Shown one piece after another: positions 1 through 64,000 of a stretch of DNA of 64,000 nucleotides. Each line of letters opens with the position of its first letter. Within the stretch, counting starts at the first letter, position 1. The DNA is from Antedon mediterranea (lineage: Eukaryota; Echinodermata; Crinoidea; Comatulida; Antedonidae): NCBI RefSeq assembly GCF_964355755.1, contig NC_092675.1, forward strand, positions 9,313,312-9,377,311, given 5' to 3'. Under the pieces are notes generated by a model. That model was not told the origin of the DNA and did no database searches. It saw only the letters and a program-made list of their open reading frames with translations. The position numbers were made by a program, and so were the translations under genes.

Positions 1-1154
1 AGTGTAGCAGCCTTACATTCCATAAGGAACACTGAAAACTCATCTAGGGCCTTTGGATCATTTGCCTTGATGGGTGCCCAAGATAGCAGCTTTTTTATAT
101 ATGAGTTTGCGATCACTTCTGGATCCCCGTAACGTCTTTTCAACTCTTTCATTGCAGCTGGATAACCAACTTCCGCTTCCAAGTAGGAGTATCCAATAAC
201 AATTTGTTGAGCCTCTCCTGTAGTGAATTGTTCTAAATATGCCATTCTGTCATCGTTGGTGCAGCCACTTTCTATTCGTGTTTTGAATTGTCGCATGAAT
301 TTGTTAAAGTCCATACAATTTCCATTAAACTTCTTTATTTCTAATTTGGGCTTCCTCATTTCTACTATGGCGTCGTTAACTCTTTTCTCTGGTTTTTTAG
401 CAGCGGGTTGCTTGACCTTGTTAACCTTGGGTGACACTGCAACTGAAGGTATCCTTGCAGTTTGCTTCACGGAGGACTGGTCATCGCCTGACGATGGCCC
501 ACTCAAACTGCTTGCTTCTTCTTCCTCCAAATCTTGACTAAGAGAAATTTCTTCAGCTTCCAGTTCTTCTAGCATCTCTTGTCTGGCCTCTGACCTTGCC
601 ATTTCCTTATCTAAAGCATTTCTCTCTTTCTCTTGCTCTAGTTCGATTTCCAACAGTTTGACTTTCTTCTCACTTTCCTGTTTTTCTTTCAGAATCCGAC
701 TCTGCTTCTTCAATTCTTCTAACCGCTTCAATTCTTCCTGTCTTCTAGCCACAGATCCCATACTACTACGAGACTTGGATGTCTTTGCCTTCCTTGCCAC
801 AGGCTGTACTACTTCCTTACTCAAGAACCACTTTTCTGCTTCCGACTTTCTATTTTCTGCATAAACAGTTTTTTCACAAAACCAATCATTGTCATGATCT
901 TGCAGGGCATCTTCATTAAGTGTGTTGCAATATTGGTCATTAGCCAGGATGAATGCTTCATAAGAAGTCATCCACTTTGTGTATCGTAATCTTGCTTCCG
1001 TCACTGGCGGATTCTCATTCATATAGTTTCTCAGCTCCTCCGAACTCCTCTGTAGGTTCTTCCAGGCTATACCAAGAGCTTTATACTTCATTTCGGTTGC
1101 ATATTCTTGTCTCTTGATAGTGGACTTGCGTTCTCGTTCATCTGATAACGCCAT
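1..1154 (-). CDS. BEL/Pao-type retrotransposon gag-like ORF (DUF1759 region), cut by the window edge
   Basis: A reading frame stays open from an ATG at 1154-1152 to the window edge, about 384 codons. The N-terminal half is charged and coiled-coil-like, with long Glu/Lys/Arg runs and EELKRLEELKKQ-like heptads. It is followed by a Lys/Pro-rich linker and then a segment reading LEIKKFNGNCMDFNKFMRQF, ending with LKRRYGDP and LDEFSVFLMECKAAT. That last part resembles the DUF1759 (gag-like) region at the start of BEL/Pao polyproteins. Protease, reverse transcriptase and integrase would lie to the left, outside the window. No stop or frameshift is visible in the codons I read, so the copy may be young. 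The family call rests on motif recognition only. Confidence 0.75.
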   Translation of the reverse strand, partial: MALSDERERKSTIKRQEYATEMKYKALGIAWKNLQRSSEELRNYMNENPPVTEARLRYTKWMTSYEAFILANDQYCNTLNEDALQDHDNDWFCEKTVYAENRKSEAEKWFLSKEVVQPVARKAKTSKSRSSMGSVARRQEELKRLEELKKQSRILKEKQESEKKVKLLEIELEQEKERNALDKEMARSEARQEMLEELEAEEISLSQDLEEEEASSLSGPSSGDDQSSVKQTARIPSVAVSPKVNKVKQPAAKKPEKRVNDAIVEMRKPKLEIKKFNGNCMDFNKFMRQFKTRIESGCTNDDRMAYLEQFTTGEAQQIVIGYSYLEAEVGYPAAMKELKRRYGDPEVIANSYIKKLLSWAPIKANDPKALDEFSVFLMECKAAT

Positions 1155-1180
1155 CGTACTTTAGAATATAAACTTGAAAC

Positions 1181-1904
1181 TGTAACAGCCTCTACTGTTG
1201 GGCGTAGGTTTTCACTTGAACAATCAAATAAACAATCTCAGACAACTTGTAACGCATCAATTTAAACACTTTATTCAACTCTCAATGGCGATGGCCATGG
1301 CAACTTGCCGATGTGATGAAGATCACGATAATGACGCTGATGATGATCAGCTATTGAATAAAGACTGACTTTACTGATGATGATAATGATGATGATGATG
1401 ATGGTTTCAACTAGAAACAAAAGATAATAACATGTTTGTATTATAACAAGCATTTACGTTTAAATAACTCTTACGGAGCTCCAAACATAACAATAACACT
1501 TCCGTGTAAATAGCTCTTGAATAGAGCCGTGCTCAATCAAGCGGAACGACCACCGTCCGCATCACACTGGATTTCATCCCATGACAACCGCGGGAGAATT
1601 GCGAACGTTACAACATTATAAAACAAGCATGAACATGCTTTCAATCTTGGCCACAGATAGGCCTACACTCCACGCACCATTTAGACGGCGTTCGGAGTCA
1701 AATTTAACTATAATATAACTTCAATCAACTACTGCATTAATCATAATTTCTTATTATTATCACAATATTATTCATTAGATGATTAAAACTTACGTTTGTG
1801 TCTCTTCTAGATAGACCTACGCATAGAACACATTATCTTTGTGAGCGGACATATTAGACAACCTTTAATTATAGAGGGCGCTAAACTAAAAATGAGCCGT
1901 AACA
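1181..1904 (-). repeat. Putative 5' long terminal repeat of the BEL/Pao element
   Basis: Read on the minus strand, the segment starts TGTTACGGCTC at 1904 and ends GAGGCTGTTACA at 1181, so its ends are nearly inverted copies and it has the TG...CA form of an LTR. It lies just upstream of the gag-like ATG, with only about 26 bp between. An alternative end at 1196 (CCAACA) is possible. No clear tRNA primer-binding site was recognised and the 3' LTR is outside the window. A TGATGA-type microsatellite at 1376-1405 lies inside it. Confidence 0.5.
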
Positions 1905-2084
1905 ATTGTTACGTTTCCCAAAAATTGCCTTTTATACATCCTACTTAATTCCGAGATTGATTATATTGAAAGTAGGAAAGGTTTTGGATTAAAGTTTAAG
2001 GCTATCAATACGTGTACGGACTATGGGTGTTAGCGTTTTGGTACCCACTGGTGTCTTTTAATAAACATTTTTTTGGCCAATCGG

Positions 2085-2480
2085 AAATCATCCAAGCGTT
2101 TCAGGGGTCGGGCACTGATCCTTTGATCTGGCCAAGCGAGTTAGTGAGTGAGTGGCCGAGCGGTTAAGACAGTGGAACCGTAATCACGTAGCCATAACAT
2201 CGGCAGGGGTTCGAGGCTCACTCACTCCATGGTTCTGGTGGTAGAACGAGTCTTCTCGGATAAGGACTATAAACCGTAGGTCCAGTGTACACAACTTGCT
2301 CGTGTGCACTTTAAAGAACCTAGTACATCTTTTGAGACGAGTAGGGGGTTACCCCGGTGTACTAGTACATCACAGCCACTGATCACCAACTGGGCCCTCT
2401 GGGAGATCAGTCTTTGACTGAAGAGGTCACCCAGTATAAAGATAAAACAAACAAGCTAGCTCAGAGTCCTGTTCTTAGAT
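2085..2480 (+). repeat. Dispersed repeat fragment split by a SINE
   Basis: Bases 2085-2140 and 2457-2480 together match 8443-8515 (shared words TCAAGCGTTT, TGATCTG, CTGTTC). The copy at 8443 is uninterrupted. The copy here is split by the SINE at 2143-2456, with imperfect duplicates CAAGCGAGTT and CAAGCTAGCT at the junctions. The parent repeat is unidentified. Confidence 0.5.
2143..2456 (+). mobile_element. tRNA-Leu/Ser-derived SINE, copy 1
   Basis: The head carries a type-II tRNA-like A box (TGGCCGAGCGGTTAAGAC) and a B box (GGTTCGAGGCT). A body follows containing TGGTTCTGGTGG and CTTTAAAGAACCTAGTACAT. The same head and body recur at 25606-25850 (+) and 26850-27092 (-), which defines a dispersed family. 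Polymerase III transcription is inferred from the boxes. Confidence 0.75.
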
Positions 2481-3019
2481 TGCCTTGGTTTTACACACTG
2501 TAGATTGACTTTTGGTGGTCGTAATTGTCTGCTATCGATAGAAATATCTACAGTATTTGTTTCTATTATAATCTTCCTATTATTGTATTTGAATGTTCTC
2601 TATTCGATGACAAAATTAAAAGTTTATTCTGAAATTTTATTTTTTGGCAAGCCAATCCTAGTAAGTAAATCTGTTATTAATCAGGATGAGTGGAATTTAA
2701 ATCGTTATAACCACCATTGTCACAATGTCTATGACACTAGGCCTGCACATTTAAATCTAATTATGAGGGGTTTGGGGTTGGTGGTGGTGGTCTAAGGTGG
2801 AGTACTCACATAAAGCGCGCATGTGTGCCACGGAGATTACTAGCACACCGCGCGCGCCTCATGTGTGTCCATAACAACACTGGTTTTATACTGTGACAAC
2901 GAAACATAACAAACGTCAATTGATCTTTGAAAAGCAAGTATTATTGTGTTGCTCTCTTCAATAAAAAGATACTTATATACTGATACCGACTACATCATTT
3001 GTTTTATTTTGAAAATACA
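2481..3019. other. Noncoding stretch upstream of the kinase gene
   Basis: No supported gene is seen. The plus-strand ORF at 2505-2795 has no recognisable domain. The last 80 bp before the ATG at 3020 would be the kinase 5' UTR and promoter; no convincing TATA box was identified. Confidence 0.4.
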
Positions 3020-6000
3020 ATGTCCACAACCATTACAAGGTGAGCAAGACTTTTTTGAAAATCTAAAACTAAATATTTTGAGTCAGGGGGCTATACCCAC
3101 AACCTTATAGATTTAAGGTCGTGGTTTTCGGACCATATAGACTAGGCTATGAATGAGGTAGGTGCCACCCGGAGAGGTAGAAATTCTGATATGACTTTTC
3201 TAGACCAGTTTTTTCTGGGGAATCCAAATATATTGGGTAAACGGGCGTGAGGGCGCTTTTTTCAAAATGGCTGCCAGTTACAGTAGACTATGATATCTTG
3301 GCAACCACTGGTCATAGAGAGGTGATTTTGGTGTCAAATTATTCGGAATGTACATGTTCCTATTTGATGTAATAGAACATTTTGTCAGAAAATGGCCGGA
3401 AATACCTCTATTGACCTTTGACCCAATATCTAACAGATATCATATCTCCGTAACTACTCGACACAGAAAGTTGTAATTGGTGTCAAACTCTCCAGAATAT
3501 AGATGTTTATATTCAGACTAATACAACATTATCTGTAAAAATGACCGGAAATAACGTTACTGACCTTTGACCCAAAATGCAAGACATTTCTCCAATCTGA
3601 TCACGTTAATCTTGTCAATTAATTCATTTTGTGCCAATTGGAGGTTGACATTCTCATATTATTTTCTGGACCAGTTTTTCATGTGCATTCCGAATATATG
3701 AGATAAATAAGCCATAACAAGGCCAAGAATTTAATTCTTTTACTACATACGCGCTTCCCTTTAGTGTTTCAGACTGTATGTCGTGTATTAATCTTCAAGA
3801 TCGCTCACATCACAGCAATCTGAAAAGTCTTCATATTCATTATGTGTCTCAATCCATTTAGGCTCCATTTGTTCGTTCCATCCATTGTGTGTACTGTTGT
3901 TGACAAAATCATTGACGTCTGCTGATTGCCATTCTTTAGTAATGAAGTGTGCTCTAAGTATATGAAACTCATGTAATCTTGTTGTGTCTGGAAAACTTTC
4001 TGTTGAAGATATCATATCTTGCTTGATTTACACTTTTCCCCTTCACTCCATACAATAGTGAAACATACTCTTCAAATTCCTCATACAACTCTTTTGATGG
4101 AACATCTGACACTCCAAGGTTGCAGAATGTGTCAACAAATTTTGCTTTTGATATTCCAGAAGCTTCCAGCAGGTACGTTTTCCTTTCCGAAAGAAAGCGG
4201 AGTTATAATCGTTACCTGTGAAAGCATGGAATCCAATAAGGGATGATTTCTGCGCTTTTGTTAAATCAATGTCACTCAATTTCAGTACCTTTCGGTATTT
4301 CCCAGTGTTTGTATCAATAATTACCCTCTGCCCATCATCTATGAAATGAGATAGTGCAATGACTGGAATATCAATGTCTCCAGAATGGGAACGAATTATT
4401 GCTACGCCTTGATTGTTATTTGTTAAAGCATGCTTTGCATGCAGGATGACTTTCGTGTAGGCTTCTTCTTCCGGCTACTATTAAGCTCCGGAACCAATAC
4501 AACATCTCAGTTAGTAACGTAGATGTATTCTTTGTACGATGAAAAGTAGATAACATCACTCCTCATATCTGTTAGAATGCTTTCTTTCTTTGACACTAGT
4601 ACACAGCGAATAAGCTCAATCAATCTGGTCTTGTTCTCGCCGTTGGCAAGGAAATTGTTGAAATCACGGGCCAACTTTGATATTGTTGAGCTTACAATTA
4701 CTTTTGGTGCAATACCGCGTCTGTTTCTCGCAGTGCTCGACCAGGATCCATAACATCATCTCACTTTATTTTCGAATAGTGGGAAGAAACTCGAAATCAA
4801 GGCAAATGGGAAAGTAAGAGTAATATAAGCTAATCGGGATGTTTTAGGAAAGCTTCTTGCCACCTCAACAAAGCATGGTAGAATAATTGACTTTAAGAAA
4901 GCCTTTGAGTATCCACTTACCCCTGTCCCGCTAAGCCTTGCTAATGCAGATGGGACAAGACGAACAACTCAGAAAAGTGTCCTAATGGAAATTCTCATCG
5001 AAAGTTCAACAGATGTTATAGATCCTGGTCGGGCACTGCCAGCAAAGGTTACTGTCATTGCCTATGTTGTTGACTTGATGGCATTAATCAGAACATTTAC
5101 ATCTTACCCTGATACGTACGAGCATCTTGTAGCAAAGGTTTTCAACAGCATCCCTAAAGGATACAAGCGTGTTGATATTGTTACCGATGCATACCTGCCA
5201 AAAAGCATTAAGTCTGTTGAGAGAAACATACGCAGTATTGCACCAAAAGTAATTGTAAGCTCAACAATATCAAAGTTGGCCCGTGATTTCAACAATTTCC
5301 TTGCCAACGGCGAGAACAAGACCAGATTGATTGAGCTTATTCGCTGTGTACTAGTGTCAAAGAAAGAAAGCATTCTAACAGATATGAGGAGTGATGTTAT
5401 CTACTTTTCATCGTACACAGAATGCATCTACGTTACTAACTGAGATGTTGTATTGGTTCCGGAGCTTAATAGTAGCCGGAAGAAGAAGCCTACACGAAAG
5501 TCATACTGCATGCAAAGCATGCTTTAACAAATAACAATCAAGGCGTAGCAATAATTCGTTCCCATTCTGGAGACTTTGACATTCCAGTCATTTCACTATC
5601 TCATTTCATAGGGTGATGGGCAGAGGGTAATTATTGATACAAACACTGGGAAATACCGAAATGTGCTGAAATTGAGTGACATTGATTTAACAAAAGCGCA
5701 GAAATCATCCCTTATTGGATTCCATGCTTTCACAGGTAACGAGTATAACTCCGCTTTCGTTCGGAAAGGAAAACGTACCTGCTGGAAGCTTCTGGAATCA
5801 AAAGCAAAATGTGTTGACACATTCTGCAACCTTGGAGTGTCAGATGTTCCATCAAAAGAGTTGTATGAGGAACTTGAAGAGTATGTTTCACCATTGTATG
5901 GAGTGAAGGGGAAAAGTGTAAATCAAGCAAGATATGATATCTTCAACAGAAAGTTTTCCCGACACAACAAGATTACAGATATCATTACTGCCACTATGTC

Positions 6001-8287
6001 AGCAGACCCTTGAGTTTCATATACTTAGAGCAAACTTCACTACTAAAGAATGCCAATCAGCAGACGTCAATGATTTTGTCAACAACAGTACACACAATGG
6101 ATGGAACGAACAAATGGAGCCTAAATGGATTGAGACAGTGATGCCCACTGATGTCCAGGAACTGTTTACACATAATGAATATGAAGACTTTTCAGATTGA
6201 AGTGATGTGAGCGATCTTGAAGATTAATACACGACATACAGACTGAAACACTAAAGAGAAGCATGTATGTAGTAAAAGAATTAAATTCTTGGCCTTGTTA
6301 TGGCTTATTTATCTCATATTACTCGGATTGCACATGAAAAACTGGTCAAGAAAATAATATGAGAATGTCAACCTCCAATTGGCACAAAATGAATTAATTG
6401 ACAGGATTAACGTGATCAGATAGGAGATGTCTTGCATTTTGGGTCAAAGGTCAGTAACGTTATTTCCGGTCATTTTTACAGATAATGTTCTATTAGTTTG
6501 AATATAAACATCTATATTCTGGAGAGTTTGACACCAATTACAACTTTCTGTGTCCAGTAGTTACGGAGATATGATATCTGTTAGATATTGGGTCAAAGGT
6601 CAATAGAGGTATTTCCGGCCATTTTCTGACAAAATTTTCTATTACATCAAATAGGAACATGTACATTCCAAACAATTTGACACCAAAATCAACTCTCTAT
6701 GACCAGTGGTTGCCAAGATATCATAGTCTACTGTAACTGGCAGCCATTTTGAAAAAAGCGCCCTCACGCGAAAGTTCTCAGGTTACAGCCCGTTTACCCA
6801 ATATATTTGGATTCCCCAGAAAAAACTGGTCTAGAAAAGTTATATGAGAATTTCTACCTCTCCGGGTGGCACCTACCTCATTCATAGCCTAGTCTAATAG
6901 TTATTAGACAGACAGAGTAGGGCAAAATATCTTACCGAATAAGATTTGTTTAGTTATATGCCTAATGTAAATACCAAACGCGTATTTCAATTTCAAAGAA
7001 TGTTTGAAATAAATCACATATTTTAACAAATAATGTGATTATTACAGATCTGGACAGAACGCTGGATCACATCAGCGTGGATCCATAATTAAACGCATTT
7101 GGACGGCTGTCCTTGCGCTATTTTGTGTCAAAGCAGACGACGACAGCGATGTCCCATATGAAAAGGCGAAAGCTAGCAGTACTACCAGCAGCAGAGATGA
7201 TGATGAACACCGCGTGTCAACAAATCAGAAACGTGATTCCAAATCTTCTCTTAAGCATCACAGCGTCGGTAGGGCACCATGCAAAACATCACCTCGAATG
7301 ATTACAAAGTCTGTTCCAGTAGGTCTACCTCTAGAGGCATATGGAAATGGCTATTCATCAGCACCTGGACGACTCTCTTTAGGAAGCACCAGCAGTAGCT
7401 ATTATTCGTCTGTTTCTGGACAATTTAGCATTCATTTGGATACCTCTTACAAATATCTCGATTGCATTCTGCCCCAAGTACCATATATCGATTCTTCAAT
7501 CACTACACCTTTAAAAGAACTCGGAAGCGGAAGTTATGGCCGTGTTGACCTAATGGAAATAAGTCATCAAACGGTGGCTGTAAAAACTGCATATTTGAGC
7601 AGCTACGAGGATACACATAAAACGTGGGTGAAACTGTGTATTGAAGCACGGATCATGAAATATCTGGAGAATGATCCAATATTTCCACAAGTGTATGGAG
7701 TTTTAAGACAGGAAGGAAAGTGTATGATGGTCATGGAGTATGTGGCAACAGCAGGAGAAGATAAAACAACCACATTAGCAGATGCGCTGGAAACTGGCAA
7801 CTTCAATGCCACAGAGTTAATTGACATTATACTGGTCGTGGCTCAAGGATTGAAGAAAATGCACAGTCTGGGATTACTGCACAATGACTTGGCATCAAGA
7901 AATATACTTGTGTATAATAATGGTTTTAAAACAACCGCAAAAATAATAGATTTTGGGATGGTGTCAGCCATTAAGGAGCCCAGACCAGGAAACATGTACA
8001 ATAAAGTATTTCAGCATATGGGAGATAGAGTAGCATTTGTAAAAAAATATCCCGACATCGCACCAGAACGCGCACTGCATGCAGCCCATGATTCCACAGC
8101 GACGGATGTGTATGCACTTGGAAACGTCATTAACCAAGTTGCAGACACCATTGGGAGTGACCATATGTCAACCCTTAGTAATCTTTGTCAACAGCAAGAT
8201 CCAAACGCAAGACCTACAGTTGACGCCATAATTAAATATCTAAACATGATTCGTCAAGTTCAAATGCTGACCCACAATAATTTCTGA
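3020..8287 (+). CDS. Protein kinase with HND-type catalytic loop, two exons
   Basis: CDS join(3020..3039, 7048..8287), 419 aa. Exon 1 reads MSTTITR with its last codon AG|A split by a GTGAGC donor at 3040; the acceptor is TTACAG at 7047. The kinase domain begins near residue 160: glycine loop GSGSYGRV (about 166-173), VAVK lysine (about 186), helix-C Glu (about 206), catalytic loop HNDLASRN (Asp about 287), DFG (about 308) and APE (about 345). HND replaces HRD, but the catalytic Lys, Asp and Asn remain, so activity is plausible. Near residues 22-34 a Lys-Arg followed by IWTAVLALFCV resembles a signal or anchor segment before an acidic Ser-rich linker. The substrate and exact kinase family are unknown. 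The intron carries the inverted transposon pair at 3138-6897. The short exon 1 is supported only by phase and splice consensus. Confidence 0.7.
3790..4757 (-). pseudogene. Decayed transposon ORF, left copy (PIN/XPG-like family)
   Basis: The minus-strand translation includes SSLIGFHAFTGNDYNSAFFRK (4043-4279) and a C-terminal HGW-type segment (3788-4015), matching the right copy. A frameshift follows KLLE, and two 32-33-bp deletions remove parts of the LPLCQQTL and MPTDVQELF regions. An internal deletion of about 190 bp removes most of the DxxALI...DAY region. It is not functional. Confidence 0.6.
4836..6234 (+). pseudogene. Decayed transposon ORF, right copy (PIN/XPG-like family)
   Basis: The frame is readable from about 4836 (VLGKLLATSTKHGRIIDFKK) through 5443, with FEYPLTPVPLSLANADG, DLMALIRTF and KRVDIVTDAYLPKSIKSVER. 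After stops and a frameshift it resumes at 5663-6013 with SSLIGFHAFTGNEYNSAF, and again to about 6200 with LPLCQQTLEFHILRANF and HGW. From memory this order fits a multicopy metazoan transposon protein family with a PIN/FEN1-XPG-like nuclease fold: FDxYxxxSIKxxER, then VPELNSSQEEADT, then HAFTGCD, then a Cys-rich tail. Academ transposases carry an XPG-like domain, but I cannot confirm that link. A protein search would settle it. Confidence 0.6.
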
Positions 8288-8319
8288 TGTTATATTTTTA
8301 ATGTTTAAGCAGTTGATTT

Positions 8320-8325
8320 AATAAA
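8320..8325 (+). promoter_or_regulatory. Polyadenylation signal of the kinase gene
   Basis: AATAAA lies 33 bp after the TGA at 8285-8287, the first such hexamer downstream in an AT-rich 3' UTR. Confidence 0.5.
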
Positions 8326-8442
8326 TATTTTACAATATTAATTTTAAATGTTGTTGTACTTTTAATTTATATGAGTTCAGAATATACATTTAGGATTTAG
8401 TAATTTCTCCAAAATATTTACATGACATAATAAGGTATACTC

Positions 8443-8530
8443 AAGTTGAATCGAAAATCATCAAGCGTTTTAGGAGACGGAGCCTGATCATTTGATCTGA
8501 CCGAGCTCAGCGTCCTGTTCAACCTGAGTA
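8443..8530 (+). repeat. Dispersed repeat fragment, uninterrupted copy
   Basis: Matches 2085-2140 joined to 2457-2480, without the SINE that splits that copy, so it acts as a paralogous empty site. Confidence 0.5.
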
Positions 8531-8743
8531 GGCCTCCTACCTGGATCTTTACAATGGTAAAAAACTGCTCATACAAGTCTTTAACAACCTGACTTTGTTT
8601 CCTCTATAAATCCTACCATTCACGAGTCATGATGATACTACTAAAACACACAGCTTTATATTTAGACATTAAAATGATTTAAAAAAAAAAAATAAAGTTC
8701 AGAAATGTTATTTTTTGTTGCTCCATATATAATTTCTACTTAC

Positions 8744-8918
8744 CAATTACCAACTTAGCTTCCTTGCTCAATCTGTACACTAGATCTCCAGTTCCACATC
8801 CAAAATCTAATACTTTGTCATTTGCGTTGACTGCTAAATGTTTGTGCAAATAATTTCTGTAGCCAGCTTCCATAATTCCTCTATTTTCAGAATAAATACT
8901 AGCTTCTGAAGAATTCAT
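8744..8918 (-). CDS. First coding exon of a class I SAM-dependent methyltransferase (partial)
   Basis: From an ATG at 8918 the exon encodes 58 codons plus one base and ends at a GTAAGT donor (8743-8738). The peptide contains SEASIYSENRGIMEAGYRN and then NDKVLDFGCGTGDLVYRL. VLDFGCGTG is motif I of class I methyltransferases, which binds S-adenosylmethionine. The N-terminal layout resembles juvenile-hormone-acid-methyltransferase-like or type 11/12 proteins. No matching downstream exon was found at lower coordinates. Either the intron spans the oppositely oriented kinase gene and continues beyond the window, or this is an orphan exon. The 117-residue upstream extension of the frame is probably not coding. 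Confidence 0.6.
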
Positions 8919-9307
8919 CTTGAAGGATTTACTGACGTCGTATCTATAAGTGACGCAATTAATAATATCTCTAACATAAAAGCTACTAGTTGTAATAATA
9001 GTAGTAATACCAACAATCTGACACTCGCCTTGCCAAGATAAGAACTCTAATCGTATTTTGATCTTATGCCTGGCTGCGACAAACATCAACAGTACTGTGC
9101 TATGTAATGTAGCCTACATATTCTCCGCGGTGTCAAAAAGGTTAGAGGCCGTGAAACTGATTGTGTCGCAGCCCAGCATCTTGTTGTAAGATTGCCTTGG
9201 TAGTACACAAACAAACGATGATGCAAATAAGAAAAAAAAAAAGAAAAGAAGAACGGAACTGATACCTGATATTTTCAGGCCGCACTTTATATTTTTAATT
9301 ATATATA

Positions 9308-9309
9308 TT

Positions 9310-9350
<41 letters not shown>
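9308..9350. repeat. (TA)n microsatellite at a SINE 3' end
   Basis: Uninterrupted alternating TA adjoining the AAACACAAGAGGC end of the minus-strand SINE; probably its tail or its target. Confidence 0.85.
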
Positions 9351-9353
<3 letters not shown>

Positions 9354-9607
9354 ACAAGAGGCAAAGAACATTAATTCTAAACCGCCCGGTGATATACTGA
9401 AATTTAATTAATTAATTTGAAACGATAAAGATTAGGAAATCTGTGAGAATGAGAAAAAGTCGCCCCAACCGAGACTCGAACTCGGACTGCCTGCTTGATA
9501 TGCAGATGTTCTAACCATTAGACCACTGGGGCTTTCATGGTATTGTTCGAACTCGATTGGATAACGACTCTTTAACATTCTCGGCGTGGTACGGCGGAAC
9601 AGCACTA
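9351..9607 (-). mobile_element. SINE with tRNA-Asp/Glu-like core, copy A
   Basis: On the minus strand the unit starts CTAGTGCTGTTCCGCC, continues through a tRNA-like core at about 9462-9533, then TTCAAATTAATTAATT, ACCGGGCGGTTTAGAATTAA, and a tail rich in TTTATATATA. Copies C (9793-10045) and D (50842-51056) share both flanks of the core, which argues for a SINE rather than a tRNA gene. It forms an inverted pair with copy C, about 185 bp apart. Confidence 0.75.
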
Positions 9608-9615
9608 GATATCGT

Positions 9616-9690
9616 TTCAAATTAATTAATTAAATTTCAGTATATTACCGGGCGGTTTAGAATTAATGTTCTTTGCCTGATTTGTTTATA
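9616..9690 (+). mobile_element. 3'-end fragment of the same SINE (copy B)
   Basis: Only the 3' third is present, from TCGTTTCAAATTAATTAATT through GGGCGGTTTAGAATTAATG to GCCTGATTTGTTTATATA. It directly abuts the 5' end of inverted copy A. Confidence 0.7.
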
Positions 9691-9792
9691 TATTATAAAA
9701 GTATCTCTTCGGAGATCCCGCCTCGTGAATAAAAATACTGTAAGATGAGGGCGTATCAATTTGATCTCTGGTGCGCGTGCGTACAACTGAGG

Positions 9793-10045
9793 ACTAGTGC
9801 TGTTCCGCCGTACCACGCCGAGAGAATGTTAAAGAGTCCCTATCCAATCGAGTTTGAACAATACCATGAAAGCCCCAGTGGTCTAATGGTTAGGACATCT
9901 GCATATCAAGCAGGCGGTCCGAGTTCGAGTCTCGGTTGGGGCGACTTTTTCTCATTCTCACAGATTTCCTCATCTTTATCGTTTCAAATTAATTAATTAA
10001 ATTTCAGTATAATACCGGGCGGTTTAGAATTAATGTTCTTTGCCT
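9793..10045 (+). mobile_element. SINE with tRNA-Asp/Glu-like core, copy C
   Basis: The core at 9872-9942 folds as a full cloverleaf on paper: acceptor GCCCCAG with TTGGGGC, D stem GTCT/GGAC, anticodon stem TCTGC/GCAGG, T stem CCGAG/CTCGG with loop TTCGAGT. The loop ATATCAA gives anticodon AUC. A box (TGGTCTAATGG) and B box (GTTCGAGTC) are intact. No CCA is encoded, as expected for an animal tRNA-type sequence. The tail runs directly into the 10047-10300 inverted-repeat region. Confidence 0.75.
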
Positions 10046-10046
10046 G

Positions 10047-10300
10047 ATTTGTTTATATATATTGTTATATTTCTTTTATTTCTGTCCACCCAGGCAGTAC
10101 TTGCCAACTCATATGCTATGACTTTATCCAAATTCCCTCACTTGCACTGATGAAAGGCTAGTGTGTTGCCCGAAAGCTCTGCTAACTTTTCTGGCTGTTT
10201 ACTTTATCGTTTTGATTTAGCTTTTCGCTTGAGTGAGTTGGCAAGTACTGCCTGGGTGGACAGGAATAAAAGAAATATAACAATACATATAAACAAATCA
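10047..10300. repeat. Inverted-repeat hairpin region flanking a hammerhead-like motif
   Basis: Arms of about 65 bp at 10047-10111 and 10226-10300 are nearly perfect inverted copies (GATTTGTTTATAT, GTCCACCCAGGCAGTACTTG, CCAACTCA). They enclose about 115 bp with the hammerhead-like core at 10147-10195. The position beside the Penelope-like element suggests its terminal repeat, but the orientation of the core is opposite to that element's coding strand. Confidence 0.6.
10147..10195 (+). ncRNA. Degenerate hammerhead ribozyme-like motif
   Basis: The order is CTGATGA, a short GGC/GCC stem II, CGAAA, and a minimal GC-TCT-GC stem III followed by TA. This is the core layout described for Penelope-like elements. 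An extra purine after CTGATGA disturbs stem II, and the first stem I pair is A-A, so this copy may be inactive. Confidence 0.4.
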
Positions 10301-10302
10301 AC

Positions 10303-12290
10303 AGCGTGTTGAATAGTGGGTGGAGACTGAATAAGAATAGAAAACAAAGAAGGTAGCTTGGTAGAGATATAAACAATTTTGGAATGGAACTAAAAAAAGC
10401 TAAAATGGTGGTTAATATTGAAACTTAAATTTTGGTAGTCAATGGAATAATTTTACCGATCTGGGAGTATGTTCCTAATGTTAAGTCCAAAAGGTTTTGT
10501 GGTTTTAAGTAGTAATTCCCAGTGGTTTTCTTTGTCTTTGCGAGTTTTGTCGCTCCATTTGACATCGTGGTCTATTGCAATAACTCTGAAATTTGCAATC
10601 GAGTGACCAGCTGAATTAAAATGTTCGGCTACAGGTTGATCAAGCTTTAATGTTTTGATAGCTGATCTATGTTGTGTCATTCTCATACGGAGAGTGTTTT
10701 TTGTTTCTCCGACTGTTTGCCACAAATATTACAGTATATGAGATAAATGACGTTTTTGGTTAGACAATTAATTGATTGTCTTATCCGAAAAATGCGGCCA
10801 GTTTGGTTACTCTCAAATTTTTCAGTAGAATCAACCAATGAATAAGTTTTGCAAGATTTGCCGCAAAGGTGACTGCCCAAATTTTGGCTGTCATGAGAGT
10901 TAATTTCACTCTTAAATTTGGATCTGACTAATATATCACGAAGGTTGGGAGGTCTACAAAATGCAATAATGGGTGGTTCCGGAAAAACAGTCCTGAGACG
11001 TTCTGTGGACTGTAGAATGGGCATGTTTCTCAATAATAGCCCGTAATGGAGGCGGCAACCTAGGGTGGTAGGTTGTGACCAATGGCACTCTGGTCGGTTT
11101 TTTTTTGGCTGAAGTGGTTTGTACGTTAGTGTTTGACATCGAGGAATATCTTTTGCTTTCTTTATAGCAGTTTCGATGTATTCCTTCTTGTAATTTCTAT
11201 TCCGGAGATGTCCGGTTAGTTCTTCGGTACGATTCTGAAAATCTAAATCTGAAGAACAGATACGTCTGTTACGTAATGCTTGACTGTACGGTATGTTTTT
11301 AGTACAGTGTCGGGGGTGACAACTGATAGGGAGCAGGTACATATTTTTATCCGTGGGTTTACGGAATAGGTCAGTTTTGAGTGTACCATTTTCTATGGTC
11401 ACTATAGTATCCAAAAAATCAACACTGCTAGTGGATTTGGTAGGTGTAAATTCGATAGTTGGGTGGGCTGAATTAATATTGAGAAGAAAAGATTCCAAAT
11501 TATCTTCACCATGGGTCCAGATCATGAAGATGTCGTCAATGTATCTAAACCAAACATAAATTTGCAAAAGATGGCGCCATTTTTGTGCCCATCGCTGTGC
11601 CATGAATTTGAAGGTAATGGTCATTTCCAAAAATAAAATTGTTGTTGGTTAAAATCAACATGACCAGTTCTCGTAAAATGAGCTTTAGTAGGCGTTTTGC
11701 CTGGAATTTGTATGTAATTTAAAATACATGCGTCGGCTCCTTCTTCGTGAGGGATATTAGTATACAATGATGAAACATCTAATGTAGCCAGAACAGAATT
11801 ATTAGGTAAATTTTGAATTTGGTTAATTTTGCGGATAAAGTCCGTGGAGTCCTGAATGTATGAAGCGAGATCAGTCACTGGTCTAAGTAAATCATCCACA
11901 TATTCAGAAATTTTCTCTGTAGCAGTGCCATTGCCCGAAATAATGGGTCTATCAGGATTGCCTGCTTTGTGGATTTTAGGTAGGAAATAAAATCTGCCTG
12001 GAACTGGATTGACCTGTGCCAAATGAGGTCCAATCTTAGGATCGATGGAGTGTTTTTTTACCATCACAGAAACAGATTCGGCCACCTTATCCGCAATTTC
12101 CGGGGTGGGATCCGTTGTAAGTTTACGATAATGAAGAGGATTATTTAGCTGTCTTAAGGACTCCTCTTCATAAAATTTGATGTCCATGGCAACAGTGGCA
12201 GAACCTTTATCAGCGGGTTTAATGACGCAATTTGGCAATGGCCTGCCTCTCTTGTTTTGAGAGATTGTCACGTTTATCTGGACTAAATTA
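10303..12290 (-). pseudogene. Penelope-like retroelement, RT plus GIY-YIG, 5'-truncated and frameshifted
   Basis: Three minus-strand pieces (12271-11621, 11630-10683, 10725-10453) form one decayed polyprotein. The first carries VIKPADKGSATV, FYFLPKIHK, RPIISG and LATLDVSSLYTNIP, matching Penelope RT motifs. The second has the catalytic RYIDDIF and VDFLDT. The end carries IYCNICGKQ, then after a frameshift VGETKNTLRMRMTQHR and a GLNIRN-type C-terminus of a GIY-YIG endonuclease. Another frameshift lies near 12245, where RDNLSKQERQAIAKLR joins VIKPADKG out of frame. The 5' end stops at about 12290. Such elements make cDNA by target-primed reverse transcription; this copy cannot be functional. 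Confidence 0.85.
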
Positions 12291-13586
12291 AATATAGTTA
12301 TAGGCCCATTCTATAATGCCACTTATAGCATATTTTTCACATTAATCAAACGGAAAATGTTTTACTATTGGGCTATTCGGGAATTCAATAAAATTTAACA
12401 GTTTAGGAATAGTACTAAGTACTTAGTAGTAAATAAATAACACAATTATAAAATGCGCATACATTATTAAGACATCGCTCCCTGTCTGCGACGTTATACC
12501 GTAACCGGCACGTTTGGCGCGCCATATACAAGGTATGAGGTTCTCGTCGACAGCCGAAATGGACCTAAGCCCAAGCCTAGTAAAATATCGTCTCGCTTCA
12601 CTTCACTTCCGTTTTATTTAATTCAGTGCAGTGCATGGATTAAAGAATAGATAATCCATGGTCAGTGTTGATTCGATTGTATAGGCCTAACTACTACACA
12701 TCGTTGTATAGATTGGGATTTTGACAGAGGAATTACATTTGAATGCTAATATGTTTCCTTTATCTTCCTTGTGAATTGGTTACGTTCAGAGAGGAAGGCA
12801 ATACTTTTCTACAATAAGTAATACTCTTCTACAATAAGTAATACTCTATCCACCGAAGCCACCTACCTGTTAAATTAAATCGGTTCAAAGGTGGTACAGA
12901 TGACTTGGTTTATCTGTGTGTGTGTGGGTGGCTGCAGTAAAATACAGGTCGTATTGGCGGATCAATTTTGGCCACCAAAACAGGTCCAGACTCTGTTATA
13001 TGTTGCGCAAAATTGGTCATAATATATATTATTTAAAAACTGCCAACAAAAATACAGTAGATGGGTTGGCTATAGACTTTTCGCACTAAAAATCACCAAC
13101 ATTTTGTCTTCATTTTCTAGGGAAAAAAAGTCTGACGATTTTTATAGCAAAATTTTTCCTATTCTGTTTGCAACACCATTTTAAGAGAACGATTAGATAC
13201 ATGATTTATGTTACACATTTTATATTTATGTAGATGTAGGCCTACCTATCAGCGTTGCCAGCGATAAAATTTAAATTATGCCGTATCCTGTCTCAAATAA
13301 TGCCAGATTGGGAAAAAAAATGCCAGATCCCCAAAATGTGGCCCTAAACAGCGCCACCAACGGTTTTATGTCTAATAAACGTTTGTAAAACCCCAACTGA
13401 CACAAAATAGGGCCTAAAATTGTATCCCCATGTCGTACAAAATTTATATTTTTAGTTTTGTGAGTAATAACTAATAATTCTAAATATCTGGGGTGCGAAA
13501 ATGGTAATTGCAAATGACACCAACACCAACCCCCACCCCCCTACCCCACCCAAAAAAAAAAAACCTGTTACACAGGGTTCTAGGAC
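12291..13586. other. Intergenic stretch without recognised gene
   Basis: No supported coding exon. A GC-richer patch at 12485-12620 (CGTTTGGCGCGCC, CGTCGACAGCC) could be promoter-like but no gene follows. The minus ORF at 13271-13513 has no recognisable domain. Confidence 0.4.
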
Positions 13587-13805
13587 ACCTACCCCCTAGA
13601 CAGTTACCCCCCGGATGTTTACCACCCGGACAACTACCCCCTTAGGACAACTACCCCCCCGGACAACTACCCCCTTAGGACAACTACCCCCTTAGGATAA
13701 CAACCCCCCCGGACAACTACCCCCCGGACAACCACCCCCTTAGGACAACTACCCCCTTAGGATAACTACCCCCCGGGTAACTATTCCCCGGTCAACTACC
13801 CCCCC
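13587..13805 (+). repeat. Minisatellite GGACAACTACCCCCTTA, left block
   Basis: About a dozen imperfect units of 14-17 bp (GGACAACTACCCCC with optional TTA). The reverse-complement array occurs at 14995-15245, so the two blocks are inverted around 13806-14994. Confidence 0.85.
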
Positions 13806-13864
13806 CCCTCCATCCAAAAGTAGACAAATATATAGGACCGGTTTCTGTAAAAATGAAATCATCT

Positions 13865-14350
13865 GTTTTTAACGGTGTTTCGAAACTAGAGACCCGAGAC
13901 CAGAGACCTGACACGAGACCCAATACGAAAAGGGAGACCTATATTTGGGTCTCCCTTTTCGTATATTAGGGTCTCCCTTTTCGTATAGTGTGGTCTCTCT
14001 TTTCGTATAGTGGGGTCTCCCTTTTCTTATAGTGGGTCTCCCTTTTCTTATAGTGGGTCTCCCTTTTCGTATATTTGGGTCTCCCATTTTGTATATTTGG
14101 GTCTCCCTTTCGTATAATTGGGTCTCCCTTTTCGTATATTTAGGTCTCCCTTTTCGTATATTAGGGTCTCCCTTTTCGTATAGTGGGGTCTCCCTTTTCG
14201 TATAGTGGGGTCTCCCTTTTCGTATAGTGGGGTCTCCCTTTTCGTACGTGGGTCTCCCTTTTCGTATATTTAGGTCTCCCTTTTCGTATTGGGTCTCGGG
14301 TCTCTGGTCTCTGGTCTCGGGTCTCTAGTTTCGAAACACCCGTTTTTAAC
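13865..14350. mobile_element. MULE-like nonautonomous element built from a GTCTC minisatellite
   Basis: Exact 35-bp terminal inverted repeats at 13874-13908 and 14306-14340 begin GGTGTTTCGAAACTAGAGAC. They are flanked by the 9-bp direct repeat GTTTTTAAC at 13865-13873 and 14342-14350. One extra C at 14341 separates the right terminus from its duplication. The interior is almost wholly tandem GGGTCTCCCTTTTCGTATA-type units of 20-25 bp. The inner TIR half is itself made of GAGACC words. A 9-bp target duplication with long TIRs is typical of Mutator-like transposons; the superfamily call is inferred. There is no coding capacity. Confidence 0.7.
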
Positions 14351-14994
14351 CGATTATTCTGTTTAACAGCACGCTAGAACCTAGATGTGCTAGATTTAAA
14401 GTACCGTATTTATTGAAAAAACGGCCTGGGCTGTTTATTGTTTAGGTGGTTTTTAGGTGGACATTTATTGGAAGAAAGTTGTTTATTCAATGGGAGGGGG
14501 TATAATCTAATGGAAATAGACGCCGATTATTCCATATGATGTTTCATGGGAGTGACATGGTCACCGTTTATTTCAGGGGAATTTATTTAAAGATCGACGT
14601 TTATTCGGTGAGTGAACATTGAGGTCAAATATCAAAAGTGATATTATTCTTCAAGTGTACAAAAATACATATATGACAAATTTGAGACAAAAATTAATTC
14701 TTTTAAGACCAGTGGTTATCGAAGCATTGTCCTGACGCAAAAATTATTATTATTATTAGCGAACCCAGTCTTTACAGTAAATACAGGGAGTACTATATAA
14801 TACGTTCGACTATCCTATGATCATGTGTGACAATCTTCAGTTTATACCAGGCTATATTTATGTTCAATCTTTTACTTTTGTTTACAATAATGAATAGTAA
14901 TTCGTCAAAGTAACGAATTAAAATATAGTTATTAATTCCTATTATACACTGTTGCAGAGTCAGGTTGTTGAATGGTCTGGGTGGTTAGGGTGTT
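14351..14994. other. Unassigned spacer between minisatellite blocks
   Basis: AT-rich, with TTTATT-containing phrases (TGTTTATT, CGTTTATTC) repeated irregularly at 14400-14620. No coding exon recognised. Confidence 0.4.
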
Positions 14995-15245
14995 CTAAAG
15001 GGATAGTTTTCTGGGTGGTAATTGTCCGGGGGTAATTGTTCCTAGGGGGTAATTGTCCGGGGGGTAGTTGTCCTAAGGGGGTTGTTGTCCTAAGGGGGTA
15101 GTTGTCCGGGGGGGTATTTGTCCGGGGGGGTATTTGTCCGGGGGTAGTTGTCCTAAAGGGGTAGTTGTCCTAAGGGGGTAGTGGTCCAGGTGGTGGTTGT
15201 CCGGGGGTTAGTTGTCCGGGGGATAAATGTCCAGGGGATGAATAT
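14995..15245 (-). repeat. Minisatellite, right inverted block
   Basis: Units GGGGGTAGTTGTCC/TAA, the reverse complement of the array at 13587-13805. Confidence 0.85.
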
Positions 15246-15299
15246 CCGGATACGGTTACGCAGCCATGGAAATTTATAATTTTTGAACTGAAATATGAG

Positions 15300-16350
15300 A
15301 GCTGCTCGATGGCCGGGATCTTTGCACTTAATTTCAAATATGAAAAGATCTTAGCCCACCATAATTAGAAAATAGCAATTATAATTTAAAATAGGAAATA
15401 AAAAAAATTATTTTGAGTGTCTCCAGGACCTCAGCCCCACCATGGTTGATAAGAAAATTTGGACAAATACCTACTCGATGGCCGGAAATGGCACTTAATT
15501 TAAAATATGAAAAAAAAAATATATTTATTAGTGTCTCCATGATCTTAGCCCACCATAGTTCGAAAATGGAAATTATAATTTAAAATAGGAAATCAAAATA
15601 TATATTAATTGTGTCTCCAGGACCTCGACCCCACCATGGTTGGGGCTGAGGTAAGAAAATATGAAAAAAATAGAGCTGCTCAATGGTCGGAAATGGCACT
15701 TAATTTCAAATATAAAATAAAAATATATTTATTAGTACCTCCAGGATCTTAGCCCATGATAGTTTTGAAAGTACCAATTATAATTTAAAATAGGAAATAA
15801 ACAAATATATTAAGTGTTTCCAGGACCTCAGCCCCACCATGGTTGGGGCTGAGGTAAAACAAATTGGAAAAATAGAGCTGTTAGATGGCCGGAAATGGCA
15901 CTTAATTTAAAATATGAAATCAAAATATATTTATTAGTGTCTCCATGATCTTAGCCCACCATAGTTTGAAAATGGCAATTATAATTTAGAATAGGAAATC
16001 AAAATATATATTAATTGTGTCTCCAGGACCTCAACCCCACCATGGTTGGGACTGAGTTAAGAAAATATGAAAAAAATAGAGCTGCTCACTCAATGGCCGG
16101 AAATGGCACTTAATTTCAAATGTGAAATAAAAATATATTTATTAGTACCTCCAGGATCTTAGCCCACGATAGTTTTGAAAGTGCCAATTATAATTTAAAA
16201 TAGGAAATAAAAATATATATTAAGTGTTTCCAGGACCTCAGACCCACCATGGTTGGGGCTGAGGTAAAACAAATTGGAAAAATAGAGCTGCTAGATGGCC
16301 GGAAATTGCACTTAATTTTATAAAAATGTATAAGAGTCCCTAGGACCTCG
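15300..16350. repeat. Tandem satellite of about 205 bp, six copies
   Basis: The phrase TGGCCGGAAATGGCACTTAA (with variants) starts near 15310, 15480, 15685, 15897, 16095 and 16297, giving spacings of 170-212 bp. Each unit also carries TCTTAGCCCACCATAG and TCCAGGACCTCAGCCCCACC. The last copy trails off near 16350. Confidence 0.85.
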
Positions 16351-17030
16351 CCCCATCATGGTCACTGAGAGGTGAAGAACATTTGGAAATATAGGGTTGC
16401 TACGACGATGCAAATGGAACATAATTTGAAATATGGAAAATAAATTCTCTAGAAGAAATTCTTTTTAAAATTAGAGCTTCTAGTTACCGGAAATTGCCAT
16501 TTTAAGGGTTGGGGTAGGGGTGTGGCCACTTATGATTATGAACTGAAAAAACAAAACCCCTTTCATAATGTTTTCGTTCAATCGTCTCTATATCTGGGGA
16601 TCCAATAACCTGCATGGTCTCTGAAATAGAGCAACATAATTGGCCAATAGCTAGCCTCTTCGGATTTGTTGTGCTGCCTATATCGCACACACGGTAGTTT
16701 TCGAGCAGCCTTCCTATCCGAAGAGTCGATGAAGTCAGAAACGAAAGGATGGAAGAACTATTGTACGGAAAACCCGAACAGATCTGTTTTTACGATATGA
16801 TATTGTGTAAGGTGATATGTATTAACAAAATATTTTATTTTTGTTCTGTGGTAATATTATTTTTTTGGATGTTCAAAAAACACAAAATTATGCCAGATTA
16901 TGCTAAAAACGGCTAAATAATGCCGCGGCATTATGCCAGATGCCGTGGGCCTCCAAATAATGCCAAAAAGCATAATAATGCCAGAAATGGCAACTATGCT
17001 ACCTATTAAATAATATACCTGTTGTTGAGG
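16351..17030. other. Unassigned stretch
   Basis: No gene supported; the small minus ORFs at 16502-16690 and 16857-17093 show no domain or splice signals. Words such as AATGCCAAAAAGCATAATAATG recur at 16900-16995 and resemble 13290-13330, suggesting an old repeat. Confidence 0.35.
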
Positions 17031-19625
17031 TTTAAAGATGTATTGTCCCCCTGAAAACATTTTTTTTTTAAATATTTTTGTTGAATAGGCCATTTTAATT
17101 GCACATAAAAGTTATTCACTTTGAACTGAAATTGGATCGAAAAAAAAAAATGTTTTACTCGAGAAAATCGTAATTTAAAGCAAAAATTAACCAACCGGAA
17201 GCTATTTGTCTGGAAGACAAACGTGTTCCGGTTTAATTTAACCCTTGACCTGAGTTAGCTCATAAATATTCATATTGTATGGATACATCTTGTGGATGAT
17301 GGTTCTCTCAACAAACAGCCAACAACGCGACGATAGCAATGCATAGAGAGAGAGTCGAGTAGTGACGCGAGACGATCTTGAAGAAAACACGAAAACTATA
17401 GCTAGCAGAATACTAAGTAGAACTGCAGTTGGTAACTTTGATGTTGAATCTTATTCATTTAGGTGAGTTTTTGTTTCGCTAGCAGGAGAGGCCTAGCTAG
17501 GCCTAGGCCCTAGGCCCGAGTTTTCTGCTACTGTATACTAGTCTACTACATACTAGTAGGCCTAGTACTAACTAGCACAACCACATGGCAGGCAGTCTCG
17601 AGTAGCCTTACTGCTGCCTCCTGTTTCTATAAGTAGAGGTAGTAGGCCTAGGCTAGGCAGTACACTACTAGCTAGGGCTAGACCACCACCAGGAGGGATG
17701 TATTTTTTTTTTATAATTTTGTTTGGCATCCTGATAAATTGGTTTAATTTGTTAGGATTTCAACTATCTATTCTGCAGAGAAAATTACCAAATAAATCTA
17801 AATATTGTTTTGAATGTTTACTGTACAGTATTTTAAAAATATTTTCTGCATCAAATGCAATAGGTTCAAATCAACATTTGCACAATTAAGCATTTTATGC
17901 AGATATTTGACACAATTTTCTTCTTTTTTTTCAGGTATTAACATTGATTGAACAATAAGAGCAAGTGAAGTAGTGAGAAACACAAAATGTATCGGCAACA
18001 TTCACAATTTATTGAAACATTTCTTACTATTAAAATGACACTTTGTAATGGATATGAGCGATCTTAGAAGACTATAGCTGCCGTAATTACTGCCACAATC
18101 AACACATTGATATTAGTAGACAAATTGACACAAAAAACAATACAGGAATTCAATAAGATATACTGTAACTGTATATAGGCCTATATATATTTTTTATTAA
18201 CTCCTTTTGCAATGTAATATTTACAGTAACATTATGAAGTGTAAGTAAAATTGAAGAATTTATTCTGTGTACTGTTGTAGTAGTATTTTTTATTTATTGA
18301 ATGTTATGTTTACAAAATAATATACTGTACAAATATTATTGCTTTATAAAAAAAATTATACAACATTTTACAAGCTGAACAGGAACATATTGGCCGAATG
18401 CAGCATCACAAATATTTTTCTTGCAATATCCAATCATATACAGAGTCTATCATCAGTTGTCTTTATGAAGTACAAATGTGACCTCTGTTCCAGTCTTCAT
18501 CAGCTCAACGTCTTTAAATAAAAATGTTTAAATAATGATGTATAAATAAGTTAAATATTTCACAAAATCTAAAGTTTTTAATTTCGGCAAAGTACGAAAA
18601 CCTGGAATTTGGTATTTATAAATAGGTCTAGATCATGCACATTTAGTGCAAAATGTGGGCTAGTGAAATTGCTTGCTTTGACAAATAAGTACACTAACTT
18701 TCTATGGTAAAACACATTACAACTAAGACTTAATAAAGAGAAAACAAATATTTGACTTACTACAGTACAGAGTTACATGGTAAAGAACAGTAGTTTGTGT
18801 GGTAAAATGGCTAAGCTGGCTTTTCCCCTCTGTCTACTTGTACAGTGCTGCTGGAGGAAGGTTCTTAACTTCAGGCTTGTAAGTTGTATTGTAACCATTT
18901 TCCCTGAAAAAATGTTTGTTTTATTTTTATCATAAAAACTAGTTAAACAAGATTCAACTGTAAATTATGTATATGGTACAGCAGGCTGGCTGTATTTTCG
19001 GATTGATGGCCTAGCCTAGGCCAGTCTATGAAGAGTACAATGTATAGGGCCTAGCTGGGCATTTTCTGCAGAGACCCGATTGTCCCAGCAGCCTGCCTCC
19101 TCTACTACTAGCCTAGGCCTATGCATGTATTATTCTAGGCCTAGCCCTGAAAAAATCCCAGGCTAAGTTAATTAATTACCTTCCTGTTATTACAAACGTC
19201 TGTCTAGTTTGCGTTATATATATAATTATTATATTTAAAATAACCGTCTAGGCCTACTTACCGACAAATTAACAGCTTAGCTTTACATACGATCAGGGGA
19301 AACCCCCAGTCGAGTCGCGTCGATCTGTGGGTGTTGTGTACACAACGTGCATCTTCCATGTTTGTTAGATCAGATCCCAGCTGTGTCGATGCTCATTAAC
19401 ATATCATGCATATTTATGAGTTAGCTCTATCGGCCTAAATTTTGAGCTGACAAGTTGGGAAAATTGATTAACTTATTTTGCTTTTTTCTTAGCGAAATTA
19501 ATAATTTTTTTCGGATTTTTTTTCGGCGAAAGTGAACAACTTTATTATAGCTACAATATGGTCTATTCAAAATTTGATTTAATTGATCTTCATTTTTCAT
19601 GTTTTGGGGGACAATACAACTTTAA
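17031..19625. mobile_element. Long-TIR nonautonomous DNA transposon (TTAAAGATGTATTGTCC family), about 2.6 kb
   Basis: The left end (TTTAAAGATGTATTGTCCCC, 17033) and right end (GGGGGACAATACAACTTTAA, to about 19623) are inverted. Degenerate inverted similarity extends about 230-250 bp inward, to GAGTTAGCTCATAAATAT at 17253 and its reverse complement near 19400. The same termini bound short MITEs at 40225-40518 and 58035-58344 and a degenerate copy at 47625-47846. The interior has no transposase ORF. Confidence 0.6.
17300..17462 (+). ncRNA. Possible 5' exon of a spliced noncoding RNA
   Basis: A GC-richer segment ends in a good donor (TTTAG|GTGAGT at 17463), and a strong polypyrimidine acceptor (CTTTTTTTTCAG) occurs at 17934. 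No long frame is open on either side. It lies inside the long-TIR element, so it could belong to the mobile element. Speculative. Confidence 0.25.
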
Positions 19626-20081
19626 TGGAACATAGGCTACGTCAGGAACTGTTTAACATCAGATTCAGTGCTTCTCCTCAAGGTAAAATAATACTGTACA
19701 GAAAATGTTGTAAAAAACTCTCAGTCAAGAATCTTTTATAATGTTTAAATATAAATACCAGGATGAAACAAACTTCATTTACATGCTCTGTATTTGTTTA
19801 AATTTAATACAAGTAAAATATATTTATTAATACAGTAAATGATCAAAGATATTTCATATTTTAAACTGTGAAAGATAGGTATCATATATTTCATTATAGA
19901 AATTAGAATTTAATTCTTGGGGGTGTGGAATTTTCTAGCCAGATCCAGCAAACTTGAAGATTTAAAGACCTGGTTCATTATCCTTATACATGGTAGAATC
20001 ACCACTTATTTTTACATGTTTTTTGTGCATGTCTGTATATACAGATCTTTAAAATTGGTCGTTAATTCTAACCATCTCAGA

Positions 20082-21285
20082 CCCATACTGCAAGAAGACA
20101 GCATCCATTTGACATCCAATATTAGACCTATACTGCAAGGCGGCATCCATTTGTAGTCTGATATCAGACCCATACTGCAAGAAGGCAGCATCCATTTGAC
20201 ATCCAATATCAGACCTATACTGCAAGGCAGCATCCATTTGTAGTCTGATATCAAAACTATACTGCAAGAAGGCAGCATCCATTTGACATCCAATATCAGA
20301 ACTATACTGAAAAAGGGCAGCATCCATTTGACATCCAATATTAGACCTATACTGCAAGGCAGCATCCATTTGTAATCTGATATCAGAACTATACTGCCAG
20401 AAGGCAGCATCCATTTGACATCCAATATCAGACCTAAACCACAAGGCAGCATCAATTTGACATCCAATATTAGACCTATACTGCAAGGCAGCATCCATTT
20501 GTAGTCTCATATCAGAACTATACTGCCAAAAGGCAACGTCTATTTGACATCCATTATCAGACCCATACTGCAAGGCAGCATCCATTTGACATCCAATAGC
20601 AGACCTATACTGCAAGGCAGCATCCATTTGTAGTCTCATATCAGAACTTGCTGCAAGAAGGCAGCATCCATTTAACATCAAATATCAGAACTATACTGCA
20701 AGAGGGCAGCATCCATTTGACATCCAATATTAGACCTATACTGCAAGGCAGTATCCATTTGTAGCCTGATATCAGAACTATACTGCAAGGCAGCATCCAT
20801 TTGACATCTAATATTAGACCTATACTGCAAGGCAGTATCCATTTGTAGCCCGATATCAGACCTATACTGCAAGGCAGCATCTATTTGTAGTCTCATATCA
20901 GAACTTGCTGCACGAAGGCAGCATCCATTTGACATCCAATATTAGACCTATACTGCAAGGCAGTATCCATTTGTAGCCTGATATCAGACCTATACTGCAA
21001 GGCAGCATCCATTTGTAGTCTCATATCAGAACTTGCTGCAAGAAGGCAGCATCCATTTGACATCCAATATCAGAACTATACTGCAAGAGGGCAGCATCCA
21101 TTTGACATCTAATATCAGACCCATACTGCAAGAAGGCAGCATCCATTTGACATCCAATATCAGAACTATACTGCAAGGCAGCATCCATAATTTGTAGTCT
21201 GATATCAGAACTATACTGCAAGAAGGCAGCATCTATTGGAAGTCTGATATCAGGCAGCATCCATTTGACATCCAATATATACACC
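20082..21285. repeat. Minisatellite with 42-45-bp units, about 27 copies
   Basis: Units alternate two forms. One has CATCCATTTGACATCCAATA and the other CATCCATTTGTAGTCTGATA; both then have TCAGACCTATACTGCAAG and GGCAGC. Unit length is a multiple of three, so long minus-strand frames stay open and give repeated MLPCSIGLILDVKW and QMDAALQYRSDIGC peptides. The array ends 16 bp past the GTF2F1 stop codon, within or at the end of its 3' UTR. Confidence 0.9.
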
Positions 21286-21300
21286 CCATTATCACAATCT

Positions 21301-24300
21301 TCATGTAGACTTGATTGACCAGTACACCTTGTCTTTAATGACCTCTTTCTTAGGGCCTAACTTTAACATGACCTCTGTAAGACGTTTAACAATGTCAGTG
21401 GGTGACATGCCTGTTTTTTTTGGATTCAGTTTATGCAATAGATCTTTTGTAGTCATTGGTTTTCTCATCAAATACCTCCTCACAACATCCTCTGTGATGC
21501 GGACCTCACTGCAAATAGAAACAATAATTATTATTAGATTGCTTCAAGGGTACATTCTACATCCTTATAAGGTGGTATCAAATATCTTATCAAATTAACA
21601 TCAGTATAAACATATTACTTTACAGTAAACTTTTATAGTTTTGATTTGACATAATTTTATGAAGGTGCATGCAAGCGTCTTTGAGCACTTTTTTAGTGGC
21701 ATTTTGATGACGTCTTAACACTGCAAAAGTTTAACAAAATCATGTCGGAAAAATTGAATATAATAAAGTGAACTTCAGTAAAATTATATTTGCAAACTGT
21801 GAATTAATGATTTTTATTGGTTATTTTAAAATAAAGCTTTTACACGTGGGCTTCGTTCACTCAAATCTAAAAGTCCCTAATAACTCACCCTGGTTGCCCT
21901 TTCAATGGCATAGGGCTTTCAGTGCGAGGTTTCTTGGAAGGAGGTCCAGGTGTTTGTGATTGTGATGATGACCCTGCATCACCTTGTCTTTTGTTTGATA
22001 CACCTGGAAAGGAATAATTAAAAAATCTAATCTATATTCTATTTTTGTCAAAATTAAATTCAAATATGTTTTGCATATCTATTTCAATCATTGAAAACTT
22101 GAACAAAATTGTTGGAAAACTTGAAAAAAATAGTTGGAAAACTTGAAAAAAATTGTTGGAAAACTTGAAAAAAATTGTTGGAAAACTGTTAAGTGGTTTT
22201 ATATGTACACAATTACACATGGCATAATGCCTTTTACATGGTAGGTTATTCTGCAAGATTAAGTATATCCAAAATCAAAATGTATAATAATCATATTGTG
22301 TACAATAATTTAAATATTTAACTTACCTTTGTCCTGTAAACGTCCAGCAACCTGCGACAGTGTAGTTGTTGTGTTATCTGCAGTTAAGGGTGTACCAGGT
22401 CTGCTACTGTTACGACTTGAACTCTTTGAAGACTTTCCACTCGTTTTCTTAACCTGAGTTTTATTCTGTAAAAAACATTCAAAATCAGGAGACAGGAATT
22501 GATCTAATGCTATAACTCTGCACTAAATTTTACTGTAAAATATTTAAATGATCAAATGGTATTCAAAATACTAAGACTAAGCAGGAAAGAGTGAAATTAC
22601 TCTTTCTTTCACTCTTTCCTTGGACTAAGCAAATTCTGGACAAGTCTACTTAAACTTTGACCTACCTGCATAAAGACTGCCGACTGTATCTTTGAATCAT
22701 CGATATCACTATCATCAGAATCAGATCCACTTGCACTGCTCCCATCTGTAATAACATTATTAACAAAACTTAAGAAAAAAAACTTTATTTAAATCTAAAG
22801 ACAGAAAGTGCAATAATCTAGTTGTATAAGGGATGATTCCAAATATTTGTTAAGCTCTGTCTACACTATTAAACTTTTTGTGACAAAAAAAAATGTCATT
22901 TGCCCATATTATATGGATATGATCACATCTTATCAATATTTGGGCACATATCACAATTTTTGTCAAAGTAGTTTGATAGTGTAGTCTTGGTGACATCTAG
23001 GGTTATCTTTTAACTTCTTTGATAGTGTAGACTTGGTGACATCTAGGGTTATCTTTTAACTTCTTTGATAGTGTAGTCTTGGTGACATCTAGGGTTATCT
23101 TTTAACTTCTTTGATAGTGTAGACTTGGTGACATCTAGGGTTATCTTTTAACTTCTTTGATAGTGTAGACTTGGTGACATCTAGGGTTATCTTTTAACTT
23201 CTTTGATAGTGTAGACTTGGTGACATTTATGGTTATCTTTTAACTTCTTTGATAGTGTAGACTTGGTGACATCTAGGGTTATCTTTTAACTTCTTTGATA
23301 GTGTAGACTTGGTGACATCTAGGGTTATCTTTTAACTTCTTTGATAGTGTAGTCTTGGTGACATCTAGGGTTATCTTTTAACTTCTTTGATAGTGTAGAC
23401 TTAACTTCTTTGATAGTGTAGACTTGGTGACATCTAGGGTTATCTTTTAACTTCTTTGATAGTGTAGACTTGGTGACATCTAGGGTTATCTTTTAACTTC
23501 TTTGATAGTGTAGACTTGGTGACATCTAGGGTTATCTTTTAACTTCTTTGATAGTGTAGACTTGGTGACATCTAGGGTTATCTTTTAACTTCTTTGATAG
23601 TGTAGACTTGGTGACATCTAGGGTTATCTTTTAACTTCTTTGATAGTGTAGACTTGGTGACATCTAGGGTTATCTTTTAACTTCTTTGATAGTGTAGTCT
23701 TGGTGACATCTAGGGTTATCTTTTAACTTCTTTGATAGTGTAGACTTGGTGACATCTAGGGTTATCTTTTAACTTCTTTGATAGTGTAGACTTGGTGACA
23801 TCTAGGGTTATCTTTTAACTTCTTTGATAGTGTAGACTTGGTGACATCTAGAGTTATCTTTTAACTTCATTGATAGTGTAGTCTTGGTGACATCTAGGGT
23901 TATCTTTTAACTTCTTTGATACATCTAGGGTTATCTTTTAACTTCTTTGATAGTGTAGACTTGGTGACATCTAGGGTTATCTTTTAACTTCTTTGATAGT
24001 GTAGACTTGGTGACATCTAGGGTTATCTTTTAACTTCTTTGATAGTGTAGACTTGGTGACATCTAGGGTTATCTTTTAACTTCTTTGATAGTGTAGACTT
24101 GGTGACATCTAGGGTTATCTTTTAACTTCTTTGATAGTGTAGACTTGGTGACATCTAGGGTTATCTTTTAACTTCTTTGATAGTGTAGACTTGGTGACAT
24201 CTAGGGTTATCTTTTAACTTCTTTGATAGTGTAGACTTGGTGACATCTAGGGTTATCTTTTAACTTCTTTGATAGTGTAGACTTGGTGACATCTAGGGTT

Positions 24301-27300
24301 ATCTTTTAACTTCTTTGATAGTGTAGACTTGGTGACATCGAGGGTTATCTTTTAACTTCTTTGATAGTGTAGACTTGGTGACATCTAGGGTTATCTTTTA
24401 ACTTCTTTGATAGTGTAGACTTGGTGACATCTAGGGTTATCTTTTAACTTCTTTGATAGTGTAGACATGGTGACATCTAGGGTTATCTTTTAACTTCTTT
24501 GAAAAGTATATTCATGCAGCACGTTTTTCAAAAATCTGAATCATTTTTAATTGTACAACTAATCTTAAGTGTGGTTCTCACTAGAGACGCAAAACAAAGA
24601 CGTAATGCAACGTAAGTGATTTGACCAATCACAAGCAATGGATTATTCAAATAGTAGATTGTCATTGGTCAACTTGCTTTCATTGCGTCTATGTTCTTGC
24701 GTTGCGTCTCTATGGGTAACCAAGCTTTAGTTCCCACCTTCTTTACTTTTGTCCTCTTTATCTTTATTCTCTGCATCCTCTACTTCTGGTTCTTTTATTT
24801 CTTCTTCTTCCACTTCTTCTTCACTTGATACATTGATCTCTTCTATCTCCTCATCTAAACCACGTTCTTCATCTTTTCTTTGTTCTACAGTTTCTTCTTC
24901 ATCACTACAGCAAAATAATCAAATCAATACAGTATATTCAAAAATAAAAATTAAGTTAACAAAACTGGTAGGTAAAGTGTGACACTGACCTAGACCCATA
25001 AACCTACTGTAGAAAAAATGAATAATAAACAGAACAATAATAATACAGACATTGAATTGAAAATTACAAATAACAATTTAAAATTCAACATTATACTGTA
25101 CAAACATGTAAACTTGTATGTCGATTAGATACCTAGATTTTTCTGATAGATAATCTTTTTCTTGATCATCGTAATCATCAACGTCACTTTCTTCACCTGC
25201 TTCTTCGCCCCAATCTTTCTTTTTTACTCTGTATTTTTTCTTTGAGTTCTTAGCTTTCTTTTTGGCCTTCTTTTCTATTAAAAAAATATGATTCCACTTT
25301 ATAAAATTGTCACATCCATCATAACACAATTTGTAATCATACACAAATATTTATTATTCATATCATATACTGCGCATTATTTTCTGTAATGACTAAAAGT
25401 ACTATTGTATGGATAGTGGATAAATCGAGCATCTTCAAGACTCCATTCAAGATGGATTCATTGAATAAAGGTTTACTTTACAACAGTAACAGTACAATAT
25501 TTTGTATTTGTTGAACGGCGTTAATATTTTCATTTGTTATAAAACTGAATGTTCTACTGTACTATTCAGCTCCGCCTATCTAATAGAACAACCAATCTTT
25601 TAACTCGAGTGAGTGGCCGAGCGGTTAAGACAGTGGAACCGTAATACATACCCATAACACTGGCAAGAGTTCAAGGCTCACTCGTTCCATGGTTCTGGTG
25701 GTGGAACGATTCTTCTCGGATGAGGACTATAAACTCTGTACACATCATGCTCATGTGCACTTTAGTGCAGAGTAATAGTAGGTGGCACTGCACACACACA
25801 GCCACTCATCATAACTGGGCCCGCTTTGATTGAAGAGGCCCCTAAGTATAATGAATAAATAATTATAATAATTATAATATAAAATGTACCTTTTGCTTGC
25901 TTTCTTTCAGTATCATCAGAATCATCGTCGGAATCATCATCATCATCAGATAAAAAGCCTAAGTATTCATCATCTTCAGTTATTGTCTAAAGAATAACAT
26001 ATAATAACAAATCACAAAATATCAACCAGTTATTATATAATAAAAATAAATTGTATGAATAATGGATTGCACCACCCTGCCTTAAGGACTTGAATCAACT
26101 TAAACATTAATATAAAAATTACTTTACAAGTGAATCTTTCTTTCGTGGAGCTTTGGATTTTTCTTCCTTTTGTTCGTCTTCCAATGACCCATCTTGTTTT
26201 ATTCGTTTCTTCACCATAACAGAAAAGAAATTTAATGTTTTGTCCCTCCTGCAATAATAACATTAAAGACTATAAAAATGATATACATAAAAAAAAGCGT
26301 CTTTGGTATGACCTAGGACTAATATCGTGACGTAATTTCCCGCATGATTGCAATAAAAACGGTACTGGGTTTGGTCTATTTCTGCTCCTAACTACCTGTA
26401 GTCATCCATTCATAGAAGCAATGATGAAGCAAGTCTACCTAGTGGCGACTATACAAACTTTAGTTGATAAAAGATTGAAATGTTTTGTTAGAGATATAGT
26501 AGTATAGGATGTTTCATTATAGTGTAACATTTTTGTAGGCCTATGTCTATTAGATTAGTTTGATATGTGATGGATTAGTTAATTCATTATACATCATTAA
26601 GATATTGTTTTATTATAAATATCTATAGAAAACAGTGATATGTGTTAGTTATAAAGCATTTCATATTAAAAAAAATGTTGGTCTTCACAAATCTACGCTA
26701 CGGAAAAGGGTGATAAAGCACAATAAATGAAATAATGTAATTACAGCAGTTTTTAGGTTGTCACAAGTTGAAAGCTCCCACCAAGATGTGAAGGATGGGA
26801 CCAACAGGTGGTAAACACCTCTAAAACGGTCCAGTCCCAATTGCATAGTGGCTTTGAGTTATAGTGGCTGTCATGTACTAGTACACCGGGGTAACCCCTT
26901 ACTTGTCTGCCAGATGTACTAGGTTCTTTAAAGATAGATGTGTACACTAGACCTACAGTTTAACGTCCTTATCCAAGAAGACCCAATCTACCACCAGAAC
27001 AATGGAGCGAGTAAGCCTCAAACCCTTGCAGATGTTATGGGCTATGGTACGTAACTACGGTTCCACTGTCTTACCCGCTCTCCCACTTATTTAGCACCAA
27101 GGAAAAATATAGTTAGTTATTCAACAACTAATTTAATTTCTTTCTTTACCATATATCCAGGCCGGACTTATTTTAACTCATTTCACTATTACAAAATTAA
27201 TATTGAAGAACTGACCTCCCAAATTCTTCTTCAGCTTCCTCATCATTTAGAAATTTATATTGCACCATAGGAGTAAATTTATACCAGGATTTAACAGGTG

Positions 27301-30300
27301 AGGCACAAAATGATCCATCTGCCATTTGGGTAAAAATATAGTGACTAGCGTTATCGTTTATTCCCCCTTCTTTTGTGCCTTTATACCTTTAAAATTAAAT
27401 AAAAGTATAGATTAGATTGGATAACTACAAAAGCTAACTAGCTAAACAATAGTATTATTCTTCTACATAAAAATGTTTTTGTCTGTGTGATTAGGCTTAA
27501 TTGCAACCTTAAATACAATGTGAAAAATGTAATAGAGCGTTTTGAAAGATTTTAGGCTGTTTATTAATTCTCAAGTTTGCTCCTGAACATCACAGTATTT
27601 GACATTAGAAATTAAGAAAGAAAATTTACTAAAATAATTGTTACTTTTTGCCTCCTTTTTCATGTTGTTTAAGTATCCAAGGTTGGTCTTCCTCTTTGTA
27701 TTTTTTGGAAATTATTCCATATTTCTTTTTTCTTGCCTCTTCCCTTCTCTCTCTTCCGTATTCACTTCCTTCACCAAACTTTGGCATATCGTTTTGGTCT
27801 TTAAATTTACCCAAATTATTTTCCCGAAGCATAACACCCTGAAATGAAATAGTATATAGTATAGTTATATTTGTAGTGATATAATAAACATTATTTAGAT
27901 TTTAACATACTTCAAGATGCGTTTATTTCTTTATACAGTCAATTTTGAATAAATTTTTAAACTGAGTCTTTGTATTAAACGTTGGTTGTCTTTTAAAACT
28001 GTTAAATTTATGTATACAGGTACAGTGTACTAAAGTAGCATGTTTTGATATTTTTTTGTAAAAGCAATTCTTTCAGTTTTCGCTGAATTTGGTATTTACA
28101 GTAGATGTTTTTACAGCCAAATAAATACATTTTGTAGCAATCAACTTCAGACTGAATACTGTAAATTAAGCTCTGTCTACACTATCAAACTAGTTTGATG
28201 AAAAAGTGTGATGTGCACAAATATGGTAGTGATATGCCCAAACATGGTAGTGATATGACATCATTTTGTTAAAGTCTGATAGTATAGACAGAGCTTTAGA
28301 GGATTGTTTTACATTGATGAGTATGTATACTAATACTTTACAACCAACCTTTTTCCATTTGGTAAAGTCTACTCTATCACCAGAATTGAACTTCATTACA
28401 CTGTACATTTTATCAGCATTCCTAAAACCAAAAATAGAACATCAGTACTCTTGACTATTACATAGGCATAGGGTAATTTCCTTTACAACACGTACTGTAC
28501 ATAACAATTTCAAACTAAATAAATAAAAAAACTTTTCAGTTAAAAGATGAACTTCTAGTTACTGTACAACTATTATAAATACACAATATAATACATGACT
28601 TTAGTTTGAGTTTTTATACAATTCAAGAGGTGGGATATAACTAAATGAAAGATTAAGAACCTGACAACAATCAGGAATTATTTTTCAATTTTAAGGTTAA
28701 TTACTCAAAAATAGTTCATTATTATTAACTTAATATTGAAAAAACTGAAACATAGTATACCAATAGGACTAGGTATTATGTTAAGACTTGGAAATTCAAA
28801 GCACTTTACTGAATATAACCTGTAAATAATGTTTGACTTAATCACTGCTTACACAAACAGTGAAAACATAGAACATAGAAAAAACAAAGCACACGGGCAG
28901 AGAACTGGATCATCTCAATAAAGTTTAGGTATACGTCTATCTATATCCCTTACTTCACCTAACCCTGAATAAATAATATTACAGAAAGAACCACACCAGA
29001 AAGTGTATATTACCTTTGTACACGAACAACATACTCTTTAAAGTCTTGTTGTGCAGGAGGTGCATTAGCTGATCTCGATATACCTGGCTGTGTGGTTGGC
29101 AATAAATGAAAACAAAAATAATTTGTAAACTTTACAAAAATATTTACTTATTTACACAGAATCTTCTACTAAGCAAGTATACAATTATCAGCATATAAAT
29201 AATATGAAATACTGTACTGTAAAAGTGTAAGTAGCCTATAAAATAATAATGTATCACATTCAGTTTACAGTAGTCAGTAAACTCTTTTTGCCTATTGGTT
29301 GGGTAACTAGAGGGCTTACAGTATATAGGCTGGGCTGGCCTGGCCTCTAGAGGAGAGTATATGGCCAGCCGGGCGTAGGCTTGGCCTAGCTATCTACGGT
29401 GCTAGTCAATCCATACCTAAACCAATTCGTACCAAAACCAACCCATACCTATACCAACTCGTACTCAAATAATTCGCCAACTCGTACCCAAATAATTGGT
29501 CAACTCGTACCCACTTTGGCTAACCTGTACCCAAACCAATCTGTAGTCATAAAAACTTGTACCCAATTATTTGGCTTACTCGTACCCATTGGCTTACTTA
29601 ATAGTCCCAATTTGATCGGCACAAAACTAGAGGTACGCTTTTGAATTTGCCGTGTGAATATTTTTATTTAAAAAAAAAAAGGATTTCATCGCCGACATGA
29701 TCGTTTTACATGCAGGTATTTTAGTAAAATTAAAACGCTACATTTTGACCATGGAAAAACCATCATACAGTATCGTGTGCAGGCTTTTTAAGAAGGGGAA
29801 TACCAGACGGTCAGCAGAAACACGTAGCAGCTGTGAGGAAACAGCTGCCAGAAGGAGCAGCTCCGATTGCTTTCAGAAATTGTGAGTCGCCTTTTAATCA
29901 ACAGCACAATGTTTTTTACTGATTGATTTCCAGGCTTATTAATCAAATGTTTATTGTAATACTAATAGTAAACTGAATGTTTATTAATAAATTGTTTTAC
30001 ATAATTTTTTGCATATAAAATAAGACACAGACTTAGCCTACGTTCCCAATAAAATATTTCACATTTAAATATTTATGTACTGTTATTATTAAATGACATT
30101 ATGCCGAATAATATTATATTTAAATCTGAAACTATGTTTACAAATTGTCATTTTTAAGGCACACATCTTTCTCATCATAGATCTGTAAAATAAAAAATAA
30201 ACAAGAAATATTTCTTACAAAAAACGCTGCTCAACATTTTAAAATTAATCATTGTTCTTTCTTCAGATATATTTATAATTAATTATTAAAATCGCAAAAA

Positions 30301-33300
30301 TGCTTATTTAAAAATGGTCAATTTTGAACTTTAATGTGTTGTGTGTGTGTGTGTGTGTGACCTCAACCTGTAGGCATGCAACTGGATATCCTCTAGAGAC
30401 AACGTGACTTTACGGCGGTACATGAGAAAATTCTTCCCAGTCTGTTGATTCGCGTCAACCAATCAAAGGGCGAGAATCCAAAATCGTTCAACCGTGAGCC
30501 CTCATAGACTCTCTTTTCCCAGACGTTTTTTGCCTTGGGTCCAGCAGCTGGGACTATAAATTACGCCGTGGTTAGGATTCCGGCACCGGAACTCAACTGC
30601 CCAGCGTTAGGGAATCAGACACGCTATTGCGCATGCCCAGAGCGAGGTAATCGGGGCGACTCTATACTTATCAACAGCGATGGATCATTTCATAGCTGCG
30701 CCACACGGCGAACTAGCCTAGCCTAGATGCCTACTAATATGGGATCCACTAATCTAGGCTAGGGCTACCAGTTAGACGTGACCAGTGGGCCTATAGTATT
30801 TATTTTGTAATTAAAAAGTGGTTGCTTCATTCATATATAAACTTCATATCATTATGAATTATATAATTACATGACTAGTTTTATGATTTTTCATAACGCA
30901 TTATAGTTACTCTCTACATAACAACATGCAATCACAAGTTGATTTGTTGACGGCAGCCACCGCGTGAATGTGAAAAAACTGTTCGGGAAGTCAGGGTCGC
31001 AACGCTAAAAACAGCATTACGATTCTTAGATAGATACTGATACTTATTAATATAATTATTTTAACGCGTGGCGTAGTCGTATTTTAATTATTAATTCATG
31101 TATGGCATAGGCCAAGTTTCATCCATCGCTCTCTCGCTCGCGCAACGACTATCTAGGCTACAGTAAATCCCTATAACACTCCGACTCTCCGTGGTGTGTG
31201 GCACACTATAGTGCAAGCTATAATTCACTTCCCAGAGCTATGAGCATGCGCAATAGTGTGTCGGATTCCCTAACGGTGGGCAGTTGAGTTCCGGTGCCGG
31301 AATCCTAACCACGGCGTATAAATTATAGTTATAGAGTTTACAAAGTCGCAAAACTGTTGGCCTTAGAAAGATACTAATACTATAACTGCTGCTTGCTTTA
31401 ACTTTAATGAATAAGTAGTCCTCATTCATGGCACGTAGCTGGCTATAGCAGCAGCGTGAAAAAAATAAATTATTATTTTTAATAACAATAAATATGACTA
31501 TTTATTTAGTATTAGGCCTAGGGCCTAGCATCCGTTGCATGGGTATGGGTTGACCTGTATTCAGCTAGCTTAGGCTAGTCCCCCGCTAGGCCTAACACCA
31601 CTATAAGCTAGGGCCTAGCTAGGCCTACCACAGGCTAAAGGAGGCTAGGCCTAGGCTACTACTTATTGAGTACTAGGCTTAGGCCAGGTAGGCTAGGCCT
31701 ACTCTGGCCTATAATAGCTAGCCTACTACTAGGCCTAGCCTAGTAGGCCCTAGGCCTAGCTAGGCCTAGTAGGGAATTACGATCATCTCGGTCGCGTTTC
31801 ATTTCGGTCGCGTGTCAATTAAGGTCAATTTTCAACAATATCGATCGTGGTGTATGGCGCGTCAATTATGCATAAAGCATACGAAAATGGATGCTATTGT
31901 AGGATTGAGACTTAACTGTCCGATTTAACTCTCTTTCAGCACTCGGTACGTGTAGCAGTTCGAATTTATAAACCTGTTTGCATTTGTAACGATTTTTATC
32001 TATATTTTAAGGACACAACAAGTAGCTTACGAAGACGACTCCAATATGTTAATAATTATGAATGAGTAAAATGGGAACACCCAACTTTTATCGCAAAAAT
32101 CGTGAATTTATGTTTATTTATTTATTAATTTTTTTGTTTTGTTTTTATTCATTTCTTTTTTAAGGCTCGCCCAACACAATATATTTGTCTTCATCCTCCA
32201 GTCTGCCTCAAAGTCTGACCTCATATCATATTGTTATTGCATTGTACGTTATTATCTTTTATGCTTGTAAATAAATGTTACGAAACTAGTGTCAGCTTTT
32301 TAAATAATCTCCCGCTTTTTGGCTTCTAAAAGGCACCGCATGCATTTATACATCTTACTTCTAGGACGTCGACCTTGTATTCCAAAATGACAGTCTTTTC
32401 ACACGCGTTCAAGAATTCATCAATCTCTTCTTATCGTTGCGGCATGTTCTTTGATAGGCATATCAGTTACCGTTTATTACTGATACGTCATTCTTGAGAC
32501 GTTTTAGTGGGGACTCCACCCCCACTAAAACGTCTAAATAATACGTTATATAGGGGGTCTCTGTTTTCGAGTTTTTCTCGAAAATAGAGACCCCCTATAT
32601 AACGTATTATTGAGACGTTTTAGTGAGGGTCTCTGTTTTCGCGATTTTCTCGAAAACAGAGACCCTGGGTCTCTGGTCTCTGGTCTCGGTTTTCGAGGTC
32701 TCTGTTTTCGAGACACCCGTATCACAGCAGACTGAATCGAAAAGGACGACGTGGTAAGAAAATTACTTTTCAATTATAATATTATGTATTATGTTGTTAA
32801 CTTGCTCATGATAATTATAGTATATCGTTATTTTTGTTATTTCAGCAAAACTTCAACTCTACCTCTTAATCGGGCTGCTGCATGAAGAGAGTCAGAATGT
32901 TCACATCACAATGGAATTAGTTCATCGCGAAGATGTTGACCGGCTTCAGCGACAAGCTTACCGACGTGCAACTAGAACGCTCTTACGCCTCTGAGTATCG
33001 CGCAGGCCAACGATCAGAGAATCGCGCGTTATATCAAACGATGTTCGCGATTTGTAGATGAGATAGATGTAAATATTGCTAATAAATAAAAGATTAAATA
33101 AATAGATAAATTAAATAACGTCTGTAGATGTAAATAGAGGTAAACATTGTTAATAAATAAAATATTAAATACATAGATAAATTAACGTTTGTAGATGTAA
33201 ATAAAAAGGTTTCAATTTGAATGATGAATGTAAACATTTGTATATGCGTTTTTGTTTTAAAAATAAAAGGATTGAATTGAAAAACAGTGTGAAACGAGTT

Positions 33301-33908
33301 TGTTTTGCATTACATTAACGTATCTATGTTTTGTTTTTAAATATATGTAAATATTTGTGTATATGTTTTTGTTTTAAAAATAAAAAGATTGAATGATCAT
33401 TGACAAAAGTGTAAAGTGAGTTTGTATGTTATTTTTCCCGTCAGAAACAAATAGAATATTTACAAAATATAATGCTTATAAAAACATTTAAAAAAAAGTT
33501 AAACTAATATTAATAACATACTGTTTTTACAATATTTATTTAAATATAATGATTATTATATAAAATCATTTTTAAATAAACACCTATAGAGACTACACTT
33601 CGATCTTTAATTAGAGCTTACAGTGAACAGTACTGCATTGAGCAGCGTTCCATAGAAATCGCCGGAAGTTCGATTTACCGGAAGCGCGACCGAAATGAAA
33701 CGCGACCGAGATGATCCGATACCCTAGTAGGTAGGTAGGAGGCCCTAAACTAGTAAGTCTAACCTTTTTTAGCTTTTAGTTAGGCTATTAAAACCGTACT
33801 CGGATTACCCCACACGGATTCACCAAATGCCTAGTCACAATAAATAAATTAAAAGGTTCTCTACATTTTTAATCAAGTTATGATACCTACCCTTTGTTGT
33901 ACGTTCAT
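21301..33908 (-). CDS. GTF2F1: General transcription factor IIF subunit 1 (TFIIF alpha, RAP74)
   Basis: CDS complement(join(21301..21508, 21889..22003, 22327..22465, 22666..22745, 24738..24904, 25133..25274, 25890..25986, 26128..26248, 27216..27386, 27645..27838, 28349..28421, 29014..29087, 33891..33908)), 532 aa against 517 in human. The N-terminal dimerisation barrel is recognised by EYVVRVQRNADKMYSVMKFN, then ARKKKYGIISKKY, EDQPWIL and HYIFTQMADGSF. The middle is acidic/basic low complexity. NSSRPGTPL matches the human NSRPGTPS site. The C-terminal winged helix VVRRYLMRKPMTTKDLLHKL ends at KVYWSIKST. It pairs with TFIIF beta to load RNA polymerase II at promoters. All 12 introns are GT-AG and in phase. 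Exon 1 (MNVQQR, 4.8 kb upstream) rests on phase and an ATG only. Confidence 0.95.
22852..22985. mobile_element. GCTCTGTCTACACTATCAAAC-family MITE, copy 1
   Basis: The left end AAGCTCTGTCTACACTATTA and right end TTTGATAGTGTAG are inverted, with a diagnostic TGCCCATA/TTGGGCACAT core. Other copies are at 28168-28298, 53900-54037, 55477-55611 and 55668-55805. The right end runs into the 46-bp array and lacks the final CAGAGCTT. Confidence 0.75.
22975..24503. repeat. 46-bp tandem array in a GTF2F1 intron, about 33 copies
   Basis: The unit is TTTGATAGTGTAGACTTGGT plus GACATCTAGGGTTATCTTTT plus AACTTC. Copies are nearly identical (A/T change in GTAGAC/GTAGTC) except two truncated units near 23400 and 23920. 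The first 15 bp of the unit equal the inward end of the neighbouring MITE. No unique spacers, so it is not CRISPR-like. Confidence 0.95.
24572..24726. mobile_element. Short hairpin MITE
   Basis: Ends GGTTCTCACTAGAGACGCAA and TTGCGTCTCTATGGGTAACC are imperfect inverted copies. Internal TGACCAATCACAAGCAATGG and CATTGGTCAA are also inverted. Found 12 bp from the exon at 24738. Confidence 0.55.
25606..25850 (+). mobile_element. tRNA-Leu/Ser-derived SINE, copy 2
   Basis: Head GAGTGAGTGGCCGAGCGGTT and body GGTTCTGGTGGTGGAACGAT match the copy at 2143. An AT-rich tail ends about 40 bp before the GTF2F1 exon at 25890. Confidence 0.75.
26850..27092 (-). mobile_element. tRNA-Leu/Ser-derived SINE, copy 3
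   Basis: Reverse complement of copy 1, including GGTAAGACAGTGGAACCGTA and TACCCCGGTGTACTAGTACA. A-box bases have decayed. Located in a GTF2F1 intron. Confidence 0.75.
28168..28298. mobile_element. GCTCTGTCTACACTATCAAAC-family MITE, copy 2
   Basis: AAGCTCTGTCTACACTATCA at one end and ATAGTATAGACAGAGCTTT at the other, 131 bp, with internal GGTAGTGATATG repeated twice. Intronic in GTF2F1. Confidence 0.8.
29400..29615. repeat. Degenerate short minisatellite (CAACTCGTACCCAAA-type)
   Basis: About ten imperfect 15-25-bp units built on AACTCGTACC and CCAA. The plus ORF across it (29399-29644) is a by-product of the repeat. Confidence 0.6.
30555..31325. mobile_element. TIR element with 9-bp target duplication (MULE-like), 753 bp
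   Basis: The 9-bp direct repeat TATAAATTA at 30555-30563 and 31317-31325 brackets inverted repeats of about 85 bp starting CGCCGTGGTTAGGATTCCGG. The arms differ at only a few bases. The interior has no coding capacity. It lies in GTF2F1 intron 1. Assignment to Mutator-like elements is by duplication length only. Confidence 0.75.
31500..31770. repeat. CTAG/AGGCCTAG-rich low-complexity tract
   Basis: Overlapping TAGGCCTAG palindromic words dominate. Similar tracts occur at 17490-17690, 18990-19140 and 36240-36680. Confidence 0.7.
31765..33731. mobile_element. TIR element of about 1.95 kb with CATCTCGGTCGCGTTTCATT ends
   Basis: GATCATCTCGGTCGCGTTTC continuing into ATTTCGGTCGCG at 31789-31822 is repeated inverted near 33688-33717. 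CCTAGTAGG at 31765-31773 and 33723-33731 may be a 9-bp target duplication, though that word is common in the CTAG-rich background. A possible exon (acceptor TTATTTCAG before 32847) reads ...LVHREDVDRLQRQAYRRATR and stops near 32993; its origin is unknown. The hairpin cluster at 32497-32720 is inside. Confidence 0.5.
32497..32720. repeat. Cluster of three hairpins linked to GTCTC words
   Basis: Hairpin 1: 16-bp perfect arms 32497-32512 and 32520-32535. Hairpin 2: 35-bp arms 32537-32571 and 32577-32611 with one mismatch. Hairpin 3: 15-bp perfect arms 32627-32641 and 32651-32665. GGGTCTCTGGTCTCTGGTCT and TCGAGACACCCG follow, closely resembling the right terminus of the element at 13865-14350. 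Confidence 0.85.
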
Positions 33909-33967
33909 CTTGTTGTTGCTTTTGGTCGGATTTCGCACCAACCTCTCTCTGCCTCCGTCGTGGTTCG

Positions 33968-35668
33968 TCCGTCTCGGCAAAGAATATATATCACAAGAAT
34001 GAGTATTCCGCGATTTTTGCATGAGAAATTTGTAACAGAGAGCTCCAGTGAGTGATGCCCGCCCTCATAAGGGCGGATGTATACATACTAAATAAGACTT
34101 GATTTAATAGATATTATACATGTCACATTAAATAGAATTATGAAGATAGTTTTTGCAATTGTAAACTATTTTATAATACATATTTATTAACAACCTAGTG
34201 TTTATTCACTTTTACAGACAATTATTTACTAACATGCTAAGTTAGTTCACAAAAAAGGCCTAACACAGCAACACCAAAAATCAACGAATATTACTCAGCA
34301 CGGCCTATTCTTTACCATTGCCGTGTACTACTGTACGCCCGGTAAATTAAGTATTGTTTTTATGATATAAATTAGTATAAAACACATGTTATTAATAGGA
34401 GAAAATGTTACATGTCATTAACATTTATTTGTTTTACCAGAAACAAGTTAAATATAGGAATATTATTAAACTATCCTTCGTGAAAACGCGTAAACAGCAA
34501 CACGCCCGGTCACGCTATCGTAGCGCCCGGTTGATAAAGCATACTGTTTATACGGCAGTTTTTACTAAATAAATTGCATAAAACGAACAATTAAATATCC
34601 AAATAGTATTTAACATGATGTTGGCATGTAGTTGATAACATTTTTTATCATGAAAATACTACCGGTGGTCCAGCCTTTGATTAGTGAAACCGTCACAAAA
34701 AGTTGTATACATCCCAGATACATCCACACTTATGGCGGCGCCCTACCACATGGACAATATTACTGTTACAGTGAAAATCGCGGATTACTCATTCTTGTGA
34801 TATATATTCTTTGGTCTCGGTGACTACTTCTTCGCATGCAGCTAAAGTAAAATGACGTCACGTTAAAGTGTGTCGTCACAGAGTCTCATGCATATTAATG
34901 AAGCAAACTTGCTGAGAGTGTTTTCCACCACACCCACACACGCGACGCGAGATTTATCGAAACTCCCGAGCCCATCATCGACTGACGATCATGTTTTTGA
35001 CAATTAAAATCAGTATGGCATATACAACAAAATATAATTGTTTTCACTGCTGAGGATAATAAATAATATATTGAATTTTAACGCCTAGATACTTCCAGTG
35101 CGAATACAAAATAATAATAATGTACAGTATTATTAGTATGTATTTTCAAATGCTGCAAGACATGAGACCCGAAATAGGCTAGGCCTAGGTGGCAGCGCAC
35201 GTGCATACCTAGCTAGAGCTAGGGTGGGTGGGAAGTGTAGCTAGTATGCTGGGTTAGAAGTGTACATCTCTGCACGATGCCTCGCGGAACGATGAATGAG
35301 GATATGGAGGCCTGATATTAGTGATAGTAGTGGGTACTACTCTAAACTGTATTTTACGTTAGTTAAGCCGCTAGGGTAGTGAGGAGGTAGTACTAGTACT
35401 AGTATCATAGAAAGTCTTTCTAGCCTAGGCCTAGCTAGGCATCTAATAAGCCAAATGGGTCAAATAAAAAACTATATTTAATCCGCTTCTTTGTTATCAG
35501 GAACAATATCGGAATTATTGAAAACATTTTGTAAAATCATCATCGCGCAATCAAGAAGCAGAGAGAAAACATTTCTTTTGCATATGCATGAGACTCTGTG
35601 ACGACACGCTTTAACGTGACGTCATTTTACTTTAGCTGCATGCGAAGAAGTAGTCACCGTCCGTCTCG
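33968..35668. repeat. Chained inverted duplications at the GTF2F1 5' end
   Basis: Pair 1: CAAAGAATATATATCACAAG at 33978 onward (to about 34022) is inverted at about 34771-34808. Pair 2: about 85-bp arms at 34812-34898 and 35585-35662 (GGTGACTACTTCTTCGCATG, with AATGACGTCACGTTAAAG) are inverted. CGTCCGTCTCG occurs at both 33968 and about 35656. Pair 1 lies in the presumed 5' UTR/promoter of GTF2F1, and the pair 2 arms contain the CRE-like word TGACGTCA. The interior (34899-35584) has no gene. Confidence 0.7.
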
Positions 35669-37261
35669 TCTCGTCTCTGTTCTGATTCTGCTATGATAGG
35701 TACAACGCGTTAAGCGGCGTTATTGCCATATTATTTTGCGTTGTATTATGGCGGTTGAACGCATTCAAGCTTACTTTACTGTTTTTTGTAGATTAATATT
35801 CCAACACAAATTGACAAATTCAATTCCCATGATTAATAATTAAAATCAATCAATCAATCAATGAGATATTAAAAAAAAAAGACAAGAAAATATAATGGTT
35901 AAGAAAATACCTAAAGATAATACGGAAGAATCATGTTGTCCGCGTCGTCGATTGTTTTTTTATTTGCGCGTGTTGTACAAATTCCGCGCGAAATTAAAAT
36001 AGAAAGTAGGCTAGCTAATGCTAGGGCGCTCTCAATGAAGTTTGCAAACAAGTCCAGTCAAGTTTAAAGTTTGCCTGGGCCTTCAGAATTATATATATAT
36101 AGGTAGTAGGAGTATGCTAGCTAGTCCCTTTTTAGGCAAATAAATAATCTCTTCATTTGTCCGAGCTCATCTGCATAACATTGGTATTGACTATTGTAAG
36201 TTGGATTAATTTATATTATTCGAATAGGCCTAAGACTAGTCTGTCTTTTTAATTAAGACACCGTAGCTAAGGCCTAGCTAGCTAGCTAGGACTAGCCTAG
36301 GGCCTAGCCTAGGCTAGGCCTATGGCTATATAGGCCTAGGCCTATTTATTACTATAGTTTTAGTAATAGTAGTCTAGGTCTAGCCTAGGCCTGAGACTGA
36401 GAGACTAGGCTAGGCCTATATATATAATATAGGCCTATGGCCTAGGCCCTATTCTATAGGCAGGCCTACTATGGCCTAGATAGAGTAGTAAGTAGCCTAC
36501 TACAGTAGTAAACTATACTCTAGGCCTACTAATAGGAGATAGTGTAATAATAGTAACTATATAGTATTACTATTAGCCTAGTAGGCTGGAGTAGTAGTAG
36601 GCCTAGGCCTACTAGGCCTAGTAGTACTATCTACCTTCTTCTTACCTTAGATTAGTTAGGCCTAGCTAGTAGTAGCTAAGCCTTGCTTGGAATAGTTGGT
36701 CCGTTACAGACTTATTTTTCACATTTTTAACCGAAAAATGTTATCGCAAAAGGACCATATAGTATTTGTGACCTTAAATTGGTTCTAAAAAACATAGGGA
36801 ATGGGACTTGAAACTTTGTATGAGTTTATGTAAGTAAGTGTGCATGCATGAGCGATCAATTGTGTTCCAATGTCGTTACCCTATACACGGCGGTCAAATA
36901 AATCCTTTAAATTGATTACAGACATTCTTCTTCCTGTTTGTAAATTTCGTATAGTCCATGTTCATATTTTAAATTCTATGTTTTTTCACCTGTCACCTGT
37001 CGGTGTCCTCCACCCGAAGCAGATTGGCTGTCATGAATTTCCATTCTTTCCTCAACTGCGCCTTTCTCACACACTCATTTTTGTCCATTCCTTATGTTGG
37101 TTGTCCTAGTTGATTTTATGTTTTTTAATTTTGATTAATTAAATAAAATTAACAAAGGTGTATTTTTTTAAAGTTTAATAAAGCCAACCAGTGAATGGAC
37201 CGAAGTAGCCTAATTCAAGTTTGATCGAAAGTGAACAAGTCTGATAAGCAGTTCGTTTATT
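35669..37261. other. Intergenic region, including CTAG-rich tract and the 5' flank of the SAP gene
   Basis: 36240-36680 is dominated by CTAGGCCTA words. No exon is supported. The plus ORF at 36870-37109 lacks a recognisable domain. Confidence 0.4.
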
Positions 37262-39119
37262 ATGTCTAATCGCTTGAATAACCACTTGACTACAAATCAC
37301 CTAACATCAGCCTATTATCAAGATGTAAACATAGAATATCAGCAACCATTAATTGAAAATGGATCTATGCCTCTTTATGGACATGAAATGTTTCCACAAT
37401 TCATCAGTTATCCATGCCCTATTGAGAAACAAGTGGAATTTCAGCAGCAAATCCACTCTAGGTCTTTTCCTTTTCAAGGAAACTTTGCACAACCTCAGAT
37501 TTCAGAAGCCAACTCTAACATGGAACCAAGTAGGGAATTTGAAAATGCACCTTACCCAACACAGATTAGTAGATCATGCTTTCACACTAATTATAAAGGA
37601 GATACTACTACTTTCCCATTAAATTATGAAATACAACAGAGTTCTGCAGAATATGAGCCTGGAGGATATGTTACTGATGAGAGATATCTTGGCCATTACC
37701 GTGATTCAATTACACAGGGATATTCACAAGTTGAAAATGGAGAAAAAACTGCAGTGCATGATTGGCAGTTCAATACAGGAGTTAATCAGTATTATGCTTC
37801 AGAAACGGATGGTTTACTTATGTGCAAGAAGCCACCACTAGGATATGGATATATGACATTACCTTCATACACCAATTCTAGTTACATACCAATGAACAGC
37901 TATAGTAACCAAACCAATATAATGAGTTCTTTTGAAAAACAGAAACCTACAATAATGCTTGATCCAAACAAACAAAAGATTCGTAACTGGTTGGTGTCTG
38001 AAGAGTCTACTTTCTATGTTAGGGGAAGTTTATTCCAGATTGAACCAAATAAAACTAGTGTGGAAAACTCAACAGATATTCCTGGAGTTACTTCTGTCTT
38101 TTCCATCCAAGAAAAATACAGATTAGATGCTGGTATGGGTCAGCTGAATCAGAATGCACATGATCTTAGTAATACACTGATTGAGCAAGAGCCTCATGGA
38201 GTAACAGACACTGATATAAATGATACACTGCCTGCAAATGCGTCTTGTGAAGAAACCAAAATTGCTTTAGAAATTCTTCATCAAAAGCTGATAAAAAAAC
38301 TTCAAGATGTTGGGTCAACAGAACCAGATGAAAGCAAAAATGAAAAGTCAACAGGTTGGTTGATATTATGTGAATAAATGTTTGGTTAATCATGAGATTT
38401 TAATTTAATCTTTTTCTTTAATGTTTTTTTTTGTAAGGACAGATTTTTTCATTTGCACATTTTTTCAGTACACAGTGTTGTGAAGTCTAAGTGCACTGCT
38501 TTTCCAGTAAGTTATAGAAATTTCTAAATTGTTATGCATAGATAAACAACTTTGTGAGTTCTTTTGTTTTACAGAAGATGCTGCATTCAAGAACAGGTCA
38601 TCAACATCACTACTCTCCAAGCGACATAAAGAACTGAAACGCCTTTGCTGGATACGCAAACTTAAGATTACTGGTAGTAAGCAATCTCTTGTCGACCGAC
38701 TATTGGACACAACACTTTCATCACTAAGTAATGATCACATACGGTTAAAAACAATACACGCGCATCTGAGACGACTGATCCCTTCTACTACCTCTTGCCT
38801 TAGCAGGTGTCTTTGCTCTGCCATTGAGAAAGGTTTTCTGAGTTTGATGGACATTTCATTGGCAGATGTCATCGCTAAGGGAGAATGTCCATATTGTGGA
38901 ACATACATGGAAGCAACTCTTGGAGTAGTCGTGTATCAACCAGACAATGCTTCCAAAATTGATACGGTATCTGATCTTTTAAAGTGTCCAAGCTGTAGAG
39001 ACAATGTGTATGTGACACGGATGTGTCGCGGAGTTCCAGTGTTTGTCCAGGCAGAAAGGCATCGGCATTATATGCAGAGAAGTATGTTTGGTAGTTGTGC
39101 AGTTAGAATCACCTACTAG
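37262..39119 (+). CDS. SAP-domain protein with C-terminal double CxxC motif, two exons
   Basis: CDS join(37262..38354, 38575..39119), 545 aa. The donor is G|GTTGGT and the acceptor TTTTACAG; the join (ACA G|AA GAT) is in frame. Residues 1-365 are low complexity, rich in Asn, Gln, Ser and Tyr, and likely disordered. Residues about 382-412 (KELKRLCWIRKLKITGSKQS and on) fit a SAP motif, a DNA-binding helix-turn-helix found in chromatin proteins. Residues 469-505 hold CPYCG and CPSCR, 30 residues apart, which look like a zinc ribbon, followed by a basic His/Arg-rich tail. A nuclear DNA-binding role is inferred. SAP plus a C-terminal domain recalls vertebrate DPPA2/DPPA4, but I see no convincing sequence match. 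Start: first in-frame ATG of the long frame. Confidence 0.75.
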
Positions 39120-39163
39120 TCCCTACTTTTTTTCACCAAGTCCTCCAGCTCCTACTCTATATG

Positions 39164-39255
39164 TTTCGCAGGTTTCCAGTGTTTGTCCAGGCAGAAAGTC
39201 ATCAGCATTACCTGTATATGCAAATAAATATGTTTGGCAGTCCTTTTCAAACTGA
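39164..39255 (+). repeat. Tandem duplicate of the SAP gene's 3' coding end
   Basis: 39164-39250 repeats 39021-39107 at 143 bp spacing. The copy reads TTTCCAGTGTTTGTCCAGGC where the gene has GTTCCAGTGTTTGTCCAGGC, and both continue through AGAAAG, CATCAGCATT/CATCGGCATT and TATGTTTGG. The copy follows the stop codon and is preceded by a pyrimidine-rich stretch ending TTTCGCAG, so it might serve as an alternative last exon. Confidence 0.65.
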
Positions 39256-42200
39256 TTTTTATTTATATAAATCACTGCTGTACATATACAATTAACCAAC
39301 ACATTAACCATAGCCACTGTCTATCTAAATATGCATTCTATTGTGTAAAATAGTTTATAGTATATTATTTTATATTTATTAATGGTGTGATTTTGTATTG
39401 ATGCAGCATAACTTTTAACAAATGTAAAATAAAAATTAGTGTTGAATCAATCTATTCTTAACTTACTCACAGTATTTTTATAGTGATTGAAATACGAACA
39501 AATAGACAGAAATTTAACTTTGAAGAAAAAATAAATATGAATGATACATGTTTTGATTTACATTACAAACAATTGAAATTAAAAAGGTTAGTTTTAGAGT
39601 TTAACGTTTTCAATATTGTTTTAGTTTATTTAAAAGAATAAATAATGCATTTATTTTACTTTATAATTTGGAAAATCAAAAAATGTTACCTTGTTGTTGA
39701 AATGTTACTATTAAATAGTGTTAAAATTGTATCCAACATTCTATGTATGGTACAATTTTGTTATCAATTCGTTATACACTTGTTGTTTTGATATATCATG
39801 TTTTACTGTACACACGGACTTACACATTGATATTTGATGCGTTTATGTTTTACCTTTTACTTATAAATCATAGTTCATATTTATTTTTAAAAAACAAATG
39901 ATGTTGAAAATAAAGATATATAGACTTTTTGCACTATAGTACTTAAATCAATTGAAATAATTGTTTTGTTGCCATTTTACCATTTTAGTTTTAACTATAA
40001 ACAATAGAGCAGTATGCACACTTTATTTGATTGTATTTCAATTATGTTACTGTTTATTTGTCAATATTTAATAAAAAATATTGAGAACAAGTTATAGCAT
40101 AATATTTGTTGTTTTATTGATAATTTTCAGATATAATTTCTTTAGAATTTCAATCTTTCACATCAGCATGTGTCTTGTATATTTTGTTGTGTACAGGGGC
40201 GGATCCAGACAAGCAGTGTTAAAATTAAAGGTGTATTGTCATCCAAAAACATGGAAAATGAAGATTAATACAAAAAAAGACTTTGAATAGGCAATTTTGC
40301 AGTTTTAATAAACACTTCAGTAAGAAAAAAACTTATAAAAAGACAAAATAGATGGTCAAGCAGAAACCCATTGACTTCCAGCCATTCTGACTATTTTTTG
40401 CTTAAATGACATTTTTTTTTAAATCCAATTTTTGATCAAAGTGAATAAATAGTGACATTAAAATTGCATACTCAACAAAAATATTTGTTCAGGAGGACAA
40501 TACATTTTTAAACTTAGTAGTCTGTAAAAAATGGATATCAAGTATAGTAATACATTTTATTTTAGCTATCATTTAATTTAGCATGCAACCCTTGAGGTAC
40601 CACCTGGATCCACCTTTGTTAATTAAAAAAAAATATTTCTTTAATGTCTGAAGTTTAGTAAAGTGAGTAAACTCAAATTATGTGAGTCATGGACAACATT
40701 CATAACAATCAAATTAGATTTTGCGCAACAACTTTTAACATCCTGTTTCATTTTATTCAACTCATCATCATTACATAGTATGTACAATATGTATATTATT
40801 TATTTATATATTATATCTGCCCTTTCAAAATCATTTTATAGATAAACAATATTAGACAACTTGTTAATACTATTTTGTATACACAATAAATAACTTGTCA
40901 AGAAATTTTTATTACAAATTTTAGTAGAACCACTCCCATGTTAACAGTTTCTGCTACAGCAGAAACAAGAAAGGAAGCAAAATATATTATACAGTAAGAT
41001 CAATTAGAATTTAGATTCTTTTTCTAGTTATATTTACAACGTGTAATATAGTTCAATATTTAGCTTTTGAGACATAATACAAAATGAAAAAATAGGTTTT
41101 GAAAGATTAACAGATATATTTTACGAGATTATTATTATTAGTTCTATAACACACCTACTGTTCCAAAGTAAACTTGTATTCAATTAATCAGTTGTCATCA
41201 ATCAATGTTAAAGGAGGGAGGCTAAGCAATTAAAGAGGCTGGCTGCATAGTGAAGCAGTTACAGATGGTATGCGCTACATGTTGGCTTTTCGAATATGCA
41301 CACAGTCACTAGCCTTTTACATGGCACAAACAGTTTTACAAAATTCTCCTGTAAATAGAACCATTCAATAGAACATTTACCGTGCAAATAGAAGCAATAC
41401 TGAACGGCATGTGATATGAATTAACCAATCAAATGATACACTTTGGTTCGTACAGGTTATTGGTTTACATGGCAACAAGATCTTTTATACACACATGTTA
41501 AAACTGTATTACTTAAACATTGCATTTACATTGATGACAAACATTATACGACAAAGTTAGAACAGACATATGAATTTAGATAGATACTGTATTTAGATTT
41601 ATCACACTAAAAAAATGTCACTATATTTTGCAAATTCAAAAATGCTATTTCTAATGAAGAGGACTGCGTTTCAGAAAAATAAGTTATTATGAAATATTTT
41701 TATTCATTATTTAAAAAAATATATTGTAACAGTCATGCACAGTGGACATATTAAAATATATTTTTCCAAATAAAGGTTTTTGACCTCAGAATCACTTTGT
41801 GCTATTTAGGGTCAATCCGGGTCATCGGTAGTCTAATCCAATTGAAAAAAACCTTTGTTAGACTTTAAAAAAAGAGGCAAGTAAGGATTATTGCTCACAT
41901 GGCAGAAGAATCTTTTATACACATAATATGTTAATTTTACACAATTACCTTTACAATATTCTATGCAAGTTAAAAAAATCACTGACTAAAGAATACATTA
42001 AGCCAAGTTGAGGCATCATTTCAGAGTGTCCATATCTTTTGAAATGAGTTGAATACATTTTACGACAACTTACCAAATACCAAATGATAATTTCAAATAA
42101 CATTCGGTTGAACAAAAATAAATGTTGAAACACGGGCGTCAACGCCACCGGAATGGCACCACCATTGTGATGAACCACAGTGATGAAAAAAAAAACACCA

Positions 42201-42820
42201 CACTTCCACTATAAAATTTATTCTTATTATAGGACTTCATTTTGAAAAAAAAAAAAAAATGTTGCACTGACAATCAATTATGTAATTAATTATACTTTGA
42301 CGTGAAGAATGAATACAGAAAAACAACTATACTAATGAAAGTTGCCAATAAAAAATTACATTTCAAAATAGAATAACAATAATTAATGAATAAATGAATA
42401 AATTATATTGCATTTTTAATAATTAAATCTGTAATTTGTGGTTCAGTAAGTATATATTGCTAAACTGTTTAATTATTGATGAATACAGTACTTTGAAATA
42501 TAAATATTATATGAGCCTATCTGTCTATTTCCAGGAAAACATTTAAAATATATATTTATATATAAATTCTTATTAATACTTATTATTTTTAAGGCATATG
42601 AATTCACTACCAAACCATTCACAAGACAAACATATACGATGCTCCAAATAATAAGCTATAAGTTATTGAGAGTAGAGTTGCTGGAAAAAATATCCGATAA
42701 TATTAGAGAAAATTTAAACTGCCATCTATAAAAATGAAATAATTGAAAAAAGAATCAGAACAGAGGTTTAAATAGAAATATTTTGAAGTTACTTATCCAG
42801 GTATCATCAGACGAACATTA
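39256..42820. other. Intergenic region between two 3' ends
   Basis: AT-rich, no coding exon recognised. Contains a MITE at 40225-40518 and presumably the 3' UTRs of the SAP gene (+) and ATG4 (-). Small ORFs have no domain. Confidence 0.5.
40225..40518. mobile_element. TTAAAGRTGTATTGTCC-family MITE
   Basis: ATTAAAGGTGTATTGTCATC on the left and GAGGACAATACATTTTTAA on the right are inverted. Inner parts include AACATGGAAAATGAAGATTA, shared with the copies at 19600 and 58300 in inverted form. About 294 bp, no ORF. Confidence 0.65.
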
Positions 42821-45800
42821 TTACGTCTCTAGAAACACAAAGTCTTCAGACTCTCGAACGGGTGAGATAACCCGTCCTTTTTCATCTACATGGCGGACAC
42901 GTAGGTATTTTTCTGGTTTATTTGTTACGGCTTTAGCTTTGGCATTCCAATCTTCGCATCTGCCATCACGAACAATAAACATCGGATAATCACCCTCATG
43001 CTTTGGGGGTGTGACCACCTATACAAAAGGAAAGAATAGAACAAATATTGTCTCAAATAAGTAATATATATATTTAAAAAAATATGTATTTTACACACAA
43101 TCTAAAAGAGAAGTTCACTTTAAATCACATCCAATATAAACAATTATACTTTTAGTGACACTGCTACTTGGTGGTTGCTTATCCATCACAGCATCCTTGG
43201 TTCAAGTCCTGCTTTAGCTTCAAGGATTTTTTTTATACAGCGCCACTACCTAAAGCCTTGTTCGCACTGGACTTTAAATATTTAACCAAGGTAGCTTTAC
43301 CCAAATTTGACAATTGTTTTCACTTGGATAATTTCACTAAGTTTTACCAAAATTTAACCTTGACGTTAAAAAATATGATCAACTTGCATGGTGAAAGTCA
43401 TGTGTTTACCCTAGTCGCATGTTCAGATTTGACTTTTTAGCCAGCATGATCAGTTCTACTGGGCAGGCAGTGGTCGGTAAAAGTTGATTGAAGTTGATTA
43501 ATTTAACCCTAAAGGAGTATTCGGATTGGACTTTCTTTAGCCAGTGACTCGTTTGATTTGACAAAATCAACTCCATTGCGATCTTGGCGTAAGCCTCATA
43601 TAAAACATTAGAAAGCATGCTTGTTTCCCATCCTGTAATTGGTGAGTTGTAAGCTTTCTGTCGGATTGTGTGTAAAATGAAAAAAAAAAACTATACCTCT
43701 GGAATAATTCGACAGAAATCCTCAAAGTCTTGCCGAGTTTTGCAGTAGAAACCAATTGTACAGCTTGGATCCATCTTACTAATAGACATTTTACGTGGAG
43801 ACATGCAGTGAAAAGACTGCAAATAATTTAAAAAAAACAATTACCTTTATCTATAATGCTTTTGAAAATATCTTAACTACAATAAACTACAATACAACAA
43901 AACATTCTTCCTGGTTACAGACTAACTGTAATTAAATTTATTTATAGGGAAATTTCCTTCCCCTATAATCATCAAAATGAAACTGAAAGTTTAAAATAAA
44001 CTATTGGGAATAAATGATATAAACCTGTCAAGCAACAGTTTATTGACTGCAGAATGCCTCCCTACTACTGTACTTCAAAACGGTTACTTCTTTAGAAATA
44101 GATATCATGGCAAAATAAACGAAATACTGATGATTACTATTATAATTTGAGATAAAAACAGCTAAGCACCAAAATCCTAGATCAAGTGTGATATAAATTA
44201 TGTTGATGTTGTACAAGAATTACTTACATGTAGTGGAAACTGATGGTTTTTCATGTCCACCATTCCCTGACAGAAATGTGGGTCCAGATGAATTAGTTTT
44301 TCTTCTACAGAATAAAAATAAAGTTTTAAAATTACCCGTGTTTTGTAATTCACCTGAAGAGTTAGTGTGACCAGCTTTGCTGGCCATACGAAACAAGTAT
44401 TAGTGAATAAATATACCCCTCCTATTCACTATAACCAAACACTTGTTAAGGGACACTTTGTATGGTTACAAATGTGTCTTTAATATGGACTTTTCCACAG
44501 GATAACTGATGCTGGGGTACTGTAAGTAACACTTACCATGTGCAAGCTTACCTTGAAAACCAACAAAGTACAACGAATGCTTTGGTTTACCACCGATAAT
44601 TCCAAGACAATTTTCCATTGTAAATAGTGACTGTATTCCACGTAGGTATATGGGATTCACCACCTCTCCACCGAGCCTAACAGGAACCAGTAATACGACA
44701 GCAGTCCAGGGGGCAACCTCTTCCAAATCATTACTTGACTCTATGGCACTGTCACATTCTAAATCGCCATTATTGTAATGTCCTGAACCATTTTGATTAT
44801 TTTCAGTCGAATGACTCCTACTGGAACTAGCGCCATCAGAGTACGATACATTGTGGTTCTGTAATTTGTACAGTTCATTATGGTGTTTTTTATACACATT
44901 CCTGTCGTTATAGTTTGTAAAGTTCTTGTTATGCATTTGTTGTGAGGCGGTTTTATGACTGGTAGTTTTACTACGTCCATTTTCATCTTTTGTTGATTTC
45001 TTGTTTGCTGTTGGTACCTGGTAAACAGGTTGAAGTGATGACTTCTGCCTACTGGTGCAAATATCAATCACATCTTGTTTATAAACTATAAGAAAACAAA
45101 ATGTTAAAGAATAGTAATCGTTATTGTAATAAAGTTCTATTTTTTTATTAAATTTGTTTACAATGTGTGCAATAGGAGGCTTTCTAGATAAGTGATTAAG
45201 TTCACTTGGAAATCCTGTCTATGTCTGGTTGTGTGTAGTGTTTTGTTCCTTTACCATGTATTGTATTTTTTAAATATTCTTTTTGAGGAATGAAATGAAT
45301 TGAAATAGCATATTATACTACTCCTATTCAAAGTTGATTACTTCTTACTCTCTTGTTGAAATAACAATGACATTTACTTTTTCTACTTCTTTATCCCTTT
45401 ATCAATAATTTTAAATGGCATATGTAGAAAATAAAAATTCATTTATTTCAAATTAAATTAGATCGAAAAAAGTAAATCTGGTTTATTTATATAGGAATTG
45501 GAAACTTTCCAAAACATAATTTACATTTGAACCTTTAGTCCTCTTCATCAAGATATGGTAGCTCAAGAACAATGCATACATACCTGTACAATCTTGTCCG
45601 ACATATATACATATCTGTTCAAGTAGGGGATGCAATTCAGGTGCTATATCTACTGCCTCTCTGTAAGCGATAAGAACATTAAATGAAATACATTAGTTTG
45701 TGTATGTATAACATTAACTGGTAACAAATGTGGTACAGTGAGCTAATGTAGTATTATTCTACACTATGTATATTAAATAGTCCTCATTTTGTGATGGTAA

Positions 45801-48800
45801 AAAGTTTTATTTATGTTCCTGTGCTAGCTAGTAAAAATGTATTAATTAGCATCTTTAAAATTAGGTGGTAATGGACTGTTGGTCCAATGTACAATGTGGC
45901 CCAGTGAACAAAACATAGTTATTTTAACAGGAAAATATTATTTAACATAAAATACATTTATTACCAAAAAAATGATGCAAAAAATACTTCCAACTGACAT
46001 TAATGTTAATGTACAGTATTATATAGCATATTCCACAAACAATGTCATCTCAATGCACTGTGGACATATACTTTTCAACTACATGCTTCGCCCCTAAGGG
46101 TCACATCATGACTGTGCTGCCAACTATGGCGCTATTTATCTTAACAGTAAATCCAATAATAATTTAAACATGATATTTTAGTACTAATTAAGCACTTGAC
46201 ATATAGGAGACACGTTATTCAGTTTTATTACCTTTCCTCAAACTTAAAGTACACAGACTTTAGATACTAATGCTTTATCAACTTTATAAACACAATTGCA
46301 CTATTAAAACATTACATTTCACACAATTTACATTCTAATTATGCATATATTCCATTACTACAGAACATAGTACACAATTACTTGATTTCAAATTGGAGAT
46401 GGGGACATTGGTATTGCATCTACTTTACTATACTGTCAATAAGTTGCTCACAAATGCATCAGGATAGTACAGTAATAGTATCATTTTCCTAAGAAATTTC
46501 CTCTGAAGTTGATAACACTCTCACAACTTCAAAGCTACTGTAGAGAAATTGTTGGGTGTACACTTAATTGCAAACATGATAATCTTGCTCACGTACAGTA
46601 TGCATAGCAGATTTACATTGTAAGATTATAAAGGGAATTGAATCAAACTATACATTTTCATCATGTAGATTTTAAATCTATTTTAAAGGATTCAATTTAT
46701 TTTAAATCCACTCTTATTGTAAAGCTAAGTAGCTATTTGTACTCAATTATCTAGGTGCAATATGTATTTTTACTTGTCAAGGTCAGAAGATCAAACCAAA
46801 AGTGTCAATTCTTCTAAGCCAGTCATGCAAAATAATATCAGAAATACCCTGAACCATCAAATATTTTAAGTTATTGAAATTTATTTACACTAAAATAAAA
46901 CAAATCAATGTTTCTATTTCTTTCAATGAAAACAGAAACCTGTAAAAATCTGTATAGAAGCTTAAAATGACTTACTTTAATATATGAGCAACTGATGCTG
47001 GCCCATACCAATCACCCGCTTTTTTGCCTGAAGTCTGACCAATGTCCACAAGGCGATGAACGGAGAATGGACTCATTTCTGAGGGCTGATCACCAAACCA
47101 TCTGATAATTTGATAATGATGGACCATCATCACTTCAGATTGATCTTTGTAAATATTCCAATCTAACAAAAAAAAAAAAAATCTGTTCAAATTCCAAGAC
47201 AAAAAAGCAAACACCAAAGTTAGGTTTGATGATGTACTGTACCAATCACAAGGTCCTCGCTGCAAAATTGGTATTCCTCAATAATTCACAAGATAAATTA
47301 TGGAATAAATTAGGACGTTAGAGAGGGCGCTATATAAACATGGACATAGGTTGTATCAACGGTTTTACCTCTTCCCAAAAAATGTAAAACTAAACTCTGT
47401 GCCAACATCATCTGTCCACTACGAAGCATGCATCCCCAGCCACAGTCAGTGGTGAAGGAAGAACCGGCAAGCACAGGGAACTCTCTGCGATATGTCAGCC
47501 ATATTCGAGAGGTGAAGTCACGCTTGAAAAGTTCCATCTGACCTGGTTTACCATTGTTTTGATTCTGATCTTCAGTATTTGGGTCTGGATCTGTAAAATG
47601 TATACAGTCAGTATTAATTAGTTAAATTAAAAATATTTTTCCCCTGAAAAAATAATTTATACTTTTTTTGTTAAATATGTGATTATAATGTCACATACTG
47701 TAATAATTATTCACGTTGACCAAACATTGGATCAAAAAGTGTCTGCCAGAATGGGTTTTGGTTGTTTATTTTGTCTTTTTATAAGTGAAATGATCAAAAT
47801 CTGATTTATTAATTTTTCATGTTTTGGGAACAATACTTTTTATCTTTGCTACCAACCAACCATCATGTTGATGCTGCCGTAAAGAACTATAAAGTTCAGT
47901 AGATGTTAATTGTATTGTGTTCTAAAACTATTGTATTTCTTATACCTTCAGGTCGTTGATGGTAACAGAATCCTAAAAACCAAACAGGTTTTTGATAATT
48001 AAAATTTGTCTTCATTTTCACTGTCCAGCCTATAATACACAAGATATAAACATGTAACATTTAATTTTCACAATGATCGACAATATATAAAACATATTAA
48101 ATTCTTTAAAATACAGTTAAAACAAAATTTCTTTTTTGAAAATAAGAAGTTAATATTCAACTTGACCTATTAAATCATAACAAATTGTGAAATTGAAAAA
48201 ATCTAATTATGAAGAAGAAAAATGAAACTAAAGTAGAAATTTCGTATGTTTTTAAGATGCAATATTTACAGAATGGTACAATAAATGAAGGGAAATCCCC
48301 TAAAAGAATGTATTCCAAAATAATTTGATAATAAAGACATACAGTACTGTGAATTACATTTAAGTAAATATATTTTGTACAAACACAGACACTACAGTAA
48401 AAATGGAATATTTATATATATTTTTAATATATTATTAATTTTCTTATCTTAGACAGGTAAACAGAGACTCAAGTGACCTTCTCTGATGCATTTCCTTAAT
48501 TTCCTTTTCATGAGAACTTCTTCAAATTTAACTGAATATTCTGGCAATTTTCCTACTCAATCAACTGTCATCATTCAAGAAAGCTCTATCATATTATTAA
48601 CTCTCTTGTTAAAAACAAGTGCATTATATACATTATAATAACCGACAACTGTGTATTTGTCTGTATCTGTACATTATATGAATTGTTGTACAGCATACAG
48701 AACCCCTTCTTTGTAATATACCCCTATTTAGGGGACACATCTGTCACATTTTCTTGTGGATCGAAAGAGAGGTAATATGCTTTACACCTACTGTAGGACT

Positions 48801-50065
48801 AACCCCTATTCAGGGGAAAACTCCTATTTAAGGGGAAACTTTCCTAGGTCCTATGGTATCTCTTAGGGAGTTTTACTGTAATCAGATCTTGAATTTTTTC
48901 ATGGTATACAATATGGAGAATATTGTCGAATATTCAACCAATTGCATACAACTAATTAAAGGGAAGAGAAATACATAACTTTACACAAGATTTGTTCTTG
49001 ACACCATAAATTAATAAATGGCAACATCAATTAAACATCTACTTACGTTTTGCTTTTTTAACCGTTACCTGGCAACAAAATGCTACCTACCAAGCATTTG
49101 TGTGGTTAAATTTAGCTATTTAATAGTGTTAAACAAAAAAAATGTGTTATATTATAAGAACTGTAGAATTTTACAGTTAAATTTACAGTAAAAATTTAAA
49201 AAGAATCATAAATTCTAATTTATAAATATGAATTAGGATGCAAATATGCCTACAGTACTTGAAAAAGCATAATATTTAAAAAAATTCTAATTAATGGTAT
49301 TAAGCAGGCCTGACAAATTAAGTTTGTATTTATCAAATTACCATATTTCATATTATTCCACATCGTCATTAGTTTCGTTTTCACCTTCTCCCCCTGTTCC
49401 TCCTGCAAGTCATCGTCGGTTGATAGCGATCGTCTCCGCCAAAGAAACATTGCATCTTGATCAATACGGTTATACATCCTGTCACTTGATTTGCTACGAG
49501 TTCTCGAACGCGAGTTGGATGTCTTTGGAGTCCGACTTCGACTAGATTCAGAGGCGGGTGGTAAAGATCTTTGACTCGCTTCCATTGGTCTCAAATGTTC
49601 AGAGTCTAAATCGTTTGTGTACCTGCCCCTCAATGAATGCATTTTTGGGTCCAGGGTGTGGTACCTATTTGCAGTGACTGCACTTTTTTTATTTTGTTGA
49701 CTCATTGTTGTTGTTGATGGAAAGTCATAATCATCATCAGTCAAATCATCAGAATAATTTATTTTTAAATTTCCAGAAACAAAAGGTCCTGAAGCAGCAA
49801 CTGACTGCAACTCCCTTTCAGATATAGTACGTGTTTTACCTTGTTTTTTTGGAGTAGAATTCATTGTAACCTTATTCTTAGGCCCCTTTGAACTGTTATT
49901 GCTTGTTACCTGTCGCGAGCTGCCTCCACTTCGGCCACCTGCGCTACCCCTGTCACTTTCCGACGAGATATCCGTCGTGGGCCTACTACGGTCGTCGACA
50001 ACATCTGTAAATACTCTCTTTGTAGCCTTCCATACTTCTGATACAGGAGAATTTAATAGGTCCAT
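42821..50065 (-). CDS. ATG4: ATG4 cysteine protease, ATG4C/D type
   Basis: CDS complement(join(42821..43018, 43697..43816, 44228..44304, 44552..45085, 45584..45660, 46976..47162, 47369..47590, 47946..48029, 49342..50065)), 740 aa; human ATG4C is 458. It processes ATG8/LC3 precursors and delipidates ATG8-PE in autophagy. [18 protein letters not shown] leads into [15 protein letters not shown], with catalytic Cys about 323; the Asp-His pair is in [10 protein letters not shown] (about 617/619). [36 protein letters not shown] and [18 protein letters not shown] match ATG4C. Extra length comes from a Ser/Arg-rich N-terminus of about 240 residues and an Asn/Ser-rich insert of about 100 residues after VIDICTSRQ. 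The end EDFVFL resembles a LIR (ATG8-binding) motif. All introns are GT-AG and in phase. Confidence 0.95.
43160..43560. repeat. Probable degenerate repeat in the last ATG4 intron
   Basis: A tRNA-like B-box phrase (TTGGTTCAAGTCCTGC) near 43200 is followed by CCTTGTTCGCACTGGACTTT, with an inverted relative near 43510 (TATTCGGATTGGACTTTC in direct form). No second copy is in the window to confirm. Confidence 0.3.
47625..47846. mobile_element. Degenerate TTAAAGRTGTATTGTCC-family MITE
   Basis: Left TTAAAAATATTTTTCCCCTG and right TTTTTCATGTTTTGGGAACA followed by ATACTTTTTA resemble the ends of the 58035 copy. It lies in an ATG4 intron. Confidence 0.4.
48690..48885. repeat. AACCCCTAT-rich repeat fragment
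   Basis: AGAACCCCTTCTTTG, ACCCCTATTTAGGGG, ACCCCTATTCAGGGG and TTTTACTGTA recur. Phrases are shared with 54137-54420 (AGAACCCCTCCTTTGGAACA). Likely MITE debris inside ATG4 intron 1. Confidence 0.4.
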
Positions 50066-50841
50066 TATACAGTAGGTATTTATAGTATATTATGCCAACA
50101 TTATAAAACATTAGAAGCAGAACAAGCCCAAAACAAACACCTAATCATAACATCGTTCACTCCCCTCCTCCTACACACTCCACCATTTTGCGGTCAGATC
50201 ATAAATGTAAATCACATGAACTTTGGGAAAGTACGAAACGCAAGAGGATCATCACGATATTCTTTTGTATAGAGGGCGCAAGCTAAAAAATTGTCTTGAC
50301 TAACATCAGTATTTCTCTCACCAAGACATCATTACTAGCAACAAAATAAACGATTTCCGTTATACAAAAACTAACAATAAATTAATAAATGCAAATACTA
50401 CTGTTTTATTAATTTAATAATAATAATAATAATATTTATTTGGAACAACACTTTTTTAACAGTGCGTCCATACCAATTACAAAATTCAATACAAAAACAA
50501 TGAAAAATAAAAACTGAAACGAAAATAAAACATATTTGAGATAGACATAAAATTTGACTCGACGCTATTACAAAACTTATTTACAAACTAAAACTACACT
50601 AATATACAACTACTAATTTTGCAACAGCAATGGAAAAGAAAACACTTTTTTTTAAAAAATAAAACAGTTCAAATTTGTAATACAATTGCATTTCTTAATT
50701 TTCCAATACTAACTATTTACTTTGTAATATATGCTATATGATGATATTAAATATATATCCAGCCATTGATCCAGCCACTGATACCAACAGCATTGTCATT
50801 TTTTCAGTAATTTGCCTTTGGCCTTGGATTTTTATATATAA
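50066..50841. other. ATG4 5' flank and short repeat debris
   Basis: The ATG4 promoter should lie at 50066-50350; no clear core element seen. An (AAT)n run followed by ATTTATTTGGAACAACACTT near 50420 looks like a retroelement 3' end. No gene. Confidence 0.4.
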
Positions 50842-51056
50842 CAATCGAGTTCGAACAATACCATGAAACCCCAGTGGTCTAATGGTTAGGACATCTGCAT
50901 ATCAAGCAGGCGGTCCGAGTTCGAGTCTCGGTTGGGGCGACTTTTTCTCATTCTCACAGATTTCCTCATCTTTATCGTTTCAAATTAATTAATTAAATTT
51001 CAGTATATCACCGGGCGGTTTAGAATTAATGTTCTTTGCCTCTTGTGTTTATATAT
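50842..51056 (+). mobile_element. SINE with tRNA-Asp/Glu-like core, copy D
   Basis: Starts within ATCGAGTTCGAACAATACCA; tRNA-like core about 50867-50938 with one base lost in the acceptor strand (ACCCCAG); then TTCAAATTAATTAATT, CACCGGGCGGTTTAGAATTA and TTGTGTTTATATATGATA. The tail abuts the 3' end of the Penelope-like fragment. Confidence 0.8.
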
Positions 51057-51900
51057 GATATAAATCAAAGAGCTGCATAGGCAGGATATAGAAAAAAATC
51101 AAGATCAAATAAGTTAAAACTGCCTCAATATAGATTTATTTTAACGACATGTTTCAGGCATAGCCCATCATCAGGTGAAAAGAATTGTAACAAAGGATAA
51201 CATATAAGTCACAAAATTACATAATCAATCAAAGATGTTAACAAACAAAAGGCATAGTTATAAAGGCACGCCTCCAAAAGCTATGGTGTACAAAGCAGGA
51301 ATGGTTGCTTATAAAGCAGGAAATTTAAAACAAAGACAAAAGCTTCAAGTGTAAATAATTGTTAATATGTGAATGTCTCTGGCAAAATTAATGTTTAAAG
51401 GATCTAAATTGTACATTTATGCCGGTAGGGGCAAGAGTGCCAAGCTTTACAATTATTCTTTCTTCTATAATTCTACGAGATGTCTCAGAACCATTACATA
51501 CTTTAACACCAGAAATTGTAATATCCGAAAGGGAATGCTCATTATTACAAAAATGGGTGGCTACAGGTAATCCGGGAGTCTTTAGTTTAATAGACCTTAA
51601 ATGTTCTACAAACCTATCACCTAACCTGCGTTTAGTTTCACCAATATAAAGCATATTACATTTAGTACACGAAATACAATAAACTAGATTTCTAGTGGTG
51701 CACGTAATACGATCTGTGATAACATAATTACCAGAAGGTCCTACTATTTAGTTTGAACATGAAACGTAATTACATGTCGAACATCTATTTCTATTACATT
51801 TGAATGTTCCAGTTGATTCATTACCTTTGTTTTGTAATTTAGATTTAACTAAAGTGTCTTTAATGCTTTGATCACGTCTGTAAGCTATCATGGGTGATGA
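51057..51900 (-). pseudogene. Second Penelope-like element, C-terminal part only
   Basis: Minus strand. A linker PMIAYRRDQSIKDTLVKSK with a Cys cluster (CNRNRCSTCNYV) at 51895-51748 is followed, after a disrupted stretch, by GIY-YIG endonuclease sequence at 51654-51388 (MLYIGETKRRLGDRFVEHLR, THFCNNEHS, RIIEERIIVKLGTL). The RT domain is missing (5' truncation at TA-rich DNA near 51900). The 3' UTR carries the hammerhead-like core. The element differs from the copy at 10303 in both linker and nuclease sequence. Confidence 0.8.
51138..51182 (-). ncRNA. Hammerhead ribozyme-like motif in the Penelope-like 3' UTR
   Basis: Minus strand: TTTTCAC, CTGATGA, a short stem II (TGGGC/GCCT), GAAAC, two loop bases, GTC, then GTTAAAA. 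TTTTCAC pairs with GTTAAAA at six of seven positions as stem I. The invariant core CTGATGA...GAAA and the cleavage triplet GTC are intact. Type I hammerheads with very short stem III are described for Penelope-like elements. Confidence 0.65.
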
Positions 51901-53899
51901 TATATAATATATATTTATATATATGATGATATTTATATATAAACTGGTAAGCCTACAATAAAGCTGCAAGCATTAATCAATCATCGAAAACTAATCATCA
52001 TTCTAGTTTATCAATTCTGTAAAAAAATAACAAAAATAATTATTTTTTTTATTTTACAAACATTTTTCCTTGAAAAAAATACTCTTCATACCTCGCCCGC
52101 CACCAGTGTAACTCCGGCAATAAGAACACAGTATCAAAGGCATTTGAAGTTGATCACGAATGTAAATGTGTGTATTGTTTTGCTTGTGTTTTTCTGCCAA
52201 GAAAACAATTATCATTAGTGACTATGTATGAATGACTTAATAAATCGAATCTGAATCCTGAATCTGTTCATGGATCATTGATGGTTATAACGAAGAGGGT
52301 TGGATACAGCCAATATTTCCTTTTCGTAATAATAAGTTAATGACCGTATGTAAATTGCGCTTAAAATATATATAATAATGATATCATGATATGGCGCAAA
52401 GATCATCGTCGACTGGGAGGTGGTAAGTCATGTCTGATTAATTGTCACTAATTTTTATGATTCTGTATCGCCCAATTTCCCTACTCATCTGAATTATGAC
52501 ATGTAGGCCTACGGCCACAGAAGAAGATACATGTTCTAGCTATACTCTGCCTTTATTTTATTTATTTAATTAATTATTGTACAGTAATCTCATTGTAATT
52601 TTAGACTTATTTTGAACACATCCATATTTTTCAATATAATAATAAATATAAATATTTATGTTTTATTAAGAATCGTTGGTTATCAATTATTAATATTTAT
52701 TTGGTTTTAAAATAGTATTTTTGCTTGGAGTGAACGGTAATGATGAACTGCAATGTATACTTTTGTAATCATTCAAATCTATTTTGTTCTCGCATTACTA
52801 TTATTAAAAATGTCTGCAACTGGTCTAACAGGCCGGCCCATTGCAAATTTTGCGTTGTTTTTGCCATGATTTCCCCGACCTGATACATGTTTTTGATGGA
52901 CAGTAATTTTAAAGTAAATCTAGGATTACTTTATATGTTTTGATGGTTGATATTCATCATGTTTATTATTTTCTGATTACCGTCAAAACCATGCCATTAA
53001 TATTCAAATCAATTACATTGTTCACAGATAAAAAACACACTAACTATTGCTGTTGTATTAAAAATGCAATTTATTCTACTTCCATTAGGCCTATATAATA
53101 TGGCAAGTTACATACAACGGATAAGCTACGAACAGTTATTCATTTACAATTTCTAACAGATACAACCACCCACTAACCCACCACTAAACCTTACTGTATA
53201 TCGAAAACGTTGTTGCGACAAAGCTCCTCAAAGCAAAACATATTTTCTTTTATTCCATTGAACCGAATAACCCTTAATATCCCTTAAATTTTATAGAAAT
53301 ACTACAAAAAATTATTATTTATAATGGATCTTTATAAATTAGTAATGTTATAGCTCCGTGATAGTACGAGTATTATTAATAATTCTTTTATAATTACACT
53401 ATTTTTGAACTGAAGTCATTTCAATTGCAAAATAAAAGTGAGCCCTCTATTATGTAAGTTTTATCCAAACTTTTTATTTGCATAATAGTTCACAGTATTG
53501 TATTCTCATCCTGATATAAGTGATGGTATTTACTCTACATAGCATTCTCCACCAATAAAGGCTATTATATTATAATTATATATATAAAAAGAAAAATCTA
53601 TAAAACTAAAACATTCTTCATTCAATGAAGAGTAATGATCTTATGTACATTTTGTATTTAAAAAAAACTACTTTGTACAATTGTATTATACATTATAAAA
53701 GAAATATCTAAAAGGCATTAAAAAAACATATAAAATATAATAATAATAATAGTCCAGTTATCCTAAGTAGAACCTAGATTTACACTCTCTAACTGCACAT
53801 TGAATCACCAGCTTCAAAACAAATATTTATAGAAAAAATTGGGATATTCAATTCAGAAACCTTTGTGATCTGTAAATCTGAAAAGTAATTTGTGCCTTG

Positions 53900-54037
53900 G
53901 GCTGTCTACACTATCACATTTTATTTGACAAAAAAATGTGATGTGCCCATATATGGACATGATGTCGTATCACTAGCATATTTGGGCACATCGCACCTTT
54001 TTGTCAAACTAGTTTTTGATAGTGTAGACAGAGCTTT
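53900..54037. mobile_element. GCTCTGTCTACACTATCAAAC-family MITE, copy 3
   Basis: GGCTGTCTACACTATCACAT on the left, TTTGATAGTGTAGACAGAGC on the right, with TGTGCCCATATA and TTTGGGCACATC internally. Confidence 0.8.
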
Positions 54038-54136
54038 AATTAATGTTTTATAATAAAATGAAACTGTTAAACAGTTTTCATTTGAATATAAAACATTAAT
54101 TAACGTTAAGTAATGCAGTAATTATATTATATTACA

Positions 54137-54292
54137 CAGTAGAACCCCTCCTTTGGAACATCCCTATTCTGAGAATTTTTTGAAACAAACACAAGTTTTA
54201 ACACTATGGCCAACCACTTAGTTTGTTCCGAGGTGTGGCCTCAGTAGGTGTGGCCTCAATAGGTGTGGCCTCAATAGGGGTTCTGCTGTATT
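54137..54292. mobile_element. Short MITE with TACAGTAGAACCCCT ends
   Basis: ACAGTAGAACCCCTCC is inverted as AGGGGTTCTGCTGTA. GGTGTGGCCTCAATA is tandemly repeated three times before the right end. A half-copy follows at 54340-54405. Confidence 0.5.
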
Positions 54293-54684
54293 TTATCCCA
54301 AAAAATAATGATGTAGATTAATACATTTTAATTATTGTAAAGTAGAACCACTCCTTTGGGATATCCCAATTGAGGGGAAACAAACACACATTTTCTACTG
54401 TATTTTATAAGAAATATTCTCATGTGTGGAGTGGAATGGACATGAATGATCACATCTTATCAAATAATGGGGCCAGACCATGACATTTGACAAAAAATAG
54501 GGATGCATTTTTGTGGCTTTTAGAAAATTTTACATTTTATTATTTTAAAATAAAGAATATTAATATTATCAACTAATAATAAATTAAACTGTTATCAACT
54601 AAATGTATAAAAACAGAAAGCAAAAGCAGTCTAAATCATGTCTTGTTGATTGATTTGCAGTCATTTCATAAACTCTGCGATTCT

Positions 54685-57600
54685 TCATGGTCCGTCCACA
54701 GACCGATTTTTCCTCAATCCCAGACGTTTTCTCAGACTATCAACTTCTTGTAGAAGACGTCGACTCTGCTCCTCCGCAGCTGCTCTCGCTGCTTCCTGAA
54801 AAACAAACAAAATCAATGATGTCATGATACGTTGTACAGTGTAGTTTAATTGAGAGTGAGTCACGCTTTACATTCACAATGTATTATCATTGGATGTTGT
54901 AGATAACCTATCGGAAATAATCAAAGGATGCAAATGAAAAAAACTTGTTAAGAAAAAACTCTCAATTTCAATACAGATTAGTGAATACATTTACTATTTA
55001 CACTGGGAGGCTATGGTTGTCTAAATCAATTTAAAATCTATAGTTTCGTATAGTAAGTACCACATGGCTGACAATTTTAAGCAGTGGTTCTTTTTGTATT
55101 GTGAATGTCATTGTGTCTTTTTAGCAAATAATGAAATAAATGTCTACACACATTCAACAATAAATAAAGAGCTATTAGAGTAATCAAAGATGTTTACAGT
55201 TTCGTTCTTTATTTATTTTGTTACGGGCTAACATTTCATTTGAGGACAGTTATTCGTTCCTTATAATATCCAGGATATGCTACAGACAAACCTTTCTCAA
55301 GACAAACATAAGCCCAAATTTCATAAAATAGATTTAAAACGTGAGAGTTATGTCGTGAGAAAAACCTAGATTCATAGAGATTTCTAACTGACGATTATTG
55401 GGTTGAACATTTAATGTAAGCTATTAACTAAATTCATATTAAAGCCATCCAGTTCATATGTTTAATCTTCATATTAAAGCTTTCTACACTATCAAACTTT
55501 ATGTGACAAAAAAAATGTAATGTGCCCATACTGTATGTAGACACGATGTTATCATATCACTACCATATTTCTTTTCAAACTACTGTAGTTAGATAGTGTA
55601 GACAGAGCTTTATAGGTTGTTTTTGGTTACTGCAATAAATGTACAATATATCAAATTCACAAACATTAAGCTTAGTCTACACTATATAACTAGCTTGACA
55701 AAAAAAAAGTGTGATGTGCCCAAAATGGTAGTAATATGACATGTGTCCATATATGAGCATATCACTTTTTTTTCCATATAGTTTGATAGTGTAGACAGAG
55801 CTTTAGCAAATTAAAGTAAAGAATGGGTTGGTTAAATTCCCATTGGAATTATTGAATAGTATTGGCAGAATTAAAATACAAAGCTTTTTGGATGAACAGA
55901 GTATGCAAGAATGCGTCATATTAGGCAACAAGTGCCAAGGTGGAAAGATAGGGTTTAGCTCTTTTTTTAAAAAACATTTTAAATTTATTTCTTTTCTAGG
56001 AAATTTATCAAGTATTCATATACTATCAAGTTGATCTATTCAATACAGTAAAGGTAATTGAATTACTGTATTTGCACTGCTATAATACAAAATACTAAAT
56101 ACACACGCATGGCAAGCCTGTGAAATATCCAGGGTACCTAAAAGAAAGCATCTATATATAAATTTACGTAATTGAAAATTTTGGTAAATCGCGTCTTACT
56201 TCTAGAATTTTTACTCGATGGTATATAAAGTTGGTTCGTACATTCGGTACTGATTTTAACCACCTGATGTAACCCTGTTTACTAATTAAATTGAGTTAGA
56301 TAATTAGTTATTGACAATTTAAGCCCAAGCAAGTTCGACATGATGATGGAAACGAATTTAGGTTAAATGATTTGCCCCAAATAGGGGTGTTTTCCGATCG
56401 TGGTATACACTGTCTAATGGATGTCCATCTTGAAAAATACCCGCACACAATAATTTAATTTGGAACAAAAGTATGTATGTATGTATAAATAATATTATTA
56501 TAGTTACCTCTCCATAAAGTCTCAACTTTAATGAATCCATTTGCCGTTGGAATTTCTCACATTTCTTTTTCTGTCGTTGAAAATCTTCTTCTTTCTGTGT
56601 CAATTTCTTCTGAAGTAACAAGAGCTGATTAGTGAGTTCGATGCTCTTGCGCTTTTCATATGTTGATCGATTATCCTGATTATTCAATGAAAATTCAATG
56701 TTTAAATAATTAAGTTCATCATCTTGTATGTTACCGTTTGTCACTTTTGGTACAACATACCCATTTGACGTGATGGATGAGCATTTCTTTTTGCCGCTAT
56801 CTACCTGAAGTTCATCATATAATTCATTGTTCATCTGAATTTGATTCTGATAAATTTCTTCTGTAGAATTTTCTTTTTTCATTTGATTCACAATTTCTTC
56901 GGCCATTTCTGATTGATCGTGGAAAGAGAAACCATACCGTTTGCGAGGGTCTTTATTTCTCCGGTACGATACATTTTGTGATTTGTCTTTTATGTGCATG
57001 TTATTTACTGTATGCCTCAAGTTTACGTACGTTTCTGCTTCGTTAGTGTAATGCATTGAGATGATTGATCGTGGTCGTGCAACTGAGCCTGCATCAAAGT
57101 TGATCATGTTTGTTGGAGGGAACATACCAGCAGGGTTTTTAATTAAGTAGTGGACAAGTTGAAGGCTTAGCGCAGTGCTACCCAGTAATATAAACCCACC
57201 AGCTCGACGAGGTCGAAGAATATGTGGTGCAAAAACATTTGCCAGATTTCCAAGACCCATCTTATTTTGTCTCTCGTATTTATGAACATCATGAAGAAAA
57301 TCGCAAAGAAATTTCAGAAGATTGTAATTGATTCGAGGAAGCAAGGCGATCTGGATAATAAGTTCATGTCGACCGCGGTCCTCATTTTGAAAGAGAGTCC
57401 TGATGGCATTCTCAAAGAATTTGTAATGCGCCCATGGTACAACAGGTTCTGGTAACATCTGAAAATAACGTTTTAATAAAGACGCAACAGTATGAACATC
57501 GACTTCAAAATTGTCTAAATTTGGTCTTTGTCCACAATCAAATGCATCCTGAAGTTCTTGAACGAGTCCTGCTCTTCCATTTAACCTATAAAATATATAT

Positions 57601-60600
57601 GGATATTAAAATTAACAAACTACTATGGAACAATTTTTGATAATACGTTTAAAGGCTACATACCAGAAATTATACCCTTTTTTCACTTTTGTAAATTTGA
57701 TCATCCCTTTTGTCTTGTCTATAAAGTATATACAGTATATATATTTTGTTACAAAATAATCAGAAGTATATTTGATTGAAAAAACAGTCCATAAAAATAA
57801 GGGGTTTGCCAAATTTATAAAAGAAAGAGAGAAAAAAATACATTATAATGTAGGTCTACATCAAATGACTCATTGTATGAATAACAATAAGGTAGTTTCC
57901 TTTATTTTATGCTAATTAATATATAAAATTTGATGAAAATGTTTTTATCATGATTTCATGCTAACGCTGGTTATTAAATAAATACAATGATATTATATCA
58001 TATGGTTATTGTTAATGATAATTTTTTTATGTTGAGTTAAAGATGTATTGTCTCCCTGAAAAACTAATTCTTAACAAAGTTTTTTGAATATTTGCCATTC
58101 TAATGTCAAGTTATAAAAAATTGTATTTACCTGAAAAAATTTAAAGCAAAAAATAGTTAAATTGGCTGCCAGGCAATTGGTTTTTTGTTGAATTTAACTG
58201 CTTATTCCGTCGTTTTAAACATTATTTAATTAATTTTTTTTCTACGGAAGTGAATAACTTTATTAAAACTACAAAATAACCGATTTAAAATCTGACTTTA
58301 TTAATCTTCATTTTTCATGTTTTTGCGGGACAATACATCTTTAATAATGTTTTACCTGAAGATGCCTTCCTCTGTTAGACCATTTTTTCGCAGATAATCC
58401 ACGCATGTTTCCACTACATACGGAATTAACCTGGTTGTTGTATCACTTTCATCTGTTATTGTATCTTCTAAACTTTGGCCAAACACACCTAAATTTCATA
58501 GAGATCAATCAAGCATTTTGTTTATTTAAAAATTCGGATTACTTTAAAATAAAAAATGCTTAAAACATCAAAAAAATGCTTCAGGTCATCTACCTTTCTT
58601 TAATGCGTAAGTTAGTTTGGATTCTAGGTAACAGCCTAGGCCTACATGATCCCTACAGCTAATCACATTATGTTTGAAATAAAAAACACATGGAATTCTG
58701 ATAAATCCATGCATAAAAAGGAAACTAAAATCCTCTATCTATCACTTTTTATCCAAAGGAATGACAATATGGCATGCCACGTTATCTGCTTATCTGCTAT
58801 TAGAGGGGGTCTTTGATCTGTCAACGGCCTAGAGATTTTCTTTAATGAAAATTCTGACGCACTTTGCGGTAAGGAGACTCATTTCCAGCTTAAATCCCAC
58901 AGCTCCTGAGACGCAATGACTAAACAGGATATCACATGGCTGTATGTCTTTAGTATATTTTTTTAATCTCAAATATTATCTCAAAAAAGATGAAACTGAT
59001 TATTCTTGTCTGAAAATGTGTTCTACATTCGACTAGGTGATAGTACAAGAGTTTATAAAAGCGTAGCATCAACAAGCAGTGGCATAACACAGACACTTGA
59101 GGCCGCTGGTTTATAGACATTAAGTGGACCTCTCACGCTGGGGGTCTGAAACGTTTTTAGGTTTTTTAAACATATTTTAAAGCTCAGGTACAGGCATGAA
59201 TTTTAAATATAATATTTGAAGTTGAATAAAAATATCAGAAATGTAATATTCAAGTTATATTACCTATATTTAGTTATCTGATAACATTTTTTACCACACC
59301 GTTTATTTTTCATAGCTTTTTAAAATTCCTCTCTATTTACAAAATTTGTGTACAAAAGAATAGAGATTTTTCTGTGTAATTTGAACTATCCCCCCACTGA
59401 TAAGAAAGTGCTTATTTTCAAAAAGCTCGTGTAACACAAATAAAATCCCCAAAATTATGAAACATAGGGGAAACTATAGATCGATAATTATTGGAATGTA
59501 TGATCAATAGAAATTTTTTTGCCCGCACCTGGCCTTTAATGTCTGTTTTTTTCCTCTGGCCATTGCACAGCGGCCCCTGGGTTTACCCAGTGAGTGCTCA
59601 TATGCGTTGTGCCACTGTCAACAAGAATGTTTCCAAGATATGTAAAACGCAAATACACAATGACAAAAAGTTTTTCAATGACATTTTTCGTATTAAAATT
59701 GTCAACTTACATGCTGCTGCTGCTGCCGCCGCTACTGAACTACTAAGCACTTCCTAATTGCTTACTTGTACAAAATATTTGGGAAGGTGTAACCTAACAG
59801 TACTACTATCACAATATATGGTAATTATTTTAATATTTATCAACAAGGTTGCAAATTTGTACCTCCTCTTATCCTTCGTATTTGCCTTTCCCATTTTTCT
59901 GCTTCAAACTGACTAGCAGCACAGAGACTCAAAGGTTTGTTGTAGCAACCATTCACTGGTTTCTGGTCATTTCCTGGAAACAATTAAACAGAAAGAAACA
60001 TTCATTTTAATTTTTTTTTTAATGTGAAAAATTAACAGTAAATTGTAATAGCAATAATATATACACTTAATATAAAAATCAAAAAATATATATTGTAGTA
60101 TTTTTATTGATTCTGAACATTTCATATAATTATAGAGTAGCAACAGCTAAAATTCTAATCTGAAGGATGAGATATGTACATTATACCCTTAAGTGTTATA
60201 ATATTTCTGTTTGTGTGTGTTTAGATAAACAACTGTTGGATTGACTCTCTGATAAATATATTAAAGTGGTTGTGATTTTATTATCGCTATAAAAGTGAAT
60301 TCCCACATCAATGAACATTCATTCTTTTTGACAGCTTACTCCAGACAAAATACAACAAATGTCCTCAGTGAAACAGCCATGAACATTGACGATCTAACAG
60401 ATAACTCCAAAATAAAAAAGATTAAAAACATTTAAGCCTGGTGTACATTATCATGTTGACGAGCAGACTCTTTGAATTGGACAGGGTCAGACCCTCTGCC
60501 TTACTCACATCAATTGCACAGGGTCGGAACCCCTACCTTACTCACATCCTTGTGTGCTTAATCTAGATATAAATTTTCTTCAAAATTGAACTGAAATAAA

Positions 60601-61970
60601 ATTAATAAAGTATATCTAATATAGAAGATTATTGGATATATCAAAAACTTGACATTTGACCTAAACTGGTTAATAATTAATAATAATATAACCATGAGAC
60701 GTTTATTAAGGTCATTTGGGAATAAGGAGGTAAGTTATCCATCCCCCACTAACTTTCCCTATTAGTCCTATATAAACCTGATTATTCCTATATGATATAT
60801 TTATTAATTTAATATGGTGAGTAACTGTCAAACAGTCCCTATAGAATTATTATTATTATATAGTAGGTCTAAACAAAGAAAATATCAAAATAATAACTGA
60901 TAATATTTATAGTAATATAACACGTCGTTGACAAAGATTAATTGAGTGTGATAGATCTTTATATTATGTTTAATAATAATTTTTTAATTGTGAAGCCCAT
61001 ACCTGGTTTTATATCGAGGATGCAGCCTTCTGGTTCATCTGGTTGTGAAGCTAATCTGGAACTAAGCTTTGTACCCTCTAAAGGCATCGAACCTAGAAGT
61101 TTGAAGTAATGAAGGTGACCATCTGCAAGCACGAACCAACACTTTTGCCATGACTTGAATAGCACCCCTTGATGTGTCTTCAGCCACCCACTGTACAGTA
61201 TATCTGTGGCATTTGTGTTGAAAACTGGTTCCGGAAGAATCTTAGCAGCTGGGTCAGTCTGAAAATAGAATTATTTTATATATTAAATATAAAGGGAAAC
61301 ATACAACACTGTATTACTTTATCTTAAATAAGTTCAGTGGCTTAAGACCCCTTGTTTAATTAGCACTCCTCAAGTGCCCTCCAATGCTGGGTAGTTGCAT
61401 TGGACTGCTCATGCTCTGGTGCGCCGTGACCTCTGGGCCCCTGGGTTTAGCCAGTGAACACTCATAGCTGTTACCCCATAGTTTTGTTGGGTTGTGATTC
61501 TCACACAGCATAGCCCTTATAGTTGTCTACTGTTTTTTACTGTAGTTATGAAGCTTTCATTTATATGTCTTTGGGACTGAAACCTTTTAGCGAACAATAA
61601 AAGAGAACACAACTCATATAACAGCAAGAATTAGAGGAAGTTTCAAATCTAATAAACTACATATTTTCCACCACATTTCAACTGACAAGCCAAGACTGGA
61701 TGGTTTCCCCTTGAATACAAACTATATAATAAGTTTAAATTTATCGGTCAGCACAGTACCTGGATATTACAACTTTTTCCCTTGATATCTCTAAAGACCC
61801 ATAATGTGTTTGTATTAGTGGGCGTGTCAAGGTCTAAATGTGACCATAATCTAATTAATTTACTTTCATTCTTTCCATAAACAAACGGTCTCTTTTGGGT
61901 TGAGTTCTTTCTTTGAAAGCGAAGAATGTAATTTTTGAGTTGAAGACGGACTTTCAACACATTTTGAAAT
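54685..61970 (-). CDS. PH-RhoGAP-coiled-coil protein (ARHGAP22/24/25 type), 5' incomplete
   Basis: CDS complement(join(54685..54795, 56508..57585, 58356..58488, 59863..59973, 61003..61258, 61760..61970)), about 633 codons. A PH domain begins YSGWLKTHQGVLFKSWQKCW FVL and ends near EKWERQIRRI. GVFGQSLEDTI and TEEGIFR (arginine finger) open the RhoGAP domain, which continues through DVHTVASLLKRYF, LPEPVVPW, NYNLLKFLCDFL and LANVFAPHILRP. A disordered linker and a C-terminal coiled coil (QLLLLQKKLTQKEEDF, then EEQSRRLLQEVDSLRKRL) end the protein. It should stimulate GTP hydrolysis by Rac/Rho-type GTPases. The first listed exon (70 codons, LKVRLQLKNYILRFQ to FRDIKGKSCNIQ) starts in phase 2 and is not part of the vertebrate layout I know. 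Exons upstream are unresolved. Confidence 0.9.
55477..55611. mobile_element. GCTCTGTCTACACTATCAAAC-family MITE, copy 4
   Basis: AAAGCTTTCTACACTATCAA on the left, AGATAGTGTAGACAGAGCTT on the right. In a RhoGAP intron. Confidence 0.75.
55668..55805. mobile_element. GCTCTGTCTACACTATCAAAC-family MITE, copy 5
   Basis: AAGCTTAGTCTACACTATAT on the left, GTTTGATAGTGTAGACAGAG on the right; 57 bp from copy 4. Confidence 0.8.
58035..58344. mobile_element. TTAAAGATGTATTGTCTCC MITE, intact copy
   Basis: TTAAAGATGTATTGTCTCCC on the left and GGGACAATACATCTTTAA on the right are inverted, with similarity continuing inward (CTGAAAA; TTCATTTTTCATGTTTT). About 310 bp. Its right end is 11 bp from the splice donor of the exon at 58356. 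Confidence 0.75.
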
Positions 61971-63654
61971 CTGATTTAAATGTCAAAGATTAAAAACATA
62001 TTATTATTATTATAGATAATTTAGACATTAAAATCAGGAAGACTAATTTCTAATTCATGCATTAGTTCAGAATACAATAATAGCTGTATTTTAATTCAAC
62101 CATTGGCTGTGTGTTGGCAATCAGAAATAAAAAAAAATTACAACATTCTGATGAATTCTTCATGCCAATTTAAATATCCGTTGTTTCCTTATCATCAATT
62201 AAATAAATTAAATCCTTAGTTTAAGGTTTAGTAACATTTTAATATGATAAAGGTTTTAGAGTAGTAATGTTTATTTTGATACTAAAATAAATAAAACTGA
62301 CTCTTGATATTAAAGGTAGCTGTCTCTGTGAATCTACAGATAGATGGTCTAAAACTGAAGCACCAAAATAAAGGGGTGAGTTTTTCCCTTGAACATTTTG
62401 TGTGAAAACATTAATATAAAGTTGGGGTTTTGTGTCAGTATGAAGCGAAAGAATAAAGAATACTGGTCAGGTTTAAGACTGTCTTTTTGTTTTTTTAGAG
62501 ATGTAGAAATAAGTGAAAGAGATTGCCATCTTCCTTGATGATTCAACTCTTACTTTCACTTCTTATCTTTTCTTCCCTTCAACAACTGTTCATTCCATCA
62601 GTCAAATGCCAGATGTATAATGGTTTTTAATACTTTGAATTTTAACTTTTTGTAAAATATAAAAAGGTAGAAATATATTCTTTATAAGTTCTTATAGAAA
62701 TTATAAATGGTTAAACTATAATAATAGACCTACTATATATTTAAGGGTGGGAAACAGATGGAGAAGGGGCTTCCATACAGTTGAAATGGCAACTTGTACA
62801 TTCAACAAAACAATATTCCAAGTTTTACAAAGATTAATTAAACTAAAAATATCTATGGTAATAAAACCTATAAATGGTTGATTTAAAGTACATCCAGGTT
62901 TGTGTTAAATATGTAAGTTTTATAATATATTGAAAAAAAAGGTTTATTTGTATAAAAATCTCATGAGAACTAAAGATGTTTCTATCAATTATACTTTGTT
63001 ATTTGGAAATGCACCACACTATGTTAATGTATTCCTCTCTCAACAGTCAATCAAAATGTATTAAACACTTTAAAGAAACGTTGTGGTAAGTGTTAAACTA
63101 AAACCAGAAAACAGTTGTAAATAGTTGTATGGTTTTAAAATCACTCAACAGCCTAGAAAAGTCTTCCGTTTTCTCCATCATCTGGAGTTTTTTTTTCAGT
63201 GTTAATTTAAAACTGATGAAATAAAGAGAGCAGACATAAGGAAGTAATGATAACTAAATTTGTTGTTTCATAAAAGCAGAAACAGAACAAAATACAGAGT
63301 ATGGAGTCGTTGTATGTAAAGAGTTTACTGATCACACAAGTACTTGTATATCAGTTTAACTTGGATTTGATGTGATTCAAATGAGTTTTCATTTTCTATA
63401 AAGGACTAAGTGCATGTGAACAGAGGGTTAAGAGAAATCATACATGGGATAAATGCAATATTACATTAATTTTGGAAATTGGCCAGCCAAAGTAAGCCAA
63501 AACCAAAAACTAAAAAAGGTTTTCTCTTAAGACAACTACTTGAATGACATATGCCAGAGAACATGTGGTTGGAGAAACATGCCATAACAGTATTACTACA
63601 AGGATTTAAAGGCCTAATGTCAATATAGATTCTGGTCTTTGTCTTCAGGTTTTC
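61971..63654. other. 5' flank of the RhoGAP gene, no confirmed exon
   Basis: A candidate start exon is 63150-63181 (-), MMEKTEDFSR with the next codon split at a weak GTTGAG donor in phase 2, which would join the exon at 61970 in frame. Nothing else supports it. The minus ORF at 62349-62546 shows no domain. Confidence 0.25.
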
Positions 63655-64000
63655 TTAACACATTGACTGCCAAGGCATTTTCCGTAATTTCTGTCCCAGT
63701 GCCAAGTCCCGTTTACATATTAAATTACAGTTTGAAAGTGTAACATCTGGTCACAGACTATCATGATGTCATTCAAAATACGATGGCGGGAAAAACCGTT
63801 GAGACGTATAAATACGTCACTGGCAATGGTCCAACAATTTTATTGACTTTGCCAGGAACGTAAATATACGTCAGGGATTTTCCGCGCTAAAATCGGTCAA
63901 ACTGTTCATATACGTCATTGTCCACGCTCATACGTCATTGTCCACGTGCATGCGGTACATCATTGCCCACATTGCTGTTCACAATGGCGGAAAACATTAG
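63655..64000. mobile_element. piggyBac-like repeat end, cut by the window edge
   Basis: TTAACACATTGACTGCCA at 63655 has the TTAA target plus a CAC-type terminus typical of piggyBac-related MITEs. Inside, TACGTCA words recur (CATACGTCATTGTCCACG in tandem near 63907-63945). The other end is not in the window. Confidence 0.4.

Follow-up and report, generated by a model that had tools for sequence, protein, structure and literature searches.

TU elements are foldback transposons of sea urchins. Foldback elements with ends composed of tandem units are known from several organisms, Drosophila and sea urchin among them (PMC4079207). The Mutator/Foldback family Tm1 of root-knot nematodes has composite ends with tandem units of ~14 bp, asymmetric terminal motifs, target duplications of mostly 9 bp (range 8–10 bp) and many MITE-like copies, with FLYWCH and a MULE transposase present in one copy (PMC3169594). 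In Table 1 of a second study, FLYWCH is given for some members of the Phantom clade, duplications are 8–10 bp, and aphid Phantom MULEs are listed with a mini-satellite after the transposase ORF (PMC6446971). The same source describes Rehavkus as having 9-bp duplications, a mini-satellite just before the 3′ TIR and a transposase with a PHD finger. Tetris/Foldback of Drosophila has long inverted ends of tandem units and duplications of 8–10 bp (PMC4079207). Tandem repeats are also carried by MITEs: examples are (GTCY)n in lepidopteran MITEs (Coates 2011, cited in PMC9659126) and a minisatellite in a MITE of P. gingivalis (PMC4596501).

Here we describe a nest of mobile DNA in the crinoid Antedon mediterranea, found in a stretch of 64,000 nucleotides (contig NC_092675.1, positions 9,313,312 to 9,377,311) that we call the window. 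The nest consists of known kinds of mobile DNA, a minisatellite module rich in GTCTC words lying in a MULE that lies in a hAT-like element. The MULE shares all of the Tm1 features listed above, but its unit sequence is different, and a palindromic minisatellite module is not described in the Tm1 sections cited. FLYWCH, the duplication lengths and the position of the minisatellite after the transposase gene are shared with Phantom elements, although a minisatellite with its own inverted ends is not described in the Phantom table. The 9-bp duplications and the mini-satellite just before the 3′ TIR are as in Rehavkus, whereas the transposase found here carries FLYWCH rather than a PHD finger. Likewise, the inverted tandem-unit ends and the duplication lengths resemble those of Tetris, but Tetris has units of ~220 bp and no known transposase. 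As in the satellite-carrying MITEs, a tandem repeat is spread as the passenger of a non-coding element; however, in those cases the element is the MITE itself, whereas here the repeat is a palindrome in a larger MULE. Judged by domain and ends, the window element appears to be a Phantom/Foldback-like Mutator with a minisatellite passenger. Its architecture is already known in outline; the only thing that sets it apart is that the passenger is palindromic.

Results

Inspection of the module in the window showed a palindrome of ~470 bp with 7-bp GTCTC words (Table 1). The initial annotation had described exact inverted ends of 35 bp, a repeat-filled interior and a lack of coding content, all of which were confirmed. 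The inverted ends are exact over 35 bp and extend to 41 bp at 95% identity. The interior is a tandem array of a 22-bp unit (16.1 copies, 89% match), and 16 matches to the unit were observed compared to 0.12 expected, which excludes chance. About 15 units are arranged forward and head to tail, versus 1 that is reversed in the left arm. Because this left-side unit points the opposite way, the module body is a foldback with unequal arms; single-strand folding gave z = −12.3. The module was also considered as a gene and rejected, as its long ORFs (168 aa at most) exist only through in-frame repeat units. The 9-mer GTTTTTAAC borders the module on both sides. The left end of the window copy lacks one G: it reads AACGGTG, whereas the right end, like other copies, has AACGGGTG. 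The right inverted end is therefore separated from the 9-mer by an unmatched C at 14341.

Table 1. Coordinates of the nested elements and related features, in window positions
Feature	Position	Strand	Remark
GTCTC module, palindromic minisatellite passenger	13874..14341	+	13872-14343 if terminal AC/GT included
GTTTTTAAC direct repeat, left copy	13865..13873	+	fixed in nearly all genomic copies
GTTTTTAAC direct repeat, right copy	14342..14350	+	
Left 35-bp inverted end of module	13874..13908	+	one G lost relative to other copies
Right 35-bp inverted end of module	14306..14340	-	
Single reversed 22-bp unit, left foldback arm	13923..13944	-	
22-bp tandem array, consensus TATAGTTGGGTCTCCCTTTTCG	13940..14289	+	
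Non-autonomous foldback MULE copy, 1679 bp, GGTTCTAGGACACC...GAATATCCGGATACG	13576..15254	+	actual inserted unit
Left 9-bp target duplication of MULE copy, GTTACACAG	13567..13575	+	
Right 9-bp target duplication of MULE copy, GTTACGCAG, one mismatch	15255..15263	+	
Left terminal tandem array of MULE, 15-17-bp GGACAACTACCCCC(TTA) units	13583..13804	+	
Right terminal tandem array of MULE, inverted same units (GGTAGTTGTCC...)	14991..15237	-	
Outer hAT-like repeat carrying MULE, ends CAGCGTTGCCA / CATAGTTGCCA	13250..16998	+	
8-bp target duplication CTACCTAT, left	13242..13249	+	
8-bp target duplication CTACCTAT, right	16999..17006	+	
Diverged relative of GTCTC end (ACGGGTGTCTCGAAAACAGAGACC), nested hairpins	32496..32720	-	

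The initial annotation had taken the module for a mobile element flanked by a 9-bp target duplication and had proposed a search for further copies with the same ends, different bordering 9-mers and variable repeat number. The genome searched comprises 354 Mb in 18 contigs. An initial search, in which 40 of 322 candidates were scored, gave at least 47 matches to the module, including several that were full-length and 100% identical. A 20-bp end word allowing up to 2 mismatches occurs 491 times genome-wide, compared to 0 for the control, and the genome contains roughly 240 module copies. The copies do vary in repeat number, with 5–19 units and sizes of 223–523 bp in simple cases. However, GTTTTTAAC is the same in essentially all of them and thus was not duplicated at the arrival of each copy.

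The junctions of the module are equally constant. A 26-bp junction word occurs 464 times genome-wide, so that about 464 of the 491 ends lie at two junctions, a ratio that is approximate because the end word and the junction word differ. The outer flanks were identical at the first 30 of 30 module loci, and among 90 loci the sequence outside the module ends was TCTGTTTTTAAC or TCGGTTAAAAAC in nearly all. Each of the 40 paired modules among the listed matches had one junction of each type. A genome-wide search for an empty module site, in which the two flanks are joined, found none within 1 mismatch; the best matches had 2 mismatches and were module junctions, as were almost all of the listed matches with 2–3 mismatches. 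Nine non-standard ends were read, of which four (L093, L096, L099 and L101) belong to modules that lie in the MULE as usual but have mutated junctions, and five are one-ended. An independent MITE would be found at unrelated sites with a separate duplication at each, and would leave empty sites, and the module shows neither. The shared junctions together with the lack of an empty site indicate that it does not move by itself. We conclude that the module is not a mobile unit but a constant component in the interior of a larger transposon.

Outward alignment of the copies identified that transposon. On the left, similarity ends at GGTTCTAGGACACC, on the right it ends at GAATATCCGGATACG, and the flanks turn unrelated exactly at GGTTCTAGG and CGGATACG. 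The termini are arrays of 15–17-bp units in inverted orientation that match each other on opposite strands, which are the long inverted ends of tandem units found in foldback-type elements. Exact duplications of 8–12 bp, mostly 8–10 bp and differing between copies, flank 36 of 50 complete MULE copies; the list has 55 end pairs because it also includes five secondary nested left ends. Among these, 18 duplications are 9 bp, 10 are 8 bp, 6 are 10 bp, and 11 and 12 bp occur once each, in keeping with the 8–11 bp (usually 9 bp) of the Mutator superfamily. Several copies without an exact duplication, including the one in the window (GTTACACAG/GTTACGCAG), have near-matches. Thus the mobile unit is the surrounding MULE element of 1.7–4.7 kb.

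A few copies depart from this arrangement. In L018, L059 and L072 a second MULE left end starts within the GTCTC array, where GGGTCTCCCTTTTC is followed directly by GGTTCTAGG. These compounds are flanked by target duplications of their own (TTTCACGG, AGGCTATAT and GTATTTTTG), indicating that the compound itself has moved. At L008 the right flank is the left flank inverted, with a second inverted array further out, and this locus possibly consists of two elements in opposite orientation. At L003 the sequence to the right of the module is unlike that of the short copies and unlike that of the transposase-bearing copy.

The one transposase-bearing copy that was read is an intact-looking relative of 4659 bp (L091; C2:22959617-22964275) with both family ends and an exact 9-bp duplication, CTTTTAAAT, on each side. 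Its MULE-domain match (PF10551, E 3.7e-16, 59.8 bits), at C2:22961653 and 1.6 kb from the module end, gives the family the domain of the Mutator superfamily in a full-length member. FLYWCH (PF04500, E 3e-7) is encoded in an exon upstream of the MULE exon, and its position N-terminal to the MULE domain is that of the Phantom clade. The transposase gene contains introns, and the module is situated ~0.7 kb beyond the stop codon in the last exon. The initial annotation had suggested a search for an autonomous relative with a MULE transposase; this element is a candidate, with the module inside it and with the ends of the surrounding MULE. The window copy is 84% identical to this relative over 1245 bp, from the left end through the module to ~14747. 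Short non-coding copies such as that in the window lack the transposase gene but have kept the module, the ends and part of the interior. Given this alignment the short copies look like deletion derivatives, and the ends that they share with the 4659-bp element suggest that they would be mobilised in trans by its transposase.

The window copy of the MULE sits inside a high-copy outer repeat. This repeat is bordered on either side by the 8-bp duplication CTACCTAT, and its short inverted ends are of the CA type (CAGCGTTGCCA / CATAGTTGCCA), features by which we classify it as hAT-like. In at least six hAT-like copies (C3:33.72M, C1:0.37M, C4:11.82M, C7:21.15M, C7:14.88M and C6:20.27M), match coordinates place the left and right parts next to each other without the MULE, and such abutting parts indicate empty sites of the MULE insertion seen in the window. 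MULE-carrying hAT-like copies are also present at C4:0.15M and C8:22.57M, where homology stops at the hAT edge, and C3:14.32M contains the MULE with at least part of the hAT-like repeat. Since homology ends at the hAT edge and the outer flanks differ, the MULE and hAT-like repeat moved or were copied as a unit; the composite was probably moved on by hAT activity, or copied by duplication.

The window also contains two long tandem arrays, one at 20077-21237 with ~42/87-bp units and one at 22972-24502 with 46/138-bp units, of which 23921-24502 is 99% homogeneous. Minus-strand ORFs at 10686-12310 and 51391-51747 resemble Penelope-like pieces and are reverse-transcriptase-like by eye; neither gave a Pfam match, and GIY-YIG was below the cut-off at 51391.

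Discussion

The best explanation of these data, to which we assign a probability of about 0.87, is that a foldback-type Mutator (MULE) family carries the GTCTC module, a palindromic minisatellite, as a passenger fixed in its interior. The module would have entered an ancestral MULE once. We infer this capture step, as the copies were all retrieved by way of the module or its junctions and none of them was a MULE without the module; nor did any complete module with two ends turn up outside the MULE. What was captured would most likely have arisen by inverted duplication from the end of a second repeat family, and capture would have left GTTTTTAAC, or only TTTTA, on either side. Ordinary tandem-repeat slippage or recombination could later have changed the unit number. 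The MULE transposase would move short deletion derivatives in trans, the module being copied along each time, and in the window one MULE copy inserted into a hAT-like repeat.

Where the arms of the module came from is a separate question. The initial annotation had offered inward amplification of terminal sequence or capture of a minisatellite as cargo; capture is the closer description, yet the module may derive from the end of another family. One-ended relatives (L092, L094, L095, L098 and L100) have the exact terminus, the GTCTC words and the 22-bp array and then continue into other sequence; L102 is grouped with L094, and L103/L104 is a further one-ended relative. As the outer flanks of these relatives are unrelated, they suggest that the module arms come from another repeat family. 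A body of ~230 bp, shared by L094, L100 and L103, is present in up to 10 places. The diverged GTCTC end at 32496-32720 (ACGGGTGTCTCGAAAACAGAGACC) recurs, with a preceding T, at least nine times with no paired end nearby. In its specific form, the proposal is that the second family had GTCTC at one end only, its far end being different, and that a palindromic end-duplicate formed on insertion into the MULE ancestor. This is a statement of origin that is compatible with the passenger explanation, and we hold it tentatively, at close to even odds. The one-ended relatives and their common body argue for it, as does the finding that the 24 ends whose preceding base is non-standard include no +/- pairs. 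However, the far end is seen in two copies only, which are alike until ATGAGAATAGGTT, where identity stops, and no target duplication was seen in these two copies. A MULE transposase was not assigned to the one-ended family, since PF10551 is absent within several kb of the listed orphan ends, the nearest match being ~7 kb away at C6:9.16M. AC precedes GGGTG in 5 of 7 one-ended relatives, which suggests that the true module end may be ACGGGTG...CACCCGT and that the duplication may be only TTTTA rather than a MULE-type 9 bp.

It is unlikely that the module is instead an old working component of the MULE, such as a transcription-end element or an array, internal or subterminal, to which the transposase binds. 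According to this alternative, which we give low probability, there was no insertion and GTTTTTAAC on both sides is a design feature. All MULE copies that were retrieved contain the module, the transposase-bearing one among them, which is consistent with such a role, although retrieval went through the module or its junctions. The lack of an empty module site points the same way, as do the mini-satellite listed after the transposase ORF of aphid Phantom MULEs in the table cited above (PMC6446971) and the proposal that tandem units of foldback ends are extra transposase binding sites (PMC4079207). Nevertheless, the module is on one side only and not within both ends, and a range of 5 to 19 units makes a strict function unlikely. 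Moreover, arms that occur elsewhere with unrelated flanks break precisely at the module terminus, which fits acquisition. A more speculative variant, and an improbable one, is that the module is what remains of another foldback-type transposon, so far unrecognised, whose far end is asymmetric and which forms palindromic duplicates of its end. One of these duplicates would have settled permanently in the MULE family because it is useful there, as a hairpin RNA trigger or as 3′ insulation of the transposase gene. Finally, the perfect inverted ends, the flanking 9-mer of MULE length and the many near-identical copies would fit an independent MITE driven by a MULE transposase through 35-bp ends with 9-bp duplications, but the shared junctions, the fixed orientation of 40 of 40 pairs, the absence of empty sites and exceptions that read as one-ended or as mutated junctions in MULE context make this very improbable.

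The passenger explanation carries a caution for annotation, because perfect inverted ends and a 9-mer in one copy mimicked a transposon until comparison of copies moved the borders. With a transposase-bearing copy, short copies and indicated empty sites, the MULE family would offer a tidy case for work on animal foldback MULEs. It also illustrates that a minisatellite can reach a few hundred places without mobility of its own, inside a transposon that is carried by another.
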